A stretch of DNA of 64,000 nucleotides from Tubulanus polymorphus (Eukaryota; Nemertea; Palaeonemertea; Tubulaniformes; Tubulanidae). The notes under the pieces were generated by a model, which searched no databases, was not told where the DNA came from, and saw only the letters and a list, made by a program, of their open reading frames with translations. A program made the translations under genes and the position numbers. Below are positions 1 to 64,000 of this stretch, one piece after another. Every line of letters starts with the position of its first letter. Position 1 is the stretch's first letter. The stretch lies in NCBI RefSeq assembly GCF_964204645.1, contig NC_134026.1, positions 15,216,450 to 15,280,449 of the forward strand. Direction: 5' to 3'.

Positions 1-1350
1 GACCGCGAGCCGAGTCGATGTGAGATGTGCCCTACACTGAAAATCTCAAGTGCTATACAACCGGTTTTTTAGGTGCCTCTGAATGTCGGCCGTTAAAAAA
101 CTGAACAATTCCCATTTGGAAAGGGCCTACGTAGTTAGAGAAAATTCAAGATGTGTATATCGTATGAGATACAGGCTCCATATTTCATGTGCGTTTGGAA
201 TTTAACCTTGTTTATAACGAAACACGCATGTATTTATGCTATTTTAGATTTAAAAAGAGCGCACGAAAGTGTTTCATGAGACCCGCAAATAACGTCAAGT
301 TATTTATGCATTTTTGATTTATATGAATAAATTTCGCTTCGAAATCTTAAAATTTCTCAGGTGGATTATTCAATAAATTCACAACAGTCCATTATGGATT
401 AGTTTGACGCCAATCGTTCTTTTAAAGATCTTTCTTTCTCGAAGAAAGATTTTCTTAAAAACTTTGATTATGGCGAATCTTTTATGTGTCCGATAGTTAA
501 ACCTTCGGGTATTATACTAGAACACAAATTTTTAAAGATATTCATAACATACTGAAGGATATCACAGGTTATACCCGAACATATGCAGTTGGATAGATCT
601 TTTTGTTTCGACTCGCATGCGACAGTAAAAACGGTACTTGAGATAATAAGTGAACTTCATCATTGATATTTTCACTAATCTACTTGAATTCCAAAAAAGA
701 ACTGACAATGAAAAAGGGTTACAGACTGATATCGCTCCAAATTTCAATTCCTATGAACACTTTTAATATAAAGAAAACTATTAACGAAACAGTTTTTAGA
801 GGCGAAGAATCCGCGTTACCATCGAATTTTCAAAACTTGAAGGAATGGTTAATGCCTCGGTGACCACTGGTCTAGTACGCGGTTTTCTGAAATGAAAGTG
901 GCCAAGTCTAAAGAACAACTATTGTATCACATGATTTCAAATATTAGGAACTCAATGCGTTTAATGATTTAATTAATTGGTATCGCGCAGATTGGTTGAA
1001 AGACGGGTGTTAGTCACCTTGTGATTTAATTGTTTTTCATGCATCGATTAATTAATCTTATTATAACTTATTTGTAGGCGCATCCCGCAAACATTTTCTA
1101 TTCGTTGAGTTTTCAAACGCGGTACTGTTCAGATGATTCGAGTCAAGTAGTAAAAAAGTTTATGTATTAGCATTACTATGCAGTGAAAATAACGCACTGC
1201 GGCAAGTGAGGTGCTGTGATCCAGATGTGTAACCCATTTATGGGTAATAAATTTCCATCATGTCAACGCCATTCAAAAACAGTAGCAAAACTTTCTGCTG
1301 GTTTCTAGAAATAGCAATACGACGACAAGCACTTTCGAATTCGACCACGA
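1..1350. other. Unassigned non-coding DNA
   Basis: I see no recognisable gene, RNA or element end here. Only short ORFs of about 60 codons occur on both strands, without family motifs or convincing splice context. The stretch lies upstream of the first repeat array and may be intergenic or distal upstream sequence of the SMC6 locus. Confidence 0.4.
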
Positions 1351-1354
1351 TATT

Positions 1355-1630
1355 TGAGAAGTTTCACTGGTGGTCAGAGATGGTCAATTTATGAATTTTA
1401 ATGGCGAATCCTTTCTAGTTTCACACCAAAAGCGGTACCGGTATATCGTTCTTTCAAGAAGTTTCAATTGGTCAGTGGTGGTCAGTGATGGTCAATTTAT
1501 GAATTTTCAGTGGCGAATCCTTTTTAGTTTGACACCATAACGCGGTATATCGTTTTCATATTCGAGAAGTTTGAATTGGTCATTGGTGGTCAGTGATGGT
1601 CAGTGATGAATTTGCAATGATGATTCCTTA
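1355..1630. repeat. Degenerate tandem repeat, about 110-bp unit
   Basis: Two and a half imperfect units share the core GGTCAGTGATGGTCAATTTA, followed by GGCGAATCCTTT, a GTTTGACACC segment and a CGGTATATCGTT segment. The unit recurs near 1370, 1475 and 1580. A single diverged relative of the 3' part may sit near 400. No coding potential. Confidence 0.7.
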
Positions 1631-1993
1631 GTGGTTTGAAAACAAACATTACATGATAAATTTACGAAATTCGAAGTCAAGTGGTCAGACTCGGGGATAT
1701 CTCAATTGGTCAGTTACTGACCATCATGGTGTCACCATTGTGGTCTAAGCTCAAATGAAACATGTGGAACCGACGAAGGGGCCCAAAAGCGTTAAGTCAT
1801 TTCCTGGAGTGACGTGATCCAAAAACGCCCTAACTGGAAAAGGCAGTCTCTCAATTGGATGAAACCAAATCGGACAGGACAATTAAAATTTGGGAAGGCC
1901 ACAGGTAGTGGTCTTTCTACGAAGCCCACGCGGTGAGCGTATTATTATGAAATCTTTTTTTAAACCACCATGTACCACGAAGTAATAAGCATC

Positions 1994-2314
1994 GTTGTAA
2001 GCACTTGAAACAGCCATTAACCACTTGAAACTGTCAGATCAAACATCATACCGCATCCCCGCAAAGAGGGGTGGTTCAGCAAACCGGAGTTTTCATTAGC
2101 CTCTCTAGACTACCCCGCCAGTACGGGTAGCCGAGCAAACCGGAAAACTCATAATGTTGTAAGCACTTGAAACACCCATTAACCACTTAAAACTGTCAGA
2201 TCAAACATCATACCGCATCCCCGCAAAGATGTGTAGTTCAGCAAACCGGAGTTTTCATTGGCCTCTCTAGACTACCCCGCCAGTACGGGTAGCCGAGCAA
2301 ACCGGAAAACTCAT
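1994..2314. repeat. Tandem duplication of a 162-bp unit
   Basis: Two adjacent units (1994-2155 and 2156-2314) are almost identical. Each starts GTTGTAAGCACTTGAAAC and ends near CCGAGCAAACCGGAAAACTC. Each contains two paired segments with the shared word CAAACCGG. Near-identity suggests a recent local duplication. The short ORFs crossing it do not look coding. Confidence 0.85.
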
Positions 2315-2845
2315 AGTGTACGCTACAACCTCTCGGCAATCCGTCGCTCAAGGACGAATATCCAAAAAGTTTGTACTGTATACCCTGAGCAGTAGGATTT
2401 TGTTACTGTCGTTTAATAGCTGGTTGATTAAAACGCGCTCGGGTTCGGGTCAGAGAGAGAGAGAGAGTAAAAGAAAAAAAAACTTCCTAGTTTTGCTTGT
2501 CGGTGTTGTTATGTGTAGAATCAGTGAGACTGAGTAAGGAAGAATAATATTGCAGGTAATGTGTGGAAAATGGCATTGGCCTTCGTCTAAAAGACAAAGA
2601 AGCACGCCGCTATTGCACTTCGTTCCGACGTTCGTACCGCTCCTGTAAAAATAAAATTTGGCGCTATTTTATTGCACTTTCGTACCCCCCCCCCTCCACC
2701 AGTCCACAGGGGCTCGTCACGATAGCTGGGGGTCCAAAATCAAAGATTTGACCCAGTATCCTAGGTACCACCTATAAAAAAGAAAAGGGAGCTAACATTT
2801 TGACATACTAGAATTGACCTCATTTCAATTGCTCATAACTTTGGT

Positions 2846-3245
2846 GTCATCCTTATTACCGAGATGGCGTATTTTACCGAGATCAACCGAGATGAAATTA
2901 AATATAACATATATATTTATTCCTTATCGTTTTTAACACTTGTAATCATGTTATATCAGTAATAAATACCTTCTGAAGTCATATTTTACATATTTTTGAC
3001 TTCAAATACCTTAACACGGTTAGCAATAAAATTTCATTGAATTTGATTGATCGACGATCTCATCTCGGTAAAGTTAAAAGTTATTTTTCTAGAAAAATAT
3101 CCGACGAAATATGTAAAATATGACTCCAGCAGGCATTTATTACTGATATAATATGATTTCAATTGTAAAAATCGATAAGGAATAAATGAATGTGTTATAT
3201 TTAATTTCATCTCGGTAAAATACGCCATCTAGGTAATAAGGATGA
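2846..3245. mobile_element. Foldback/MITE with long inverted arms
   Basis: The left end GTCATCCTTATTACC...GGCGTATTTTACC is matched in reverse complement at 3195-3245. Similarity continues inward through ATATGTAAAATATGA-type sequence, so arms of about 150 bp enclose a short centre. There is no coding capacity. Target-site duplication could not be fixed because the outermost bases disagree between the ends. Confidence 0.65.
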
Positions 3246-4487
3246 CCGAAAACTTCGTTTCGTAACCCATCGACCGATTCGCACGAAATTGGTTTCGTTT
3301 CATTCCTAAGAGGTTACTTTTTCGTTTGAGACCTTCTGCCACAAGATCGGATAAGAGACACCTGAGAAATCACGACTCAAACCCCAAAAAAACGAGTCAA
3401 AATAGCCAAAGCCGGAATTACTAGGACGTCTTGGAGTTGTCGATTTCCGACGAAAAACGATGAGTTGATGCGGTTCCCGGACGTAAATCATCAGATATCA
3501 TACATCGCTGGAAAGCTTATGAACTGACCTTATTGAAAAACGCGTTTATTTAATAACCGTTCTAATACCGGCGACTGGCGAGCTGATAATCCAGATCGAT
3601 CCGGCTGCCAACCCTCCCGAATTATTCGGAACCCTCCCGATTTGCGTGAAGAAATTCCGACGATACGATCGGGTATACAAAATTCCGATTTTTTTTTTTT
3701 CCTTTTTCGGCCATGTCCGATTTTCCACCCGCCAGCGCGTTGTAACACAATATGATGACTTGGTAGAACAGAATTGAAAAGGTGGGGAATTTATATGCAC
3801 GCGGGCGGTGGATGATTGTGTCGCTATATATACTGTGTACGTGGTCGGGCGATAAACAGCGCTTACTAGCGCGCGTGTGTGTGTATGAGAGTAGCTGTGT
3901 TATTGATTTTATCTACGCATGGCACACGATTGTTTCGTTGTAGGAGAGCAGCTTCTTAATTCGTTACAAGAATCAAAATAAAGTTCATTCGTTTTAAAAT
4001 ACGTTGTTTTAAATCATTCTTGTGAAAATATTATTACATGTGGCAAAATGTGATCGTTATTGTCAAATTGCTCCGCATCGTTTCGGAGAAGAATCGGTTT
4101 ACTGCGGTAATTAGCTCGTTTTCGCAGCGCGATGAGCATTCGAAGATCCGGGTTAGATTCAACGTGTGGACTCGTTATTTGTGGTTGAAATGTTTCGGTA
4201 AGCAATTGCTTTGTTAGTTTGAACCTTAATGTTGTCACTCTTGTATTAGTTTGATTTAAAAAGATAATTTAAGATGCTTTTGAGCAGTGCATCTCAAAGT
4301 AAACTTTTAGTTCGCATATTTGGCAGATGACAGCACCATCGAGTTGCATGTAGATTTAGAGACTTTTTACTGTTTGTATCTTTCAGTTTCATACGTGGAG
4401 TCTCTCTGGGACAGTATCGTGGAATTAATGCCGGAAATTGATATATTCGCTTATTGCCATTTTCATGTCGTTTCTTCGTGAAACAGA

Positions 4488-7400
4488 AATGGATTTATTT
4501 ACTGCCACTGAAACAAGATCTTAAGTCGAAGACGAAGAACCTTTTCCCTCCGATGTTGGTGATGACACCGATGACGATCGTGAGCCTCCTCAAAAAATAA
4601 ACCAAAGAAAATGAATCTAGTAAAACAAAGCAGAGGTTTAAGAACGAATATTCTCAGAAATATTCTTTTATTAAACCTAGTTCGCTAGGCCGTTATTACG
4701 CATACTGTGATAGATGTGGTTCGCATATCAGCATATCGCATGGTGGCCTTAATGATATTGAAAAAAAACATTTTTCCACAACTAAACACAAGTCAGCAGC
4801 TAATGTGGAAAAAATCACAAAGTTTTTTAGTACTTCCCAGGAGAAAGAAAGTTTGATCAAGGCCGAGACATTATTCACAGTCTTTGTGGTTATGAACAGT
4901 TTACCTCTCGCAGTTTCCGATAAGGCTGGGCAGCTATTCAGAGATATGTTCCCTGGCCATCCGAATGCTACGAATTATAAATGCGGTCGCACCAAAACAA
5001 CTCATATTGTGAATGTGGTTGCAACTGATATCGTGTCATCTACTGTATCGAGATTGAAATCATCTCCCTTTGTTCTTGGTGTAGATGGTTCTACGTACAA
5101 ACAAGAGACATATTATCCAATCGTTGTGAGATTTGTGGATGAACAGTTAGAAACAAAAGTGGACCTGTTAGCTAACCCAATATGGAATCAGTCGCACACA
5201 GGAGAGGCAATATTTAATATAATCAAAGCAGAATTAGAAGTGAACGCTATACCATGGGAGAATCTACTTTCGCTTGTGTGTGATAACACAAATAGCAATG
5301 TTGGAAGACACAAGGGTGTAATAAAATATGTTAGAGATCACCAAAAAGAGGTACACCTCGCAGGATGCATTAATCATTTGCTCCATTTAGCATTGAAGAA
5401 AGGCCTGAATACAGCCATTAAGGTAACTAAGATTTTACTTTTGATTTCATTTACAATATGTAGTAATTTCACCATTTTCTTATTTTCATCAACTCAGATA
5501 GGATAGCCTTATTCGTTCAGCTTACACGTGCTGCTTTATGGTTTACACATAATCAAATGACATAAACTCAATAAAGTTAAAGTTCTAGAAACTTGTAGTT
5601 GCTATTCTGCTGTACCATTGTTATACTTTCAACGTTTGAAATCGGTGCGCATATCTTTTGTTTACAGCCTTTATTTGACTTCGATGCCCTATTACGCCAG
5701 CTGCATTGGTATGTAACCAAAACGAGTAAAAGATCTGCAAGTTTTCAAGCCATCCAGAAGGAATGCAGCCTGCCAGATCATACGATACTGAAGCATGTGG
5801 CTACAGGCTGGCTGATTATGGGCCCAGCCCTTAGCAGGATGCTGGAACAATGGGAAGCGCTGAGGAGATATTTTGCGAAAGAGATAGGCCATGATACTGA
5901 TGGAGATGATGATCAAGAGTTCCTCGACGATTTTGATTATGGCCCTGTCACCGCAGGGGCGATAAAAACTAAATTACACAAGTTTTTCCAGAGACACACA
6001 TCAAAACTATACACTGCATTTCTGATTAAAGCAATCTCGGTAAGCATTATATCACCAAGTCATAACCCTAAATAATAAGGATTATAAACTTTTTTGTGTT
6101 TTATAAGATTTTATTTCATAAGCTCTTATGATTTCTTTTTTAGCCCACTTAGGACTTTAGTCCCAGCGGGCTATTGCGTTCACTTTTCGTCCGTCCGTTC
6201 GTCTGTCCGTAGACGGAATCCAGTTATTTTGGGAAGTTTTGAAGACGCTTCAAGGTAATGTCTTGATATTTGGGTTACACATGTATCTACCCTAGACACA
6301 TCTTCAGCCCAAAAACTGGCCCTGTCAGAATCAAGATGGCAGACTGGCAGCCATTGTTGTTCACCAAAATCAGCACTTTTTACACATTTTTGAACTTTTT
6401 GAGGGAAATTTTGAAGACGCTTCGATCAATTACCTTGATCTTTCGGATATACGTGAATCCCCCCTCCCCCCAGGGCCCATCAACATAACAAAAATTGGGT
6501 CGGTCGGACTCAAGATGGCCGTCCTATGACCTTTTTAGTGCCCAAAAATGTTAATTTTGACCCAAATTCTGAGTCCTGTAGCTTCCTACTGGTTTGCCAT
6601 TTCTCATTACAATTTGTGATGGGTATTCTTTGGAAAGGGATGTTTTATACCTGAGAAAGGTATTTTTCATCAGCCAATTATGACGCAATTGGCGGCCATC
6701 TTGGTGTCACCAGTACTCATTCGTAAGTTGGAAAAAGTTTTTCCACATTATATTGATACCTAAGCGTATTTTGCTACCACAATCAATTAGAAAGTTGTAG
6801 CTCATAACGTGGTCTATGATTGTGGTGAGTTTCAAGGTAATTGGATTTCGTATATGGCCACCAGGGGGCGTTAAATAATACAATATCTTAGCATTTCTTT
6901 ATTATATTCGTATCAATGCATATTTTGTAACCACAATCAATTGGAAAGTTGTAGCTCATGACATCATCTATGATTGTTGCGAGTTTTAAGGACATAAGTT
7001 TTTCTATATGGTCACCAGGGGGCGTTGAATAATAGAATAACTTAGTATTTCCTTATTATATTGGTACCTAGGCATATTTTGTTACCATGATCAATTGCAA
7101 AGTTGTAGTTCGTGACATATTCTATGATTGTGGTGAGTTTCGAGGTCATTGGGTTTTGAATATGGTCACCAGGGGGCGTTGAATAGTAGAACGACTTAGT
7201 ATTTCCATATTAAATTGGTAACAAGGCATATTTTGTCATCACAATCAATTACAAAATCGTAGCTGCTGACATGTTCTATGATTTTGGTGAGTTTCAAGGT
7301 CATTGGATTCTGTATATGGTCACCAGGGGGCGTTGAATATTGAAATTGTTAGATTGTTGAGCAGTTGAAACCACTTCCCAAGTGGGTATGGTGTCCCTGG

Positions 7401-8541
7401 ACCCCTAGTTTACAGATGTTTGAGAGCACAAATGGATACCTTGAAACTGAAAGTGCATTGGTTCACAAAGTGAAACGAATTTTGGAGCGACTTATGTACA
7501 GACTACTTCTCTGTATATGCAAGCCAGCAGCATTTAACCAGGGTTGTACACATTACTCAATCGATTTCACCTCAAGGTGTTTTTCATCCATCCAGTGTCA
7601 TTGTAATTCCTTTGTAAGTGAATAAATTTTTTTCACTGGAGTAGATTCTTTTACATAAAGAAATGTAGTGAGTTTCATTTGCATTACACTACTTCTTCTG
7701 CTGTTAACTATTATTAATGCTGTCTGATGTAACTTTTATTCAGCTCCTTGCATATGTATTTATGATAATTTTCTTTACCCCTAGGTATAATATAAAAGAC
7801 AAAAAAGACCTGTTCATAGGGGATGAGGCTCGGAAATTGGTGGACACAGTCACTGACGAAACCAAGAAGAAATTCTATCAGGATGTTGTGAAGTTTTATT
7901 CAGCTGCCTGCACCTACCTGAAGGAGAAGGTGAATCCAAAAGACCAGCCTCTTTGGAGTCATGCTGAGGTAATATTCATTGAATTTGAGAACTCAAAAGG
8001 GTATTTATTCTTCCGTAATTGTATTGTTTCATAGACTAATCAACTTTTGTGTAACGATTGATAATCAAATTTTTGTAGGTAGCTGATCCACTGATGCGTA
8101 AGGTTAGATCGTTCCAGTCAGTGATATACTTCATGGACAGATTCCCTGTAATTCTCGGAGATAGCATTGATGATTTTCCATCTGGTTTCCATCATCCACC
8201 AGCAAGGGTCGATGAAAAATCAAAAAGTGACTGTTGAAACACAATGGAAAATCATACATAAGATGTTGGATGATGCTGGGTCGATACGTTTCAGACTGCT
8301 GCCAAGGGTGATGTGTCATATATTGCTTGTACCAGTCAGAAATGCTGGCTGCGAAAGAATTTTTAGTTTCGTAAGGAAGAACCATACGGATTCAAGAGCA
8401 GCTTTGGGTCAGAAGACCTTGCAGTCACTGATGGTTATGAAAACATCCACACAATGCAAAGACTTTCGACCATCCTCAGATTTGCTTAAGAAAGTGAAAA
8501 GTGCGACATATAATGCTTCGAATAATATTGATACAAACTAG
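4488..8541 (+). pseudogene. hAT transposase with BED-like zinc finger, broken
   Basis: Inferred exons are about 4488-5422, 5668-6039, from 7416 (3' end uncertain), 7785-7968 and 8079-8541, most with GT donors and AG acceptors. An acidic N-terminus leads into a BED-like finger near 4690-4800 (AYCDRC ... HFSTTKH). Next comes the hAT catalytic core (FVLGVDGSTYKQ; CDNTNSNVG; a CINHLLHLALKK helix) and then RHTSKLYTAF/WEALRRYF-type helices. The end is the conserved hAT dimerisation segment NAGCERIFSFVRKNHTD. Damage: stop codons in the N-terminal part (near 4523 and 4597) and a frameshift between about 8190 and 8230. The Helentron at 6142-7408 ends only a few bases before the acceptor at 7415, so splicing may also be affected. 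Family assignment is firm; exact exon ends are inferred. Confidence 0.85.
6142..7408 (+). mobile_element. Helentron-like non-autonomous element, copy A
   Basis: Starts AGCCCACTTAGGACTTTAGT (a variant of the family's GCCCACTTGGGA subterminal repeat) and ends CCACTTCCCAAGTGG (hairpin), then GGACCCCTAG. It sits between T and T in the T-run of a hAT-1 intron. The interior has four units of about 155 bp, each with CACCAGGGGGCGTTGAATA. No ORF of its own. These features match the published description of Helentron-associated non-autonomous elements; the class call is structural inference. Confidence 0.7.
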
Positions 8542-9253
8542 ATAATCTGAATGGTGACTCATGTCTATAATGACTGACTCTAGTCTCTGAAAAAAATGTG
8601 AAAATCTCAAATTAGTAGAGTTATCAGTATTCTGGAGTTGAATCTAAATTAGATTTCAATAATAATAGTTGATTTGAATATTTTTTTATTTTAGCAAGAT
8701 GAAAACAGTTAAGAGTTGAAATTTGACCCATGACTGTAGTTGTATTTAAGTTAGGCAATATATGTACAGTATGCCAGGACAGTATTTCCATTTTAAGGGT
8801 TTATATTGCAATCTGTCTCATGACAGCTGTATAGTGTTATGTAATTCGTTTGACAATTTATGCCAGTTTTATGTTCTTATTTTTTAGTCTATTTCAATTT
8901 TTGATAAACACTTGATTTTTATCTTTCATAAAATAATAAAGAAAAAATATATTCTGTAGAATTTGCTGTTTTTTTATTTTGCTAATAGATAATTCCATCT
9001 TTCATAAAATAATAAAGAAAAAATACATTCTGCAGAACTTGCTTATTTTTTATTTTGCTGCTAGATAATTCCATATTTTCATATCCAGCTTTCATATATT
9101 ACACGTGAAGGTATTCCTAAATGAAAGCAAAGTATTCCTACTGGGAAAAGTCACAATTTCTTCGGTTTCGATATATTCCTATTGAAACCTTCAATATTCC
9201 TAATTAATCTGCCATTCATCCCTAAATGGAATTTTGAAAGGTTGGCAGCCCTG

Positions 9254-9847
9254 CTGGTGAGGATGTAATTATTTCACACATCCGCCATAGGTATTGATTC
9301 ATTTTAATACCCGGTGATTGTTTTGATTGACATTGAAGTGTAAGCGAACATTCACTTACACGAGGCCTCCACCTGTGCGCGCAGAGTGCTACACGACATA
9401 CAAGCTCGTACAGTACACTACTCAAGGTGATGCTGTAACGTGTGTGCGTTTGACATGAAAATAGGCTGAATAATCGTAGCAGAAGATGAGCGCTGTGTTT
9501 TTCTGTTTGATAGAATTTGTAATAAATTGTAATTTCGTGTGAGCTGAAAATATTAAGCAGCAAACTAAAAGTATAGGTTGAGGTCTGAATATTGTAGTCG
9601 TAAATTCCAGGTTTTAAAACGATCTAATAACCGATTTCTTCTGTACCGGTATTTTAACTGCCGCGGCCAACATTGGAAGAGGTTTCCATGACCCAATATT
9701 CAGCCACCCTCTGATATGTGACATCATATGAATTATAAGCCATCCCATAGTAATGGTCTGTTTGCCGTAACCTGACCGACCCGACTTCAAAGGTACCGAG
9801 TGAAAACTTTTTCTGGGATTCATTATATTACGTATTATATATGTTTG
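9254..9847. other. Unassigned non-coding DNA
   Basis: Between the hAT-1 right end and a dispersed repeat. A minus ORF of about 110 codons runs in from inside hAT-1 and shows no family signature. Nothing supportable. Confidence 0.4.
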
Positions 9848-9978
9848 AATTCAAGTGTGCATCGTGTGAAAACATGCCTTGTCAATGTGGCCTAATTTAA
9901 GTTTTCCAGGAAACTGGCAGTGTTCCGATAAGCTGCCATTCATTCCTATAGTGATTATATCAAAGCTGGTAACGTAAA
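9848..9978 (+). repeat. Dispersed repeat, second copy at 61050-61185
   Basis: AGTGTGCATCGTGTGAAAAC, then GTGGCCTA, AAGTTT(T)CCAGGAAA and AAAGCTGGTA, also appear in the same order and strand at 61050-61185. The pair is diverged. Element ends are not clear. Confidence 0.6.
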
Positions 9979-9988
9979 ACCGCGCACG

Positions 9989-10460
9989 TACCGTATTTTC
10001 TGGCCAATAAGCCGATTTTCTAGCCTCAGATTTTTACCCAAAATATCGTGATCGGCTTATTGGGCGGATACGATCTGACATAAAAAATCACTTCCCGATC
10101 TATGCCACTCCAATGCTCTCAATGATCGTCAAAATCAAGAAAAGTGGTCGATATTTATTTGAGGTCATTATTTACTACCAATTATAATCTATTTTGAACT
10201 ATTTTATTTTTACTTTGATTGTTCCATCACCGCACAGCGGCAATGGTATACAACGCGCGAGTTCATCGTACTACCACGTGTCAGTTCATACATTAGTATA
10301 TATGCAAATCAGCAGTGAGCCGCGTACTGCGTGTATGGCTGTGTGTATAGTAATCAGCTGAGTGAGTCTATATATAGCACAGTCACTCGGCGATGATAGT
10401 ATACACAGCACTCTCACACATCGGCGGGCGCTTCTGTCAGCCTCTTAAATCGTCAATTAA
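9989..10460 (+). mobile_element. MITE 'X' copy 1, interrupted by piggyBac at TTAA
   Basis: Begins TACCGTATTTTCTGGCCAAT, the inverted partner of the right end of copy 2 (14136-14155). The interior, from CTTATTGGGCGGATACGATC to CAATTAA, is about 90% identical by eye to 13610-14025. At TTAA (10457-10460) this copy turns into piggyBac-like terminal sequence, while copy 2 continues uninterrupted. Copy 2 therefore shows the empty target site. Confidence 0.65.
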
Positions 10461-12400
10461 CACTTTCACTGCTGCATTGCATAGCATTGTTGCCTAGCTA
10501 TGCTGGGCCCGTTTCGGGAAAAATAGGAAATTATTATATTCTGAGAATAAATGAATATAGAAGCATATTAGCCTACCTTTACTTGTTTTATTCACTTATC
10601 TCCAATATTGAGCTTTTGTGTGATACATTCTGAAGCAGTTTGGGTTTGCAATGTGTAGTGGTACCCCACATTCTTTGCACATGTAACAAGTGTCTTTACG
10701 GATTCCTTTTTTCGCACAAACCCGACAGCGTCTTTGAGCATTTGTTTTCTTGTCAGTAGCTGGTATTGTGACAATTGTATGTCTTCTCATGGCAGGGCTA
10801 ATTCTAGTAGGTGGGTCACTTGTACACCTAGGCACTGGAGGGCGCACAGCAGGAGCAGGATCATCTGCATCGGAATCAGCATCGTCATTCAGCGTATTTC
10901 CATGTACAACCATTGCTTTGATCACCGAGGTCAAAAAGTCCAACAGCTCCTCAGAGGCCTTGCGATACTTCTTGAACAGAATATGAGCATTTAGGAGTCC
11001 AAGATGAATCAAGTAATAAACCAATTTTTTGGGCCACTTCACGGTTTTTCGAGTGCACGGGTAATATTTGCCCATTTGATCAAGATGATCGACACCGGAC
11101 ATATATCTATTGTAATCCAAAATGCATTTTGGTTTTTGCACCTGATGTCCACCAGCATTCACATGATCTGCCTTTGAAGCATCATGTAGAGTAGTAATCA
11201 TCTTCACAACCCTTTTATCTTTCCACATAAGAAACAGAATTTGTCCTTTGCGGCGAAATGCGACATCACCAACGCCAAGTTGATTTTCCTGATCTCTCAA
11301 TGATTTTGGCATTCCCCTATTTACTCTGACAGTTCCACAGGTGTGGGTTTTCTTGGAAAACAGGTGGGTGGATACAGTGAGACTATTATGAAAATTATCC
11401 ATATACACCTTATAGTTTTTTTGATACAAAGATGTCAGTAAATCATCACAGATTTGTACATTGGACCGACCGAGACCACAGTATAAGCTATAGCCGTACA
11501 CATATCCACTTTCAGATTCACAGAGAATATAACCCTTCATCCCGTATTTGATGGGTTTCTTGGGATTATAAACACGAAACAGCAAGCGGCCGCGCCACTT
11601 GAGCATGCCTTCATCCAGTGCGAGATGCTCAGTTGGTACATATATTGACATGAACTTCTGTATGAAAAAATCATAGACTGGCCGCACTTTATATAATCGG
11701 TCATTATCATTTGCTGGCCTAGCATCATTATCATGAAAATGAAGAAACTTGCATATCAACAAAAATCTGTCTCTAGACATCACTGTTCCAAAGAAAGGTG
11801 TAGCAAACATGACATCGGTTGACCAGTACATATTTAGTGTTGGCTTTTTGATAATGCCGGTAAGAAAAAGCAGTGCGAGAAAGTGCACATCTCTTTCTCG
11901 GTGACATCTTTCCAGCTGTGTACTCTAGATTTATCTTTCAGCTCAGTGTCCCTAATGTACTGTTCAGCGTACAAATTAGTTTCACGCACAAGAATGTCAA
12001 TAAGTTCATCGGTAAAAAAAAGTCGAAAATAATCGAAAGGAGTCGCATCGACACCTATCTGAACCTGCATACCTGGCGTACCGGTAAATGGGTCAACATT
12101 TGGTTGTGTATCAACATCACTCCATCCTACATCTGAAGGATGCATGCCTCCAGGGGCATTTACAACATTAGCAGCACCTCTGCCCCTACCTCTCCCGCGT
12201 CCACGGCCCCGTGCACGGCCGCGAGGACCTCCACGTCCACGATTATTTTGTACAGCGACTGGGGCAGGTGGTTGAAAATTATCGTCATTATTTTTTTTTA
12301 TATTGTGAAACATTTTTTTTTGAAAATATAAAATAATTTCGCTGCCACATCTACCTGTACCCTACAAACTTTTTGACGTGGACCGTAACCAAATGTATAT
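10461..12400 (-). mobile_element. piggyBac transposon remnant (piggyBac-1)
   Basis: TTAA followed by CACTTTCACTGCTGCATTGC resembles a piggyBac inverted terminus, one base from the CCCTTTCA-type start seen in the MITE at 32021. It encloses a minus-strand transposase pseudogene. I could not find the opposite terminus before the next repeats, so the 12400 limit is approximate and that end may be deleted. Confidence 0.6.
10596..12313 (-). pseudogene. piggyBac transposase, one frameshift
   Basis: The N-terminal frame (12313 down to about 11890) has an RG-rich basic stretch and an acidic segment, then ...SWKDVTEKEM. The larger frame (about 11888 to 10596) continues the same protein: FLALLFLTGIIKKP, YWSTD, then the three acidic catalytic positions of the family in LALDEGM (D92 of that frame), VYMDNF (D164) and YMSGVDHLDQM (D267 with D270). 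It ends in a cysteine-rich domain (CRVCAKKG, CYMCKECGVPLH). One missing base (or two extra) near 11884-11891 separates the frames, so the protein is not made intact. piggyBac transposases perform TTAA-specific cut-and-paste. All DDD residues are kept, so inactivation looks recent. Confidence 0.92.
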
Positions 12401-12499
12401 CTTTGGTCTTATTTGACTACAAATGGTCAGATAAAATACAATAATATAGCTGCAAAGCAGCGATATTGGGTTTTCTGGATGCATGTGATCGAAAGGAAA

Positions 12500-13160
12500 A
12501 ATTAATTACCGGGTATTCGATGGAAAAAATAAAATGAGATGATTTGGATATTATCGGAGCAATCCTCTTTTTGGTTGAATGGTCTAACCCCAGTATAGTC
12601 CCCCGTGATTTGGAAATTCTCGGAGCCCTCCTTTATTTACTTACTAAATGACGTCACAAACTGTTCAATTCAATTCAATATTTATTTCACGGAAAAGCAG
12701 AACAATCAAATAAGAAAGCTAAACAAATTTTCAAAAAAATTCACAAATGTTATAGCGCGCTTTCCCATGTGGGCCTTGCAAAGCCTTAAAGGCCGCTAAC
12801 GCAGGCACCCAATCGGCGGAAAATATATAATAAATATTCCCTCCTTTATTTACTTACTAAATGACGTCACAAACTGTTATTTCGCTGGTGCTTGTTGTCT
12901 AACAATTCAATTCTTTATTTACAGTAACCTAATAAGTAATTTTAAGTTTCATATAGGATGGAAAGTACATTCAGACAATTTGTTGGTTCAGAGAGACCGT
13001 TATTACAGTTTCAATTTATACATTTCGTTTCGAAGCTGTCAGTTGCCGAATCTGAATGAAGATGAATTTTATTTGACGAAATCGGTGGAAAATATATAAT
13101 AATAATAATAATCAACAGAATTTCAAGAGGGTTTTCGACGAAAGTCAGAAAAAACCCTAA
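12500..13160 (-). repeat. Dispersed repeat family R2, minus-strand copy with inserts
   Basis: The hairpin GGGTTTTCGACGAAAGTC...AAAACCCT at about 13127-13158 matches in reverse the 5' hairpins at 28878 and 30172. TCGGAGC(C)...GATTTGG and AAATGACGTCACAAACTG recur at 29170-29230 and 34625-34690. The ACGTCA-containing segment is present twice here (about 12640 and 12860), indicating a partial internal duplication around the GAATT-tailed insert. Confidence 0.55.
12663..12800 (-). mobile_element. GAATT-tailed short retroelement, inverted copy
   Basis: On the minus strand: GGCCTTTAAGGCTTTGCAAG, CCCACATGGGAAAGCGCGCT, an A/T-rich segment, CTTTTCCGTGAAATAAATAT, then a TTGAATTGAATTG tail. The same order appears on the + strand at 40385-40555. 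The tail type is like LINE or SINE 3' ends. No internal RNA polymerase III boxes were recognised, so it may be a LINE 3' end. Confidence 0.6.
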
Positions 13161-13275
13161 TAAACTTGTGGAACTTTGAAGTCACGAATTAAAAAGATTT
13201 TTCAAGCAATGCCCTTACTCCAAACAACCTCTAGCTTTCAAGGTAAACCACACTTTGCCCATGGGCAATTTATTT
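13160..13275 (+). repeat. Dispersed repeat, second copy at 24290-24395
   Basis: GGAACTTTGAAGTCACGAAT through TGCCCATGGGCAATTTATTT is almost identical at 24290-24395. This copy has a short insertion relative to the other. Non-coding. Confidence 0.75.
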
Positions 13276-13443
13276 GAAATTTTCGTCTGAGCAGACAGCT
13301 TTATAAGCCAGACTTTTCATTTGTGTTTTTTCATCGTAAATGAAACTGGTATTTCATTAATTCCTAATGACTAAAGCCGGGCGTAGGTCGGCCTTGCGAC
13401 AGCTTGCGACTCACGCGATGATTGCAAGCCTGTAAATAATTTT

Positions 13444-13580
13444 TTGCCAGTGCCTGCCACATGTCAGGCACCAACTATAATGCTGCCTGACATTAATGAG
13501 TTGGTGCCTGCTATTTACATGGCAGGCACCAACTGTATGGTGCCTGACATAAATGATTTTGGTGCCTGCCATTTAGCAAA
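13444..13580. repeat. Alternating palindromic GGTGCCTG array
   Basis: The word GGTGCCTG or its complement CAGGCACC occurs repeatedly in alternating orientation (GCCTGCCACATGTCAGGC; AACTGTATGGTGCCTGACAT and others), so the stretch can form several overlapping hairpins. The in-frame ORF across it is an artefact of the repetition. Confidence 0.65.
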
Positions 13581-13609
13581 GTACTACTGTTTTATAGAGA
13601 ATTTCCTAA

Positions 13610-14155
13610 TTCCTTATTGGGCGGATACGATCTGACATAAAAAATCACTCCCTGATCTATGCCACTCTAATGCTCTCTATGATCGTCAAAATCAAGAAAA
13701 GTGGTCGATATTTATTTGAGGTCATTATTTACTACCAATTATAGTCTATTTTGAACTATTTTATTTTTACTTTGATTGTTCCATCGCCGCACAGCGGCAA
13801 TGGTATACATTTATATAACGCGCGCGAGTTCATCGTACTACCACGTGTCAGTTCATACATTAGTATGCAAATCAGCAGTGAGCCGCGTACTGCGTGTATG
13901 GCTGTGTGTATAGTAGTCAGCTGAGTGAGTCTATATATAGCACAGTCGCTCGGTGATGATAGTATACACAGCACTCTCACACATCGGCGGGCGCTATTGT
14001 CAGCCTCTTAAATCATCAATTAAGACGAACTAATTGACAAATCAGTGAATTAAAATCTCTGATGAAGGGCCTCGGCTTATCGGGCAAAGCTTTATGAAAT
14101 CCATGTATTTTAGGCTTAAAAACTGCCCTCGGCTTATTGGCTGGAAAATACGGTA
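13610..14155 (+). mobile_element. MITE 'X' copy 2, 5' truncated
   Basis: Homologous to 9989-10460 from CTTATTGGGCGGATACGATC on. It runs through the intact CAATTAA site and ends CGGCTTATTGGCTGGAAAAT ACGGTA, the inverted partner of copy 1's left end. The left terminus is missing. An inverted third copy lies at about 40590-40880. Confidence 0.65.
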
Positions 14156-14649
14156 GCGCGATTTCACCGCAATAAGCAACGGAATTGATCAGAAGACAAC
14201 TGGCGCGATTTATCGCAATAAACATCGGAATTAATTGATCGGTGATAGGAAACGGCGCTATTTATTTTCATATCGGTTCAAAAAAGCTAAAACTATTAGA
14301 ACCATGAAAATTTTGTGCCGGTCAGCGTGACAGGCAGGAGCGATTTTGCAACGGACATCGTAGCGTTTTGAGCCGGCCAATGTCCGTGACCGGCCGCTTA
14401 TTTACAGCCTTGGATTGTGTCGCAACGACTCATCGACCTACGCTCCCTTGCAACGGGTTGCGACTGTCAGCAACGTCAGTCTCAAGGAGTCGCAAGTGTT
14501 CTACTTTCTGCGACGCGACACGACTGTCACAACCAACCTACGCGCTCCTGCGACTGGCAGAATCTAGTCGTATCACAACCGACTTGCACCAAAATTTGTG
14601 AAGCTACGTGAGGATCGCGTCGCAAGGCTGACCTACGTCTGGCTTTAAG

Positions 14650-15340
14650 GTTCTGCGGAGCCCAATAAATATCTTTTTTTTTCGTTCAAAAGACTTTTCG
14701 AAAATTCTTTCGTCAGAACAAATTTTTTTTTGTTCGAACCAATAATATTCGGTTCGATTGAACCGATTTGAAAAATCGTTAGAACAAAGTTGAACAAACT
14801 TTTTTTGTCCAAACGAAAGGTCTTTCGTTGGAACAATCTTTTAAACGAACAGAATCGTTTTAATTTGAACAGAGTTTTCTTGTCAGAACATTAAGTTTTT
14901 TCGTTCGAACAAGTATATTGTTGAAAGTTTTTTCTCCGAATCAAAAGGGTTAAGTATTTCGATCAATCGAACAGAATTGTTTTCATTCAAACATTCGTTC
15001 GAAACAAATAGTTTTCTTTCAACCAAATTTTTTTGCCAGGACAAAAAGTTTTTCATTTCAACAATAACATAACTCTTTATTCGAACACATTCTTTTGCCA
15101 GAATGAAGAAAGGTTTTGGTTCAACAAAAACGGTATTGTTCAATCAAACAATCGTTTTCATTCGAACAAAATTTTCTTGTCGGAACATTAAGTTTTTAGT
15201 TCGAACAGATATATTGTTTGATCGAAGCGTTTTTCGTTTGAAAGAGCAAAATGCTGGTGGAACTAAATAGTCTTTTCTTTACGATGAGTAATCTTAATTC
15301 GAACAAAATAATCTTCTCATTCGAACACAAATGTATAATC
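14650..15340. repeat. Cryptic array of GTTCGAAC-like palindromic words
   Basis: Roughly twenty variants of TTCGAACA or GTTCGAA alternate with T-runs in both orientations. A longer word, TTTTCTTGTC(A/G)GAACATTAAG followed by GTTCGAACA, occurs at about 14875 and 15172. This indicates a duplication near 297 bp over the fine-scale repetition. No coding capacity despite A/T-rich ORFs on the minus strand. Confidence 0.6.
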
Positions 15341-15454
15341 TGAACCTGGGTTTACTTTTTATCCGATATCCATATTATCCCTTTCAGGTTGAAGCCCATC
15401 TTCCATGTTTCTGACCATGAACAGAACACAGCTTGTTTAGGTCGTTTGGAAATA

Positions 15455-15900
15455 TACTCTGTCGGGTACATTTTAGATTAGGTCGTTTTGGAAATATACT
15501 CTGTCCAGTACATTTTGAATTACTCTGTATATCATCTATCAGGAGAGCGAAGAGAAGACGACTGAGGATACTACCTTGCGTGACTCCAGTAGTTAGACCG
15601 ATTTATTCCAAGATGAGACAGTTTTGTTGAATTCGGCCGCCTGTTTTGTTCAGAGAAATATGCTAAGCCATTTAAGCGACCCATCATTGATACCGTTTCT
15701 GAATAGCTTATTTAGTAATCGCTGATGTTGGACCTTATCAAATGCTTTTTTTGAAATCCATAAAGATTAATTGAGGCCTAACAGTCCATTTTCCAGAGTC
15801 AAATAACCATCTGGTCCAGTCATCCATGGTTTCAAAGTAGGCCTCATTGACTGTTTGTCAACTACCTTTTATAAAACCATTTTGACAGTTGAACAGGATT
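15455..15900 (-). pseudogene. LINE reverse-transcriptase fragment (minus)
   Basis: Read on the minus strand, from about 15900 downwards: QNGFIKG, FMDFKKAFDKV (the first catalytic Asp region), QRLLNKLFRNGI, SLKWL and a damaged SGVTQGS-type box followed by LLFALLIDDI. Stops and a frame change break it. The motif order is that of non-LTR retrotransposon reverse transcriptases. Truncated at both sides and abutting a different LINE on the other strand. Confidence 0.75.
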
Positions 15901-15944
15901 CTAACTTCCTTTCGATTTCCTGCATCAGCTTACACACGATCGTC

Positions 15945-16955
15945 GACACAATATTCGGACAAGATCAAGAATACGAACGAGGATGTGCAGAAAACCCGTT
16001 ATCGCTGCTTCGCAGCTATATTTGGTTTCAAAATTACTTAAAAGGTTGCAAACAGGTAGTCCAGATTAAAGATACTAATTCTACGGCTTTAGATATTGAT
16101 ATTGGAGTACCACAGGGCTCTTTTAGGTCCATTACTTTTTATATTATACATAAACTACTGTAGGCCTACTGCATCTGATATCCTAAAGTTGATTTTATTT
16201 GCTGATGACACGAATGCTTTCTATAGTGATCATCTCATTGACAGCCTAATAGATACGATCAATACTGAACTTTCGAAACTTGTTGTTTGGTTTTGTGCCA
16301 ACAAGTTATCAATTAATATTAGTAAAACTTATTATATTGTATTTAGTAAAACTTTTGTTGGTAATACAAAGATTTATATCGATGATCGTGACATTGAACA
16401 TGTCCACACTACCAATTTTTTGGGGGTTTTAATAGATGAAAAACTGTCATGGGATGATCACATAAAATCTATATGTAAAAAAGTGTCACGTTGTGTTGGC
16501 GTTCTTCATCGTGTCAAACACAAGTTGTATTCCAATTATTTACATACCTTGTATTTATCCTTAATAGAGCCATATCTTCAATATTGTAACATTGGGGAAG
16601 AACGTCTGATTATAAACTGCATCCATTAACAATTCTACAGAAATGTGCTGTCCGTTTGGTCAGCAAATCCCATTATTTAGAACTCGCTGATCCTATACAT
16701 TCTATACAAACCTATGTTAATGTGTAATATGTGAAACATTTTTTGTTTCTTTTCGCCTGTTAATTACTTGTGTGCATGATGTATGAGTGGGGTGTGGATG
16801 CTTCTGGGTGATACGGCTTAGATAGACTGTTTCAGTCTCTCCGTGTAGCCCCATTATCCTGTTACATTTTTCTTCGTTTTTTCATACTTATTATATCGTC
16901 CAATAATGTAACATCGTAATGAAAATAAATCTAAATTTCAATATATTCCAGCTGC
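15945..16955 (+). pseudogene. LINE reverse-transcriptase fragment (plus), 3' end included
   Basis: Readable parts are LKGCKQVVQIKD, then IGVPQGS (frame shift nearby), then ILKLILFADDTNAF with the catalytic FADD box, then NKLSINISKTYY, TNFLGVLIDEKLSWDDHI and the thumb-like EPYLQYCNI. A frameshift near 16590 leads to LQKCAVRLVSKSHY, typical of CR1/Jockey/L2-like LINEs. A non-coding tail follows with AATGAAAATAAATCTAAATT at the end. 5' truncated and inactive. Clade is inference. Confidence 0.85.
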
Positions 16956-16959
16956 GACT

Positions 16960-17440
16960 AGTCTGAATACCAGTCGTTCTTACTGGTTCCCTACAACGTC
17001 TGACGCTAAAGTATCATATAGAGGTTAACTCCTGTTAATTGCAATGCAACAACTGATTTTAGTGTCAAACCTTTGTACTCAAATAAATGAATTAGTTATC
17101 TTGTTGACTTTGAAAAGGTGTTTTGTAGGCTAATAATATTTTGATGATTTAAATCGCCAACAGGAGAATTTATTGATTATTGAATTGAATTGATTGCCAC
17201 AATTGGGATTTCCAATACGGGCTAAATTAATAAAATGTGAAAATTCAATACGACTCTCTAGAATTACTCTAAATGTTATTTTTTGTTGATAAAACGCGTA
17301 AATTTTGGTCAATTTTACCTTTAGAATTTGAAACAAGAATAGGCCTAATATCTGCATTAGCATCAATGTCAGTCTAAGTTCAGGTCCGAATCCGTAATTT
17401 ACCATATTTATTAGATTTTGGGTCCTGTTCATCCAAGGTC
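16960..17440. other. Unassigned non-coding DNA
   Basis: Between the LINE 3' end and the tandem repeat before SMC6. A 100-codon minus ORF at 17130-17432 is A/T-rich and shows no family motif; I do not call it a gene. Confidence 0.4.
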
Positions 17441-17444
17441 AAAC

Positions 17445-17715
17445 TCAAAAATGGTTTAAGATAACTTACTGAAATTCTATGGATGGGTTATCCTAGGGAC
17501 CGAGGGTAACCGATAAGATTTCAGGTCGTGTTGGTCAAAGGTCAAGGTTACTAGAGCCTTATGTATTTTTCATTTCTGAGCTCTATCTCATAGATGGTTT
17601 AAGATAATTTGGTGACATTTTTTGGATGGGTTATTCTAAAGACCTGTAATCCTAAACTGATTACATTTCAGGTCAGGTCAAGGGTCAAGATCAGTGGAAG
17701 CCGTTTTGTATTTTT
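17445..17715. repeat. Degenerate tandem repeat, two units of about 140 bp
   Basis: ATGGTTTAAGATAA, GGATGGGTTAT(C/T)CTA, ATTTCAGGTC, GGTCAA(G)GTCAAG and TTTTGTATTTTTCATTTC repeat in order twice. A related single unit is visible near 49030-49160 (GGTCCAAGGTCAAGGTCGCA). It lies immediately upstream of the first SMC6 coding exon. Confidence 0.65.
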
Positions 17716-17846
17716 CATTTCCTGCCTTCAGAAATAGATCGAAATACACTCGGCGTGTATTTTACACTCAGGCCTTTCACCTGTTGTGGGAGGCAGTTGT
17801 CTTCAGCAACATTCTAGTTAGAATTTCTTTCTTGTTCCAATTTTAG

Positions 17847-17972
17847 GATAGAATGTCTATGAAACGGAAAAATGCAGGTGCATCAGGACCAGAAGCCAAG
17901 AGGCCAAGAAGTGACGATGAAGAGGCAGATCTCTCTCAGACTCCAGATTTCATCTATCAACCAACAATGGGA
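17847..17972 (+). CDS. SMC6: SMC6 exon with start codon (coding from 17853)
   Basis: SMC6 forms the SMC5/6 complex with SMC5 and Nse subunits, an ATP-driven DNA-binding machine acting in homologous recombination, replication-fork stability and silencing of extrachromosomal DNA. This exon encodes 40 residues from ATG 17853. The N-terminus is basic and unstructured (MSMKRKN, AKRPRSDDEEADL), like the known SMC6 N-tail with its KRPR nuclear-localisation-type motif. A TTTTAG acceptor precedes it and GTAAGT follows, so a non-coding first exon probably lies upstream, unseen. It ends in phase 0 and joins the 38087 exon. The tail alone would not identify the gene; the downstream exons do. Confidence 0.85.
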
Positions 17973-18839
17973 GTAAGTGAAACTTAGCCCTCGAACTAGC
18001 ACTGTACAGTATTGGGTCGGGACAAAACCTAGTATAGTATGCTCATGAAATTATTACTTAAAGCCGGGCGCACATTAGGCGTTTTTTAGTCGCCAATAAG
18101 AAGATTTTAAAACGTCGGCAATTTTTATGGAATCGCCGTCCGTCGTCAGCGACCACACAGACAATTTTTATCACCGAATCGCTGGCATCCTCACTTGCCA
18201 GGGCTTCATTACCGCCCGCTAAAGCTCACGTCAACACAAACCCTGGCCGCAAACCCTTCATGTGGTCTATTACATTGGCCACTTCTTGGGCGGACAGCGT
18301 CCACCAGTCTTTATTTCATTCCACCAATCAGATGTGCGGTAATTTTGTAGAACAAACCTGCCAGGAAAAAACGATGCATATGTTTGGCTAGATATATAGA
18401 CTGGTGGGCCTTGAGCGGTAACCTGTCGGTCCAAGCAATCTTGGGCTATGTAGACCATTATTCAGGGAAATCCGCGGACAAGGGCCCATTTTTATCATTC
18501 TTGAAATCAGTGCAAATCCGTTGAGAAATGGGGGGGGGTGGTGGACTCTGTGACATTCTCTCTGAATCAGACATCGTTAGCGATAACATAGGCCTACCGA
18601 ACCGAACCGTAAAAGCGTTCTATTTTTATATCGCTAAGATGTACGATCAGATTGTGTGTGTAAAAAGAATCAATAATCTAACGTGAAAACTATTAGCGTG
18701 CGCGTATCACCGCGTCTACCTGTCTGTCTATTGCATTAAGCTTCCCGCGCCATAGTTTTGTTTTGAATGCTGGGGTGCTATTAGCAGTTTGTTCGTCATA
18801 GATCGTTTAGATCATAGACAGGTGCTCTTCTGTAGACCC

Positions 18840-21097
18840 ATCAGGGGGGGTTGATAAAGGATTAAAAAATCCGTGGAAATGGAATTGGTTAGAGACCGTT
18901 ATCGAGGATGTTCCCCTCGCTGAATGTATAAGAAAAATCAGCATTGCTGGAAGAGCATTATGCATCTGGTGCAACAGCGAAATAAACTATGGTGCACGGG
19001 GAAAGGTTGCTATTACTGATCACGTAAAAGCAAAAGAACACAAAGATATAGATAAAGACAGAAGAAGTAATTACAAACTACCAGGTATGCCTCCTTTGTT
19101 TTTGAACCAAAAATTTTACCCAAAAACGTCGTAGTAGCCTAAAGTCTCTACAAGGTTGAGCTTTAACTTTCCTTTCCTTTATTAATGGAAGTTGGATCAT
19201 CTGTAGGTAATTTTTTGTCTCTAAATTTCTTTAATTGTACGACGGAAAGACAGAAATGCCCTGTCGCACTTACAAATGTCCAGAGTTACAGCATCGTACA
19301 AAATGAAACATGGCTTGGCCAAGACATTTTCAGATCAGTTAAATGAAGAACTAAATGAGAACTTCTTTTCTCTCCACATCGATGAAGCAACAAGTTTAAG
19401 TCTGAAAAAAGTTCTTTCTATTCTCGCCAGTTTTTATTCACCCGTCGAGAAAAAAATCGTGTTTCGTCATGTCTCTTCACTTGGGGTCATCTCGGCTAAA
19501 TGTGAAAGTATTTTTAACGAGGTCATTGGTGAGTTGGACCGTCGGCAGATATCTTATGATTATTTAATGTCCATTCTTGTTGATTCATGTAATGTCATGC
19601 GTGGCTGCAGATCCGGGTTCGAGACCAGGTTGCGTGATAAGGTCCCTCACCTTCTAAACATCGATGGCGACTCGGCGCACCACGTACACAATTCGTCAAA
19701 ACAGTTTACCAATTGTTTTGATAAAGTGATCGAAAAGCTAATTACAGATCTGTACAATGATTTGAAATGGTCACCTGACTTGCGCGATGATTACCTTCGT
19801 AAAATATGTTCTTTGTTAGGATTTAACTTCACGATGTCCGAAAGATATGTTGTTACCAGGTGGCTGTCTTTGCACGATGCCGCTGTTGATTTAGAACGTA
19901 AGTTAGAAGCCTACACAGTGTTCTACTTCGGTTTTTTAATTCAGGTAATCGCGTTATATATCTAGCCCGTTAATCGACGCTTGGGTATTTCAGAACCTGC
20001 ACGAGATCGCATTAAAGAGATACAGTCAGCTGTAAAAAACAAGAAACTTACTGAGGACGGCAAAGCAAGAAAAAAATCGAATTACCGATCGATTGTTTGT
20101 CGACCGAAAACGGACAGTTATGTACCTGAATTTCCTGATTTCAGTTTTGCCTGTTCTGAAAAAATACGTTCTGAAAGTTCAAAAGCGAGAGCCGTTGATA
20201 CATAAGCTTATTGATGAACAAGTCAGTGTATTCCGGGAATTTCTCTGTTGCTTTATTCGGCCTGACAAGATCCCTGCCGATGATCGAAAATTAGTTAGTG
20301 TCGATATTGATCTTTGTACGATGAAACCGAGTGAAATGTTTGTTGGAGACAAAGCCTCAAAACTTATCAGTGAGAATCCAAAAGATCCACTTGTCAATGA
20401 ATTTTACGACAAAGTCAGAAAGGCCTACATCTCTTGTGCTAAATATTTGGCAAAGAAACTACCGCTTAACAGTAAGACACTGTTACGTATAGCTGCAATT
20501 GATCCAGCATGTCGCGGTCATACCTTGACCTTGAAATATCTAAAGGATTTGCCAAATATAGCAACACATGTTCTGAATTCAGATGAGGTTGATAGCTATC
20601 AACTTGAGGTACACCGTTACACGGCTGACAAGACGCTCCCAGAAGCTATTTCTGATGAGTCAATACCGGTGCCTATAGACGAATGGTGGTCGCACGTGGC
20701 TAAAGCATATCCTAATCTTTCAAAAATGGTATTTGCGCTCCTAAGTTGCTTCACATGCCCACTAGTTGAAAGTTCATTCAGCAAAATGTCGAATATTGTG
20801 GATACTACATCCAACCGGTTGAATATATCAACATGCAGTGCCTTACAGACAGTGAAGTATTCGTTGGCTGGAAAGTCGGCTGTGGATTTTTTCAATAGAA
20901 ATGACATTCGCCGCGATCCCATCCATCCCACGGGTTTGAACATAATGGCTTCAGCTGCACAAGTTTATAAGCAAGAACTCGAAGAAACAAAAGAAAAGCG
21001 GGAATCTCATTTAAAAGCTATCCAAGCATGGAAAACTGAAACAATCTCAAAAACGAAAAGCAAGAGAAACGAATATCGAGATGGCGAAAAGAGCTAG
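18840..21097 (+). pseudogene. hAT-2 transposase, one A-run frameshift
   Basis: The first exon (about 18840-19084, GT donor) encodes NPWKWNWLE, IRKISIAGRALCIWCNSEIN and DHVKAKEHK, a zinc-finger DNA-binding module (C-x2-C ... H-x5-H). The next exon (about 19206-19944) encodes NALSHLQMSRVTASYKMKHG, then FFSLHIDEATS (the first acidic catalytic region) and the VDSCNVMRG and DSAHHVHN segments of the catalytic fold. The third part (about 19993-21097) ends in the dimerisation segment CPLVESSFSKMSNIVD and a Lys/Glu-rich tail. The frame shifts at the A-run at 20069-20077, splitting RIKEIQSAVKNKKL from VLPVLKKYV. Otherwise nearly intact, so inactivation is probably recent. Confidence 0.9.
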
Positions 21098-21644
21098 GAT
21101 CGTTTATGCTTCAGCTGCCCAGGCCAAAGCCAAAAGGGCCGATCGAAATGAGATTTTACAGAAATTAGCAGAGAAGCGTCGGCGGTACAGTAGAAATTGA
21201 ATTTTTGCTCGGCTTATATTCTTTTTCCTTAACCTGTAATTCATGGCTATAATTCGTGTTTGTTTTGTTAGAACTATCATTTTCCGTTGTAAGTGAAAAT
21301 AGTTTCAGAACGAGAGATGGTTAAACTGGACTCTTAAACAAGTTTAATCTAAATTGTTTGAAAGTTTACGGTTAAACTGATTCCTGCGTGATCTGGATCC
21401 CGTGTGATTGTAATCCTGTATAATATGGCAAATTAAATAGTTTAATATCACTTCTTGTGTGTTGAAATAAAAAAACTCAAAAAGATACCCTTATCGGATT
21501 ATCATTGTGTTATTGGTTTGTGTCCAGGAGTGAATTTCAGAATCCGTTACTTAATAATTCAAAGGCCCCCGTTTCTTAGCCGAGGAAATGAGAATCGTTA
21601 TCCTATTAGCAATGGACCGCACCGGCGTTGAAATAAGAATTCCC

Positions 21645-21780
21645 GAGTACCGACTTCTAGCGCCACTGTGTTCGCTTGCCTTAACATATCATGCCTCAGT
21701 ACCGACTGCTAGTGCCACTGTGTTCACATACCTTATCATAATGATGCCTCAGTACCGACTGCTAGCGCCACTGCGTTCCG
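21645..21780. repeat. Three 51-54-bp tandem units
   Basis: AGTACCGACT(G/T)CTAG(C/T)GCC ACTG(T/C)GTTC starts at 21645, 21696 and 21750. It lies in the 3' untranslated part of hAT-2. No function assigned. Confidence 0.75.
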
Positions 21781-22254
21781 TACGGCGATCGCTTTTCAAT
21801 TAGGAATAATATATTGTCAGTGAATTATTAAATGTTTTCCAGTAGGTTATATAGTGTAAAGGTAAATTCATAATGTTTCAAAATTTCCGCGGATTTCAAA
21901 ACCTCCTGTTTTCATCCCTGATTATTATGAAGGGTTGCGGCCAGGGTTTGTGTTGATGTGAGATCCCCTACGGGTGGCAATCTAACCCTGGCAAGTGATG
22001 ATGAATCACAGCCCGTGAAATGGTGCCACATGATCACAAAATGGCTGCATTTCATTTTCGGCTGTGGGTGTCGCCATTGTGTCAATGCACATGATTTCTA
22101 TATTGGCGCTGATGGCTGTTTTTAATTGGATTCGAAGCTATGTGTCGCTGGTAGCTGCACACTAGGTGATTTACACTAGATACTGAGCGATCTTGTCGCA
22201 AGCGATGATTTGTCGGCCGACAATGGTCGCCAGTGACTGCATTAATTTTCATGA

Positions 22255-22870
22255 TGTTAGATCGTAGCGTACAAAGAACAGACCGTAGAAGCGTCTCATA
22301 AAACCGGTGCTACAATCTCTGAAATCTTTTGTACAACATCATTGCGAAAAACCGCTGTTGTCTAGAACCACTGTGCAGATCAATAATATATATATATACA
22401 TGCAATAGCGCTGCGCGGGAAATCTATATTTAGAATCTGCGGTCGCACGCTTCAATTCATCAAACAAAGCATAGCCTAAGTGCTCAATATAAGTAGTCAA
22501 TTGTTTTTTACCCTCATACCTCAGGGATGAAAACAGTGACGTTTAAAAAACGCGGAAAAATTTGAAAAAGTAATAGAGGCTAAGTAGCAGCTGCCCCCCT
22601 TATGGGGGGTTTGGGAGACCTCCCCCAAGAAAATTTTGAAATCTCAAGGAGTTTTTGGGCGCATCTGAGGCCCATTTACCAATGACAAAATAAGACTGCT
22701 GCCACGCGGTTGATCGTTCGTTGTTTATGTCTAGAGTACATGAAAAGGATGTCTCGACGTTATCCAAATCACTAGAACATGTTCATAATACTTAAATGAA
22801 CTTGTCAATAAATTAAGAGTTGCAAGAGGAGCCCCTATCTATAACTTTCCAATCTATCACTTAAGCCAAG
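22255..22870. repeat. Rearranged dispersed repeat shared with 49147-49530
   Basis: 22255-22510 matches 49230-49430 in the same orientation (AACAGACC, GTCTCATAAAACC, CCGCTGTTGTCTAGAACCAC). By contrast 22750-22870 matches 49430-49530 in reverse (GAGGAGCCCCTATCTATAA). Between them, CAGGGATGAAAACAGTGACG at 22526 looks like a hAT-2-type end. One of the two loci has been inverted in part. Confidence 0.65.
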
Positions 22871-23236
22871 GGTATCGCGCCTGAATTAAAACAATGGCTC
22901 AACCGAGATATCTGGGACAATTAGGTCCTTGGGCAATGCACATGTTTATATTATTACGCTCAACAAGTTACTCATAGTTTTACAGTTCTATAGTTAATGA
23001 GTTCGATGATTCGACAGTAAATAAGTTCATTATAGTTTTCAATTTGATGATTTGACTGTTTGACGTTTGGCCTAGAGTAAGTTTTCTCAAGAAACTGCAA
23101 ATGAATCTAGAAACTCGGCGCACAACAAGACTTCCAGTTTATGCAGTGGTAGATACTAAATTGCAAGCGCGTAAATCTTATAACTAATGAGTAGGCCAAT
23201 AATGAAATCTTTTGAATTATAAATGGTCATAGGGTT

Positions 23237-23400
23237 AGGGGTCATTCATTTATTACGTATTAGGGGAGGGGGAGGGGGTCAGTGCAATTGCGTACTGTAA
23301 TGCTTAATGTATATGAAAAAATGGCCGATTTCGCGTACAGAGGGGGAGGGGGGTTGAAAATTTCAAATTTTATGCGTACGTGTTAAATGAATGATCCCTT
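23237..23400. mobile_element. Short MITE with GGTCATTCATTTA ends
   Basis: TTAGGGGTCATTCATTTATT and its inverted mate ending AAATGAATGATCCCTT bound about 164 bp with two G-rich runs. No ORF. Superfamily not assigned. Confidence 0.65.
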
Positions 23401-23867
23401 ATGAATTTATTAGATGAAAATATTTCAATTGATAGTCCCCACTTCAAAGTTATGCACTAGATGAAATAAGTGGTTGTCCAGACCTGCCAACTGTTACGAT
23501 TTTCTCGTATTCGTTACGGATTGACAGTACACATTACGGTGTTATGAGCGCGTGTTCAAAAATACGATTTTAGTCTATTTTCATTACGTTTAACGGAATA
23601 CGCTAGCGTTGTTACGATTCTTTACAAATATTTCGTGAAAGAAGTTTAAACGTGAGTCCTATAGCGCACGCTGCGCGTTCTGCTAGTTGATAACCTATAT
23701 TCGCCAAGCATCCAATCAATAGCACTGTGTTTACACAGACTGCTGGCATACATGCGTCTCCCCTGGGCCTGCACGCACTCAATACAGCACATTTATCAGC
23801 TGGCGGTCACTTGGGAAACCTACTACTATTGATCTATTGTATATACCGGTACTCTCTCGTATGCCTT

Positions 23868-24204
23868 TTAAAGATACAGCACATGCTGCTGTATCTTTAG
23901 CAATAAATGGCTACACACCGCCGGGGCATTGTCAAAATCGTTGAAAATTAGCGTTAATTTGCGGAATCTTTGGTGAATGAACGTAGTAGTAGAACGCTTC
24001 CGGGTATGCCTGTGACGAGGACTTCTCAGAATGATGTCATCAATATCGACGCGCAACCGCGAGCGTCCTGTTGCTAGGGCCGTTGCTACGGGCTTTTCTC
24101 GGGATTGGATAATGATATTTAATTTTTTTTTCCACGAAACTACTATAGACACATATGGTAATCATTTTATACAAAAAAAATTAGATTAAAATTCTTTTCC
24201 TAAA
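23868..24204. repeat. Dispersed repeat with terminal hairpin; inverted copy at 44590-44800
   Basis: The left end forms a 12-bp hairpin (AAAGATACAGCA ... TGCTGTATCTTT, 23872-23900). The body (CGCGAGCGTCCTGTTGCTAG, ATGATGTCATCAA) reappears in reverse at 44590-44800. Probably a MITE. The ORF on the minus strand has no motif. Confidence 0.6.
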
Positions 24205-24271
24205 CCTCTTCATGACCCCTTTAAGAAAGATAAAATAGTATTTTATCTTTCTTAAAGGGGTCATGAAGAGG
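24205..24271. repeat. Perfect 67-bp palindrome
   Basis: The arms 24205-24237 and 24239-24271 are perfect 33-bp inverted repeats around one G. They begin CCTCTTCATGACCCCTTTAA. One arm-like sequence (CCTCTTCATGACCCCGTTAA) occurs singly at about 47643, suggesting that two copies of one element end meet head to head here. Confidence 0.9.
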
Positions 24272-24279
24272 AAGACAAT

Positions 24280-25060
24280 ATAAACTTCTAGAACTTTGAA
24301 GTCACGAATTAAAAAGATTTTTCAAGCAATGCCCTTACTCCAAACAACCTCTAGCTTACCACACTTTGCCCATGGGCAATTTATTTTAAACATTTCCCTA
24401 AATTATTAGAAAATGCCGATAGTAAGACCGTGGAAAAGTTTTTATGGTTGAATGGGCGAATCACGGCGGCAGAGTGCACCTGTGGAAGAGTGCACCGGCG
24501 GAAATAGTTCCATGTTAACTTTTTTCAATTATAGTGCTGCTATTTTCCCAATCAAATTGCTAGATTTCGATCGTTTCTCAGAAATCAACACTAGTAATTC
24601 AAGTGTGATTTTGATGTGTGTAGAGATACATCGTGACTAGCGTATTGAATGGCGCCATGTAAAAGCTACGCGTCGATCCTTGAATAGTGGAATTATAGGG
24701 TTGAATTATCTTGATTGTATCAACAAATGGTTAGTGTCAACAAATGGTCCATTACAGTCCTCTAATTTATGTGGAGAGACGCTCTTAACCGGCAAAACGG
24801 TGGTCAGTTTCGTGTTATCGTTGGCCTACGTGACTGACCTTGCTTGAGCGTTCGCTGCCGGCTACAACAAATTAACCCTTAAAGAAAGGTACCTAGTGTC
24901 TGACATTCTACTGAAAAATTCCAGATTGATTCACTGCATAGTTTTTTCATAGCGGGCATTTTAGTATATGAATCAATTAAGATGATTGACTGATGCGGGT
25001 ACGGTTGTATCAGCTGTTGAAGACGTTCGATGTATACAATAATTTTAACCACTTGCGCGA
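24280..25060. other. Dispersed repeat then unassigned DNA
   Basis: 24290-24395 is the second copy of the repeat at 13160-13275. The rest, to about 25060, contains only short ORFs without motifs. Confidence 0.5.
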
Positions 25061-25069
25061 TGAAAATAG

Positions 25070-25450
25070 GGACATCAAAGGGGTGGCCATCTTGAATTTC
25101 TTGTTTGCACGATGCAGCCTGCAATTCTTGATGGATTATCACAAAATTTAGTGTGAGGATCAGGGTAGGTAAGCTGTCCATGCCTTTAGTATTTGGAGGT
25201 CATAGGCTTTCAAAGATGGCTGCCAGGTCAGCCATCTTGAATTTCTAGCACGAAACGGCAATTCTTGATGCATTTTCATGATACTAGGTGTGTGAATTTT
25301 GGTAGGTGAAATGTCTACCCCTTATTGAAAATTGAGTTCAAGTATGGCCACCAGGATTGCCATCCATCTTGGATTTCTTTTCAGCATGATGCCTACACCA
25401 ATTCTTGATGCATTTTTTCATGTAGTGTGATCTTCGGGGCAGCTAAGATG
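25070..25450. repeat. Tandem array of about 115-bp 'CCATCTTGAATTTC' units
   Basis: Three diverged units carry CCATCTTGAATTTCTTG, CAATTCTTGATG(C/G)ATT and GTGTGA(G/A)..GGTAGGTAA. The first unit is nearly identical to 43040-43150. A different array with ATATGGCTGCCAC units is at 51530-52020. Confidence 0.65.
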
Positions 25451-27160
25451 GGCTTGTCTTTTCGTGTAAGGATATATTTACAGAAAATGAACATTATCGC
25501 CACATAGCCTATACTATCTTAACTATTTTAAAACTTGTTACATCGTTACAATGTCAATCTTTCTGTAAAACTTTGAATACTGAATCTTCTTCGACTGTGT
25601 CATGAAGGTATAAGGCCTGTGGGCCTCTTGTTTGGAAGTAACCTGCCTTAAGTTAATTTATTTGTATATGAATCCATGATTCTGCGTTATTTATTTATTC
25701 TAAATGAAAAATAGATTAGAAAAAAACATTGGTTAACAATTACCTCCCACTGCCAACCAGTCGCATCGGTTCTCTGCTGTTATCAGTAATCAATGTGTTT
25801 AGGTTAAAAATAGTGGCAGCGAGGCGACCAGGATTGTGACGATTTAATGGATTTAGGCGTCATTTCATCCGATATAATTGATGAACCTAATCAATAATGG
25901 GAAGGAAACCCATTGTTTTAAAGATGTAACTTGGTTATGTTTCCTTTCCTTGTTTCCTTGTTTGTTAGAAACCTCACGCTCAGTTTTTAGGACGACGGTA
26001 CGTTGTACACGTCCTATTGTTATCGTGAAATCCGTCACGTCAAACGATGACATCTGTTCAACGCCATGTACGCGTCTGGAACTTTCACAGTCGCTTAGAT
26101 ATGAAACATAGTAGGTTGAGTTCATATATGGTGAATTTTTGTTATTTGGTTAATTAAATATTGCCGAAATAAAAAAATTGAAACTCTAAAGTAGCGCCAC
26201 CCCTGTCTAGAAGTAAAACTGTATTAGTCCGCGCTTAAAATAGTGCCACGCATACTTTTTTGAAAGAGCACTTTACATAGGCCTATTCCATGATATAGCC
26301 TAGTTGTTTATTTCCGTATCGTCGTTTATTGCCTGAAATTTCCGTATTTTCTTTGTGTGTGTGTCAGCGGATTAATTGAAAGTTTACTCATTGGTGATAT
26401 GGACTCGGCGAGTACACGTGCTACATCGATTCAACATTAGCTGCTGTTGAATCGATACTCATACGTCGAGCAACGCTGAAAACTATCTTACTATTACTAG
26501 TAAAATGATTTATCGTCATTAATTCTTTTGGACTTTAGCGTCAGCAATCCGTTTTTAGAGCCCGATTATGTGTATCTAGTTTGCGGCACAGTGATAGGAG
26601 CGCGCGTCGATAACATTAGTTACAGTCCCGTAGGCAATATCGCCTTATATACGCGGCGATCACCGTGTATGTATCAGTAATAGATAATGCGCGTTACGGA
26701 GTGGGTCGCACGTAGGCTACAATCCACACGCTCGTTATATCAAAAAGGTCTTGAATTAGCAGAAGAAATATTATTCACGATAACTTTTACTATAAAAAAT
26801 TCCTTTTATGACACCATTAAAACCTTTAAGTTGGTAACTTAATTTCGTCAGTAACTAGTTTTAATTTCGACTGTAGCCATATTAGTTTCACGTTCGGATA
26901 TTTTCACAAATATCCCATCCGATTATAAAAGCTTTAACCACCTATGATTAGGTAACTTCTCGTCAGTAACCGGCCTACACCCTCATCGTAGTTGTTTTGT
27001 ATCATTCTCCTTGATCTATCAAACATTTTTCAAGTGAAAGAATCCCATGATCAATCTTTAAGATATCATGTAAGAATTCTAATGAGACTGCTGGTAAATA
27101 TTCATTCTGTTCCACTTGGTCGATCATTTGACAAGCTCCAGGGCCTAAGGGTACAGATAG
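25451..27160. other. Unassigned intronic DNA
   Basis: Part of SMC6 intron 1. Overlapping ORFs of about 80 codons on both strands at 25865-26125 are mirror artefacts with no motif. No element end recognised. Confidence 0.4.
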
Positions 27161-27311
27161 CAGTTGGCCTATGGTTCAGTCTGTGAACAGCTTCAAATAA
27201 CTGTGTTAACAAATGGATGTGAAGCTTGTACCCCATGGACTGCATGGTCATTGGACTATGTCATGGGTTCTTGGCGATTGTGCCGAGAGCAGACTGTATC
27301 GGGTGGTCATG
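27161..27311 (+). other. Possible exon, thrombospondin-type-1-like
   Basis: An open stretch between an AG (27159-27160) and a strong GTAAGTAT donor (27312) reads AYGSVCEQLQITVLTNGCEA and CTPWTAWS ... GSWRLCREQTVSGG. The W-x2-W-S and G-x-W-R-x-C spacing is reminiscent of a TSP1 repeat. The acceptor lacks a good pyrimidine tract and no neighbouring exon was found. It could be an exon of an unrecognised gene inside intron 1, a retained gene fragment or chance. Confidence 0.2.
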
Positions 27312-27863
27312 GTAAGTATAACTTTGATTAAACATGCACCGATGGCTAAAATGATACCTTCGTTTCTCAACCCCTCTAATTGTATATAAGGCAATATCAA
27401 TCCATACCGACAACGATTTTGTTGATCGAGCTTACAATATTTCGAGCCTCAGGACCTTTTTCCCTCTAGTTTTCAAACTTGCAGGGATGCTAACTGCTCC
27501 GTTTTGCCTTAAATCTCTGTAATACCTTAAACTTGCATTATATGTTCAACTCTTTGTGTAACAGTGGAACTTCGTTTGGATCTGACTAGCAAATGTGTTT
27601 GAAAAGCACTACGGTGTGTAAGCCTTAGCAACCAACCTCACTCGTCTTCACCCTGAGTTCCACTTTTAATTTCTATTCTCTGTCGTCGTCCTATTAAAAA
27701 GTTTCTTTCTAGTTGTAGTGGCAAGTATTATAGTGTGTGGAGTTGACAATTATAATCTACACATCTTGACTTATGCCGGTAGGCCTGTTACAAAGGTACA
27801 ACATCACATTGACAATTGAAACGTAAAGACACGAGCAAAATCAAGTCAAATTCTAGGGTTTTT
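27312..27863. other. Unassigned intronic DNA
   Basis: No motif, repeat or ORF of interest seen. Confidence 0.4.
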
Positions 27864-28618
27864 AGCCCACTTGGGACTTAAGTCCCTGCGGGCTATTGCG
27901 TTCAATTTTCGTCCGTTCGTCCGTAGAAGGAATCCAGTTATTTTGGGAAGTTTTGAAGACGCTTCAATGTAATGTCTTGATGTTTGGGTTACGCATGTAT
28001 CTACCCAAGACACATCTTCAGCCCAAAAACTGGCCCTGTCAGAATCAAGATGGCCGACTGGCAGCCATTGTTTTTCGCCAAAATTAGCACTTTTTACACA
28101 TTTTTGAACTTTTTGAGGGAAATTTTGAAGACGCTTTGATCAATTACTTTGATCAATTACCTTACCGTTCTTATAAATTTTTTCTTTCCTTTTTATTTTC
28201 TTCATTCATCATCATCATTCCTTAGATCAGTGTAAATCTCCTTAAGACGGTTTTTGGCGGTAGTTAGCACAATTGTGGAGTCGGAGAAACCAATATGTCT
28301 CATTGGAAAAGCGGCTCTAATTCGGAATATTTTCCGACTTTTTCAATATGGGCCGTATTCATCCCTGGAATATGGTCACCAGGGCGCGTTGAATAGTTGA
28401 ATAACTTAGTATTTCCATGTTAAATAGATAACGAGGCGTATTTTGTTGTCATAATCAATTACAAAATCTTAGCTGCTGACATGTTCTATGATTGTGGTGA
28501 GTTTCAAGGTCATTGGTATTTGTAAATTGTCAGCAGGGGGCGTTGAATATTGAAATTGATAGATTGTTGAGCATTTGAAACCACTTCCCAAGTGGGCATG
28601 TTGTCCCTGGACCCCTAG
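27864..28618 (+). mobile_element. Helentron-like element, copy B
   Basis: 5' AGCCCACTTGGGACTTAAGT, 3' CCACTTCCCAAGTGG then GGACCCCTAG, between T and T. The 12-bp subterminal pair GCCCACTTGGGA/TCCCAAGTGGGC is intact. About 200 bp in the middle (28155-28370) differ from the other copies, and only one to two tandem units remain. Confidence 0.7.
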
Positions 28619-28877
28619 TTTCAATTCCGCGTCATTTTATATAAATTACATGCTTGTTACTGAAAAACTTCAGATCTTACTGAAAATTTCTGATTTGGTC
28701 AGACACGAGGTTGGCAGGTCTGGTTGTCATCCAATTTACTATTTAGGATCTCGATTGGGCGCTACAGTTCATTCAATAAAGCATAGTATAATATTCTTAC
28801 CATCCATTGTACAGGCATGCTGCAGATATATGGATATGGGGAACAAGCCTGGAGACTGCACCAAGCACGCACTAGGA

Positions 28878-29345
28878 GTTATTAGGGTTTCTGCTGCCTC
28901 GGCAGAAACCCTATTGGATTCCTGCTGATTATTATTTTAACATTTTCCACTGAGTTTCGTCACATAAAAATCATCTTCTATTAAATTTGACTACTAACAA
29001 CTTTGAAACGAAATGTTAAACTCTGATAATAATATAACAGTCTCTTTCTGCGCGTAGTTTCTATGGATGTACTGTGCTTCCTATTTTAAACTTGAAGTTA
29101 TTTAAAGATAACACCGGTGGAAATAGCAATCATCAATCATGGCGCGCATACTGGCACGAATCTGGAAGTTTGTGACGTCATTTCATAAATAAATAAAGAA
29201 GGAAGGCTCCGAGAATATCCAAATCACAGGTTACTGTGAATAACTGGGGTTCGACCATTCACATGTTAAAAATGTACTTCCTTGTTAGTGAAGTAAGTTT
29301 ATTCATACTGTTATTAAAAGCAGTTCCTTTTAAACATTCTATAAT
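28878..29345 (+). repeat. Dispersed repeat family R2, fuller copy
   Basis: Starts with a perfect-looking hairpin AGGGTTTCTGC ... GCAGAAACCCT. Next comes GATTATTATTTT, CATCTTCTATTAAATTTGAC and CTATTTTAAACTT, then GTGACGTCATTTC, GGCTCCGAGAATATCCAAAT and CACAGGTTACTGTGAATAA. Same order at 30172-30470 (5' half), 34620-34800 (3' half) and inverted at 12500-13160. A hairpin at one end suggests a mobile element of unknown class. Confidence 0.65.
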
Positions 29346-30171
29346 AGTATAGTTTTGTTCGTGGATATCAATACTCCGAAAAATCAACAGCGGTTTATTC
29401 ATTTATTGTACCGGTACACGTTTTCTTAATTGAATTGAATTGGACTGGTCCAAAAAGCGGGTCATACTAGTTAGCGTCAGAAAATGTCAGCGTCGGTGAT
29501 ACCTTGTTACCGTCGATATTAGATGGTCTAAAGTCAGTATATGTACATCACATCGTGACGCAGCGGCGATGGTAATGTCATAAAAGAACAAAGTCAGTTG
29601 AAAATATCTACCCACTGCACCGATAAAGAATGATTGCTAGCCAGAGACCAGGACAGTCAGTAATGGGGAGTGATGGTACCGTTCATGATTATGTTTTTAT
29701 AATAGTTATTGGACGTCAATTTCATATGTGAATTGTAGTCCCCATCTGATCGCTTGACTTGTCAGACTAACTTGTCACTTCTCTACTAATAGTACTAACA
29801 CTATAAAAGGCCTTCCCTCCTGCATAGTTTACCCTATAGGCCAAATTTGTGCTTTGGGCCAAATTCGGTTTTCTTATCTAGTCGACTTTTTTTCTGAACT
29901 AATAATAACCGAATATGCGCTTAAACTGTCACTAGGGAATGGTAAACCCACCGTAGCTTCGTTCTTCTCGATGTTATTTCCCCCAAAACCTGGCACATTA
30001 GTACTTTGTGCGTAGTAGCACATGTGGGTCAACATATCCATGTTGTGAGTTGACCCCTAGGTGGCATTCTTTCAAAAAACGGAATGTAATGAACTGGTTT
30101 CGGGTGAAATCTTTGCTCGCATCCCTGAACGACATTCTATCCAGAAAGGCAGAAACCCACTTGCAACTATT
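29346..30171. other. Unassigned intronic DNA
   Basis: Contains an isolated TTGAATTGAATTG run near 29432, probably a retroelement tail, and nothing else I can support. Confidence 0.4.
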
Positions 30172-30470
30172 TTTAGGGTTTTCTGACTTTCGTCGAAAAC
30201 CCTTTTGTAATTCTGTCGATTGTTATTATTATTATTTACATATTTTCCACTTTTTTTTCGCACATAAAATTCATCTTCTATCAGATTCGACAACTAACTA
30301 CTTCTAATTGAAATGTAGAATTCTGATAGTAATATAACACGCATTCGCTCCGCGTAGATTATACCTATGCACTCTCCGTCCTATTTTAAACTTAGAATTA
30401 TTTACTGAAAGATAACACCGGATGATAGTAGCAATCGCGACTCGCCCTGTACGGTACTCCCACTAACGAT
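30172..30470 (+). repeat. Dispersed repeat family R2, 5' half
   Basis: Hairpin GGGTTTTCTGACTTTCGTCG AAAACCC, then ATTATTATTATT and CATCTTCTAT, co-linear with 28878-29150. It stops near GATAACACCGG, where a tRNA-like sequence begins shortly afterwards. Confidence 0.65.
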
Positions 30471-30483
30471 AAAAACAGCATCC

Positions 30484-30600
30484 TGTCCTGTGGCATGGTG
30501 GATAAGGTGTTTGACTCCCAACTGAGAGGTTGAGGGTTCGAATCCTAGTGAAACCATGCGTTATCACAGTACAGCGCCGGCGCAACAATTGTTTTATTAA
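30484..30600 (+). mobile_element. tRNA-derived SINE-like sequence
   Basis: A-box-like TGGCATGGTGGATAAGG (30491) and B-box-like GGTTCGAATCC (30535-30545) are correctly spaced, with a CTCCCAA anticodon-loop-like segment between. The acceptor and T stems do not pair well, so this is a decayed SINE head or tRNA pseudogene rather than a working tRNA gene. Confidence 0.55.
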
Positions 30601-32016
30601 TGAAACAACATGGTGGATGGTTGAAATCATTTTCGGCTTAAATTTATCGCGAGTTTTAGGACTTTAATGAATTTCACGAAACCATGATTTCTAAAATGAG
30701 TCAATTGATTAATTCTATTCGTAAATCAATTTACGTTGGCTACATTTCCTGAAGATTTCGGGGTCAAATCAACGTGATATGGACAGAAATTGTAGGAATT
30801 TTACTTCCGCGTTCAGTTGACGACTCGTATCGATGACAACGACAGCGGAGTTTATGTATTCATAGAACTATAACGGATATTCTGTTAGTTCTATGATGTA
30901 TTTTAAGGTGAGAATCCGTTAACCAGGGAATGTATTAAATGATTTCTTTAATAATATGAGTAATGCTAGCAAATGAGTAGGCCTACTCGGTGAAGCAATG
31001 ATCATTGTTGGCTACTTACTTAATGCCTAGCTTTTTTGGGGGATGCGCCTAGAATAGATTTAGGCCCTAAATATAATGGCTAGAGCCAGTCAGTGGAATG
31101 CCTTAATAGCAGCTAGTTATGGCCTGGTTTACACTGAATGTGCATGACAATTTATTTTGATTACTTTCTTTCCAGCTATTATTCGTGGAATGAACTGGGC
31201 ACTACGGTCTTCAATTCCTTTGCGGATTCTTGCAGGAATATTAAACCACAGTGCGCAAATGTATGTTTAAAATTAGGCTTTTTCGACATTGCCAGCCAAA
31301 GACGTAACTTAACAGGCTAACTTAAGCGCAACTGTCTCAGATACTGTAAGTACTTGACGTTTTGCGTAATTTTTTTTTTTGTAATGCAATATTTGGATTA
31401 GTAATCAGTCGTGCTAACGTACATGCAGAATTGGATTCATTGTAATTATGGGATGATAATTCATGGGCGTCACGAGTCCTGCAACATACCCTTGATATGA
31501 AGCTTTTTTAATGTTAATCATTGACTTGTTTTGGAGTAAACTGAATAGCCCTTAAAGTACCAATGCCACGTGGCTTGGTGTCTATGCTCTACGAGACTGT
31601 AGTAATAGATTTTCACAACAAACTCATGATTTCAAATAGTCTCCTAAGATATCTATGTATTATTTCGCTCCTTACCTGAGTAATTCTTACATTTGATTGC
31701 TTAATTACAGATGGAAAGAGGTCAGATGGCATGAAAATCGACTGTGGCTGACTAATTGGCACGAGTAACCAAAATGCTTCAATCATCAGGGGTAGACAAA
31801 TTAGCCGAAGATGAATGAAAACTTCACCTTGATGATCATCAGTTGATTTTGCTATAATTATTTGCCTGGATATATCCTTCATTTCAAAATCTGTCTTCAG
31901 TAGAATTTCTTTCAATAAAATATTTTGAAGATTGAATTTGAATTGATCTTAAAACCAGAGAAAGCATTCAGAAATTTAGAAAATCCTTGACTCATAATCA
32001 AATTCTGTGAAGTCAG
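30601..32016. other. Unassigned intronic DNA
   Basis: An open stretch after a good acceptor (TTTCTTTCCAG, about 31175) reads YYSWNELGTTVF and ends near a GTATGT donor, but has no recognised family. A 100-codon minus ORF at 31613-31915 also has no motif. Nothing supportable as a gene. Confidence 0.35.
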
Positions 32017-32020
32017 TTAA

Positions 32021-32308
32021 CCCTTTCAGTGCCTCTACACCGCAGTGCGGTGTATAAATCAGTGATGGATTTTGCTAGTACACCGCACTGCGGTGTATTG
32101 ATGTAATTAGTAATTAGTAATTATCTCTATCGAAAAATGGCAGAAAGTGTCAAACATAGTGAAATACTAGTAACTAACGATACACCGCACTGCGGTGTAG
32201 ACGCACTATAGTGGTATTCCCATTGTTCAACACACTAGGGTGGAATTTTTTAGACTTTTCAAATTTTCTCCAGCACTATAGGGTATTAATTAGTCAGCAC
32301 TGAAAGGG
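32021..32308. mobile_element. piggyBac-type MITE with TTAA duplication
   Basis: TTAA at 32017-32020 and 32309-32312 flank inverted ends CCCTTTCAGTGC and GCACTGAAAGGG (12 bp, perfect). Inside are three copies of the palindrome ACACCGCA(G/C)TGCGGTGT (about 32036, 32079 and 32182). 288 bp, no ORF. The ends resemble the TTAA-CACTTTCACTGC end of piggyBac-1, so a related transposase may have moved it. Confidence 0.9.
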
Positions 32309-32312
32309 TTAA

Positions 32313-33069
32313 GGTCTTTTTGGTCGAATCAAGCCGAGGGCTCAGGTGGCTAAAACTCAATACCTCACTGTCTTATAATGCCGAGTATGACGGAGTTTAC
32401 ACACTGAAACACGTTGGGCTGTGTAAGTGTAATTTGGATAAGTCCACAATATAATGACCGCCCTGCCCCGCTGCATCTGAGACGTCAACAAGTTAGACTG
32501 TATTGCTTCGATGACAAACTGACTCCTACGCAAGATGACCATCCAATTCAAATGTAAATTAAGAAAGAAAACAACAAAACTAGTTGCGTTGATCAACAAA
32601 AATAAATCAATAGTTTATTACAATACTTCAATTTCAAAATAAGGATAGGAAAAAATTGAACAATAAGTGTGTTTGCCATGCGTCTTTAAATATTTCCCAA
32701 GAATATGTCTTTTTCTGGCCACCACCTGCCTCGACGTCAGACTTTTTCGAGATTTTCGCTAAAAATACGAAACAAGACAAAATTGATTGATGGGAATCAT
32801 ACATGCTACATTCACTTTTACTGCGAACATTGGAATGAGCTAAAGCAATTTTCTAGGAGTCAAATGATGTTTCAAAATCTGGACGGGAAAAGTTTTACTG
32901 AATTGTATGGCTAATGGCAAATACATGTTTATATTAATAAGGTAAATATCTGTATAAAAGGTATAGCAACTTGAATTGAAGGATTAATGCAATAGGTCTC
33001 TTATTCTAAAAGATGAGTGAGCCATACTTACTAGATTGGTCATGTGAATCAACATCAAATTTAGAACTA
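32313..33069. other. Unassigned intronic DNA
   Basis: Short ORFs only. GAGGGCTCAGGTGGCTAAAA near 32335 faintly resembles a tRNA A-box but lacks a B-box. Confidence 0.4.
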
Positions 33070-33670
33070 TCATCCATTTTTAGTTTTCAATCAAAGACTA
33101 ACCTATGAAATAAAGTACATATTTTTCTGATAACAACCTGGAATAAATTAAAATAAATCTGAGGAATTCACCAAATTTCTGTATCGAACCCCTAATAGGG
33201 CCTATATAACCTATAGATTGATACTTACATACGACAAATTGATGAAGAAACTTCATTTGACAGTATACAAACTCGCGGACAAACTCCCAAAATGAATCAT
33301 GTCCTATTCACCTAGAATCAAACAAAATACAACTAAAAAATTCACAATACAGATTTCGGTTTCGAATCCTTCAAATAGCTGTTTACTTACATGAAACGAA
33401 TTATCAAACTACTTCTGCCGACAGCATACCAACTCGCTGACAAACCCCCAAAATGAAACGTGTCATGATAAACATCTGGAATTAAACGTAATAAAGCTAC
33501 AAAATTTACAAAATGACGGTTTCGAATCCCTCAAATAGCCTTACACTTACAAATGATGGATTATCAAACAACTATGAACTCCCACAACGCCACATGTCTT
33601 TGATAATCTACAGTGAAAACCTGGAATTAAATGAAATAAATCTTAAAATTCTGATTTGAACCCAACGTAG
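33070..33670. repeat. Degenerate tandem array, about 170-bp unit
   Basis: Three to four units share CCTGGAATTAAA..AATAAA, then TTTCG(A)ATCC(C/T)TCAAATAG, TTACTTACA, ACAAACTCCCAAAATGAA and CATGTC. Successive starts are near 33130, 33315, 33478 and 33619. Non-coding. Confidence 0.65.
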
Positions 33671-33854
33671 GCCCTCTCTCTACTTGTAGGCCTAAGATCT
33701 TGAAATAGGATAAATAATGTTATGATGAAAAAGGCATAATGGTTCGGAAAAAATTGAATTCAATTTGGCTCTTGGCCCGGCAAAGTTTGCTTTTGAAATA
33801 TCCTTTTGATTAGGCCTAGTTACACATTTTAAAAGCAAATATCATTTTGCATCA

Positions 33855-33904
33855 AACTAAAAGCGGCTTTGTTGAGGAAAACTAAAAGCGGCTTTGTTGA
33901 GGAA
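33855..33904. repeat. Perfect 25-bp tandem duplication
   Basis: AAACTAAAAGCGGCTTTGTT plus GAGGA occurs twice in a row without a mismatch, a recent slippage or duplication event. Confidence 0.9.
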
Positions 33905-34619
33905 AAGATTCGTTTGAGTCGTAAAATTTATAGCCTAGAACCAATTTCTTCGTCAAAGCGTGATGCGCAATTTTGACTGGGTCTTATTTCCACGTGGTAG
34001 TGGACAGAAAATTTGAATAGGCCTAAATAATAGAATAATCTTTCTTAGGTTTCATGATAAAGATGCAGCATTAACATAGATTAATGCTTATCTTTTACAA
34101 TTAGGCTTATGTTTCAAAGGAAAACGCCCACAGTTGGTCGAACAGGGGTTAGGCATTGATGGTAGAGGGGCTGTGTGTGTGAAACAGAGAGATAAAAATG
34201 CACGGGAACGAGTTTGTCGAGTGGAGCTTATTATTCCATCAGGGATAGTGTAGTGATTAGTGTACTATAGTCATGTTATATATCAAAATGTTCCTTATTA
34301 GTTCCGCTGCATCGCTAAAAACAAATTGAGATAGGTTTCCCTGCATTTTTTTACATATTACATCACTTACAACGATAAACGTCCGTCGCCGACTGAAAAA
34401 TTCACAAAAACTTCCGCATTGAGAGCGCCACCGCACCAATTCAAATTGGATCGGAAACCCTCCAGCGATGCACTCTATGATCTTTAGAACCTGTCTTTGC
34501 TGACTGGGAATAAGATATTTCTCAGCGCGAAGGGGGTGGGGCGCAGCGTCACCAGGTCCCGCTCCGCGAGGAAGCTAGATTTTCAAAGAAATGAGTGCAC
34601 GCGACGGCCGTGACCACTT

Positions 34620-34800
34620 GTTAGTGACGTCATCAAGAATGATGGCTCCGAGGATCCCCACATCACAGGTTACTGTGAATAAATGGAATTCGACCATTCA
34701 AAAGTTCAAAATGTACTTTCTTGTTTTGTAAAACAAGTTTATTCATGTCGTTATATAAAGCATTTTGATTGAAACATTCTTTAATAATGTTTGTTGAGTT
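34620..34800 (+). repeat. Dispersed repeat family R2, 3' half
   Basis: GTGACGTCAT, GGCTCCGAGGATCC, CACATCACAGGTTACTGTGA and GAATTCGACCATTCA are co-linear with 29170-29345, including the ATGTACTT(T/C)CTTGTT segment. Confidence 0.65.
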
Positions 34801-35595
34801 TAAAGCCAATTGTCGTTGTGTAATTCGATACTAGTCACTGACATCAAAGTTTTAGTTTCTGTTCACATGTTTCGACTTATAAATATCCAACTTGTATGTT
34901 CTATCTTTTAATACAGGCCATGTGATTAATTGCGTATCACTCCATTAGTTTAAAAAGAGAGCACATATTTCGATATTGTTAAATAATTAACTACATTTTT
35001 TTCTGTCACACGTTGATTTTTACCCATCACCTATAAAATTCAAATGTACGTGATGTATTCTGTAAGCTATGTAAGCTTGTTCTTAAAAATACACTATGAA
35101 TTTTCAATTTGTACTGACCATAATAGTTTATTTTTCGTAAATAAAATTTATATTTTAATTAAATAATTTCAAAATCTTTTCTATGCCCTCTGCAACAGAA
35201 AGTTACTAAGGACTATTACATATTCAGATGTACGTTGATAATTGATTTCAATCCTCCCTTCAAATAATTGAACATTATTTCGGTAGATGCAGGTGGCGCA
35301 CAATCATAATACATACAACTCATCAAGCTGACAAGTCGTTTCCGTGACCAATGTTACAGACGGGTAACCAATCTACTCGACTCCGCAGACAATAAACAAC
35401 CCGAGTAACCCCCAATTTGACTATAACTATAAATTATGTTATGTTAAACCGCATTGGTGTGACTTGACATGTCAAATGCGTATCCCTTATTGATATATTT
35501 CTATTATCCACTTTTCAAACTATGAATAGCACGCCTGCTCAGAAAACCAGTTATCGCTGCTTTGCAGCTATATTTTTTTTTTGTTTTTCTTTTTT
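34801..35595. other. Unassigned intronic DNA
   Basis: A/T-rich. GTTATCGCTGCTTTGCAGCT at 35551 resembles hairpin words near 12455 (inverted) and 15995 and may be the end of a small repeat. Otherwise nothing. Confidence 0.4.
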
Positions 35596-36165
35596 AGCCC
35601 ACTTGGGACTTGAGTCCCAGCAGGCTGTTGCGCTCACTTTTCGTCCGTCATCAGTCTGTCCTTTCGTCCATAGACGGAATCCAGTTATTTCTGGAAGGTT
35701 TGAAGACGCTTCAAGTTAATGTCTTGATATTTGGGTTACACATGTATCTTTCCTAGACACATCTTCAGCCCAAAAACTGGCCCTGTCAGAATCAAGATGG
35801 TCCACTGGCAGCTATTGTTATTCGCCAAATTCAGCATTTTTCCACGTTTTTTTTAAACTTTTTGAGGGAAATTTTGAAGATGCTTTGATCAATTACCTTA
35901 GTCTATCGTATATATTTGAATCCCCCAAGGGCCCATCAGCATAACAAAAATTGGGTCGATCGGACTCAAGATGACCGTCCTATGACCTTTGAGTACTGTA
36001 GCTTCCTACTGGTTTGCCATTTCTCATTGCAATTGCTGATGGGTATTCTTTGGAAAGGGATGTTTTATACCTCAAGGTTTTGCATATGGTCACCAGGGGG
36101 CATTGAAATTGTTAGATGGAACATATTGAAATTGTTAGATGGTTGAGCATTTGAAACCACTTCAA
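35596..36165 (+). mobile_element. Helentron-like element, copy C, 3' damaged
   Basis: 5' AGCCCACTTGGGACTTGAGT, with the family interior to GTCACCAGGGGGCATTGAAA. The 3' hairpin is lost: GAAACCACTTC runs into AATGCCCCCTGGTC, an inverted fragment of the tandem unit. Strongly shortened array. Confidence 0.65.
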
Positions 36166-37385
36166 TGCCCCCTGGTCATTCCTCAAACAAAGTATTGTTT
36201 AGAATCAGATCATGGATTTATCAGATTTTCATATAATACATTTACCACCGTAGGATGCTTGGTAAGTAATATTTTGAAGTAGAAAAATACGTTTAAAAAG
36301 TTATTTTTAACGTATTGTAAATGAGCTGAATTGCTGGGAAAACGCATATTAGAACCACAAAAAACCACAAATTTTTCGGGGGAAAACCCCTGACCTTGAT
36401 ACAGGAATGGCCGTACCACTAAAAAATTGCTTCCGTCGGCCTTGCCATTCTCCAATGCCTATGGAGCTGAATTTTAAAAGAGAGCCTCGTTTAAATTTAT
36501 ATGAGCTATTTCGCGAAAGCCTGATCGCAAAATATCTGTTTTAAAACGCCAATCAGAAAGCAAAGATTCCTCTATGATTGGCTTAGCCGCAGAGATCAGC
36601 AAGCGTTCACCGTTTTACTTTCGGGTTTTATTTTAAGATCTAAAATTGAATTTCAATATCGATTTCTGTGAAATCTTTAGTTGATTTGGTTTTTGGGAGC
36701 AATATCTTTATTTGCACTACAGAAAATATCATTGACAATCGTGCAAAGTCCGGGAAAAATAGCTCAATTTAGCCCACAGAATGCATCATTTGCTATCTTA
36801 TGAAAAGCTGACAGGCTGGCCATGGTGCCCCTTGGGGCTTTTGTATTATTCAAACCAATCGTTACATTGGAATAAACTAAAGTAAGAACATTATAATGTC
36901 TTTCCAGAACAAATAATGTATTTTCACAATTCCCCAAAGGATTTTTCCGGATTTTCTAAAATGGACCATTTTTGGCTGGGGGAAAATGTCCGTTTAACGC
37001 CAATGGTAAGAAAAAAACAGCCCTGGAAACCCTGGAAATGTGAATTTGTTTTCACTGATAAAACTAACATCTCATGCATCCACTTACTAATATTTAGTCA
37101 ATTTTAAAAACTCCCTATGACCTTATTGTCCTCTTGTTAGGATCAACTGTGTTGATCCTTATAGAATGGTCCTGAGAGTAATTTTCTGTTAGCTCTTGGT
37201 GGCACAAATAGTAACCACTGGATATACACAGCTGATTTTTTGTCAATAGGTGGAAAATAGATGGTGAAATTGATATGGCCGGTTTCGTCCATCAGCTCTA
37301 AGTCGTTTAGAAGTAATAGGAGAAAAAGTGCAAAATTTCAATAAATTTTTTCCCATTCTACTAATCGATGCTTGACCTAGTTTTA
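36166..37385. other. Unassigned intronic DNA
   Basis: Short ORFs on both strands and no motif. The part near 37365 (GATGCTTGACCT) resembles 55950. Confidence 0.4.
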
Positions 37386-37459
37386 TGACATCACAGGGAA
37401 AGCCCTTCAGAAGAGCATCACTCGGAAATCCCTCTAGAAGGGCTTTCCCGGTGACATCA
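37386..37459. repeat. Foldback GGGAAAGCCCTTC
   Basis: ATGACATCACAGGGAAAGCC and its inverted mate (GAAGGGCTTTCCCGGTGACATCAT) flank a centre of about 30 bp. Small MITE or hairpin. Confidence 0.65.
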
Positions 37460-38086
37460 TTATAGAGAACTGTTCTACCACATACTTGTGACTCATAGGG
37501 AAAACCCATTACCATGTATATCAACTAAGTTGAACATGCTTACTACACAGTGCACCATGATGATTTCATCTTAATCAGCAGTTTATACGTCAATGCAAAT
37601 CCAAGAACAAATCAATTTTTGTGCTCAAAAATAAAACGTCCTCAGTAGATCCTACTGGACCCATGGTCCTTTATTTCAAGCATGGCGTATCTTTTATTTG
37701 CATGGCGGTAAAATACTATAGCACGGCGGGCCGGCGTGCTAAAACCCCTCTCATTGAGGCTCAATGAGAACACTGGTTATGGGCCAAAAGTTAATTAGTA
37801 TCAAACAATGGCAATTTTCTTATTTCATTCGCATATTTTGATTTGAACAACTTCACATTATGTCATTATGCGTCACCATCTATCAGTGATATTTGGTCTT
37901 GGATGAATGCGTAAGTGGCTCAGCAAGGACTAAATACTATATTGCAATAATGCATGAATGGCACCGAACGAGTTTGATGAATATTTTAGTAAGACTTATA
38001 AAAAATCGAAAGGAACTTGTAAAATATGCTAACTAATATGCAGTGATGCTGTACTTTAATTCACTAATATTGATTGTATATTTTAG
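37460..38086. other. Intron 1 3' end, unassigned
   Basis: No repeat or ORF recognised; ends in a TATATTTTAG acceptor for the second SMC6 coding exon. Confidence 0.45.
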
Positions 38087-38201
38087 TCTGAAGCAGAAAG
38101 TGGTATCATTGAACAAGTACGGTTGAAGAATTTCATGTGCCACGATTACCTTGAGTTTACCTTTGGACCTCATGTGAATTTTGTCGTTGGAAGAAATGGT
38201 A
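38087..38201 (+). CDS. SMC6: SMC6 exon: ATPase head, first half of Walker A
   Basis: Encodes 38 residues plus one base: [19 protein letters not shown], then [12 protein letters not shown]. This is the SMC6 N-terminal head strand with the conserved LKNFMCH and NFVVG signatures. The Walker A motif GRNGSGKS, which binds the ATP phosphates, is split by the intron: the Ser codon takes A from here and GT from 49664. Acceptor TTTTAG and donor GTAAGT are canonical. Entry phase 0 fits the 17847 exon, exit phase 1 the next. The flanking introns are about 20.1 and 11.5 kb. Confidence 0.97.
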
Positions 38202-39803
38202 GTAAGTTGAATTGTAGATGGTGATTGTGGAGGTGGCTCATTGGTTTTGAGAAATCCACTTTGCAGGCAGAACTTGTTCTGACCCTACAGTCAAAACATT
38301 TCGACTGATTTTCTTTTACCTTTGTATTTGGGTTTGTGGAAATAGGATGAACCCTAATATGACTTAAATATGACTCATATCACCCTGAAATCAATTAATA
38401 AATAAGTCCAATCGGGCTTGAAATTTGTCGCGCTTTCCTGAGTTAGGGGAGGGTGACCTTATTTTGGCAACGTACCCGAATTCGGCACAGATATAAACAA
38501 GTCAATTGACGCGATACCTAATATGGCAAATCGTATATCAATGGTTGAGGTCAAAGGCCATATTCTTGACACCCGAATGTTGAAAAAATTTCATTGGTTG
38601 TGGGAGGAGCTTATGTTAATTGCGCCTTTTATGTGTCGCTGTTTTTGCTCGGATTTGACCTAGTTTCGTATTATTTTTGGCTTCATCCACGATCGTTAAT
38701 ATAAATTGAAGGTACATAGTACAATCTTAAGTGATAAAAAATAGCTTTAATTATCGACTTTATGCTTCAAAGATTGATTAGCAGCCGATAATATACTTGT
38801 TTTACTACTTTTACCCGAATTCGGCACTCAGTTTCAAAAATATACAGCTGAATTCGGCATTCCGAATTCCGTTACATTGACTGCTGAAATGATGTTCCTA
38901 TCTCACTTCCATACTGGTAGCATACTCAATTCAATAAATTTTTTCACTTACCACGCATCAACACCATCTAAAATGACTATGTATCCAATCCATTATTCTC
39001 AAATCAAGCAGACAGCATAAACTAATGATTTACAACTTAAGACATACGACATCAAAGTTGAAAACTTTTTTTAATGAAACGATGAATAAATTCAATTCAA
39101 TTTGTACTTTATTGATCCAATTATGAGAAAATATTAGAAAAAAATAATTTTATTTCTTGAAATGTGCATTCTAAGTTCAAAGGCCTCCATCAATATTATT
39201 TGAAGCTATATAAAGTGACAGTTTCTGCAAGGAATGGAAGAAGTTATCTATTGCAGTGTTTTCAATAAGAGCCGGGTCCCGGGTCCTAGACCCGTCTGTC
39301 GTTGGTAAAGGACCCGTCTGTTTTTTTCCCCAACGCGCTTTCGTTTTTGGGACCGCGATCGGTTTCTTGCGATTCTTAGTACATCCAGTAAAATGACATC
39401 GGTTCCTGGCGGTTCTTAGTACAACCGGTACTTGGAATTTTACAACAGCGTCGCTCATTGGCCAATATCGGCTTTGACATATTACAACGAATCAGCGTCG
39501 CTCTCTCTCATGGAAAGAATGCGGAAATAACTGGCTGCTTAGTGATTAACATTATACCCAAAAAAACAGCAAAACAGGCCGAAAAACGCAGTCACGATGA
39601 AGCGGAGCTAAGGTCCGGCCACTGGATTGTTAAAATATTTCAAACGTACGTACATATGAATGAGTGCTTGTTCGCCAGGCGAGGGGTAGTAGAAAAATTA
39701 ACTTTGCAAAGTCAATGTTGTCAATTCATTTCGGACTTTATAGTTAGGCCTAAATTTCTATCAATGGGCCTTCCCTAGACAAGGCCTCTGACATCTAATA
39801 TTA
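38202..39803. other. Intron 2 5' part, unassigned
   Basis: The word GAATTCGGCA recurs three times (38477, 38817, 38850) without further structure. A minus ORF at 39177-39458 and a plus ORF at 39458-39778 share no motif with known families. Confidence 0.35.
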
Positions 39804-40384
39804 ATGTATGGCTTGAAAAAAAAGGCGCGCAGGAAACTGCCAAGATCTGTAAGCAATAAAGTTACCCCCTCTACCTCTGCTGGGATGACATCGTCCATAA
39901 GTGTTCAAACTGAAGATCTTTCAGTTGGAATATCAACTGTTGGTGCATCAAGTCTCGATTCAACAACAGTTCACATTCCATATGAATTCAGTGAAGTATC
40001 TGAATCTGAATCTGAATCTGAATCATCAGATTCATATCAAATGGTTTTGATGGAACACAAACGGCTTTTGGTCGGTGTTTAGAACCATCGGTTTTCATTA
40101 GATTTTGAATCTGATGATTCAGATTTTGAAGGATTTGAATCTTTTTACAGGGTTCGTAGCGATCATGGAAAGTGCTTAATAGTGCTTGAATCACAAAATG
40201 CATTTTCAAGGCCTTGAAAATGCTTGAATTTTCAAAATTTCAGTAAAAATCATTGGAAGTCCTTGAATTTTTAATGTTGTCCAAATTTTGTCAATTAGTT
40301 TGTTGTATTGACTTCAATACGCCCGCGCACTGCCAACCACGTGTGAGAGTGCTGTGATTCTGTACTGTCAGCGTGCTATAGACT

Positions 40385-40555
40385 GCGTTAGCGGCCTTTA
40401 AGGCTTTGCAAGGCCCACATGGAAAAGCGCGCTATAACATTTGTAAATTTTTTTTATTTTCTCCTCTTTTTTAAATTTGTTTAGCTTTCTTATGATTTTT
40501 GATTGTTCTGCTTTTCCGTGAAATAAATATTGAATTGAATTGAATTGAATTGACT
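40385..40555 (+). mobile_element. GAATT-tailed short retroelement
   Basis: GCGGCCTTTAAGGCTTTGCA, CACATGGAAAAGCGCGCTAT, TTTTCCGTGAAATAAATATT, then four GAATT units. Co-linear with the inverted copy at 12663-12800; a diverged relative lies at 46615-46830. Confidence 0.7.
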
Positions 40556-40589
40556 CGTATACACTGCTGACATGTGTATATATACAGTA

Positions 40590-40880
40590 CAAATGTATTA
40601 GGCATGTGGCTCACTGCTGACAATGCGTATACAAATCTATTAGTAGACACGTGGCGGCACTACCGCTATCGCGCGCCGCGTACATACAAATGCCGTTGTG
40701 ATGAAATAAACAAACAAAATACTTCAAGATAATTCTAAATAGATTATTGGTAGTAAATAATGACCTCACATTAATATAAAGACCGTTCTTGATTTTGACG
40801 ATCTTTGGAGCATTAACTATCGAAAAGTGATTTTTTATGGCAGGGTATCCCGAGCTGATCATGATTAAGCGTTCAGCTGT
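40590..40880 (-). mobile_element. MITE 'X' copy 3, inverted and diverged
   Basis: Read on the minus strand it gives GATCGTCAAAATCAAGAAC, GAGGTCATTATTTACTACCA and a TTTGTTTATTTCATC segment, in the same order as 10130-10235 and 13680-13785. Ends not recognisable. Confidence 0.6.
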
Positions 40881-40942
40881 TATCATTTAGACGTTTAAGC
40901 CGGTCATCGAAATTTGTTGGATTCAAAATTAGATAGGCCAGT

Positions 40943-41095
40943 ATGGGAAAGTGCCATTTCTCTGACGCCTGGTTGGTGCATGAATCATACAAAAGTTGGA
41001 TTCAACGCAGACCAATTTCAACAGAAGCTAGGTGCAAGATATGCGCCAAAACCATTGACATATCTTCGATGGGAGAAGCGGCTCTAAAGAGCTAA
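40943..41095 (+). pseudogene. N-terminal zinc-finger remnant of a hAT-like transposase
   Basis: Fifty codons starting MGKCHFSDAWLVHES, with ARCKICAKTIDISSMGEAAL, then stop. The Met-Gly-Lys-Cys start, the tryptophan and the C-x2-C with a following Gly-Glu-x-Ala-Leu helix are typical of the DNA-binding module that opens a group of invertebrate hAT transposases. The His pair expected after the stop is lost, and no catalytic domain remains within the element. Confidence 0.6.
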
Positions 41096-41873
41096 TTTCA
41101 GCCATCGAAACTCAAAAGGAGCAAATTAATCGATTGTAAATAGGTCGATAAGCTGTAATTTAATTTTGTATAATTTTGTTATTTTTTGCTTTCGATAGTA
41201 TGGCTTTTTGATGGCGAGGTCTACTTGTAGTTCCGTTGAAAGGCCCACAGATTTCTTGTTTTAAAGTAAAAAATTTCTGATACATGTAGTAAATCTTTCT
41301 TAAAATAAAGCTGAAAGATTCCAAAGTTATCAAGTACTCTGCTACGCGTGGATGTTTCTTTATGATGATTTGCGTTTGTACTTTTAAATTTCTGCAATAA
41401 AGGAATTTTCATTGCAATAAATTCGCCTTAAATGCTGTTAAGTGTTTATATGGTATTTTTCAGAAAATAGTACTTGAATTTTGTTGAAATAGGTCATTGA
41501 AAGTACTTGAATTAAGTTGGGCCTGGAGGCTATGAACCCTGTTTTAAGATGTTATTCCACAGACGGCAGGGGAGAGCAGTATCATTGATTTTATTTTCTT
41601 CTATTCTTCAACAAGAGGTTTCGCCCAAGTCTCTTCTGGACTTGAACTGTGAGTGCTACTGGGACTCACAAAAAAAACCAAAAAGCTTCTAGGGATAAAA
41701 GAGACACCCCCTCATACACCAGACGCTTCAATCGGCTTTCTGACTGACTTCCACACCTCAATGGGGATGCAGGCCTTCGTTTCAGGCTCATCTTTTTTGT
41801 CTGCGGCAAATTACGGGACCCTCCTGTTTTTCAAAGGGACCTGGCTTGTCAAATTATTATTGAAAACACGGTA

Positions 41874-42815
41874 TTGAGATTAAACTTTATTTTTATATAT
41901 AAAGGGGCGCGCGATGAAAATACCCCTAATGTTGGGTACCAAGTTGTGACCGATCTCACTGATATTGCATCTCCAGGACAGGCCGTATTTTGTGACAATT
42001 TCTTTACATCCTGTAAACTTTTGGCAGATTTGAAAGCTTGTGGTATTGGTTGTTGTGGAACTGTCAAATGTAATCGGGAAGGTAACCCTGATGAATTGAA
42101 GATATTCAAAAAATCTACGCGGAAAGCCGTTCTCGTCGAGAAATCATCCTTATTCATGTGGAACGACACCACCAACATATTGGCGGTTGGATGGTTTGAC
42201 AAGCGCCCTGTGTGTTTGCTGTCCAGCGTTGATGCATCTACAACTATTGTCAAGAGAATTCGGGCAAGAAATGGGGAAAATGGATATCGGGAGATCATCA
42301 AACCCACTGCGATCGACAACTAAAACACGTATATGGGAGGTGTTGACAAGTCTGACCAGTTCAATTCATATTTCATGTTATTGCATCGATCGTGCAAATG
42401 GTGGAGGAAGGTATTCTTCCATTTACTTGTTACTGCAGTTACCAATTCTTATGTTTTACATAAGGTCTCAGACCCAAATGCAAATAAGAGACTAACTGTA
42501 AGAGAATTCCGCCTCTAACTTTGTGATGAACTTCTGGAAAACCATCAGCCTTCATCATCCACCCCCGGACACCGCGTTGCTGACCCCCCACTGCGCCTGA
42601 ATGGTCTTGCCCACTTAATGGAGAAGACTAATGGAAGACCTGATTGTGCAGTTTGTACGATAAGAACTGGCAAAAAATATGCATACCGTAAACAAACACA
42701 GAAACAATGTAAGACATGTGTGCCCCATGCCCCATTATGTGATATTCCATGCCATGAGATCTACCACACGGTTTCAGACTACAAAAGATACTACAGGGAG
42801 AATTATCACCATTAA
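41874..42815 (+). pseudogene. piggyBac transposase C-terminal part, two nonsense codons
   Basis: One continuous frame interrupted only by TAA at 42321-42323 and TAA at 42516-42518. Segments: GYQVVTDLTDIASPGQAVFC with the catalytic AVFCDNFFTS, a CCGTVKCNR turn and VGWFDKRPVCLLSS. After the first stop come NTYMGGVDKSDQF (the third catalytic Asp region; the stop replaces the usual Tyr) and WWRKVFFHLL. After the second stop comes a cysteine-rich tail (CAVCTIRTGKK, CKTCVPHAPLC, CHEIYH). It differs from piggyBac-1, so two lineages are present. Dead, but with few lesions. Confidence 0.9.
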
Positions 42816-43039
42816 ATGTAAATAAGACTTCATTTCTTATTGTAGTGTTTATTTCAGCATAAAAAACAATGAAAAATAAATTTTTCTGAGGTATTCATTG
42901 AAAATCTCTGGAATGGAATTGAATTGGACACAGTTATTCGCCTGTAATTTGCGATGAATCTTTTCGAAAATTAGCTTGAAGATTGGGTCTGGCGAGGTTT
43001 CCACCCCTATTGTAAAAAAATGTAATTGGTGATCAAATA

Positions 43040-43150
43040 TGGCTGCCATTGGGGTGGCCATCTTGAATTTCTTGTTTGCACGATGCAGCCCACAATTCTT
43101 GATGGATTTCCACAAAATTTGGTGTGAGGATCAGGGTAGGTAAGCTCCGA
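43040..43150 (+). repeat. 'CCATCTTGAATTTC' minisatellite unit
   Basis: Nearly identical to 25075-25185, including GCACGATGCAGCC and GTGTGAGGATCAGGGTAGGT. Single unit here. Confidence 0.7.
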
Positions 43151-43682
43151 GCTATAAAATACACCCACTTTGTGTTTTGCGTTGTTGCAAACTGCTCATG
43201 CATACATTATTCTTGCTCATGCGAGCAGATGTTACTGCTCATGCGAATATCTTAAAATCATATTGCAATGAAGGCATGAGCTTAAATTCTTGCTCGTGCA
43301 TGTCAAAGTACATGTCGAAAAGGTTCATTAGAAACATTGCACCTACGGCCAGTGGTACTGTCAAAAGGCCGAAAAAAGCGTAGTTTAACCACTCAACGGA
43401 AGAAGAAAATAATCGGAAATGTTTGCCTATCGCCAATAATGCTAATTGTAATAACAGTACACCTTTGACAACAACAACAACAACAAACCACAACAGCAAC
43501 AACATGGTAGTTTGTTTCTCGCGTTCATATTCTATCCTTGCTCCCCAATCAATCGTTGATTATTATCTGACTGAAGTTCTAATATAGATTCTGGAGTTAT
43601 ATTATAGCCTTTTTTCCCACTGGTCAGAACTGGTTTGAGCTGGAATTTCGTGTAACTTGCTCGCAAAGTTGCTCCAGCTATT

Positions 43683-43805
43683 GTTTTAAAACCAGTATAA
43701 ACTGGATTTGATTGCAAACTGCTTACAAATGGGCTCGGGTTATTGTTTTAAAAACCAGTATAAACTGGATTTAATTGTAAACTACCCACAAATTGGCTCG
43801 AGTCT
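43683..43805. repeat. Two 61-bp tandem units with inner hairpin
   Basis: TATTGTTTTAAAACCAGTAT AAACTGGATTT repeats twice, each with the inverted CCAGTATAAACTGG, ending GGCTCG(G/A)GT. Preceded by a CAA microsatellite (43468-43500). Confidence 0.65.
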
Positions 43806-44589
43806 ATCAATTTTATTAACACATATAGATCTTCAAATGTACAACAGTTTGAAATCCTCAACAAGAATTACATATCATTAATGGAGAAAATCATATAAAG
43901 TTTTTAAGTAAATGCACAGTTACTTCAATGATTACGTCAAATTTAAGAAGATTTCAAATTTATGATACAAATAATTAAATCAAAGTACTTGTAGAGCCAT
44001 TATTTGTTGTAAAAATGTTAAAATTGTTATTGAAATGTATTACGAAATTTGTTCTCTGGTTTTATTATGATGTGAAATTAACTACATCACAAACTTAATT
44101 GGTACATTTTTTCCCTGGGAGAAAAAAGAACAGTCAAAGAACAATTTTGGAATTGAACTTGGAACTGGCCACATCATTGTTTGGAAAATTCATCCATTTT
44201 TAGCAGTTCTAGTAGATACTGCTCTATTTGGGTGTTCACATGTAGATTTGGCCAATATTTTCTCGAGATCAGTTGCTAAATATGGGCTGCAATTTATCAG
44301 AAGATGCATGTATATATGTGCAGATTTTCATATTCTAACTCAACTACTAAACCGCCACAATTAGGGGTATTTCTCCAATTATTGTGTTTCAGAAATATCA
44401 GTTCAAATTAGTGGCATTAATTCGTTAAGTCTATGGTTAACATTAAACTGAATGTCCATTGCCATTTGGTAAGTCTTTTTTTAATAGCTTGGTTTATGGA
44501 AACCGCCTCCCGAAATTTGAACAATTGTTATTTTTATTCCTGTCTGTGGAAGGAATTCAGTGAAAAGATGAGCAAAAAAAAAGATTTTT
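43806..44589. other. Unassigned intronic DNA
   Basis: A/T-rich; no motif or element end seen. Confidence 0.45.
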
Positions 44590-44800
44590 AACCTATTGTA
44601 GCCTCGCGAACAAATTTTTTTAAATATCGTTATCCAAACTGGAGAAAAGCCTGTAGCAATGGCCCTAGCAACGGGACGCTCGCGTTTGTGCAGTGATGTT
44701 GATGATGTCATTCTGAGAACATGTCGCTTACGGCATACTCAGAAGCGTTTTAATACAATGCTCATTTTCGTCAAATATTGCGCTAATTATACCGTCTTCT
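44590..44800 (-). repeat. Inverted copy of the 23868-24204 repeat
   Basis: CCCTAGCAACGGGACGCTCG, GATGATGTCATTCTGAGAAC, CTCAGAAGCGTT and CGTCAAATATTGCGCTAATT match the reverse of 23940-24130. The hairpin end is missing. Confidence 0.6.
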
Positions 44801-45214
44801 GAATACCTTGGCTGTGTGTAGTTATGAACTGTTCCCACAAAGGCAGCGACAAATTTTAGTGGCCAAACCACATATTTGGCCCTAACATGTCCTTGATGGA
44901 CCGCAAGGAGGCAAGAGGAACATCCAGCCTAGTGTAAACTAGCTTCGCACTTTAGAGAAGGATTCTCGCAAATATGACGGAACATATAAACTTTGATACA
45001 CAAAGCTTATGTTTTCATGGGCTTGCATGCTTGCAAGCCCATATTGCTATCAAACGGATTGATAACTTGCTTGGGGAGTCTATAACTTTCGTTAGAAACT
45101 TTCTTGGGCTCTGATATTTACACACATTTAATGCAGTTATAAAATCTAGGTTCCTTTCGTATATTAGCTATATCGGTAGTTTTCATTGTTTGATGATTTC
45201 GTTTAATCGTTTTT

Positions 45215-46527
45215 AGCCCACTTGGGACTTGAGTCCCAGCGGGCTATTGCTTCCACTTTTCGTCCGTCGTCCGTCCGTCCGAAGACGGAATCCAGTTATT
45301 TTGGGAAGTTTTGAAGACGCTTCAAGGTTATGTCTTGATATTTGGTTTATACATGTATCTACCCTAGACACATCTTCAGCCCAAAAACTGGCCCTGTCAG
45401 ATTCAAGATGGCTGACTGGCAGCCATTGTTGTTCGCTAAAATCAGCACTTTTTACACATTTTCCAAAATTTCGAGGGAAATTTTGGAGACGCTTTGATCA
45501 ATTCCCTTGATCTTTGGTTTATATTTGAATCAACCAAGGGCCATATCAGCATAAGAAAAATTGGGTCGACCTGACAATTTGTGATGGGTATTCTTTGGAA
45601 AGGGATGTTTTATACCTGAGACAGGTATTTTTGATCAGCCAATTATGACACAATTGGCGGCCATCTTGGTGTCATCAGTACTCACTTGAAGGTGGGAAAA
45701 AGTTTTTCCACATTAAATTCATGCCTAAGCATATTGTGTTACTATATTCAATTGGGAAGTTGTAGCCCATAACGTGTTTTATGATTTTGGTGAGTTTCAA
45801 GGTCATTGGTTTTTGTATGTGGCCACCAGGGGGCGTTGAATAATACAATAACTTAGTATTTCTATATTATATTTGTACCTATGCATATTTTGTTACCACA
45901 ATCAATTGCAAAGTTTTAAGTCATGACATCTTCCATGATTTTGGTGACGTTTAAGGACATTAGTTATTCTATATGGTCACCAGGGGTGTTGAATAGTAGA
46001 ATAACTTAGTATTTCCTTATTAGATTGGTACCTAGGCATATTTTATTACCATGGTCAATTGCAAAGTTGTAGTTCATGACATCGTCTATGATTGTGGTGA
46101 GTTTTTAAGGACATTAGTTATTCCATATAGTCACCAGGGGGCGTTGAATAGTAGAAAAGCTTAGTATTTCCTTATTAGATTGGTACCTAGGCATATTTTG
46201 TTACCATGGTCAATTGCAAAGTTGTATTCCATGACATGTCCTACGACTGTGGTGAGTTTTAAGGTCATTGGGTTTTGCATATGGTCACCAGGGAGCGTTG
46301 AATAGTAGAATAACTTAGTATTTTCCATATTAAATTGGTAACGAGGCATATTTTGTTATCACAATCAATTACAAAATCATAGCTGCTGACATGTTCTATG
46401 ATTGTGGTGGATTTCAAGGTCATTGGTTTTGTTTGTGGTCTCTAGGGGGCGTGATGTATTGAAATTGTTAGATTGTTGAGCATTTGAAACCACTTCCCAA
46501 GTGGGCATGGTGTCCCTGGACCCCTAG
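45215..46527 (+). mobile_element. Helentron-like element, copy D (best preserved)
   Basis: 5' AGCCCACTTGGGACTTGAGT (with hairpin GGGACTTGAGTCCC), 3' CCACTTCCCAAGTGG and CCCTGGACCCCTAG, T on both sides. Perfect 12-bp inverted subterminal pair. Five tandem units carry (T)CACCAGGGGGCGTTGAATA-like words near 45830, 45980, 46135, 46290 and 46440. 1.3 kb, no coding capacity. Confidence 0.75.
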
Positions 46528-46614
46528 TATTTATTTCAGCAGCGCATACCAACCTTTGTTGAGCGTGCGTGATTGGTCTTGAAATTGGTATTCATGCGAG
46601 GCATAGTGCTGCCG

Positions 46615-46830
46615 ACAATTCAATTCATTCTTTATTGACACAAAATTTCACAATATAACATTAACTTTCACATTTAAAAAAAATTCTTTTAATTTTCTTT
46701 TACTTTCATTGAGTGCTTGCGTTAGTGGCCATTTGAAAAGTATGAACATTTATATTTTTCAGTTTTAATATCTTATAAAACTTAAAACCGCTTTTCCGTA
46801 AAATAAATTCTGAATTGAATTGAAGACTGG
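46615..46830. mobile_element. Diverged GAATT-tailed retroelement(s)
   Basis: ACAATTCAATTCATTCTTTA at 46617 (inverted tail) and CTTTTCCGTAAAATAAATTC TGAATTGAATTGAAG at 46791-46825 (direct tail) bracket about 200 bp. Probably two copies head to head. Confidence 0.5.
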
Positions 46831-47973
46831 TTCCCTTTCTCTTCAAAGAGCCAGGGGGCGGTAGTTTTTGGTGGCAATAAACTTTATCCGATGATCGTAG
46901 TGGATTGTCATTTGAAGGAAATGCAACTTATTCTTGCTTAATGTCTTTATTATTTTAAAAAGAAAAATCGTGGCTCCTTTCTATTTTCATGACCCACATC
47001 ACTGTTAATGTGTACGACGTACTGGCTGGCTACGTTTATGCAGCACACATTACTATTGTACGGGATGGCGCAGGCTGGTGTCGGATACTACATGAACAAG
47101 TTTATGGTTTCAGGACGATTTTGTGGTCCAGTACTGGACAAAACTATCTCTGCCCACATAGATATTCGTGATGTATATATCAGTCCTTATATATCATCCC
47201 CTTGTGGTTAACAATAGAGGGAATGACTTTTAAATAAGGATGAATGCTTGCTTCACGACCTAGAAATATGCTGTACTCTATAGTCACAAATTCCTTCGTT
47301 CTGAGGCGTCTGGTCCAAATTAAATGGAATAATTTCGACTGTTTATTAATAATAACTGTTGGCTTCCTAAACATCGGATGTTTGATTGGAATCTGATGTA
47401 TTTGAGTCACTATTTTGCACTTTAATCGCTGTTAGTATCACTGGTTTCTATACACTACACCATGTTGTTTTTGTCTGGGTTCTCAGAATGACGTCACACT
47501 TCTGGGTTGGGAATGAATCAGCACGGCCGATCAAAAGTTTCGCTTTAACAGTAATTGAAGAATGGAAAATCAATTTCTTCAAATGAATAGGTTATAATTG
47601 ATGATGAAAAATACTTTTTAAAACCTCAAAAATCTAAATAAACCTCTTCATGACCCCGTTAAGTATAAAACCTAAATGAAATGTATAAATCAGTTGACTG
47701 ACAACAGTAAACATGTATTGTAAAATTCCATCGGTTCGGCCATTCTCTAAGATAAGTTTTCACTTTAAGATGCCATTCCTGCATTCTGGGTACTCGAGGT
47801 GGTAGCAGCACCTTACACACTCGGCAGATAGATTCGATTTGTAAATGCACGCCGGGAAAAATAGCTTTTATTATCTTTTTCATGCGTTGAACACCAAAAC
47901 AGTGATCGAATTTCGTCGTAAATTGCAATATTGCAATGGTTTTTTGCCGCTGCTGTAGTTATTTGGAATTGAA
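46831..47973. other. Unassigned intronic DNA
   Basis: Short ORFs only. CCTCTTCATGACCCCGTTAA at about 47643 equals one arm of the palindrome at 24205 and marks an element end whose mate I did not find. Confidence 0.45.
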
Positions 47974-48240
47974 TGGAGCGGCCTCAGTAGCTCAGTGTCA
48001 GTGAGATGTTGCATCCACTATCAAGTGCTGATTGGGTTTGAGAACCTGCTGGCTCGTAGAGTGTGGGGGCAACACTTCAAGGGCCGTTCCATTGTGAGGT
48101 TAAATTTAATGAACAATCCAATAGGGTTAGTCTTGGAAAAGCAAGATCCAAACGACGTATAGCCAAACAAACAATTATCAGCCGGCCTCAGTGATACCAA
48201 CACTGGTATCGCTTCTCTGCAATGTTTTGATTTTTGCATG
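47974..48240 (+). mobile_element. tRNA-derived SINE
   Basis: The A-box-like TAGCTCAGTGTCAGTGAG and B-box-like GGTTTGAGAACC (48034-48045) are about 45 bp apart in a tRNA-like head starting GGAGCGGCCTCAG. A body of about 190 bp follows, containing a second GCCGGCCTCAGTGATACC. No full tRNA fold. Tail and duplication not defined. Confidence 0.65.
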
Positions 48241-49146
48241 CGTATGTTCTACTGGTTGATCTACATATTATGCATCAGAGGATTTTGCAGTTGCATTTAG
48301 AAAAATCGTTCCGTTTTTGTTTTCATTATTCAGTAGGGCCTAACAGTTCATGCGAAAAAACTGGGGTTTTGTATCCAAATCCTGTTTGATATAAATATCT
48401 TGGCTGGAACATGAAGGAAACATCAGATAAAACTAGTTTCGTCTTTTTACAGAATCGCAATAATGAGGTTTAACAATACAAATAGGCTAAATTGTTCGGA
48501 GAAAAGAAATTCATTTTTCAGCGTGAATAAAAGTCGTACTGGATAAATTTAACCTTTAAGTCTGTAGACCTCTGTAAGTCTGTGTAAAGCATTAACCACT
48601 TAATACCTTACCACAGTATAATCTCCCAATGCTTCAAGGCGCATGGCCCTCTTGTTATGCATGTTGCTTCCTTAAAGTCGCAGAAAAATGTTATTATCAT
48701 GCACATAGCTTGGTAAAAGTCACAGATTATCCAAGGTAACATTGTGAAAAACACCACAGAAAATTTGCAATTTTCAAAAACTATTCAAGTTTCAAAAATA
48801 AGAATATTGAAGTATTTTATCACATTATGCTATGAAATCAAATTTGGGGGATTTTTTTTTCGGGGGATCGTTACCCAATCCTATATGGATCAACGCAAGC
48901 ACCAGCTGTGTATGACTACTCATTGAGAGCATATATGTCAGTGTGTTTAGCGACAACGCGTTGTGGGGGGCATACTGTATTTACTTCATCGTCCGTCTGT
49001 CCGCAGTGGTTTCTGTGCCCTAGCACCTAAACCTTTTGACAGATTTTCTTCAAATTCAACAGTTATGATATGAGGTTAGTAACTGCTTAGATTTCGGGTC
49101 CTGTAGGTCCAAGGTCAAGGTCGCAGGAAGTCATTTTGTAAATTTC
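48241..49146. other. Unassigned intronic DNA
   Basis: Nothing recognised except a diverged unit of the 17445 tandem repeat near 49030-49146. Confidence 0.45.
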
Positions 49147-49530
49147 CAGGGATGAAAATCTTGGTTGTAGGTCATTTTTATCTTTCTTGAGATTGATGTA
49201 GATCCGTTGAGTAATTGATATGGTTTGATTGTTAGATCGTAGCATACTTAAAGAACAGACCATAAAATCGTCTCATAAAACCATTGCTACGATCTCTGAA
49301 ATCTTTTTTTACAACATCATTGCAAAACACCGCTGTTGTCTAGAACCACTGTGCAGATCCGCGCAGTGCGGCAAATCTATATTTGGAATCTGCAATTCAT
49401 CCAACAAAGCATAGCCTACGTGCTCAATAAAAGTGGCTTTAGTGGTAGATTGGAAGATTATAGATAGGGGCTCCTCAGGGACTCTACTATTCATTGACAA
49501 GTTCATTTAAGTATGAACATGTTCTAGTGA
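49147..49530. repeat. Dispersed repeat with hAT-2-like CAGGGATGAAAA start
   Basis: CAGGGATGAAAATC, then CATTTTTATCTTTCTTGAGA and GATCCGTTGAG, resembles the start of hAT-2 and of the MITE at 62216. The rest matches 22255-22510 and, inverted, 22750-22870. Likely a MITE fused to older repeat. Confidence 0.55.
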
Positions 49531-49663
49531 TTTTTATATCGTCGGAGCCATACGAACGATCAACCGCGTGGCAGCAGTCCCTCGTCAACAATATCCTGCA
49601 ATCCATTTATGACCTATAGTGGGCAATAAACTTGAAAATTGAACTGCTGTATTGTATTTCTAG

Positions 49664-49769
49664 GTGGCAAAAGTGCTGTTTTGACAGCTCTAGTTGTTGG
49701 TTTAGGTGGAAAAGCATCTGCAACTAGTCGAGGATCTGCAGTGAAAGGGTTCATTAAATTTCACAAGCA
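49664..49769 (+). CDS. SMC6: SMC6 exon: completes Walker A
   Basis: Acceptor TTTCTAG. The first two bases complete the Ser codon of GRNGSGKS; the exon then reads [20 protein letters not shown] and [14 protein letters not shown]. The Lys and Ser of GKS are the nucleotide- and magnesium-binding residues, and VGLGGKA..RG is a hallmark SMC6 stretch following Walker A. The donor is GTAAGTATG, and exit phase 2 leaves CA, completed by A of the next exon to give Gln. The following intron is the shortest here, 2.4 kb, and holds Helentron copy E. Confidence 0.97.
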
Positions 49770-49972
49770 GTAAGTATGTGACAAGGAACGTTAAGTCGAA
49801 TCATGGTGCACAGAATGTTTATTGGATTATTTAGAGGTGTCCGTGGACAAGAAGTTAAATAGATGTCAACATGCCAAATGAGCAATCTTTTTCTGGCACC
49901 CTCTTGTGTGGGTGCCCTAAAGTGGTCACCTTGTCAGTTGGTCTAATTACATTTCCGGATGATTACCATTTT

Positions 49973-50802
49973 AGCCCCTTTGGGACTTAAGTCCCAGCGG
50001 GCTATTGCGTTCACTCCAGTTATTTTGGGAAGTTTATAAGACGCTTCAATGTAAATTCTTGATATCTTGGTTACACATGTATCTACCCCAGACACATCTT
50101 CAGCCTCAAAACTAGCCCTGTCAGAATCAAGATGGCCGACTGGCAGCCATTGTTGTTCGCCAAAATCTGCACACTTCACATATTTTTGAACTTCTCGATG
50201 GAAATTTTGAAGACACTTTCATCAGTTTCCTTGATATTTCACGACCGTTGCCGAGATAGGAACTCTGCCAACAATTGGATTAGTTCTTTTCGCCGTGGAT
50301 TTCTGGCGCACCGATCGCGCTTAATGCTTATGCATTAGACCAGACACCTGATACGGGTGTATCGATAGGGCGACGTACATGCGAAGGATTCGAATCTAAA
50401 TTTTTCTAAAATCAATATAAGCCACAACTGAACAAAACCACATTTTGATTGGTCGAATTCCTGCCGCTACGTATCCTGGGAAATTGCTCAAACCAGGAAG
50501 TGAAATGTTTTTGTGAATTTTCCGGTCATTAGTTTTTGCATATGGCCACACGAGGCTTTGAATAATACAATAACCTAGTATTTCTATATTACAGTTGTAC
50601 CTTAGCATATTTTGTTACCAGAATCAATTGCCAAGTTGTAGCTCATGACATCATCCATGATTTTGGTGAGTTTAAGGATAGTAGTTATTCCATAATGGTC
50701 ACCAGGGGGCGTTGAGCATAACTTAGTATTCCTTTATTATATTCGTACCTAGGCATATTTTGTTACCATGATCAATTGCAAAGTTGTAGATCATGACATC
50801 AT
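49973..50802 (+). mobile_element. Helentron-like element, copy E, truncated
   Basis: AGCCCCTTTGGGACTTAAGT start with one changed subterminal base pair, the family 5' region to about 50235, then about 260 bp of other DNA (50236-50500). Two to three tandem units follow (CACCAGGGGGCGTTGAGC at 50700). The 3' hairpin and CTAG are absent; the copy stops near GATCATGACATCATGA. Confidence 0.65.
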
Positions 50803-51529
50803 GAGACAAGAAGATAAGAGTAAAATAATGATAGCTGGAAAACAATAGTAAAGTAAGCAAAGATATAGATTGAAATAACTTAAAACTAGACCCCTACTTT
50901 AAATGAGTGTTTGTTTCATTGGTATTCAGCTTAAATGAAGTACAATTGATGCGATCGAAGACATTCGAAACCTCTTGTCGATTACATGGTTGGCTTAGTT
51001 AAAATTCCCGGAAAAAACTGTTTTTGCTCTTAGTTTGGCATACACATTGCAATGACCTTGTTTTGGGGTGCGTCTCTCAGGCGCAGATCCAGGATTTTTT
51101 CCAGGAGGGGTTTATAATGAGTCTTAATGTTAAATTGCCGACTAAAATTTCTGATTGGGGGCCTATGTATACGGAATATTGTTTGGCCAAAAATAAGATG
51201 ATATGGTACCGATTATGTAGTACAGTTCGCCCGCTTTGTCGTGGGTACATTCCTTTAAGAAAACCATCTAAAATTTTTTTGGTAGCCGAGCAGGGGGGTC
51301 ACGACCCCTGAAATCCCCTCATTGGACCCGCGCCTGACTCTACAAGCGAATGATACGGATGCAGCGATATTAATGATAATTATGTCATCCTGGTAGCGCA
51401 TGTTGACATTCTCACTCGGCATTCTTATCACTCAGTGTGCGTCATTAGTGCTCACACTATTATGTACAAATTTGGTAGCTATAATGAGGTTAGTTCACAG
51501 ATGAAACCTATGAAATACTAACTTTCTCG
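50803..51529. other. Unassigned intronic DNA
   Basis: No motif. A short plus ORF at 51024-51311 has no family signature. Confidence 0.4.
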
Positions 51530-52020
51530 GTCATCCAATATGGCTCCAATGATGGACATTTTGAATTTCTTGTTAGGGCCCTACATACATCTGATAAGGT
51601 GCGCTTTCTTTTAATCTTGGTTTATGTATTAGGGTAGGTCCATGGATGAAATCCATTGACAATTAGCCTTCTTAGTCTTCCAATATGGCTGCCACAGTGG
51701 ACATATTGAATATCTTGTTAGCGCTCTACACCCATCTGATAATGTGCGATATCTTTTAACTTTGGTTTTATGAAATGGGGTAAGTCTGTCCAGAGTTATT
51801 AGTCTGGTATTCTTGTTATGTTCGCTTTAATGCCTGGGAAGGTGTGCTTGTTGTTTAGTCATGTATGTTGTCGAATAAAGTCAGTTTTAGTTGAGTATAT
51901 GTAAGCGTACAGTCCTCTTTACTGCTTTTCTGTCCAATTTGACAAGGTCCATGGCTGAAGCCTATCAAAATTTAGTTCTCTTAATCATCCAATATGGCTG
52001 CCACATATGGACTCATACTG
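51530..52020. repeat. Diverged tandem array with ATATGGCTGCCAC units
   Basis: TC(A/T)TCCAATATGGCT(G/C)C recurs near 51533, 51675 and 51985. Each copy is preceded by GGTCCATGG(A/C)TGAA-type words and followed by GGACAT..TTGAAT. Spacing is irregular, from insertion of unrelated DNA between units two and three. Confidence 0.6.
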
Positions 52021-52135
52021 GTTCGTAGGTACTCATGACCTAGAAATGAAAATGGCCCATTGCTGCCGGAAATCAGTTAAACCTTTTTACAAGTATTTGA
52101 TTTAAATGACATTTCATGAAAATATTTCATTATAG

Positions 52136-52272
52136 AATGGCAGAGGTTACTGTAAAACTAAGAAACCGTGGTCCCGATGCCTACAAACATGGCGAATATG
52201 GCGATACAATCAGTGTGGAACGACGGTTTAATACTGATGGATCAAGTCAATATAAGATAAGATCCTATGATG
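52136..52272 (+). CDS. SMC6: SMC6 exon: head domain beta-sheet
   Basis: Acceptor TTATAG, donor GTAATG. Encodes MAEVTVKLRNRGPDAYKHGE and YGDTISVERRF, then DGSSQYKIRSYDG. The SMC6-typical pattern I-x-LRNRG-x-DA(Y/F)K ... YG-x-(S/T)IS(V/I) ... DGS-x-x-YK(I/L) is clear. The start Met here is internal, because the previous exon joins in frame (Gln across the junction). Exit phase 1; the last G pairs with GG of the 62859 exon. The following intron (10.6 kb) contains the Polinton-like element. Confidence 0.96.
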
Positions 52273-53116
52273 GTAATGTATTACAAATGATAATAATAGA
52301 ATTTCGTAAAATTCTTAGCTGTACCATATGAGTACCTACGTATATTTGATTATAATTATCATCTCGTACTGTGTCTAAAATTCCATGTTGATGCCCGTGG
52401 TAGTTTGCAATATTTGCTTTACTGCGGAGCTGTGATTATAGCACCCTCGAGTGTGGGCTGTGAAAAGTGTAAATTATTGTCGTTTCACTGAAAGGTTTTC
52501 ATCATAGCATGTCATTAGTCGGTAGATGGCATTTCTGTCAATAATTTTCAGTAAAAATCTTTTATGGTTGCAATTCATTGTTTTTGTGCAATTTTGAGTC
52601 AAAATTTTACAGTTTTTTCGAAATAAATAAGGTAAGGTAAAATGAATACAGATCAAGTTTCATCATTAATCTTTGCTGATGATGAGTTAGGAGACGATGA
52701 TTTAGAGCTAATAGACAGTGAATCCAGCGGATTTATAAAACAGTTCAGATGATATTTATGATATAGGCGACGCAAATGAAACCCTTTTTAAGCCAAGTCC
52801 TTGCCATGCTCTGATGAATCCGACAAAAACTTACCAATGCTATGTACCTAAAATACTCAAACCTGGTATCATATGAAAGGTCCTGATATTGTCTACAAAC
52901 TTTTCTCTCACTGGTAAGCTATAGGACTGATGGCTTTGAACTAAATGACTTCAAATATAAGTTGTTGAAAAGCGCAACAATGGCTGAAAATAATTAAATT
53001 TCTAGGGTACTTGCAGTGTAAAAAACTTGAACTTAATAGGGTTAAAAAACATGCAGGTGGACCAATATTGTGAAGTATTTATGAATTCAATTCCAGCTTT
53101 CAATATGGCTTGCTAG
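52273..53116. other. Intron 4 5' part, unassigned
   Basis: A short acidic reading frame near 52641 (FADDELGDDDLELIDSESSG) resembles the acidic N-terminus common in piggyBac transposases. It stops at once and lacks any further domain. Confidence 0.35.
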
Positions 53117-53165
53117 CAATGATCCTCACTCCTAGCAATGATCCTCACTCCTCGCAATGATCATT
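53117..53165. repeat. 20-bp tandem repeat, 2.5 units
   Basis: AGCAATGATCCTCACTCCT repeats with one change in the third unit, directly before a Helentron fragment. Confidence 0.85.
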
Positions 53166-54494
53166 CTCTGGAAAGGGATGTTTTATACCTGAGACAGGTA
53201 TTTTTGATCAGCCAATTATGATGCTATTGCGTTCACTTTTCGTCTGTCCGTCCGTTGTAGCATTCGTCCGTCCGTTGTAGCATTCGTCCGTCCGTCCGTC
53301 CGTAGACGGAATCCAGTTATTTTGGGAAGTTTTGAAGACGCTTCAAGGTAACGTCTTGATATTTGGGTTACACATGTATCTACCCTAGACACATCTTCAG
53401 CCCAAAAACTGGCCCTGTCAGAATCAAGATGGCCAACTAGCAGCCATTGTTGTTCGCCAAAATCAGCACTTTTTACACATTTTTGAACTTTTTGAGGGAA
53501 ATTTTGAAGACGCTTTGATCAATTAGCTTGATCTTTCGGATATATGTGAATCCCCCCAGGGCCCATTAACATAACAAAAATTGGGTCGGTCGGACTCAAG
53601 ATGGCCGTCCTATGACCTTTTTAGTGCCCAAAAATGTTAATTTTGGCCCGAATTCTGAGTCCTGTAGCTTCCTACTGGTTTGCCATTTCTCATTGCAATT
53701 TGTGATGGGTATTCTTTGGAAAGGGATGTTTTATACCTGAGACAGGTATTTTTCATCGGCCAATTATGACGCAATTGGCGGCCATCTTTGTGTCACCAGT
53801 ACTCATTCGTAAGTGGGAAAAAGTTTTTCCACATTATATTGATACCTAAGCGTTTTTTGCAACCACAATCAATTAGAAAGTTGTAGCTCATAACGTGTTC
53901 TATGATTGTGGTGAGTTTCAAGGTAATTGGATTTCGTATATGGCCACCAGGGGGTGTTGAATAATACAATATCTTAGCATTTCTTTATTATATTCGTACC
54001 TATGCATATTTTGTAACCACAATCGATTGCATAGTTGTAGCTCATGACATCATCTATGATTGTTGCGAGTTTTAAGGACATTAGTTTTTCTATATGGTCA
54101 CCAGGGGGCGTTGAATAGTAGAATAACTTAGTATTTCCTTATTATATTGGTACCTAGGCATATTTTGTTACCATGATCAATTGCAAAGTTGTAGTTCATG
54201 ACATGTTCTATGATTGTGGTGAGTTTCGAGGTCATTGGGTTTTGAATATGGTCACCAGGGGGCGTTGAATAGTAGAATGACTTAGTATTGCCATATTAAA
54301 TTGGTAACGAGGCATATTTTGTCATCACAATCAATTACAAAATCGTAGCTGCTGACATGTTCTATGATTGTGGTGAGTTTCAAGGTCGTTGGTTTTTGTA
54401 AATGGTCACCAGGGGGCGTTGAATATTGAAATTGTTAGATTGTTGAGCATTTGAAACCACTTCACAAGTGGGCATGGCGTCCCTGGACCCCTAG
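53158..54494 (+). mobile_element. Helentron-like element, copy F
   Basis: Begins with a fragment of the element's own interior (GGAAAGGGATGTTTTATACC), then the 5' region without its first 25 bases. GTCCGTCCGTTGTAGCATTC has been duplicated there. The rest is nearly identical to copy A: four tandem units, CCACTTCACAAGTGG hairpin, GACCCCTAG at 54494 and T after. High similarity to copy A suggests recent common origin. Confidence 0.7.
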
Positions 54495-55943
54495 TATATA
54501 TGGCCACCAGGGTCGTTGAATAATATAATATCTTAGTATTTCTATATTATATTTGTACCAATACATATTTTGTTACCACAATCAATTGCAAAGTTGTAGC
54601 TCATTACATCGTCTATGATTCAGGGCTGCCAACCCTCCCGAATTATTCGGAATCCTCCCGATTTGCGTGAAGAAATTCCGACGATACGATCGGGTATACA
54701 AAATTCCGACTTTTTTTTCTTTTTCGGCGATGTCCGATTTTCCACCCGCCAGCGCGTTGTAACACAATATGATGATTTGGTAGAACAGAATTGAATAGGT
54801 GGGGAATTTATATGCACGCCCGTGGTGGATGAGTGCGTGGCTATATACTGTGTACGTGGGTCAGGCGATAAACAGCGCTTACTAGCGCGCGCGTGCGTGC
54901 GTGTGTGTGTATGAGAGTAGCTGTGTTATTGATTTTATCTACGCATGGCGTACGATTATTTCGTAGTAGGAGAGCAGCTTTTTAATTTGTTTCAAGAATA
55001 AAAATAAAGTTCATTCGTTTTAAAATACGTTGTTTTCAATCATTTTTGTGAAAATATTATGACATGTGGCTAAATGTGATTGTTATTGTCAAATTGCTCC
55101 GCATCGTTTCGGAGAAGAATCGGTTTACTGCGGTAATTAGCTCGTTTTCGCAGCGCGATTAGCATTCGAAGATCCGGGTTAGATTTCAACGTATGGACTC
55201 TTTGAAATGTTTCGGTAAGCAATTGCTTTGCTAGTTTGAACCTTAATGTTGTCACTCTTGTGTTAGTTTGATTTAAAAAGATAATTTAAGATGCTTTTGA
55301 GCAGTGCATCTCAAAGTAAACTTTTAGTTCGCATATTTGGCAGATGGCAGCACCACCGAGTAGCATGTAGATTTAGAGACTTTTTACTGTTTGTATCTTT
55401 CAGTTCTGTACGTGGAGTCTCTCTTGGACAGTATCGTGGAATTGATGCTGGAAATGGATATATTCGCATGACAGCTGTATAGTGTTATGTAATTCGTTTG
55501 ACAATTTATGCCAGTTTTATGTTCTTATTTTTTAGTCTATTGTATATTTTTGATAAACACTGTTGATTTTTATCTTTCATAAAATAATAAAGAAAAAATA
55601 CATTCTGTAGAATTTGCTGATTTTTTATTTTGCTAATAATTCCATATTTTCATATCCAGCTTTCATATATTACACGTGAAAGGTATTCCTAATTGAAAGC
55701 AAAATATTCCTACTTGGAAAAGTCACAATTTCTTCGGTTTCGATATATTCCTATTGAAACCTTCAATATTCCTAATTAATCTGCCATTCATCCCTAAATG
55801 GAATTTTGAAAGGTTGGCAGCCCTGATGATTGTGGTGAGTTTTAAGGAAATTAGTTATTCAAGGGGCATTGAATATTGAATTCTTAGATTGTTGAGCATT
55901 TGAAACCATATCCCACGTATGCATTGTGTCCGTAGACCTCTAG
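54495..55943 (+). mobile_element. Helentron-like remnant (copy G) split by a hAT derivative
   Basis: TATGGCCACCAGGGTCGTTG opens a diverged tandem unit that breaks at GTCTATGATT (54620) and resumes ATGATTGTGGTGAG at 55826. It ends in a degenerate 3' end, CATATCCCACGTATG...CCTCTAG, at 55943. Confidence 0.7.
54621..55825 (+). mobile_element. Internal-deletion derivative of hAT-1
   Basis: Intact ends CAGGGCTGCCAACC and GGTTGGCAGCCCTG with ATGATT directly repeated on both sides. The left 830 bp match 3600-4450 and the right 370 bp match about 8830-9253. The join lies at TATATTCGC|ATGACAGCTG (about 55467), so the entire transposase is deleted. It would depend on a transposase supplied by a relative. 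Confidence 0.93.
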
Positions 55944-56360
55944 TGCTAATTGATGCTTGACCTTGTTTCTTGATAATGATGTCAATATGAGAACCCTTTA
56001 GCATTCAAGTTCATTATACAGAGAACAGACATTATATTGATTGTTCTGCCATTTGCCTGGGGAGAACCTATTACAGTGCTTCATCAGTAATAGGGGTAAT
56101 GGGCTTTCAGATCAAAGGTCGAACGGTCGAGCTCATTAAAAAACAAAACATTAAAAGTAATTTAAAACTATAATATATTTTCATAACCGTGTGCATTTTA
56201 TATTAAAACTAAATATTTATTCTAAGATATCAATAATTTAAAAAGCATATTGTATTAAATCAATTGGTCGCTCCACTTCGCTACCGCTCCGCTCCGCGAA
56301 TAACATATAAATTGATAGATTATTCAATATAAAAGTGTTATTAAAGTGTGAGTAAAAAAG

Positions 56361-56660
56361 TAACGAGTAATTAACGAGCTCTTTTAAATAGATATATAGA
56401 TATATTTTAAACATATTTCAATATTTATATTTGTATGAGTTAGATTTTTAAACATAAAAAGTGTGAGTAAAGTGTGAGTGAAATAATTCATATTTAAATC
56501 ATTGAATATTTATATTTATATGTGTTAAATTCTTATTTTCAGTATAAAAGTAACGAGTAATTAATGAGTGAGATAATTCATATTTAAAACAGTGAATATT
56601 TATATTTATGTGCGTTAAATTCTTATTTTTTAACATAAAAAGTAACGAGTAATTAACGAG
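56361..56660 (+). promoter_or_regulatory. Iteron-like TAACGAGTAATTAA(C/T)GAG words and TATA box
   Basis: TAACGAGTAATTAACGAG occurs at 56361, 56551 (one change) and 56643, the last abutting the ORF start. TATAAAAG lies at 56543, beside the second word. GTGTGAGTAAA words repeat between them. Mirrored at 60390-60690. Probable promoter or protein-binding repeats; no direct evidence of use. Confidence 0.55.
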
Positions 56661-56663
56661 TTG

Positions 56664-57272
56664 ATGAAAATATCAATTTTAATAACAAAATTACTTATAA
56701 ATATGAATGAACAGATACTACAGTTCAAAGATATCGATTTAAATGAATTAGAAAAATATTTTACAATTAAAAATTTCATTCCTATTAAAGATTTGATTAA
56801 AACTGCGCGTCTTCGTTTTCAAGTGAAAAATATTACTGAATTAGTGTTTAAAAATCACTATCTGATAATAGAGTTATCGAATGATAAAGATAAAATCTTA
56901 TTCAATACAATAATTCCAAAATTCACAACATTTGATGGAATAGATAAACATTTAATAATTACAGATGAAATGCAATCACTTTTTAATGATGAAAGTACAT
57001 TATTAAATCATAAAACATTATTTTTACACTTACGTTATTGCCCATTCAGAGAATGCTATGTTATGTTTTTCAGATTACAAGAAAAGAGATTTATCCCTGA
57101 CATTCCAAATGAAAAATCATATAAAGATGTTGGAATTCAATGTAATTTAGATAATGAAATTGTTGCGCCTAAATATAATCCTAATGAAAGCGTTTTATGT
57201 AATTGTGGAAAATATTATACTCGAAGCAATAAATCACACCATCTTAAATCAAAATATCATAACACATATTAA
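56664..57272 (+). CDS. Zinc-finger-like ORF in left inverted repeat, 202 codons
   Basis: Intact ORF from ATG 56664 (a second Met at 56703 gives 189 codons). Not recognised as a known enzyme. The body is lysine/isoleucine-rich and mixed alpha/beta in character (DIDLNELEKYFTIKNFIPIK; ELSNDKDKILFNTIIPKFTT). A KDVGIQCN segment precedes the C-terminal CNCGKYYTRSNKSHHLKSKY motif. That motif has the spacing C-x-C-x11-H-x5-H (Cys179, Cys181, His193, His199), a compact zinc-finger of a kind seen in ORFs of virus-like elements. The duplicate on the other arm differs at two residues, so both are conserved by selection, recency or gene conversion. A DNA- or RNA-binding role is inference only. Confidence 0.75.
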   Translation: MKISILITKLLINMNEQILQFKDIDLNELEKYFTIKNFIPIKDLIKTARLRFQVKNITELVFKNHYLIIELSNDKDKILFNTIIPKFTTFDGIDKHLIITDEMQSLFNDESTLLNHKTLFLHLRYCPFRECYVMFFRLQEKRFIPDIPNEKSYKDVGIQCNLDNEIVAPKYNPNESVLCNCGKYYTRSNKSHHLKSKYHNTY

Positions 57273-57363
57273 AGATAAAAACTAATAACATAACCGATGA
57301 TTTAAAAACATTAAAACATCATTTTGATTTCAGTAACTATCCTAAAGATCATGAATTGTTTAG

Positions 57364-57870
57364 CATGAAATGATAAATTGTTTGACAGTTGAAGTGATAA
57401 ATTGTTTGACAGTTGAGATGATAAATTGTTTGGCAGTTGAAATGATAAATTGTTTGACAGTTGAAATGATAAATTGTTTGACAGTTGAAATGATAAATTG
57501 TTCGACAGTTGAAGTGATAAATTGTTTGACAGTTGAAATGATAAATTGTTCGACAGTTGAAATGATAAATTGTTGGACAGTTGAAATGATAAATTGTTGG
57601 ACAGTTGAAATGATAAATTGTTTGACAGTTGAAATGATAAATTGTTTGACAGTTGAAATGATAAATTGTTTGACAGTTGAAATGATAAATTGTTTGACAG
57701 TTGAAATGATAAATTGTTTGACAGTTGAAATGATAAATTGTTCGACTGTTGAAATGATAAGACAGTTGAAATGATAAATTTTTTGACAGTTGAAATGATA
57801 AATTGTTCGACAGTTGAAATGATTAGACAGTTGAAATGATAAATTGTTTGAATGTCGAAATGTTAAATTG
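57364..57870 (+). repeat. 24-bp minisatellite, left array (about 21 units)
   Basis: Unit TGAAATGATAAATTGTTTGA CAGT with sporadic G/C/T variants at the TTTGAC position and two shortened units. Because 24 is a multiple of three and lacks stops, it reads as an octapeptide repeat; I treat that as accidental. Confidence 0.95.
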
Positions 57871-57972
57871 TTTGGTTGTAAATTTAATTGTTATTCGATT
57901 TGAAACATATAAAAGTTAAATATTTCTAAAATATCAAATATTTATCAATTTAATAATTTTTTTCTTAAATAA

Positions 57973-58191
57973 ATGGATGGTTTCATTCCAACTGGGAAAA
58001 GTGATTTGAAACATTATTTAGTTGCTGGAGGTTTAATATTAGCAGCATTATATTTTTACTATGAGAATATTTCAGAAGATTTGATGAATGAAAATAATAA
58101 ATTGAGTAAAAAATTAAAGAAGTTAAATGGAAACAATCACAGAAATAGAAAGAATAAAAAAGTTAATTTAGAAAATGATTTAGAGGATTAA
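57973..58191 (+). CDS. Small single-pass membrane ORF, 72 codons
   Basis: ATG 57973, TATA-like ATATAAAAG about 70 bp upstream. Short hydrophilic N-terminus, one hydrophobic helix at residues 15-30 (YLVAGGLILAALYFYY), then a charged helix with heptad-like Asn/Leu/Lys spacing and a strongly basic tail (about residues 45-65). No family recognised. Small membrane proteins are common in virion and virus-like gene sets, but that role is speculation. Codon use is very AT-rich, like its neighbour. Confidence 0.55.
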   Translation: MDGFIPTGKSDLKHYLVAGGLILAALYFYYENISEDLMNENNKLSKKLKKLNGNNHRNRKNKKVNLENDLED

Positions 58192-58229
58192 AACAGCATC
58201 TTTTAATTTCATATATTTTGACTATAAAA

Positions 58230-58532
58230 ATGAGTGAAAATATATTAAACTTATTACATCTAATATATAAAAATCAACAGAATATTAAATCAATTATTAT
58301 GCTTACAGGTTTATTTTCTTTTTCAATTTATAGTATAAAACAGTTGTTAGAATTCTATGATTGCTGTAAAATTAGATACACTGAATTAATAGAAAATATA
58401 AATTATATTTCAGATAGATTGAATAATATTAAATGCTGTGAAGTATGTAATAAAAGATATAAAAATTTAAAGAGTTTAAAAACTCATAAATATATTCATG
58501 AACTTGATGAAAAATTATATGATTCAAAATAA
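58230..58532 (+). CDS. Membrane-segment plus C2H2 zinc-finger ORF, 100 codons
   Basis: ATG 58230 with TATAAAA immediately before it. The ORF lies 38 bp after the previous stop on the same strand. A hydrophobic segment spans residues about 21-40 (SIIMLTGLFSFSIYSIKQLL). The C-terminus has a canonical C2H2 finger, CEVCNKRYKNLKSLKTHKYI ending in His90: Cys70-x2-Cys73-x12-His86-x3-His90. The combination of membrane segment and classic finger is odd for a host gene. Function unknown. Confidence 0.6.
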   Translation: MSENILNLLHLIYKNQQNIKSIIMLTGLFSFSIYSIKQLLEFYDCCKIRYTELIENINYISDRLNNIKCCEVCNKRYKNLKSLKTHKYIHELDEKLYDSK

Positions 58533-58574
58533 GAAATCGACTGTTAAATTAGCTGAAAATATAAAATATATTAA

Positions 58575-58630
58575 AAAAAAACAATAAGTTAAATAAGTTA
58601 GTATTAGATAAAGTAACTTATTGTTTTTTT
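58575..58630. terminator. Perfect 17-bp inverted repeat hairpin
   Basis: AAAAAAACAATAAGTTA (58575-58591) pairs with TAACTTATTGTTTTTTT (58614-58630) around a 22-base loop, just after the last central ORF. Could end transcription or be a replication/packaging structure; the role is inferred. Confidence 0.6.
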
Positions 58631-58848
58631 ATTTAAATCTTTTTGATTTCTATTCGCGCTATTGGTTAACAAGAATTGACTAGAATTCAAATAGATTTAA
58701 CAAGAAATTCAATAACTTTAACTGTTAGTATCACTCTTGTATTATTTCATTGTTTTTATTGAATAAGCCAACTAACTAATATCACTCTTGTATTATCCTA
58801 GTCAAATGTAAAGAATTTACAATATCATACTTGAATGAATTAAAACAT

Positions 58849-59691
58849 ATCATTTCAACTGTCAAACAATTTATCATTTCAACTGTCAAACAATTTATCA
58901 TTTCAACTGCCAAACAATTTATCATTTCAACTGTCAAACAATTTATCATTTCAACAGTCAAACAATTTATCATTTCAACAGTCAAACAATTTATCATTTC
59001 AACTGTCAAACAATTTATCATTTCAACTGTCAAACAATTTATCATTTCAACTGTCTTATCATTTCAACCGTCAAACAATTTATCATTTCAACTGTCAAAC
59101 AATTTATCATTTCAACTGCCAAACAATTTATCATTTCAACTGTCAAACAATTTATCATTTCAACAGTCAAACAATTTATCATTTCAACAGTCAAACAATT
59201 TATCATTTCAACTGTCAAACAATTTATCATTTCAACTGTCTTATCATTTCAACTGTCAAACAATTTATCATTTCAACTGTCAAACAATTTATCATTTCAA
59301 CTGTCAAAAAATTTATCATTTCAACTGTCAAACAATTTATCATTTCAACTGTCAAACAATTTATCATTTCAACTGTCAAACAATTTATCATTTCAACTGT
59401 CAAACAATTTATCATTTCAACTGTCAAACAATTTATCATTTCAACTGTCAAACAATTTATCATTTCAACTGCCAAACAATTTATCATTTCAACTGTCGAA
59501 CAATTTATCATTTCAACTGCCAAACAATTTATCATTTCAACTGTCGAACAATTTATCATTTCAACTGTCGAACAATTTATCATTTCAACTGTCAAACAAT
59601 TTATCACTTCAACTGTCAAACAATTTATCATTTCAACTGTCAAACAATTTATCACTTCAACTGTCAAACAATTTATCATTTCATGCTAAAC
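58849..59691 (-). repeat. 24-bp minisatellite, right array (about 35 units)
   Basis: Same unit as the left array, inverted, with shortened units at about 59050-59065 and 59235-59250. About 14 units longer than the left array, so the two arms are unequal here. Confidence 0.95.
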
Positions 59692-59779
59692 AATTCATGA
59701 TCTTTAGGATAGTTACTGAAATCAAAATGATGTTTTAATGTTTTTAAATCATCGGTTATGTTATTAGTTTTTTTCATCT

Positions 59780-60388
59780 TTAATATGTGTTATGATATTT
59801 TGATTTAAGATGGTGTGATTTATTGCTTCGAGTATAATATTTTCCACAATTACATAAAACGCTTTCATTAGGATTATATTTAGGCGCAACAATTTCATTA
59901 TCTAAATTACATTGAATTCCAACATCTTTATATGATTTTTCATTTGGAATGTCAGGGATAAATCTCTTTTCTTGTAATCTGAAAAACATAACATAGCATT
60001 CTCTGAATGGGCAATAACTTAAGTGTAAAAATAATGTTTTATGATTTAATAATGTACTTTCATCATTAAAAAGTGATTGCATTTCATCTGTAATTATTAA
60101 ATGTTTATCTATTCCATCAAATGTTGTGAATTTTGGAATTATTGTATTGAATAAGATTTTATCTTTATCATTCGATAACTCTATTATCAGATAGTGATTT
60201 TCAAACACTAATTCAGTAATATTTTTCACTTGAAAACGAAGACGCGCAGTTTTAATCAAATCTTTAATAGGAATGAAATTTTTAATTGTAAAATATTTTT
60301 CTAATTCATTTAAATCGATATCTTTGAACTGTAGTATCTGTTCATTCATATTTATAAGTAATTTTGTTATTAAAATTGATATTTTCAT
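59780..60388 (-). CDS. Zinc-finger-like ORF in right inverted repeat, 202 codons
   Basis: Mirror copy of the 56664-57272 ORF, also intact, with two differences (LVFENH for LVFKNH and HLSYC for HLRYC). The zinc-finger-like Cys/His set and all other motif residues are the same. The two copies are transcribed towards the centre, towards the central genes and the arrays. Product and role unknown. Confidence 0.75.
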   Translation of the reverse strand: MKISILITKLLINMNEQILQFKDIDLNELEKYFTIKNFIPIKDLIKTARLRFQVKNITELVFENHYLIIELSNDKDKILFNTIIPKFTTFDGIDKHLIITDEMQSLFNDESTLLNHKTLFLHLSYCPFRECYVMFFRLQEKRFIPDIPNEKSYKDVGIQCNLDNEIVAPKYNPNESVLCNCGKYYTRSNKSHHLKSKYHNTY

Positions 60389-60962
60389 CAACTCGTTAAT
60401 TACTCGTTACTTTTTATGTTAAAAAATAAGAATTTAACGCACATAAATATAAATATTCACTGTTTTAAATATGAATTATCTCACTTGTTAATTACTCGTT
60501 ACTTTTATACTGAAAATAAGAATTTAACACATATAAATATAATATTCAATGATTTAAATATGAATTATTTCACTCACACTTTACTCACACTTTTTATGTT
60601 TAAAAATCTAACTCATACAAATATAAATATTGAAATATGTTTAAAATATATCTATATATCTATTTAAAAGAGCTCGTTAATTACTCGTTACTTTTTTACT
60701 CACACTTTAATAACACTTTTATATTGAATAATCTATCAATTTATATGTTATTCGCGGAGCGGAGCGGTAGCGAAGTGGAGCGACCAATTGATTTAATACA
60801 ATATGCTTTTTAAATTATTGATATCTTAGAATAAATATTTAGTTTTAATATAAAATGCACACGGTTATGAAAATATATAGTTTTAAATTACTTTTAATGT
60901 TTTGTTTTTTAATTAGCTCGACCGTTCGACCTTTGATCTGAAAGCCCATTACCCCTATTACT

Positions 60963-62215
60963 TTCATCTAGCCAAAAATAGAGAGACGGCAATGAAATGT
61001 CTCGTATGATATCAACGATAGTAGCTCATGTGATCAGTGGTTATATTCAAATGTACTGCAGTCAGTGTGCATCGTGTGAAAACGTGCCTCAGATACGTGG
61101 CCTAGTTTAAGTTTCCAGGAAATTGGCTGACTTCCAAACTACTGCCAATCATTCTAGCGACTGCCGTTGTAAAGCTGGTAGTGTATATTCGATGCATTGT
61201 TTCGTTTTGAACACATCGTGATGCTCTGGATCTTTTTATCTAGACTATTAGACAAATTTTATATATACAAGGTGAAAAACTTTGTTTGGTGAACTCACAG
61301 AGAGACTCGCAGAGACAATTAGTTTGAGTAGCCTAATAGCAATAATGTTTTCTTAAACTGGCTGCTTACCAATTATCAACAGTTACTTGCCAATCACTAA
61401 CACTATCAATTCAAATAAATTAATTTGATATTTCTAAGATTAAGAATATGCAATTTCATGTAGGCCGATACACTATTGCTGACTCTTTTTCGCTGTATCA
61501 TTTGCTTTTTGAGATTGATTTTTTCTGCTATTTTTGTATGCAACTGGTTGTCCAAATCATTTTGAATGCCCTTTCTATCATATTATTGATTAACTTATGT
61601 TCATTGACAGGCATAGGTATAAGGATGTACTGTGGTCAAGTGTGTCTGTCACTCATGGCAAAATCAGACTTAAAGATAGTTTCTACTCCTCAATCGTAGT
61701 AGGGGGTACCTCGATTCTATGCATTAGGGAACATTGCAGTTTTCCCCCTAAAACAGACGTGAGTGCGTTATTATGTGCCCTTGCTCCGATGGAATCACGC
61801 ACAAAAATGCCCTTATTTGAAATCAGCACCCTGCCCTTTTTAATGCTAGATGAAGCACTGTATTACTATATTGTTTATCATCATAGCTGAACCTGCAGAT
61901 TACAGTCATGTTATGCACCAAGATTTTATCGTTTTATGTGAAGCTATTGAGAATATCACAACAAATCAATTTTCGTGATGAAAAAAAAGAACATATATAG
62001 TACAGCTAAGATTGCATTGGCATTCAGGCACATTCCGAATGCACGTGTTGTGCATTTCAAAGTTTACGATACACATGAACATAACATGTTCAGTTCAACA
62101 CACAAACCTTGTGTAATTAAATGTTAGCATATCAATAAATGCTAGGTTTTGTATATGGTTAAGGCCAAAATGTAGAGGCCATACAAAATGAATCAATGGG
62201 CTAAGCTATGTTTTA
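60963..62215. other. Flanking intron with one dispersed repeat
   Basis: 61050-61185 is the second copy of the repeat at 9848 (AGTGTGCATCGTGTGAAAAC). Overlapping plus ORFs at 61448-61699 and 61597-61890 have no motif and no splice context; not called. Confidence 0.45.
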
Positions 62216-62737
62216 CAGGGATGATAATTTTCCGCCGTTCGGCGGATTTCAGCCTTTTCGATCAATTTTTATCATTTCTCAGATCGATGCATATCTGTTG
62301 AAAAAAATGGGTGGAGGGTAGGTGACCATAAAAGCTTATCCCGATCTATTTTTAAATACATTATTGATTTTTTTACCGAGTGTTGCTCGCATGTAGTGCT
62401 GAAAAACTGCTTTTGCGGCTCTTTACGTGGCGCTGCCTACATTGTTTTTCTTATGCAAATGAATAGATGATGAGCATCTTGACTCGTCTTGGAACTAGCA
62501 GTGTGTTAATGGTAAAACATAGGACGATGTTGGTTGATTCTCTGAGTGAAATTTCAATGTTAAAACTGCTGAAAAACGATACAATGAGAAAAATCAAAAT
62601 TTGTTACTTCACAATTCATTACTTTGCACCTTCGGCACTCGTGACTGGCAGCTGAAGCCTACGGCGTTTGTTATTTTTAAGTTATTACAAGATTCAATAT
62701 TTTCCACCTTTTTAGTGATGCCCTGTTATCATCCCTG
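62216..62737. mobile_element. hAT-like MITE with 6-bp target duplication
   Basis: Perfect 12-bp inverted ends CAGGGATGATAA / TTATCATCCCTG and direct GTTTTA at 62210-62215 and 62738-62743. Subterminal TTTTTATCATTTCTCAGATC ... TGAAAAAAATGGG matches the start of hAT-2 (18495-18535), so it is probably mobilised by that family. Confidence 0.85.
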
Positions 62738-62858
62738 GTTTTAACCTGACGCCTAGTTATCATAGTATTCAAATAATTTGTTGGGAAAGAGGTTTTCAAA
62801 AATATTTAACAGGAAATTACTTTGTTCCTACTTTAACCTGATTGAATCTTGATTTTAG

Positions 62859-63001
62859 GGAGAATAATCAGTAATAAAAGGGAAGAATTGACCCATATAC
62901 TTGATCAGTTTAACATTCAAGTCGAGAATCCAGTTGCTGTTTTAAATCAGGAAACAAGTCGAAATTTTCTTCATAATTCAAATCCAAATCAAAAATATAA
63001 G
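62859..63001 (+). CDS. SMC6: SMC6 exon: head to coiled-coil transition
   Basis: Acceptor GATTTTAG, donor GTGAGT. After completing a Gly codon it reads [20 protein letters not shown] and [18 protein letters not shown], then NSNPNQKYK. The (K/R)-(E)-EL-x-x-ILD-x-FNIQV-(D/E)-NP motif and the V-L-x-Q-E-x-(S/T) loop (Q-loop region that contacts the nucleotide) are diagnostic of SMC6. Asn stands where Thr is usual before Gln-Glu. The exon ends in phase 0 and must join further exons beyond the window for the coiled coil, hinge and C-terminal head. Confidence 0.97.
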
Positions 63002-64000
63002 GTGAGTTCCATCACAGTTTGTTTTTGCCAACATTACAATCATACTTGTCCCATTTGGTTTTCTGTTGAGTTAAAAGGGCCAAGTTTTCTGGAGCTCCAA
63101 AAACTCACGGGTACCCGAGATTAACCCTAAGGAAGGCCACATCTCAATAGTAATTCTGCAAACACTTGATTCATTATTGAGATTTTACCTTAAGGCTGGC
63201 TTATGTCGATAAGTGACGTGATGCCTACCAACTTTACCAACGCAACTGAGAGTGACCGCGATTGCAGTCCAGCTTACGTCTGCGCTCTGATTCCCAGCAA
63301 CTGAGGCTGACTAGCGGGATATGAGATCCTCCTAGTTGCTTCCCTGCTTATATCAGTTGTGATTACTGGCAACTACAACGGCTCAGATAGTCACGTGATA
63401 AGCATTTTGAGAATAAATTTAAACTATTTTGGATTATAGGGAAATATATTTTTAGTTGAAATGCTATTTCTTTAAGATCTTCATCTTTCTGATTCTGTTT
63501 GAATACCATGTGCTAGTGACATCATATAGAGAAGGCCGCTTAGACCATAATTCTACCAATTTCGATTCTAGATCATTGGTCCAGCTACTTGCCGTTCTGA
63601 ATTTTGTTTGCGTATGAAACTACTTGAATTTGAGAGTTTGCGACAGAATACTAATAATGCAAACTATCGGACAAAATTTGTACATGTAATATTTTGTCTA
63701 TGATTGTCTGGAATTCCGGCGATCAGTTCCGTGCCGTCACAGATGAGCTTATGTCAGTTGCGATTAAAAGTAACTATCCGCCTACCGTAGGCCGGAGTAG
63801 AACATTGGCAACTAGCCGGATACGGCTTGCGACGAGTCAACTTTTACACGACACGGACTATTACGCGAAAATATATATCGGATCTTCACAAGCTTGGGTC
63901 TCGTCTATTTTTCAGACCCAACAAGTGTTAACTGTTTTTGTTAATGACCATGTGTGGAGCTTTAAGGCTATTGTTCTTCCGTTTTTATTTCTCGTCACAG
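63002..64000 (+). other. SMC6 intron 5, partial; possible MITE
   Basis: TTAAGGCTGGCTTATGTCG at 63193 resembles the TAAAGCCGGGCGTAGGTCG end of the element at 13372. GTTGC(G)A-type words recur to about 63830, so a related element probably lies here. I could not find its mate with confidence. Confidence 0.4.

Follow-up and report, generated by a model that had tools for sequence, protein, structure and literature searches.

A compact, probably non-autonomous Polinton-like element with a conserved gene cassette in Tubulanus polymorphus

The window, a 64,000-nucleotide stretch of Tubulanus polymorphus DNA, contains a compact element at 56086-60962 that matches full-size Polinton-like elements of the same genome in its ends and in parts of its sequence yet has no recognizable counterpart of their enzymes. 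The element is probably a non-autonomous, satellite-like Polinton that has retained its ends and is copied and inserted in trans by the resident full-size Polintons.

The element is 4,877 bp long with a GC content of 23.7%, against 35-42% in the 2-kb bins outside it, which bears out the extreme AT richness remarked on in an earlier note on this DNA. The same note described TTCATC on both sides and AGT...ACT ends, and both descriptions hold. Two copies of the 19-bp end AGTAATAGGGGTAATGGGC (≤3 mismatches) face inward in the window, where 0.00 occurrences are expected from 100 shuffles. Self-comparison aligns element positions 1-1807 with 3061-4877 at 96.9% identity, tandem-array differences counted in, and two sub-blocks of the arms are 99% (779 nt) and 100% (338 nt) complementary. 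The arms had been put at about 1.8-2.1 kb around about 1 kb of unique DNA; the arms are indeed about 1.8 kb, but the unique DNA between them measures about 1.25 kb.

56080-56085, no strand: left target site duplication TTCATC; the element-free junction recurs elsewhere among copies of the target repeat
60963-60968, no strand: right target site duplication TTCATC
56086-57892, plus strand: left inverted arm, from self-comparison
59146-60962, minus strand: right inverted arm, from self-comparison
56086-56132, plus strand: 47-bp terminal core of the left end, from aligned ends
60916-60962, minus strand: 47-bp terminal core of the right end, from aligned ends
56086-56299, plus strand: 214-bp left end, matching the two ends of the full-size element C5:13456211-13474533 at 98.6% identity
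60752-60962, minus strand: right end, 211 bp, 96.7% identical to the ends of the same full-size element
57366-57874, plus strand: 24-bp tandem array of about 22 copies, occupying the place of ORF758 in L042
58848-59683, minus strand: 24-bp tandem array of about 35 copies

Four intact small ORFs had been reported, and four are present, one of 202 aa that occurs twice and two of 72 and 100 aa.

56664-57272, plus strand: ORF202 (202 aa), the outer gene of the arm, whose C-terminal part has a CxC...H...H cluster (by eye)
59780-60388, minus strand: second copy of ORF202, differing from the first at 2 of 609 nt
57973-58191, plus strand: ORF72 (72 aa), strongly conserved, containing a stretch judged hydrophobic by eye
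58230-58532, plus strand: ORF100 (100 aa), conserved, with a C2H2 finger match (E = 7e-4) below the Pfam cut-off
57953-57976, plus strand: gene-start motif, a T-run followed by TTAAATAAATGG, resembling the motif at four genes of the full-size element

Profile searches of the four ORFs returned no polymerase match and no significant match to rve integrase, packaging ATPase or capsid, in agreement with the claim that the element has no known replication genes. PHROGs matches (best E = 0.0016, unknown function; a head protein at E = 0.17) were taken as chance. Among 5.8 billion proteins, none of 72 candidates was a homologue of ORF202 and none of 183 candidates a homologue of the ORF72 alignment. 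ORF100, ORF72, ORF758 and the ORF758 alignment matched patterns in IMG/VR with no relative confirmed, and the ORF758 alignment gave pattern matches and zero confirmed relatives among prokaryote genomes; near-source records were possibly left out of both searches. The PDB, searched by sequence, gave nothing for ORF202 or the ORF758 alignment and chance-level matches only for ORF758. The predicted structure of ORF202 (pLDDT 38) is uninformative.

The window end recurs genome-wide on both compact and full-size copies, as the earlier note had anticipated in proposing that other copies be sought. The best 40 of 1,076 first-look candidates were scored, and six inward-facing full-size pairs, 16.7-21.8 kb apart, were picked out from these by eye. 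Full-size elements have ends of the window type (97-99% identity over 214 bp). The arms measure 0.4-0.6 kb in four full-size pairs. Among four pairs whose ends were examined, perfect 6-bp duplications flank three (AGTATG, AGCAGT and TATGTC) and are missing from the fourth. Ends of the (AGT)2//(ACT)2 type and 6-bp duplications are described in a report on vertebrate Mavericks (PMC8097293).

The interior of the full-size element was analyzed piecewise along the length of a single copy. It encodes an ATPase that matches Pox_A32 above the Pfam cut-off (E = 7.7e-12). An integrase frame matches Chromo (E = 5.5e-5), rve (E = 0.041), IS481 (E = 3.6e-8) and IS3 (E = 7e-5), all below the curated cut-offs, and a Capsid_N match (E = 0.0066) is also below its cut-off. 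Certain other frames we take to be the Polinton PolB-like gene; searches of these frames against Pfam, NCBIfam and PDB sequences gave no polymerase. One long frame has a sub-cut-off Endonuclease_7 match, together with PRDM9 finger matches without a passing stretch. The earlier note had said that its reading would be overturned by a transposase of a different superfamily flanked by these ends, and none was seen in this one full-size copy. The gene-start motif is found at four full-size genes that surround the weak capsid match, and also at the start of ORF72 in the window copy and in L039. Of 10 compact sequences examined, 2 have the strict form of the motif and 8 lack it.

Comparison of the 21 full-size frames of at least 100 aa with the window element gave matches confined to short relics, one in each arm.

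57264-57376, plus strand: relic of the presumed PolB-like gene, 113 bp, 92% identity
59673-59788, minus strand: relic of the presumed PolB-like gene in the right arm, 116 bp, 90% identity

Relics of full-size genes are also present in L040, L041, L042, L052 and other compact copies. Over 156 bp (57108-57263), the 3' end of ORF202 shows 95.5% identity to an arm gene located at the full-size-type end L065. The cassette genes had no convincing match among the 52 frames of the one full-size copy analyzed along its length, where the best hhalign probability was 11% (frames of at least 100 aa) and the best hmmsearch E-values were 0.005 with 8 bits (ORF202) and 0.012 (ORF100), but that copy has short DNA matches (33-67 bp) inside ORF202. 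A view of the cassette genes as foreign to every full-size Polinton was revised after L065 and a second locus, L046/L066, described below.

The earlier note offered two alternatives, a non-autonomous member moved by a full-size relative or a new lineage with genes of its own. The first is supported by the 6-bp duplications and because the ends match those of full-size elements, one of which has a packaging ATPase and sub-cut-off DDE-integrase matches, PolB-like relics are present and the arm gene is common to a full-size-type end. A Polinton lineage would have lost nearly all of its core genes, and one end would have been duplicated onto the opposite one, in the manner of copy-back (snap-back) defective genomes; such a duplication would account for the ORF202 end and the PolB-like scrap in both arms. 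The ends retained would be those recognized by the replication and integration machinery of full-size Polintons, which would copy and insert the compact element in trans. We infer that the compact element depends on such a helper and is packaged, and its cassette may act, for example, during virion assembly or by competing with the helper.

Relatives of ORF202, ORF72 and ORF100 form at least 249 clusters in the genome. Among the matches listed, 20 clusters contain three of the gene kinds and 88 contain two (108 with two or three), and all 133 same-strand neighbors follow the order 202-72-100, with 0 out of order. The median dN/dS is 0.145 for ORF72 and 0.262 for ORF100, each below 1 in 102 of 102 pairs, the pairs being mutually non-independent. 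Variable sites are distributed over the three codon positions as 14/12/40 in ORF72 and 30/19/53 in ORF100. By these measures of sequence change both genes look selected. ORF202 is under weak constraint (median dN/dS 0.62) and often broken; its 157 matches include several partial and some intact genes. Together with ORF202, and with ORF758 in some of the relatives, ORF72 and ORF100 would constitute a recurrent cassette that is kept by selection and goes beyond debris, a view that belongs to the explanation judged probable as a whole.

The main competitor holds that these are plain deletion derivatives, internally deleted Polintons moved in trans, with ORF202, ORF72 and ORF100 as passengers whose conservation stems from a larger parental lineage. 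The locus L046/L066 (C6:17.27-17.28 Mb) speaks for it by joining a PolB-like region, a 122-aa gene, ORF758, ORF72 and ORF100, which shows that there was once a larger element bearing the cassette. In L046, ORF758-72-100 adjoins a stretch that matches the PolB-like part of the full-size copy at 96% identity; some of the selection on the cassette could therefore go back to a parental Polinton. The relics of full-size genes in compact copies fit the same account, as does the occurrence of one gene kind alone in 141 of the 249 clusters among the matches listed. Against it stand the low dN/dS of ORF72, the unbroken gene order and the distribution of full-size ATPases. Of 1,575 first-look ATPase candidates the best 150 were scored, and 14 of these 150 lie within 20 kb of cassette genes, which is the chance level (12.9 expected after shifting). 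The deletion account is on balance rather unlikely.

A quite improbable alternative is an independent lineage that uses ORF758 as its replication initiator and has acquired Polinton ends, the window copy being a derivative without ORF758. ORF758 has homologues in metagenomes. The second alternative of the earlier note, a lineage with its own genes, is borne out in that the small ORFs are conserved; there is no sign of them replacing the Polinton machinery.

The compact set comprises 17 candidate sequences, the window and 16 further stretches, of which 10 have no recognized facing outer termini inside the stretch. Perfect 6-bp duplications flank all seven copies with both ends recognizable. A 47-bp core is kept with few substitutions in 28 of 28 sampled ends (15 compact and 13 full-size-type), the conservation of its first 19 bp being by construction, since the ends were collected by similarity to those 19 bp. 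Because the same ends enclose very different interiors, these alignments suggest that the cis-acting portion lies within about 47 bp. Clear empty sites, which the earlier note had proposed looking for, were found at 2 of the 7 junctions in the sequences examined. The empty site for L039 aligns over 300 of 300 joined bases without gaps at 97.7% identity to window 53855-54154, and further copies of the target repeat contain the empty junction of the window element as 26-27 contiguous bp at 100% identity. For L041 the match was to a different flank and had gaps; the remaining four junctions had no match in the sequences examined. Long near-identical inverted arms are difficult to assemble, but an artefact in which they arise from a misassembled or collapsed repeat is hardly credible given the two empty sites and the same design at different loci, each with its own sequence differences and perfect duplications.

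The element resembles autonomous Polintons/Mavericks (15-20 kb) in its 6-bp duplications, AGT...ACT ends, the 214-bp end of the resident full-size elements and the relics of one of their genes. It differs in being about a quarter of their size, in having no recognizable polymerase, integrase, ATPase or capsid gene, in its 1.8-kb arms (0.4-0.6 kb in four full-size pairs) and in having its own cassette. The absence of a significant major capsid protein match among its ORFs separates it from virophages and Polinton-like viruses. The transpovirons of Mimiviridae are similar in layout only: terminal inverted repeats and a tandem repeat, and a presumed dependence on another agent. Transpovirons also have zinc-finger and small transmembrane proteins, to which ORF100 with its sub-cut-off finger and ORF72 with its hydrophobic stretch (by eye) may or may not correspond. 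Unlike transpovirons, window-type elements are chromosomal with 6-bp duplications, and the conserved helicase is absent, ORF758 and its five homologues having no Walker A pattern and the window copy no large gene. In the palindromic copy-back or snap-back defective genomes of adenovirus, one end is duplicated onto both ends around a short unique centre. The layout is the same here, but window-type elements are integrated many times in the host genome and have conserved genes. Foldback-type transposons belong to other transposase superfamilies; their inverted arms are very long and contain tandem repeats. The window element shares such arms, whereas its ends are those of the resident Polintons.

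A further possibility, advanced tentatively, is that these elements are a true satellite class of animal-type Polintons, with a selected cassette, use of the helper's terminal origin and integrase, co-expression with its capsid-side genes and transfer in its particles. The co-expression would rest on the common gene-start motif. Such a class would be a chromosomal counterpart of transpovirons and virophages. No published description of a compact family like this was found in the open-licence literature, the scope of the search; non-autonomous Polintons may also be filed in Repbase. The family bears on the open question of whether Polintons still act as viruses, since a gene-carrying parasite dependent on them, in a genome so rich in full-size relatives, would point indirectly to an active helper cycle. 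It would also offer a setting for tests of trans-replication, packaging and satellite-helper conflict.

The two 24-bp tandem arrays are absent from the earlier note. Their interpretation as a coding repeat (MINCLTVE) was rejected on inspection because 17-bp units disrupt the frame and most unit variants alter a residue. A hairpin at the window element's own end is unsupported (z = +0.46); the full-size end folds well (z = -4.29).

The earlier note's compact element, at 56086-60962, is real: a TTCATC pair flanks it, and it has AGT...ACT ends and two long inverted arms. Its reported AT richness and four small ORFs also held (GC 23.7%; 4 of 4 ORFs intact). The two copies of the arm gene ORF202 differ at 2 of 609 nt, and each arm has one 24-bp tandem array, the two being unequal in length. 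The element fails as an autonomous Polinton for every enzyme. We read its family as a non-autonomous Polinton family, probably mobilised in trans, that has its own conserved cassette (ORF202, ORF72 and ORF100). The compact sample consisted of 17 candidates, the window element and 16 fetched genome stretches (L numbers). Both outer ends were recognisable in 7 of the 17, and perfect 6-bp duplications flank all 7.

Arms of the window element, and the two-ended compact copies with their lengths and flanks.
Window element, inverted arms: element 1-1807 and 3061-4877
Window element: 4,877 bp, perfect 6-bp duplication
L039: 5,491 bp, perfect 6-bp duplication
L040: 6,742 bp, perfect 6-bp duplication
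L041: 5,304 bp, perfect 6-bp duplication
L042: 7,741 bp, perfect 6-bp duplication
L051: 4,632 bp, perfect 6-bp duplication
L052: 5,017 bp, perfect 6-bp duplication

Three of these seven (L039, L040 and L052) have open frames for all three genes in both arms. The 24-bp unit is present in 13 of 17 compact candidates (as a single unit in one) and in none of the 10 full-size pieces searched. ORF758 (758 aa) of L042 occupies the position of the window copy's array; relatives of ORF758 occur in metagenomes (P0002-P0006, contigs of 2-4 kb). Matches listed across the genome numbered at least 157 for ORF202, 150 for ORF72 and 150 for ORF100; ORF72 and ORF100 frames were mostly open, and many ORF202 matches were partial or broken. 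Analysis of the positions of 131 ORF202, 150 ORF72 and 150 ORF100 rows gave 249 clusters among the matches listed, 141 with a single gene kind, 88 with two and 20 with three. The order 202-72-100 was kept by 133 same-strand neighbours within 3 kb and broken by none of those listed.

Empty sites were sought by joining the flanks. The joined L039 flanks match window 53855-54154, in a 154-bp repeat, over 300 of 300 bases without gaps at 97.7%. For the window element, other copies of the target repeat contain an uninterrupted, 100% identical stretch of 26-27 bp spanning the joined junction. Among the sequences compared, the L041 junction gave a gapped match to another flank and the four remaining junctions gave no empty-site match. 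The 154-155-bp repeat that is L039's empty target forms three window arrays (6736-7339, 45701-46428 and 53822-54425).

Selection on the cassette was described by dN/dS in pairs with dS of 0.05-1; the values are descriptive only because pairs share ancestry. The median was 0.145 for ORF72 (102 pairs, 16 distinct frames), 0.262 for ORF100 (102 pairs; 16 of 19 frames, after removal of 3 short frames) and 0.623 for ORF202 (254 pairs; 26 of 38 frames, after removal of 12 short frames). Counts of variable sites at codon positions 1/2/3 were 14/12/40 of 69 each in ORF72 and 30/19/53 of 100 each in ORF100; ORF202 gave 15/13/22 of 199 each in its window-like group and 126/80/124 of 215 in its other group.

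The first 215 bp of the window element were used to query the 267.8-Mb genome, and the best 40 of 1,076 candidate places were scored. By eye, these best 40 include six inward-facing end pairs 16.7-21.8 kb apart. Perfect 6-bp duplications flank three of the four pairs whose ends were fetched; C1:15255150-15273403 (L033, L034) lacks one, and its left and right flanks form an inverted repeat. The 18,323-bp full-size copy at C5:13456211-13474533, covered as four separate pieces, encodes a Pox_A32 ATPase scoring above Pfam's cut-off. Its integrase frame (Chromo, E 5.5e-5; rve, 0.041; IS481, 3.6e-8; IS3, 7e-5) and a Capsid_N match (E 0.0066) all fall below the cut-offs, curated ones for the integrase. 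Pieces that we take by recognition to be Polinton PolB lie next to a long frame whose endonuclease VII match is below the cut-off; profile and PDB searches did not confirm the PolB identity, and these pieces are therefore labelled PolB-like. The genome has 1,575 candidate ATPase relatives, of which the best 150 were scored, all with at least 94% identity. The full-size ends (L029-L036) are imperfect palindromes of ~400 bp, in which an inverted ~80% copy of positions 1-186 comes after the first 214 bp. The one end that was folded gives a good fold (z -4.29). The inner half is missing in the window copy, and some form of it is present in L041 and L054. By eye, the Polinton and satellite matches listed seem concentrated mid-chromosome.

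Alignment of 15 compact and 13 full-size-type ends revealed a common core of ~47 bp with few substitutions, in which conservation of the first 19 bp is by construction because they served to find the ends. Beyond the core, compact ends are of two types; those of the window element and L039 resemble full-size ends, and the other type differs. Relics of full-size genes persist in compact copies: of the PolB-like gene, two pieces of 113 and 116 bp (90-92%) in the window element and a longer piece of 205 bp in L042, and of the 3' end of the ATPase gene in L040 and L052. L065, a full-size-type end whose first 19 bp are unrecognised at up to 4 mismatches, has a 268-aa frame also found in the sampled full-size copy, with an ATPase ~4 kb off. 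The gene nearest to this end is an ORF202 relative that over 156 bp shares 95.5% identity with the window's ORF202. Given the relics and this relative, each arm of a compact copy resembles an ORF202-bearing Polinton end. One Polinton end may have been copied onto the other, which would leave that end on both arms. At G000:C10:6058627-6064672, three tandem matches to a 294-aa ORF202 relative at a full-size-type end are spaced 2,744 bp apart; L065 spans one.

Two results count for a cassette foreign to full-size Polintons. The 52 frames of the C5 copy gave no convincing match to ORF72, ORF100, ORF202 or ORF758 (best hhalign, 11%; best hmmsearch, E 0.005 at 8 bits), and the best 150 of 1,575 ATPases were no closer to cassette genes than shifted positions were (14 within 20 kb against 12.9). 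Against it counts the L046/L066 locus (G000:C6:17272604-17282412), possibly a larger element bearing the cassette. In L046, ORF758-72-100 adjoins a region that matches the full-size copy's PolB-like part at 96% identity over 1,425 bp. The terminus at L046:2105 is oriented the same way as the right end at L066:1213, the opposite being expected of a left end, and the six bases beside it are the reverse complement of the six beyond that right end. We read this single case, covered except for ~2.2 kb, as a ~10-kb element that underwent a later inversion of its left end.

A gene-start motif (T-run, WWATAAATGG) was derived from four genes around the full-size copy's weak capsid match and is limited to those four starts in the full-size pieces. 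It also occurs where ORF72 begins in the window copy and at both ORF72 starts of L039, with none in the window's other 59 kb (shuffle means 0.00 and 0.02). The strict form is missing in 8 of 10 compact sequences, of which L042 and L043 retain CTTAAATAAATGG behind an interrupted T-run. The shared motif may hint at how these genes are expressed.

The window element looks like a satellite. Transpovirons, as described in PMC7031253, have inverted repeats, a tandem repeat, a finger protein and a small hydrophobic protein, and the window element's family resembles them in layout; the helicase that is the transpoviron hallmark is absent.

The window holds other transposon matches. A frame at 19225-19965 without matches lies near a hAT C-terminal dimerisation region at 20036-21097 (+; E 1.3e-8). 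A DDE_Tnp_1_7 transposase, presumably of piggyBac type, matches 10596-12361 (-) in two overlapping frames (E 1.8e-74), and a second transposase fragment lies at 41748-42323 (+).
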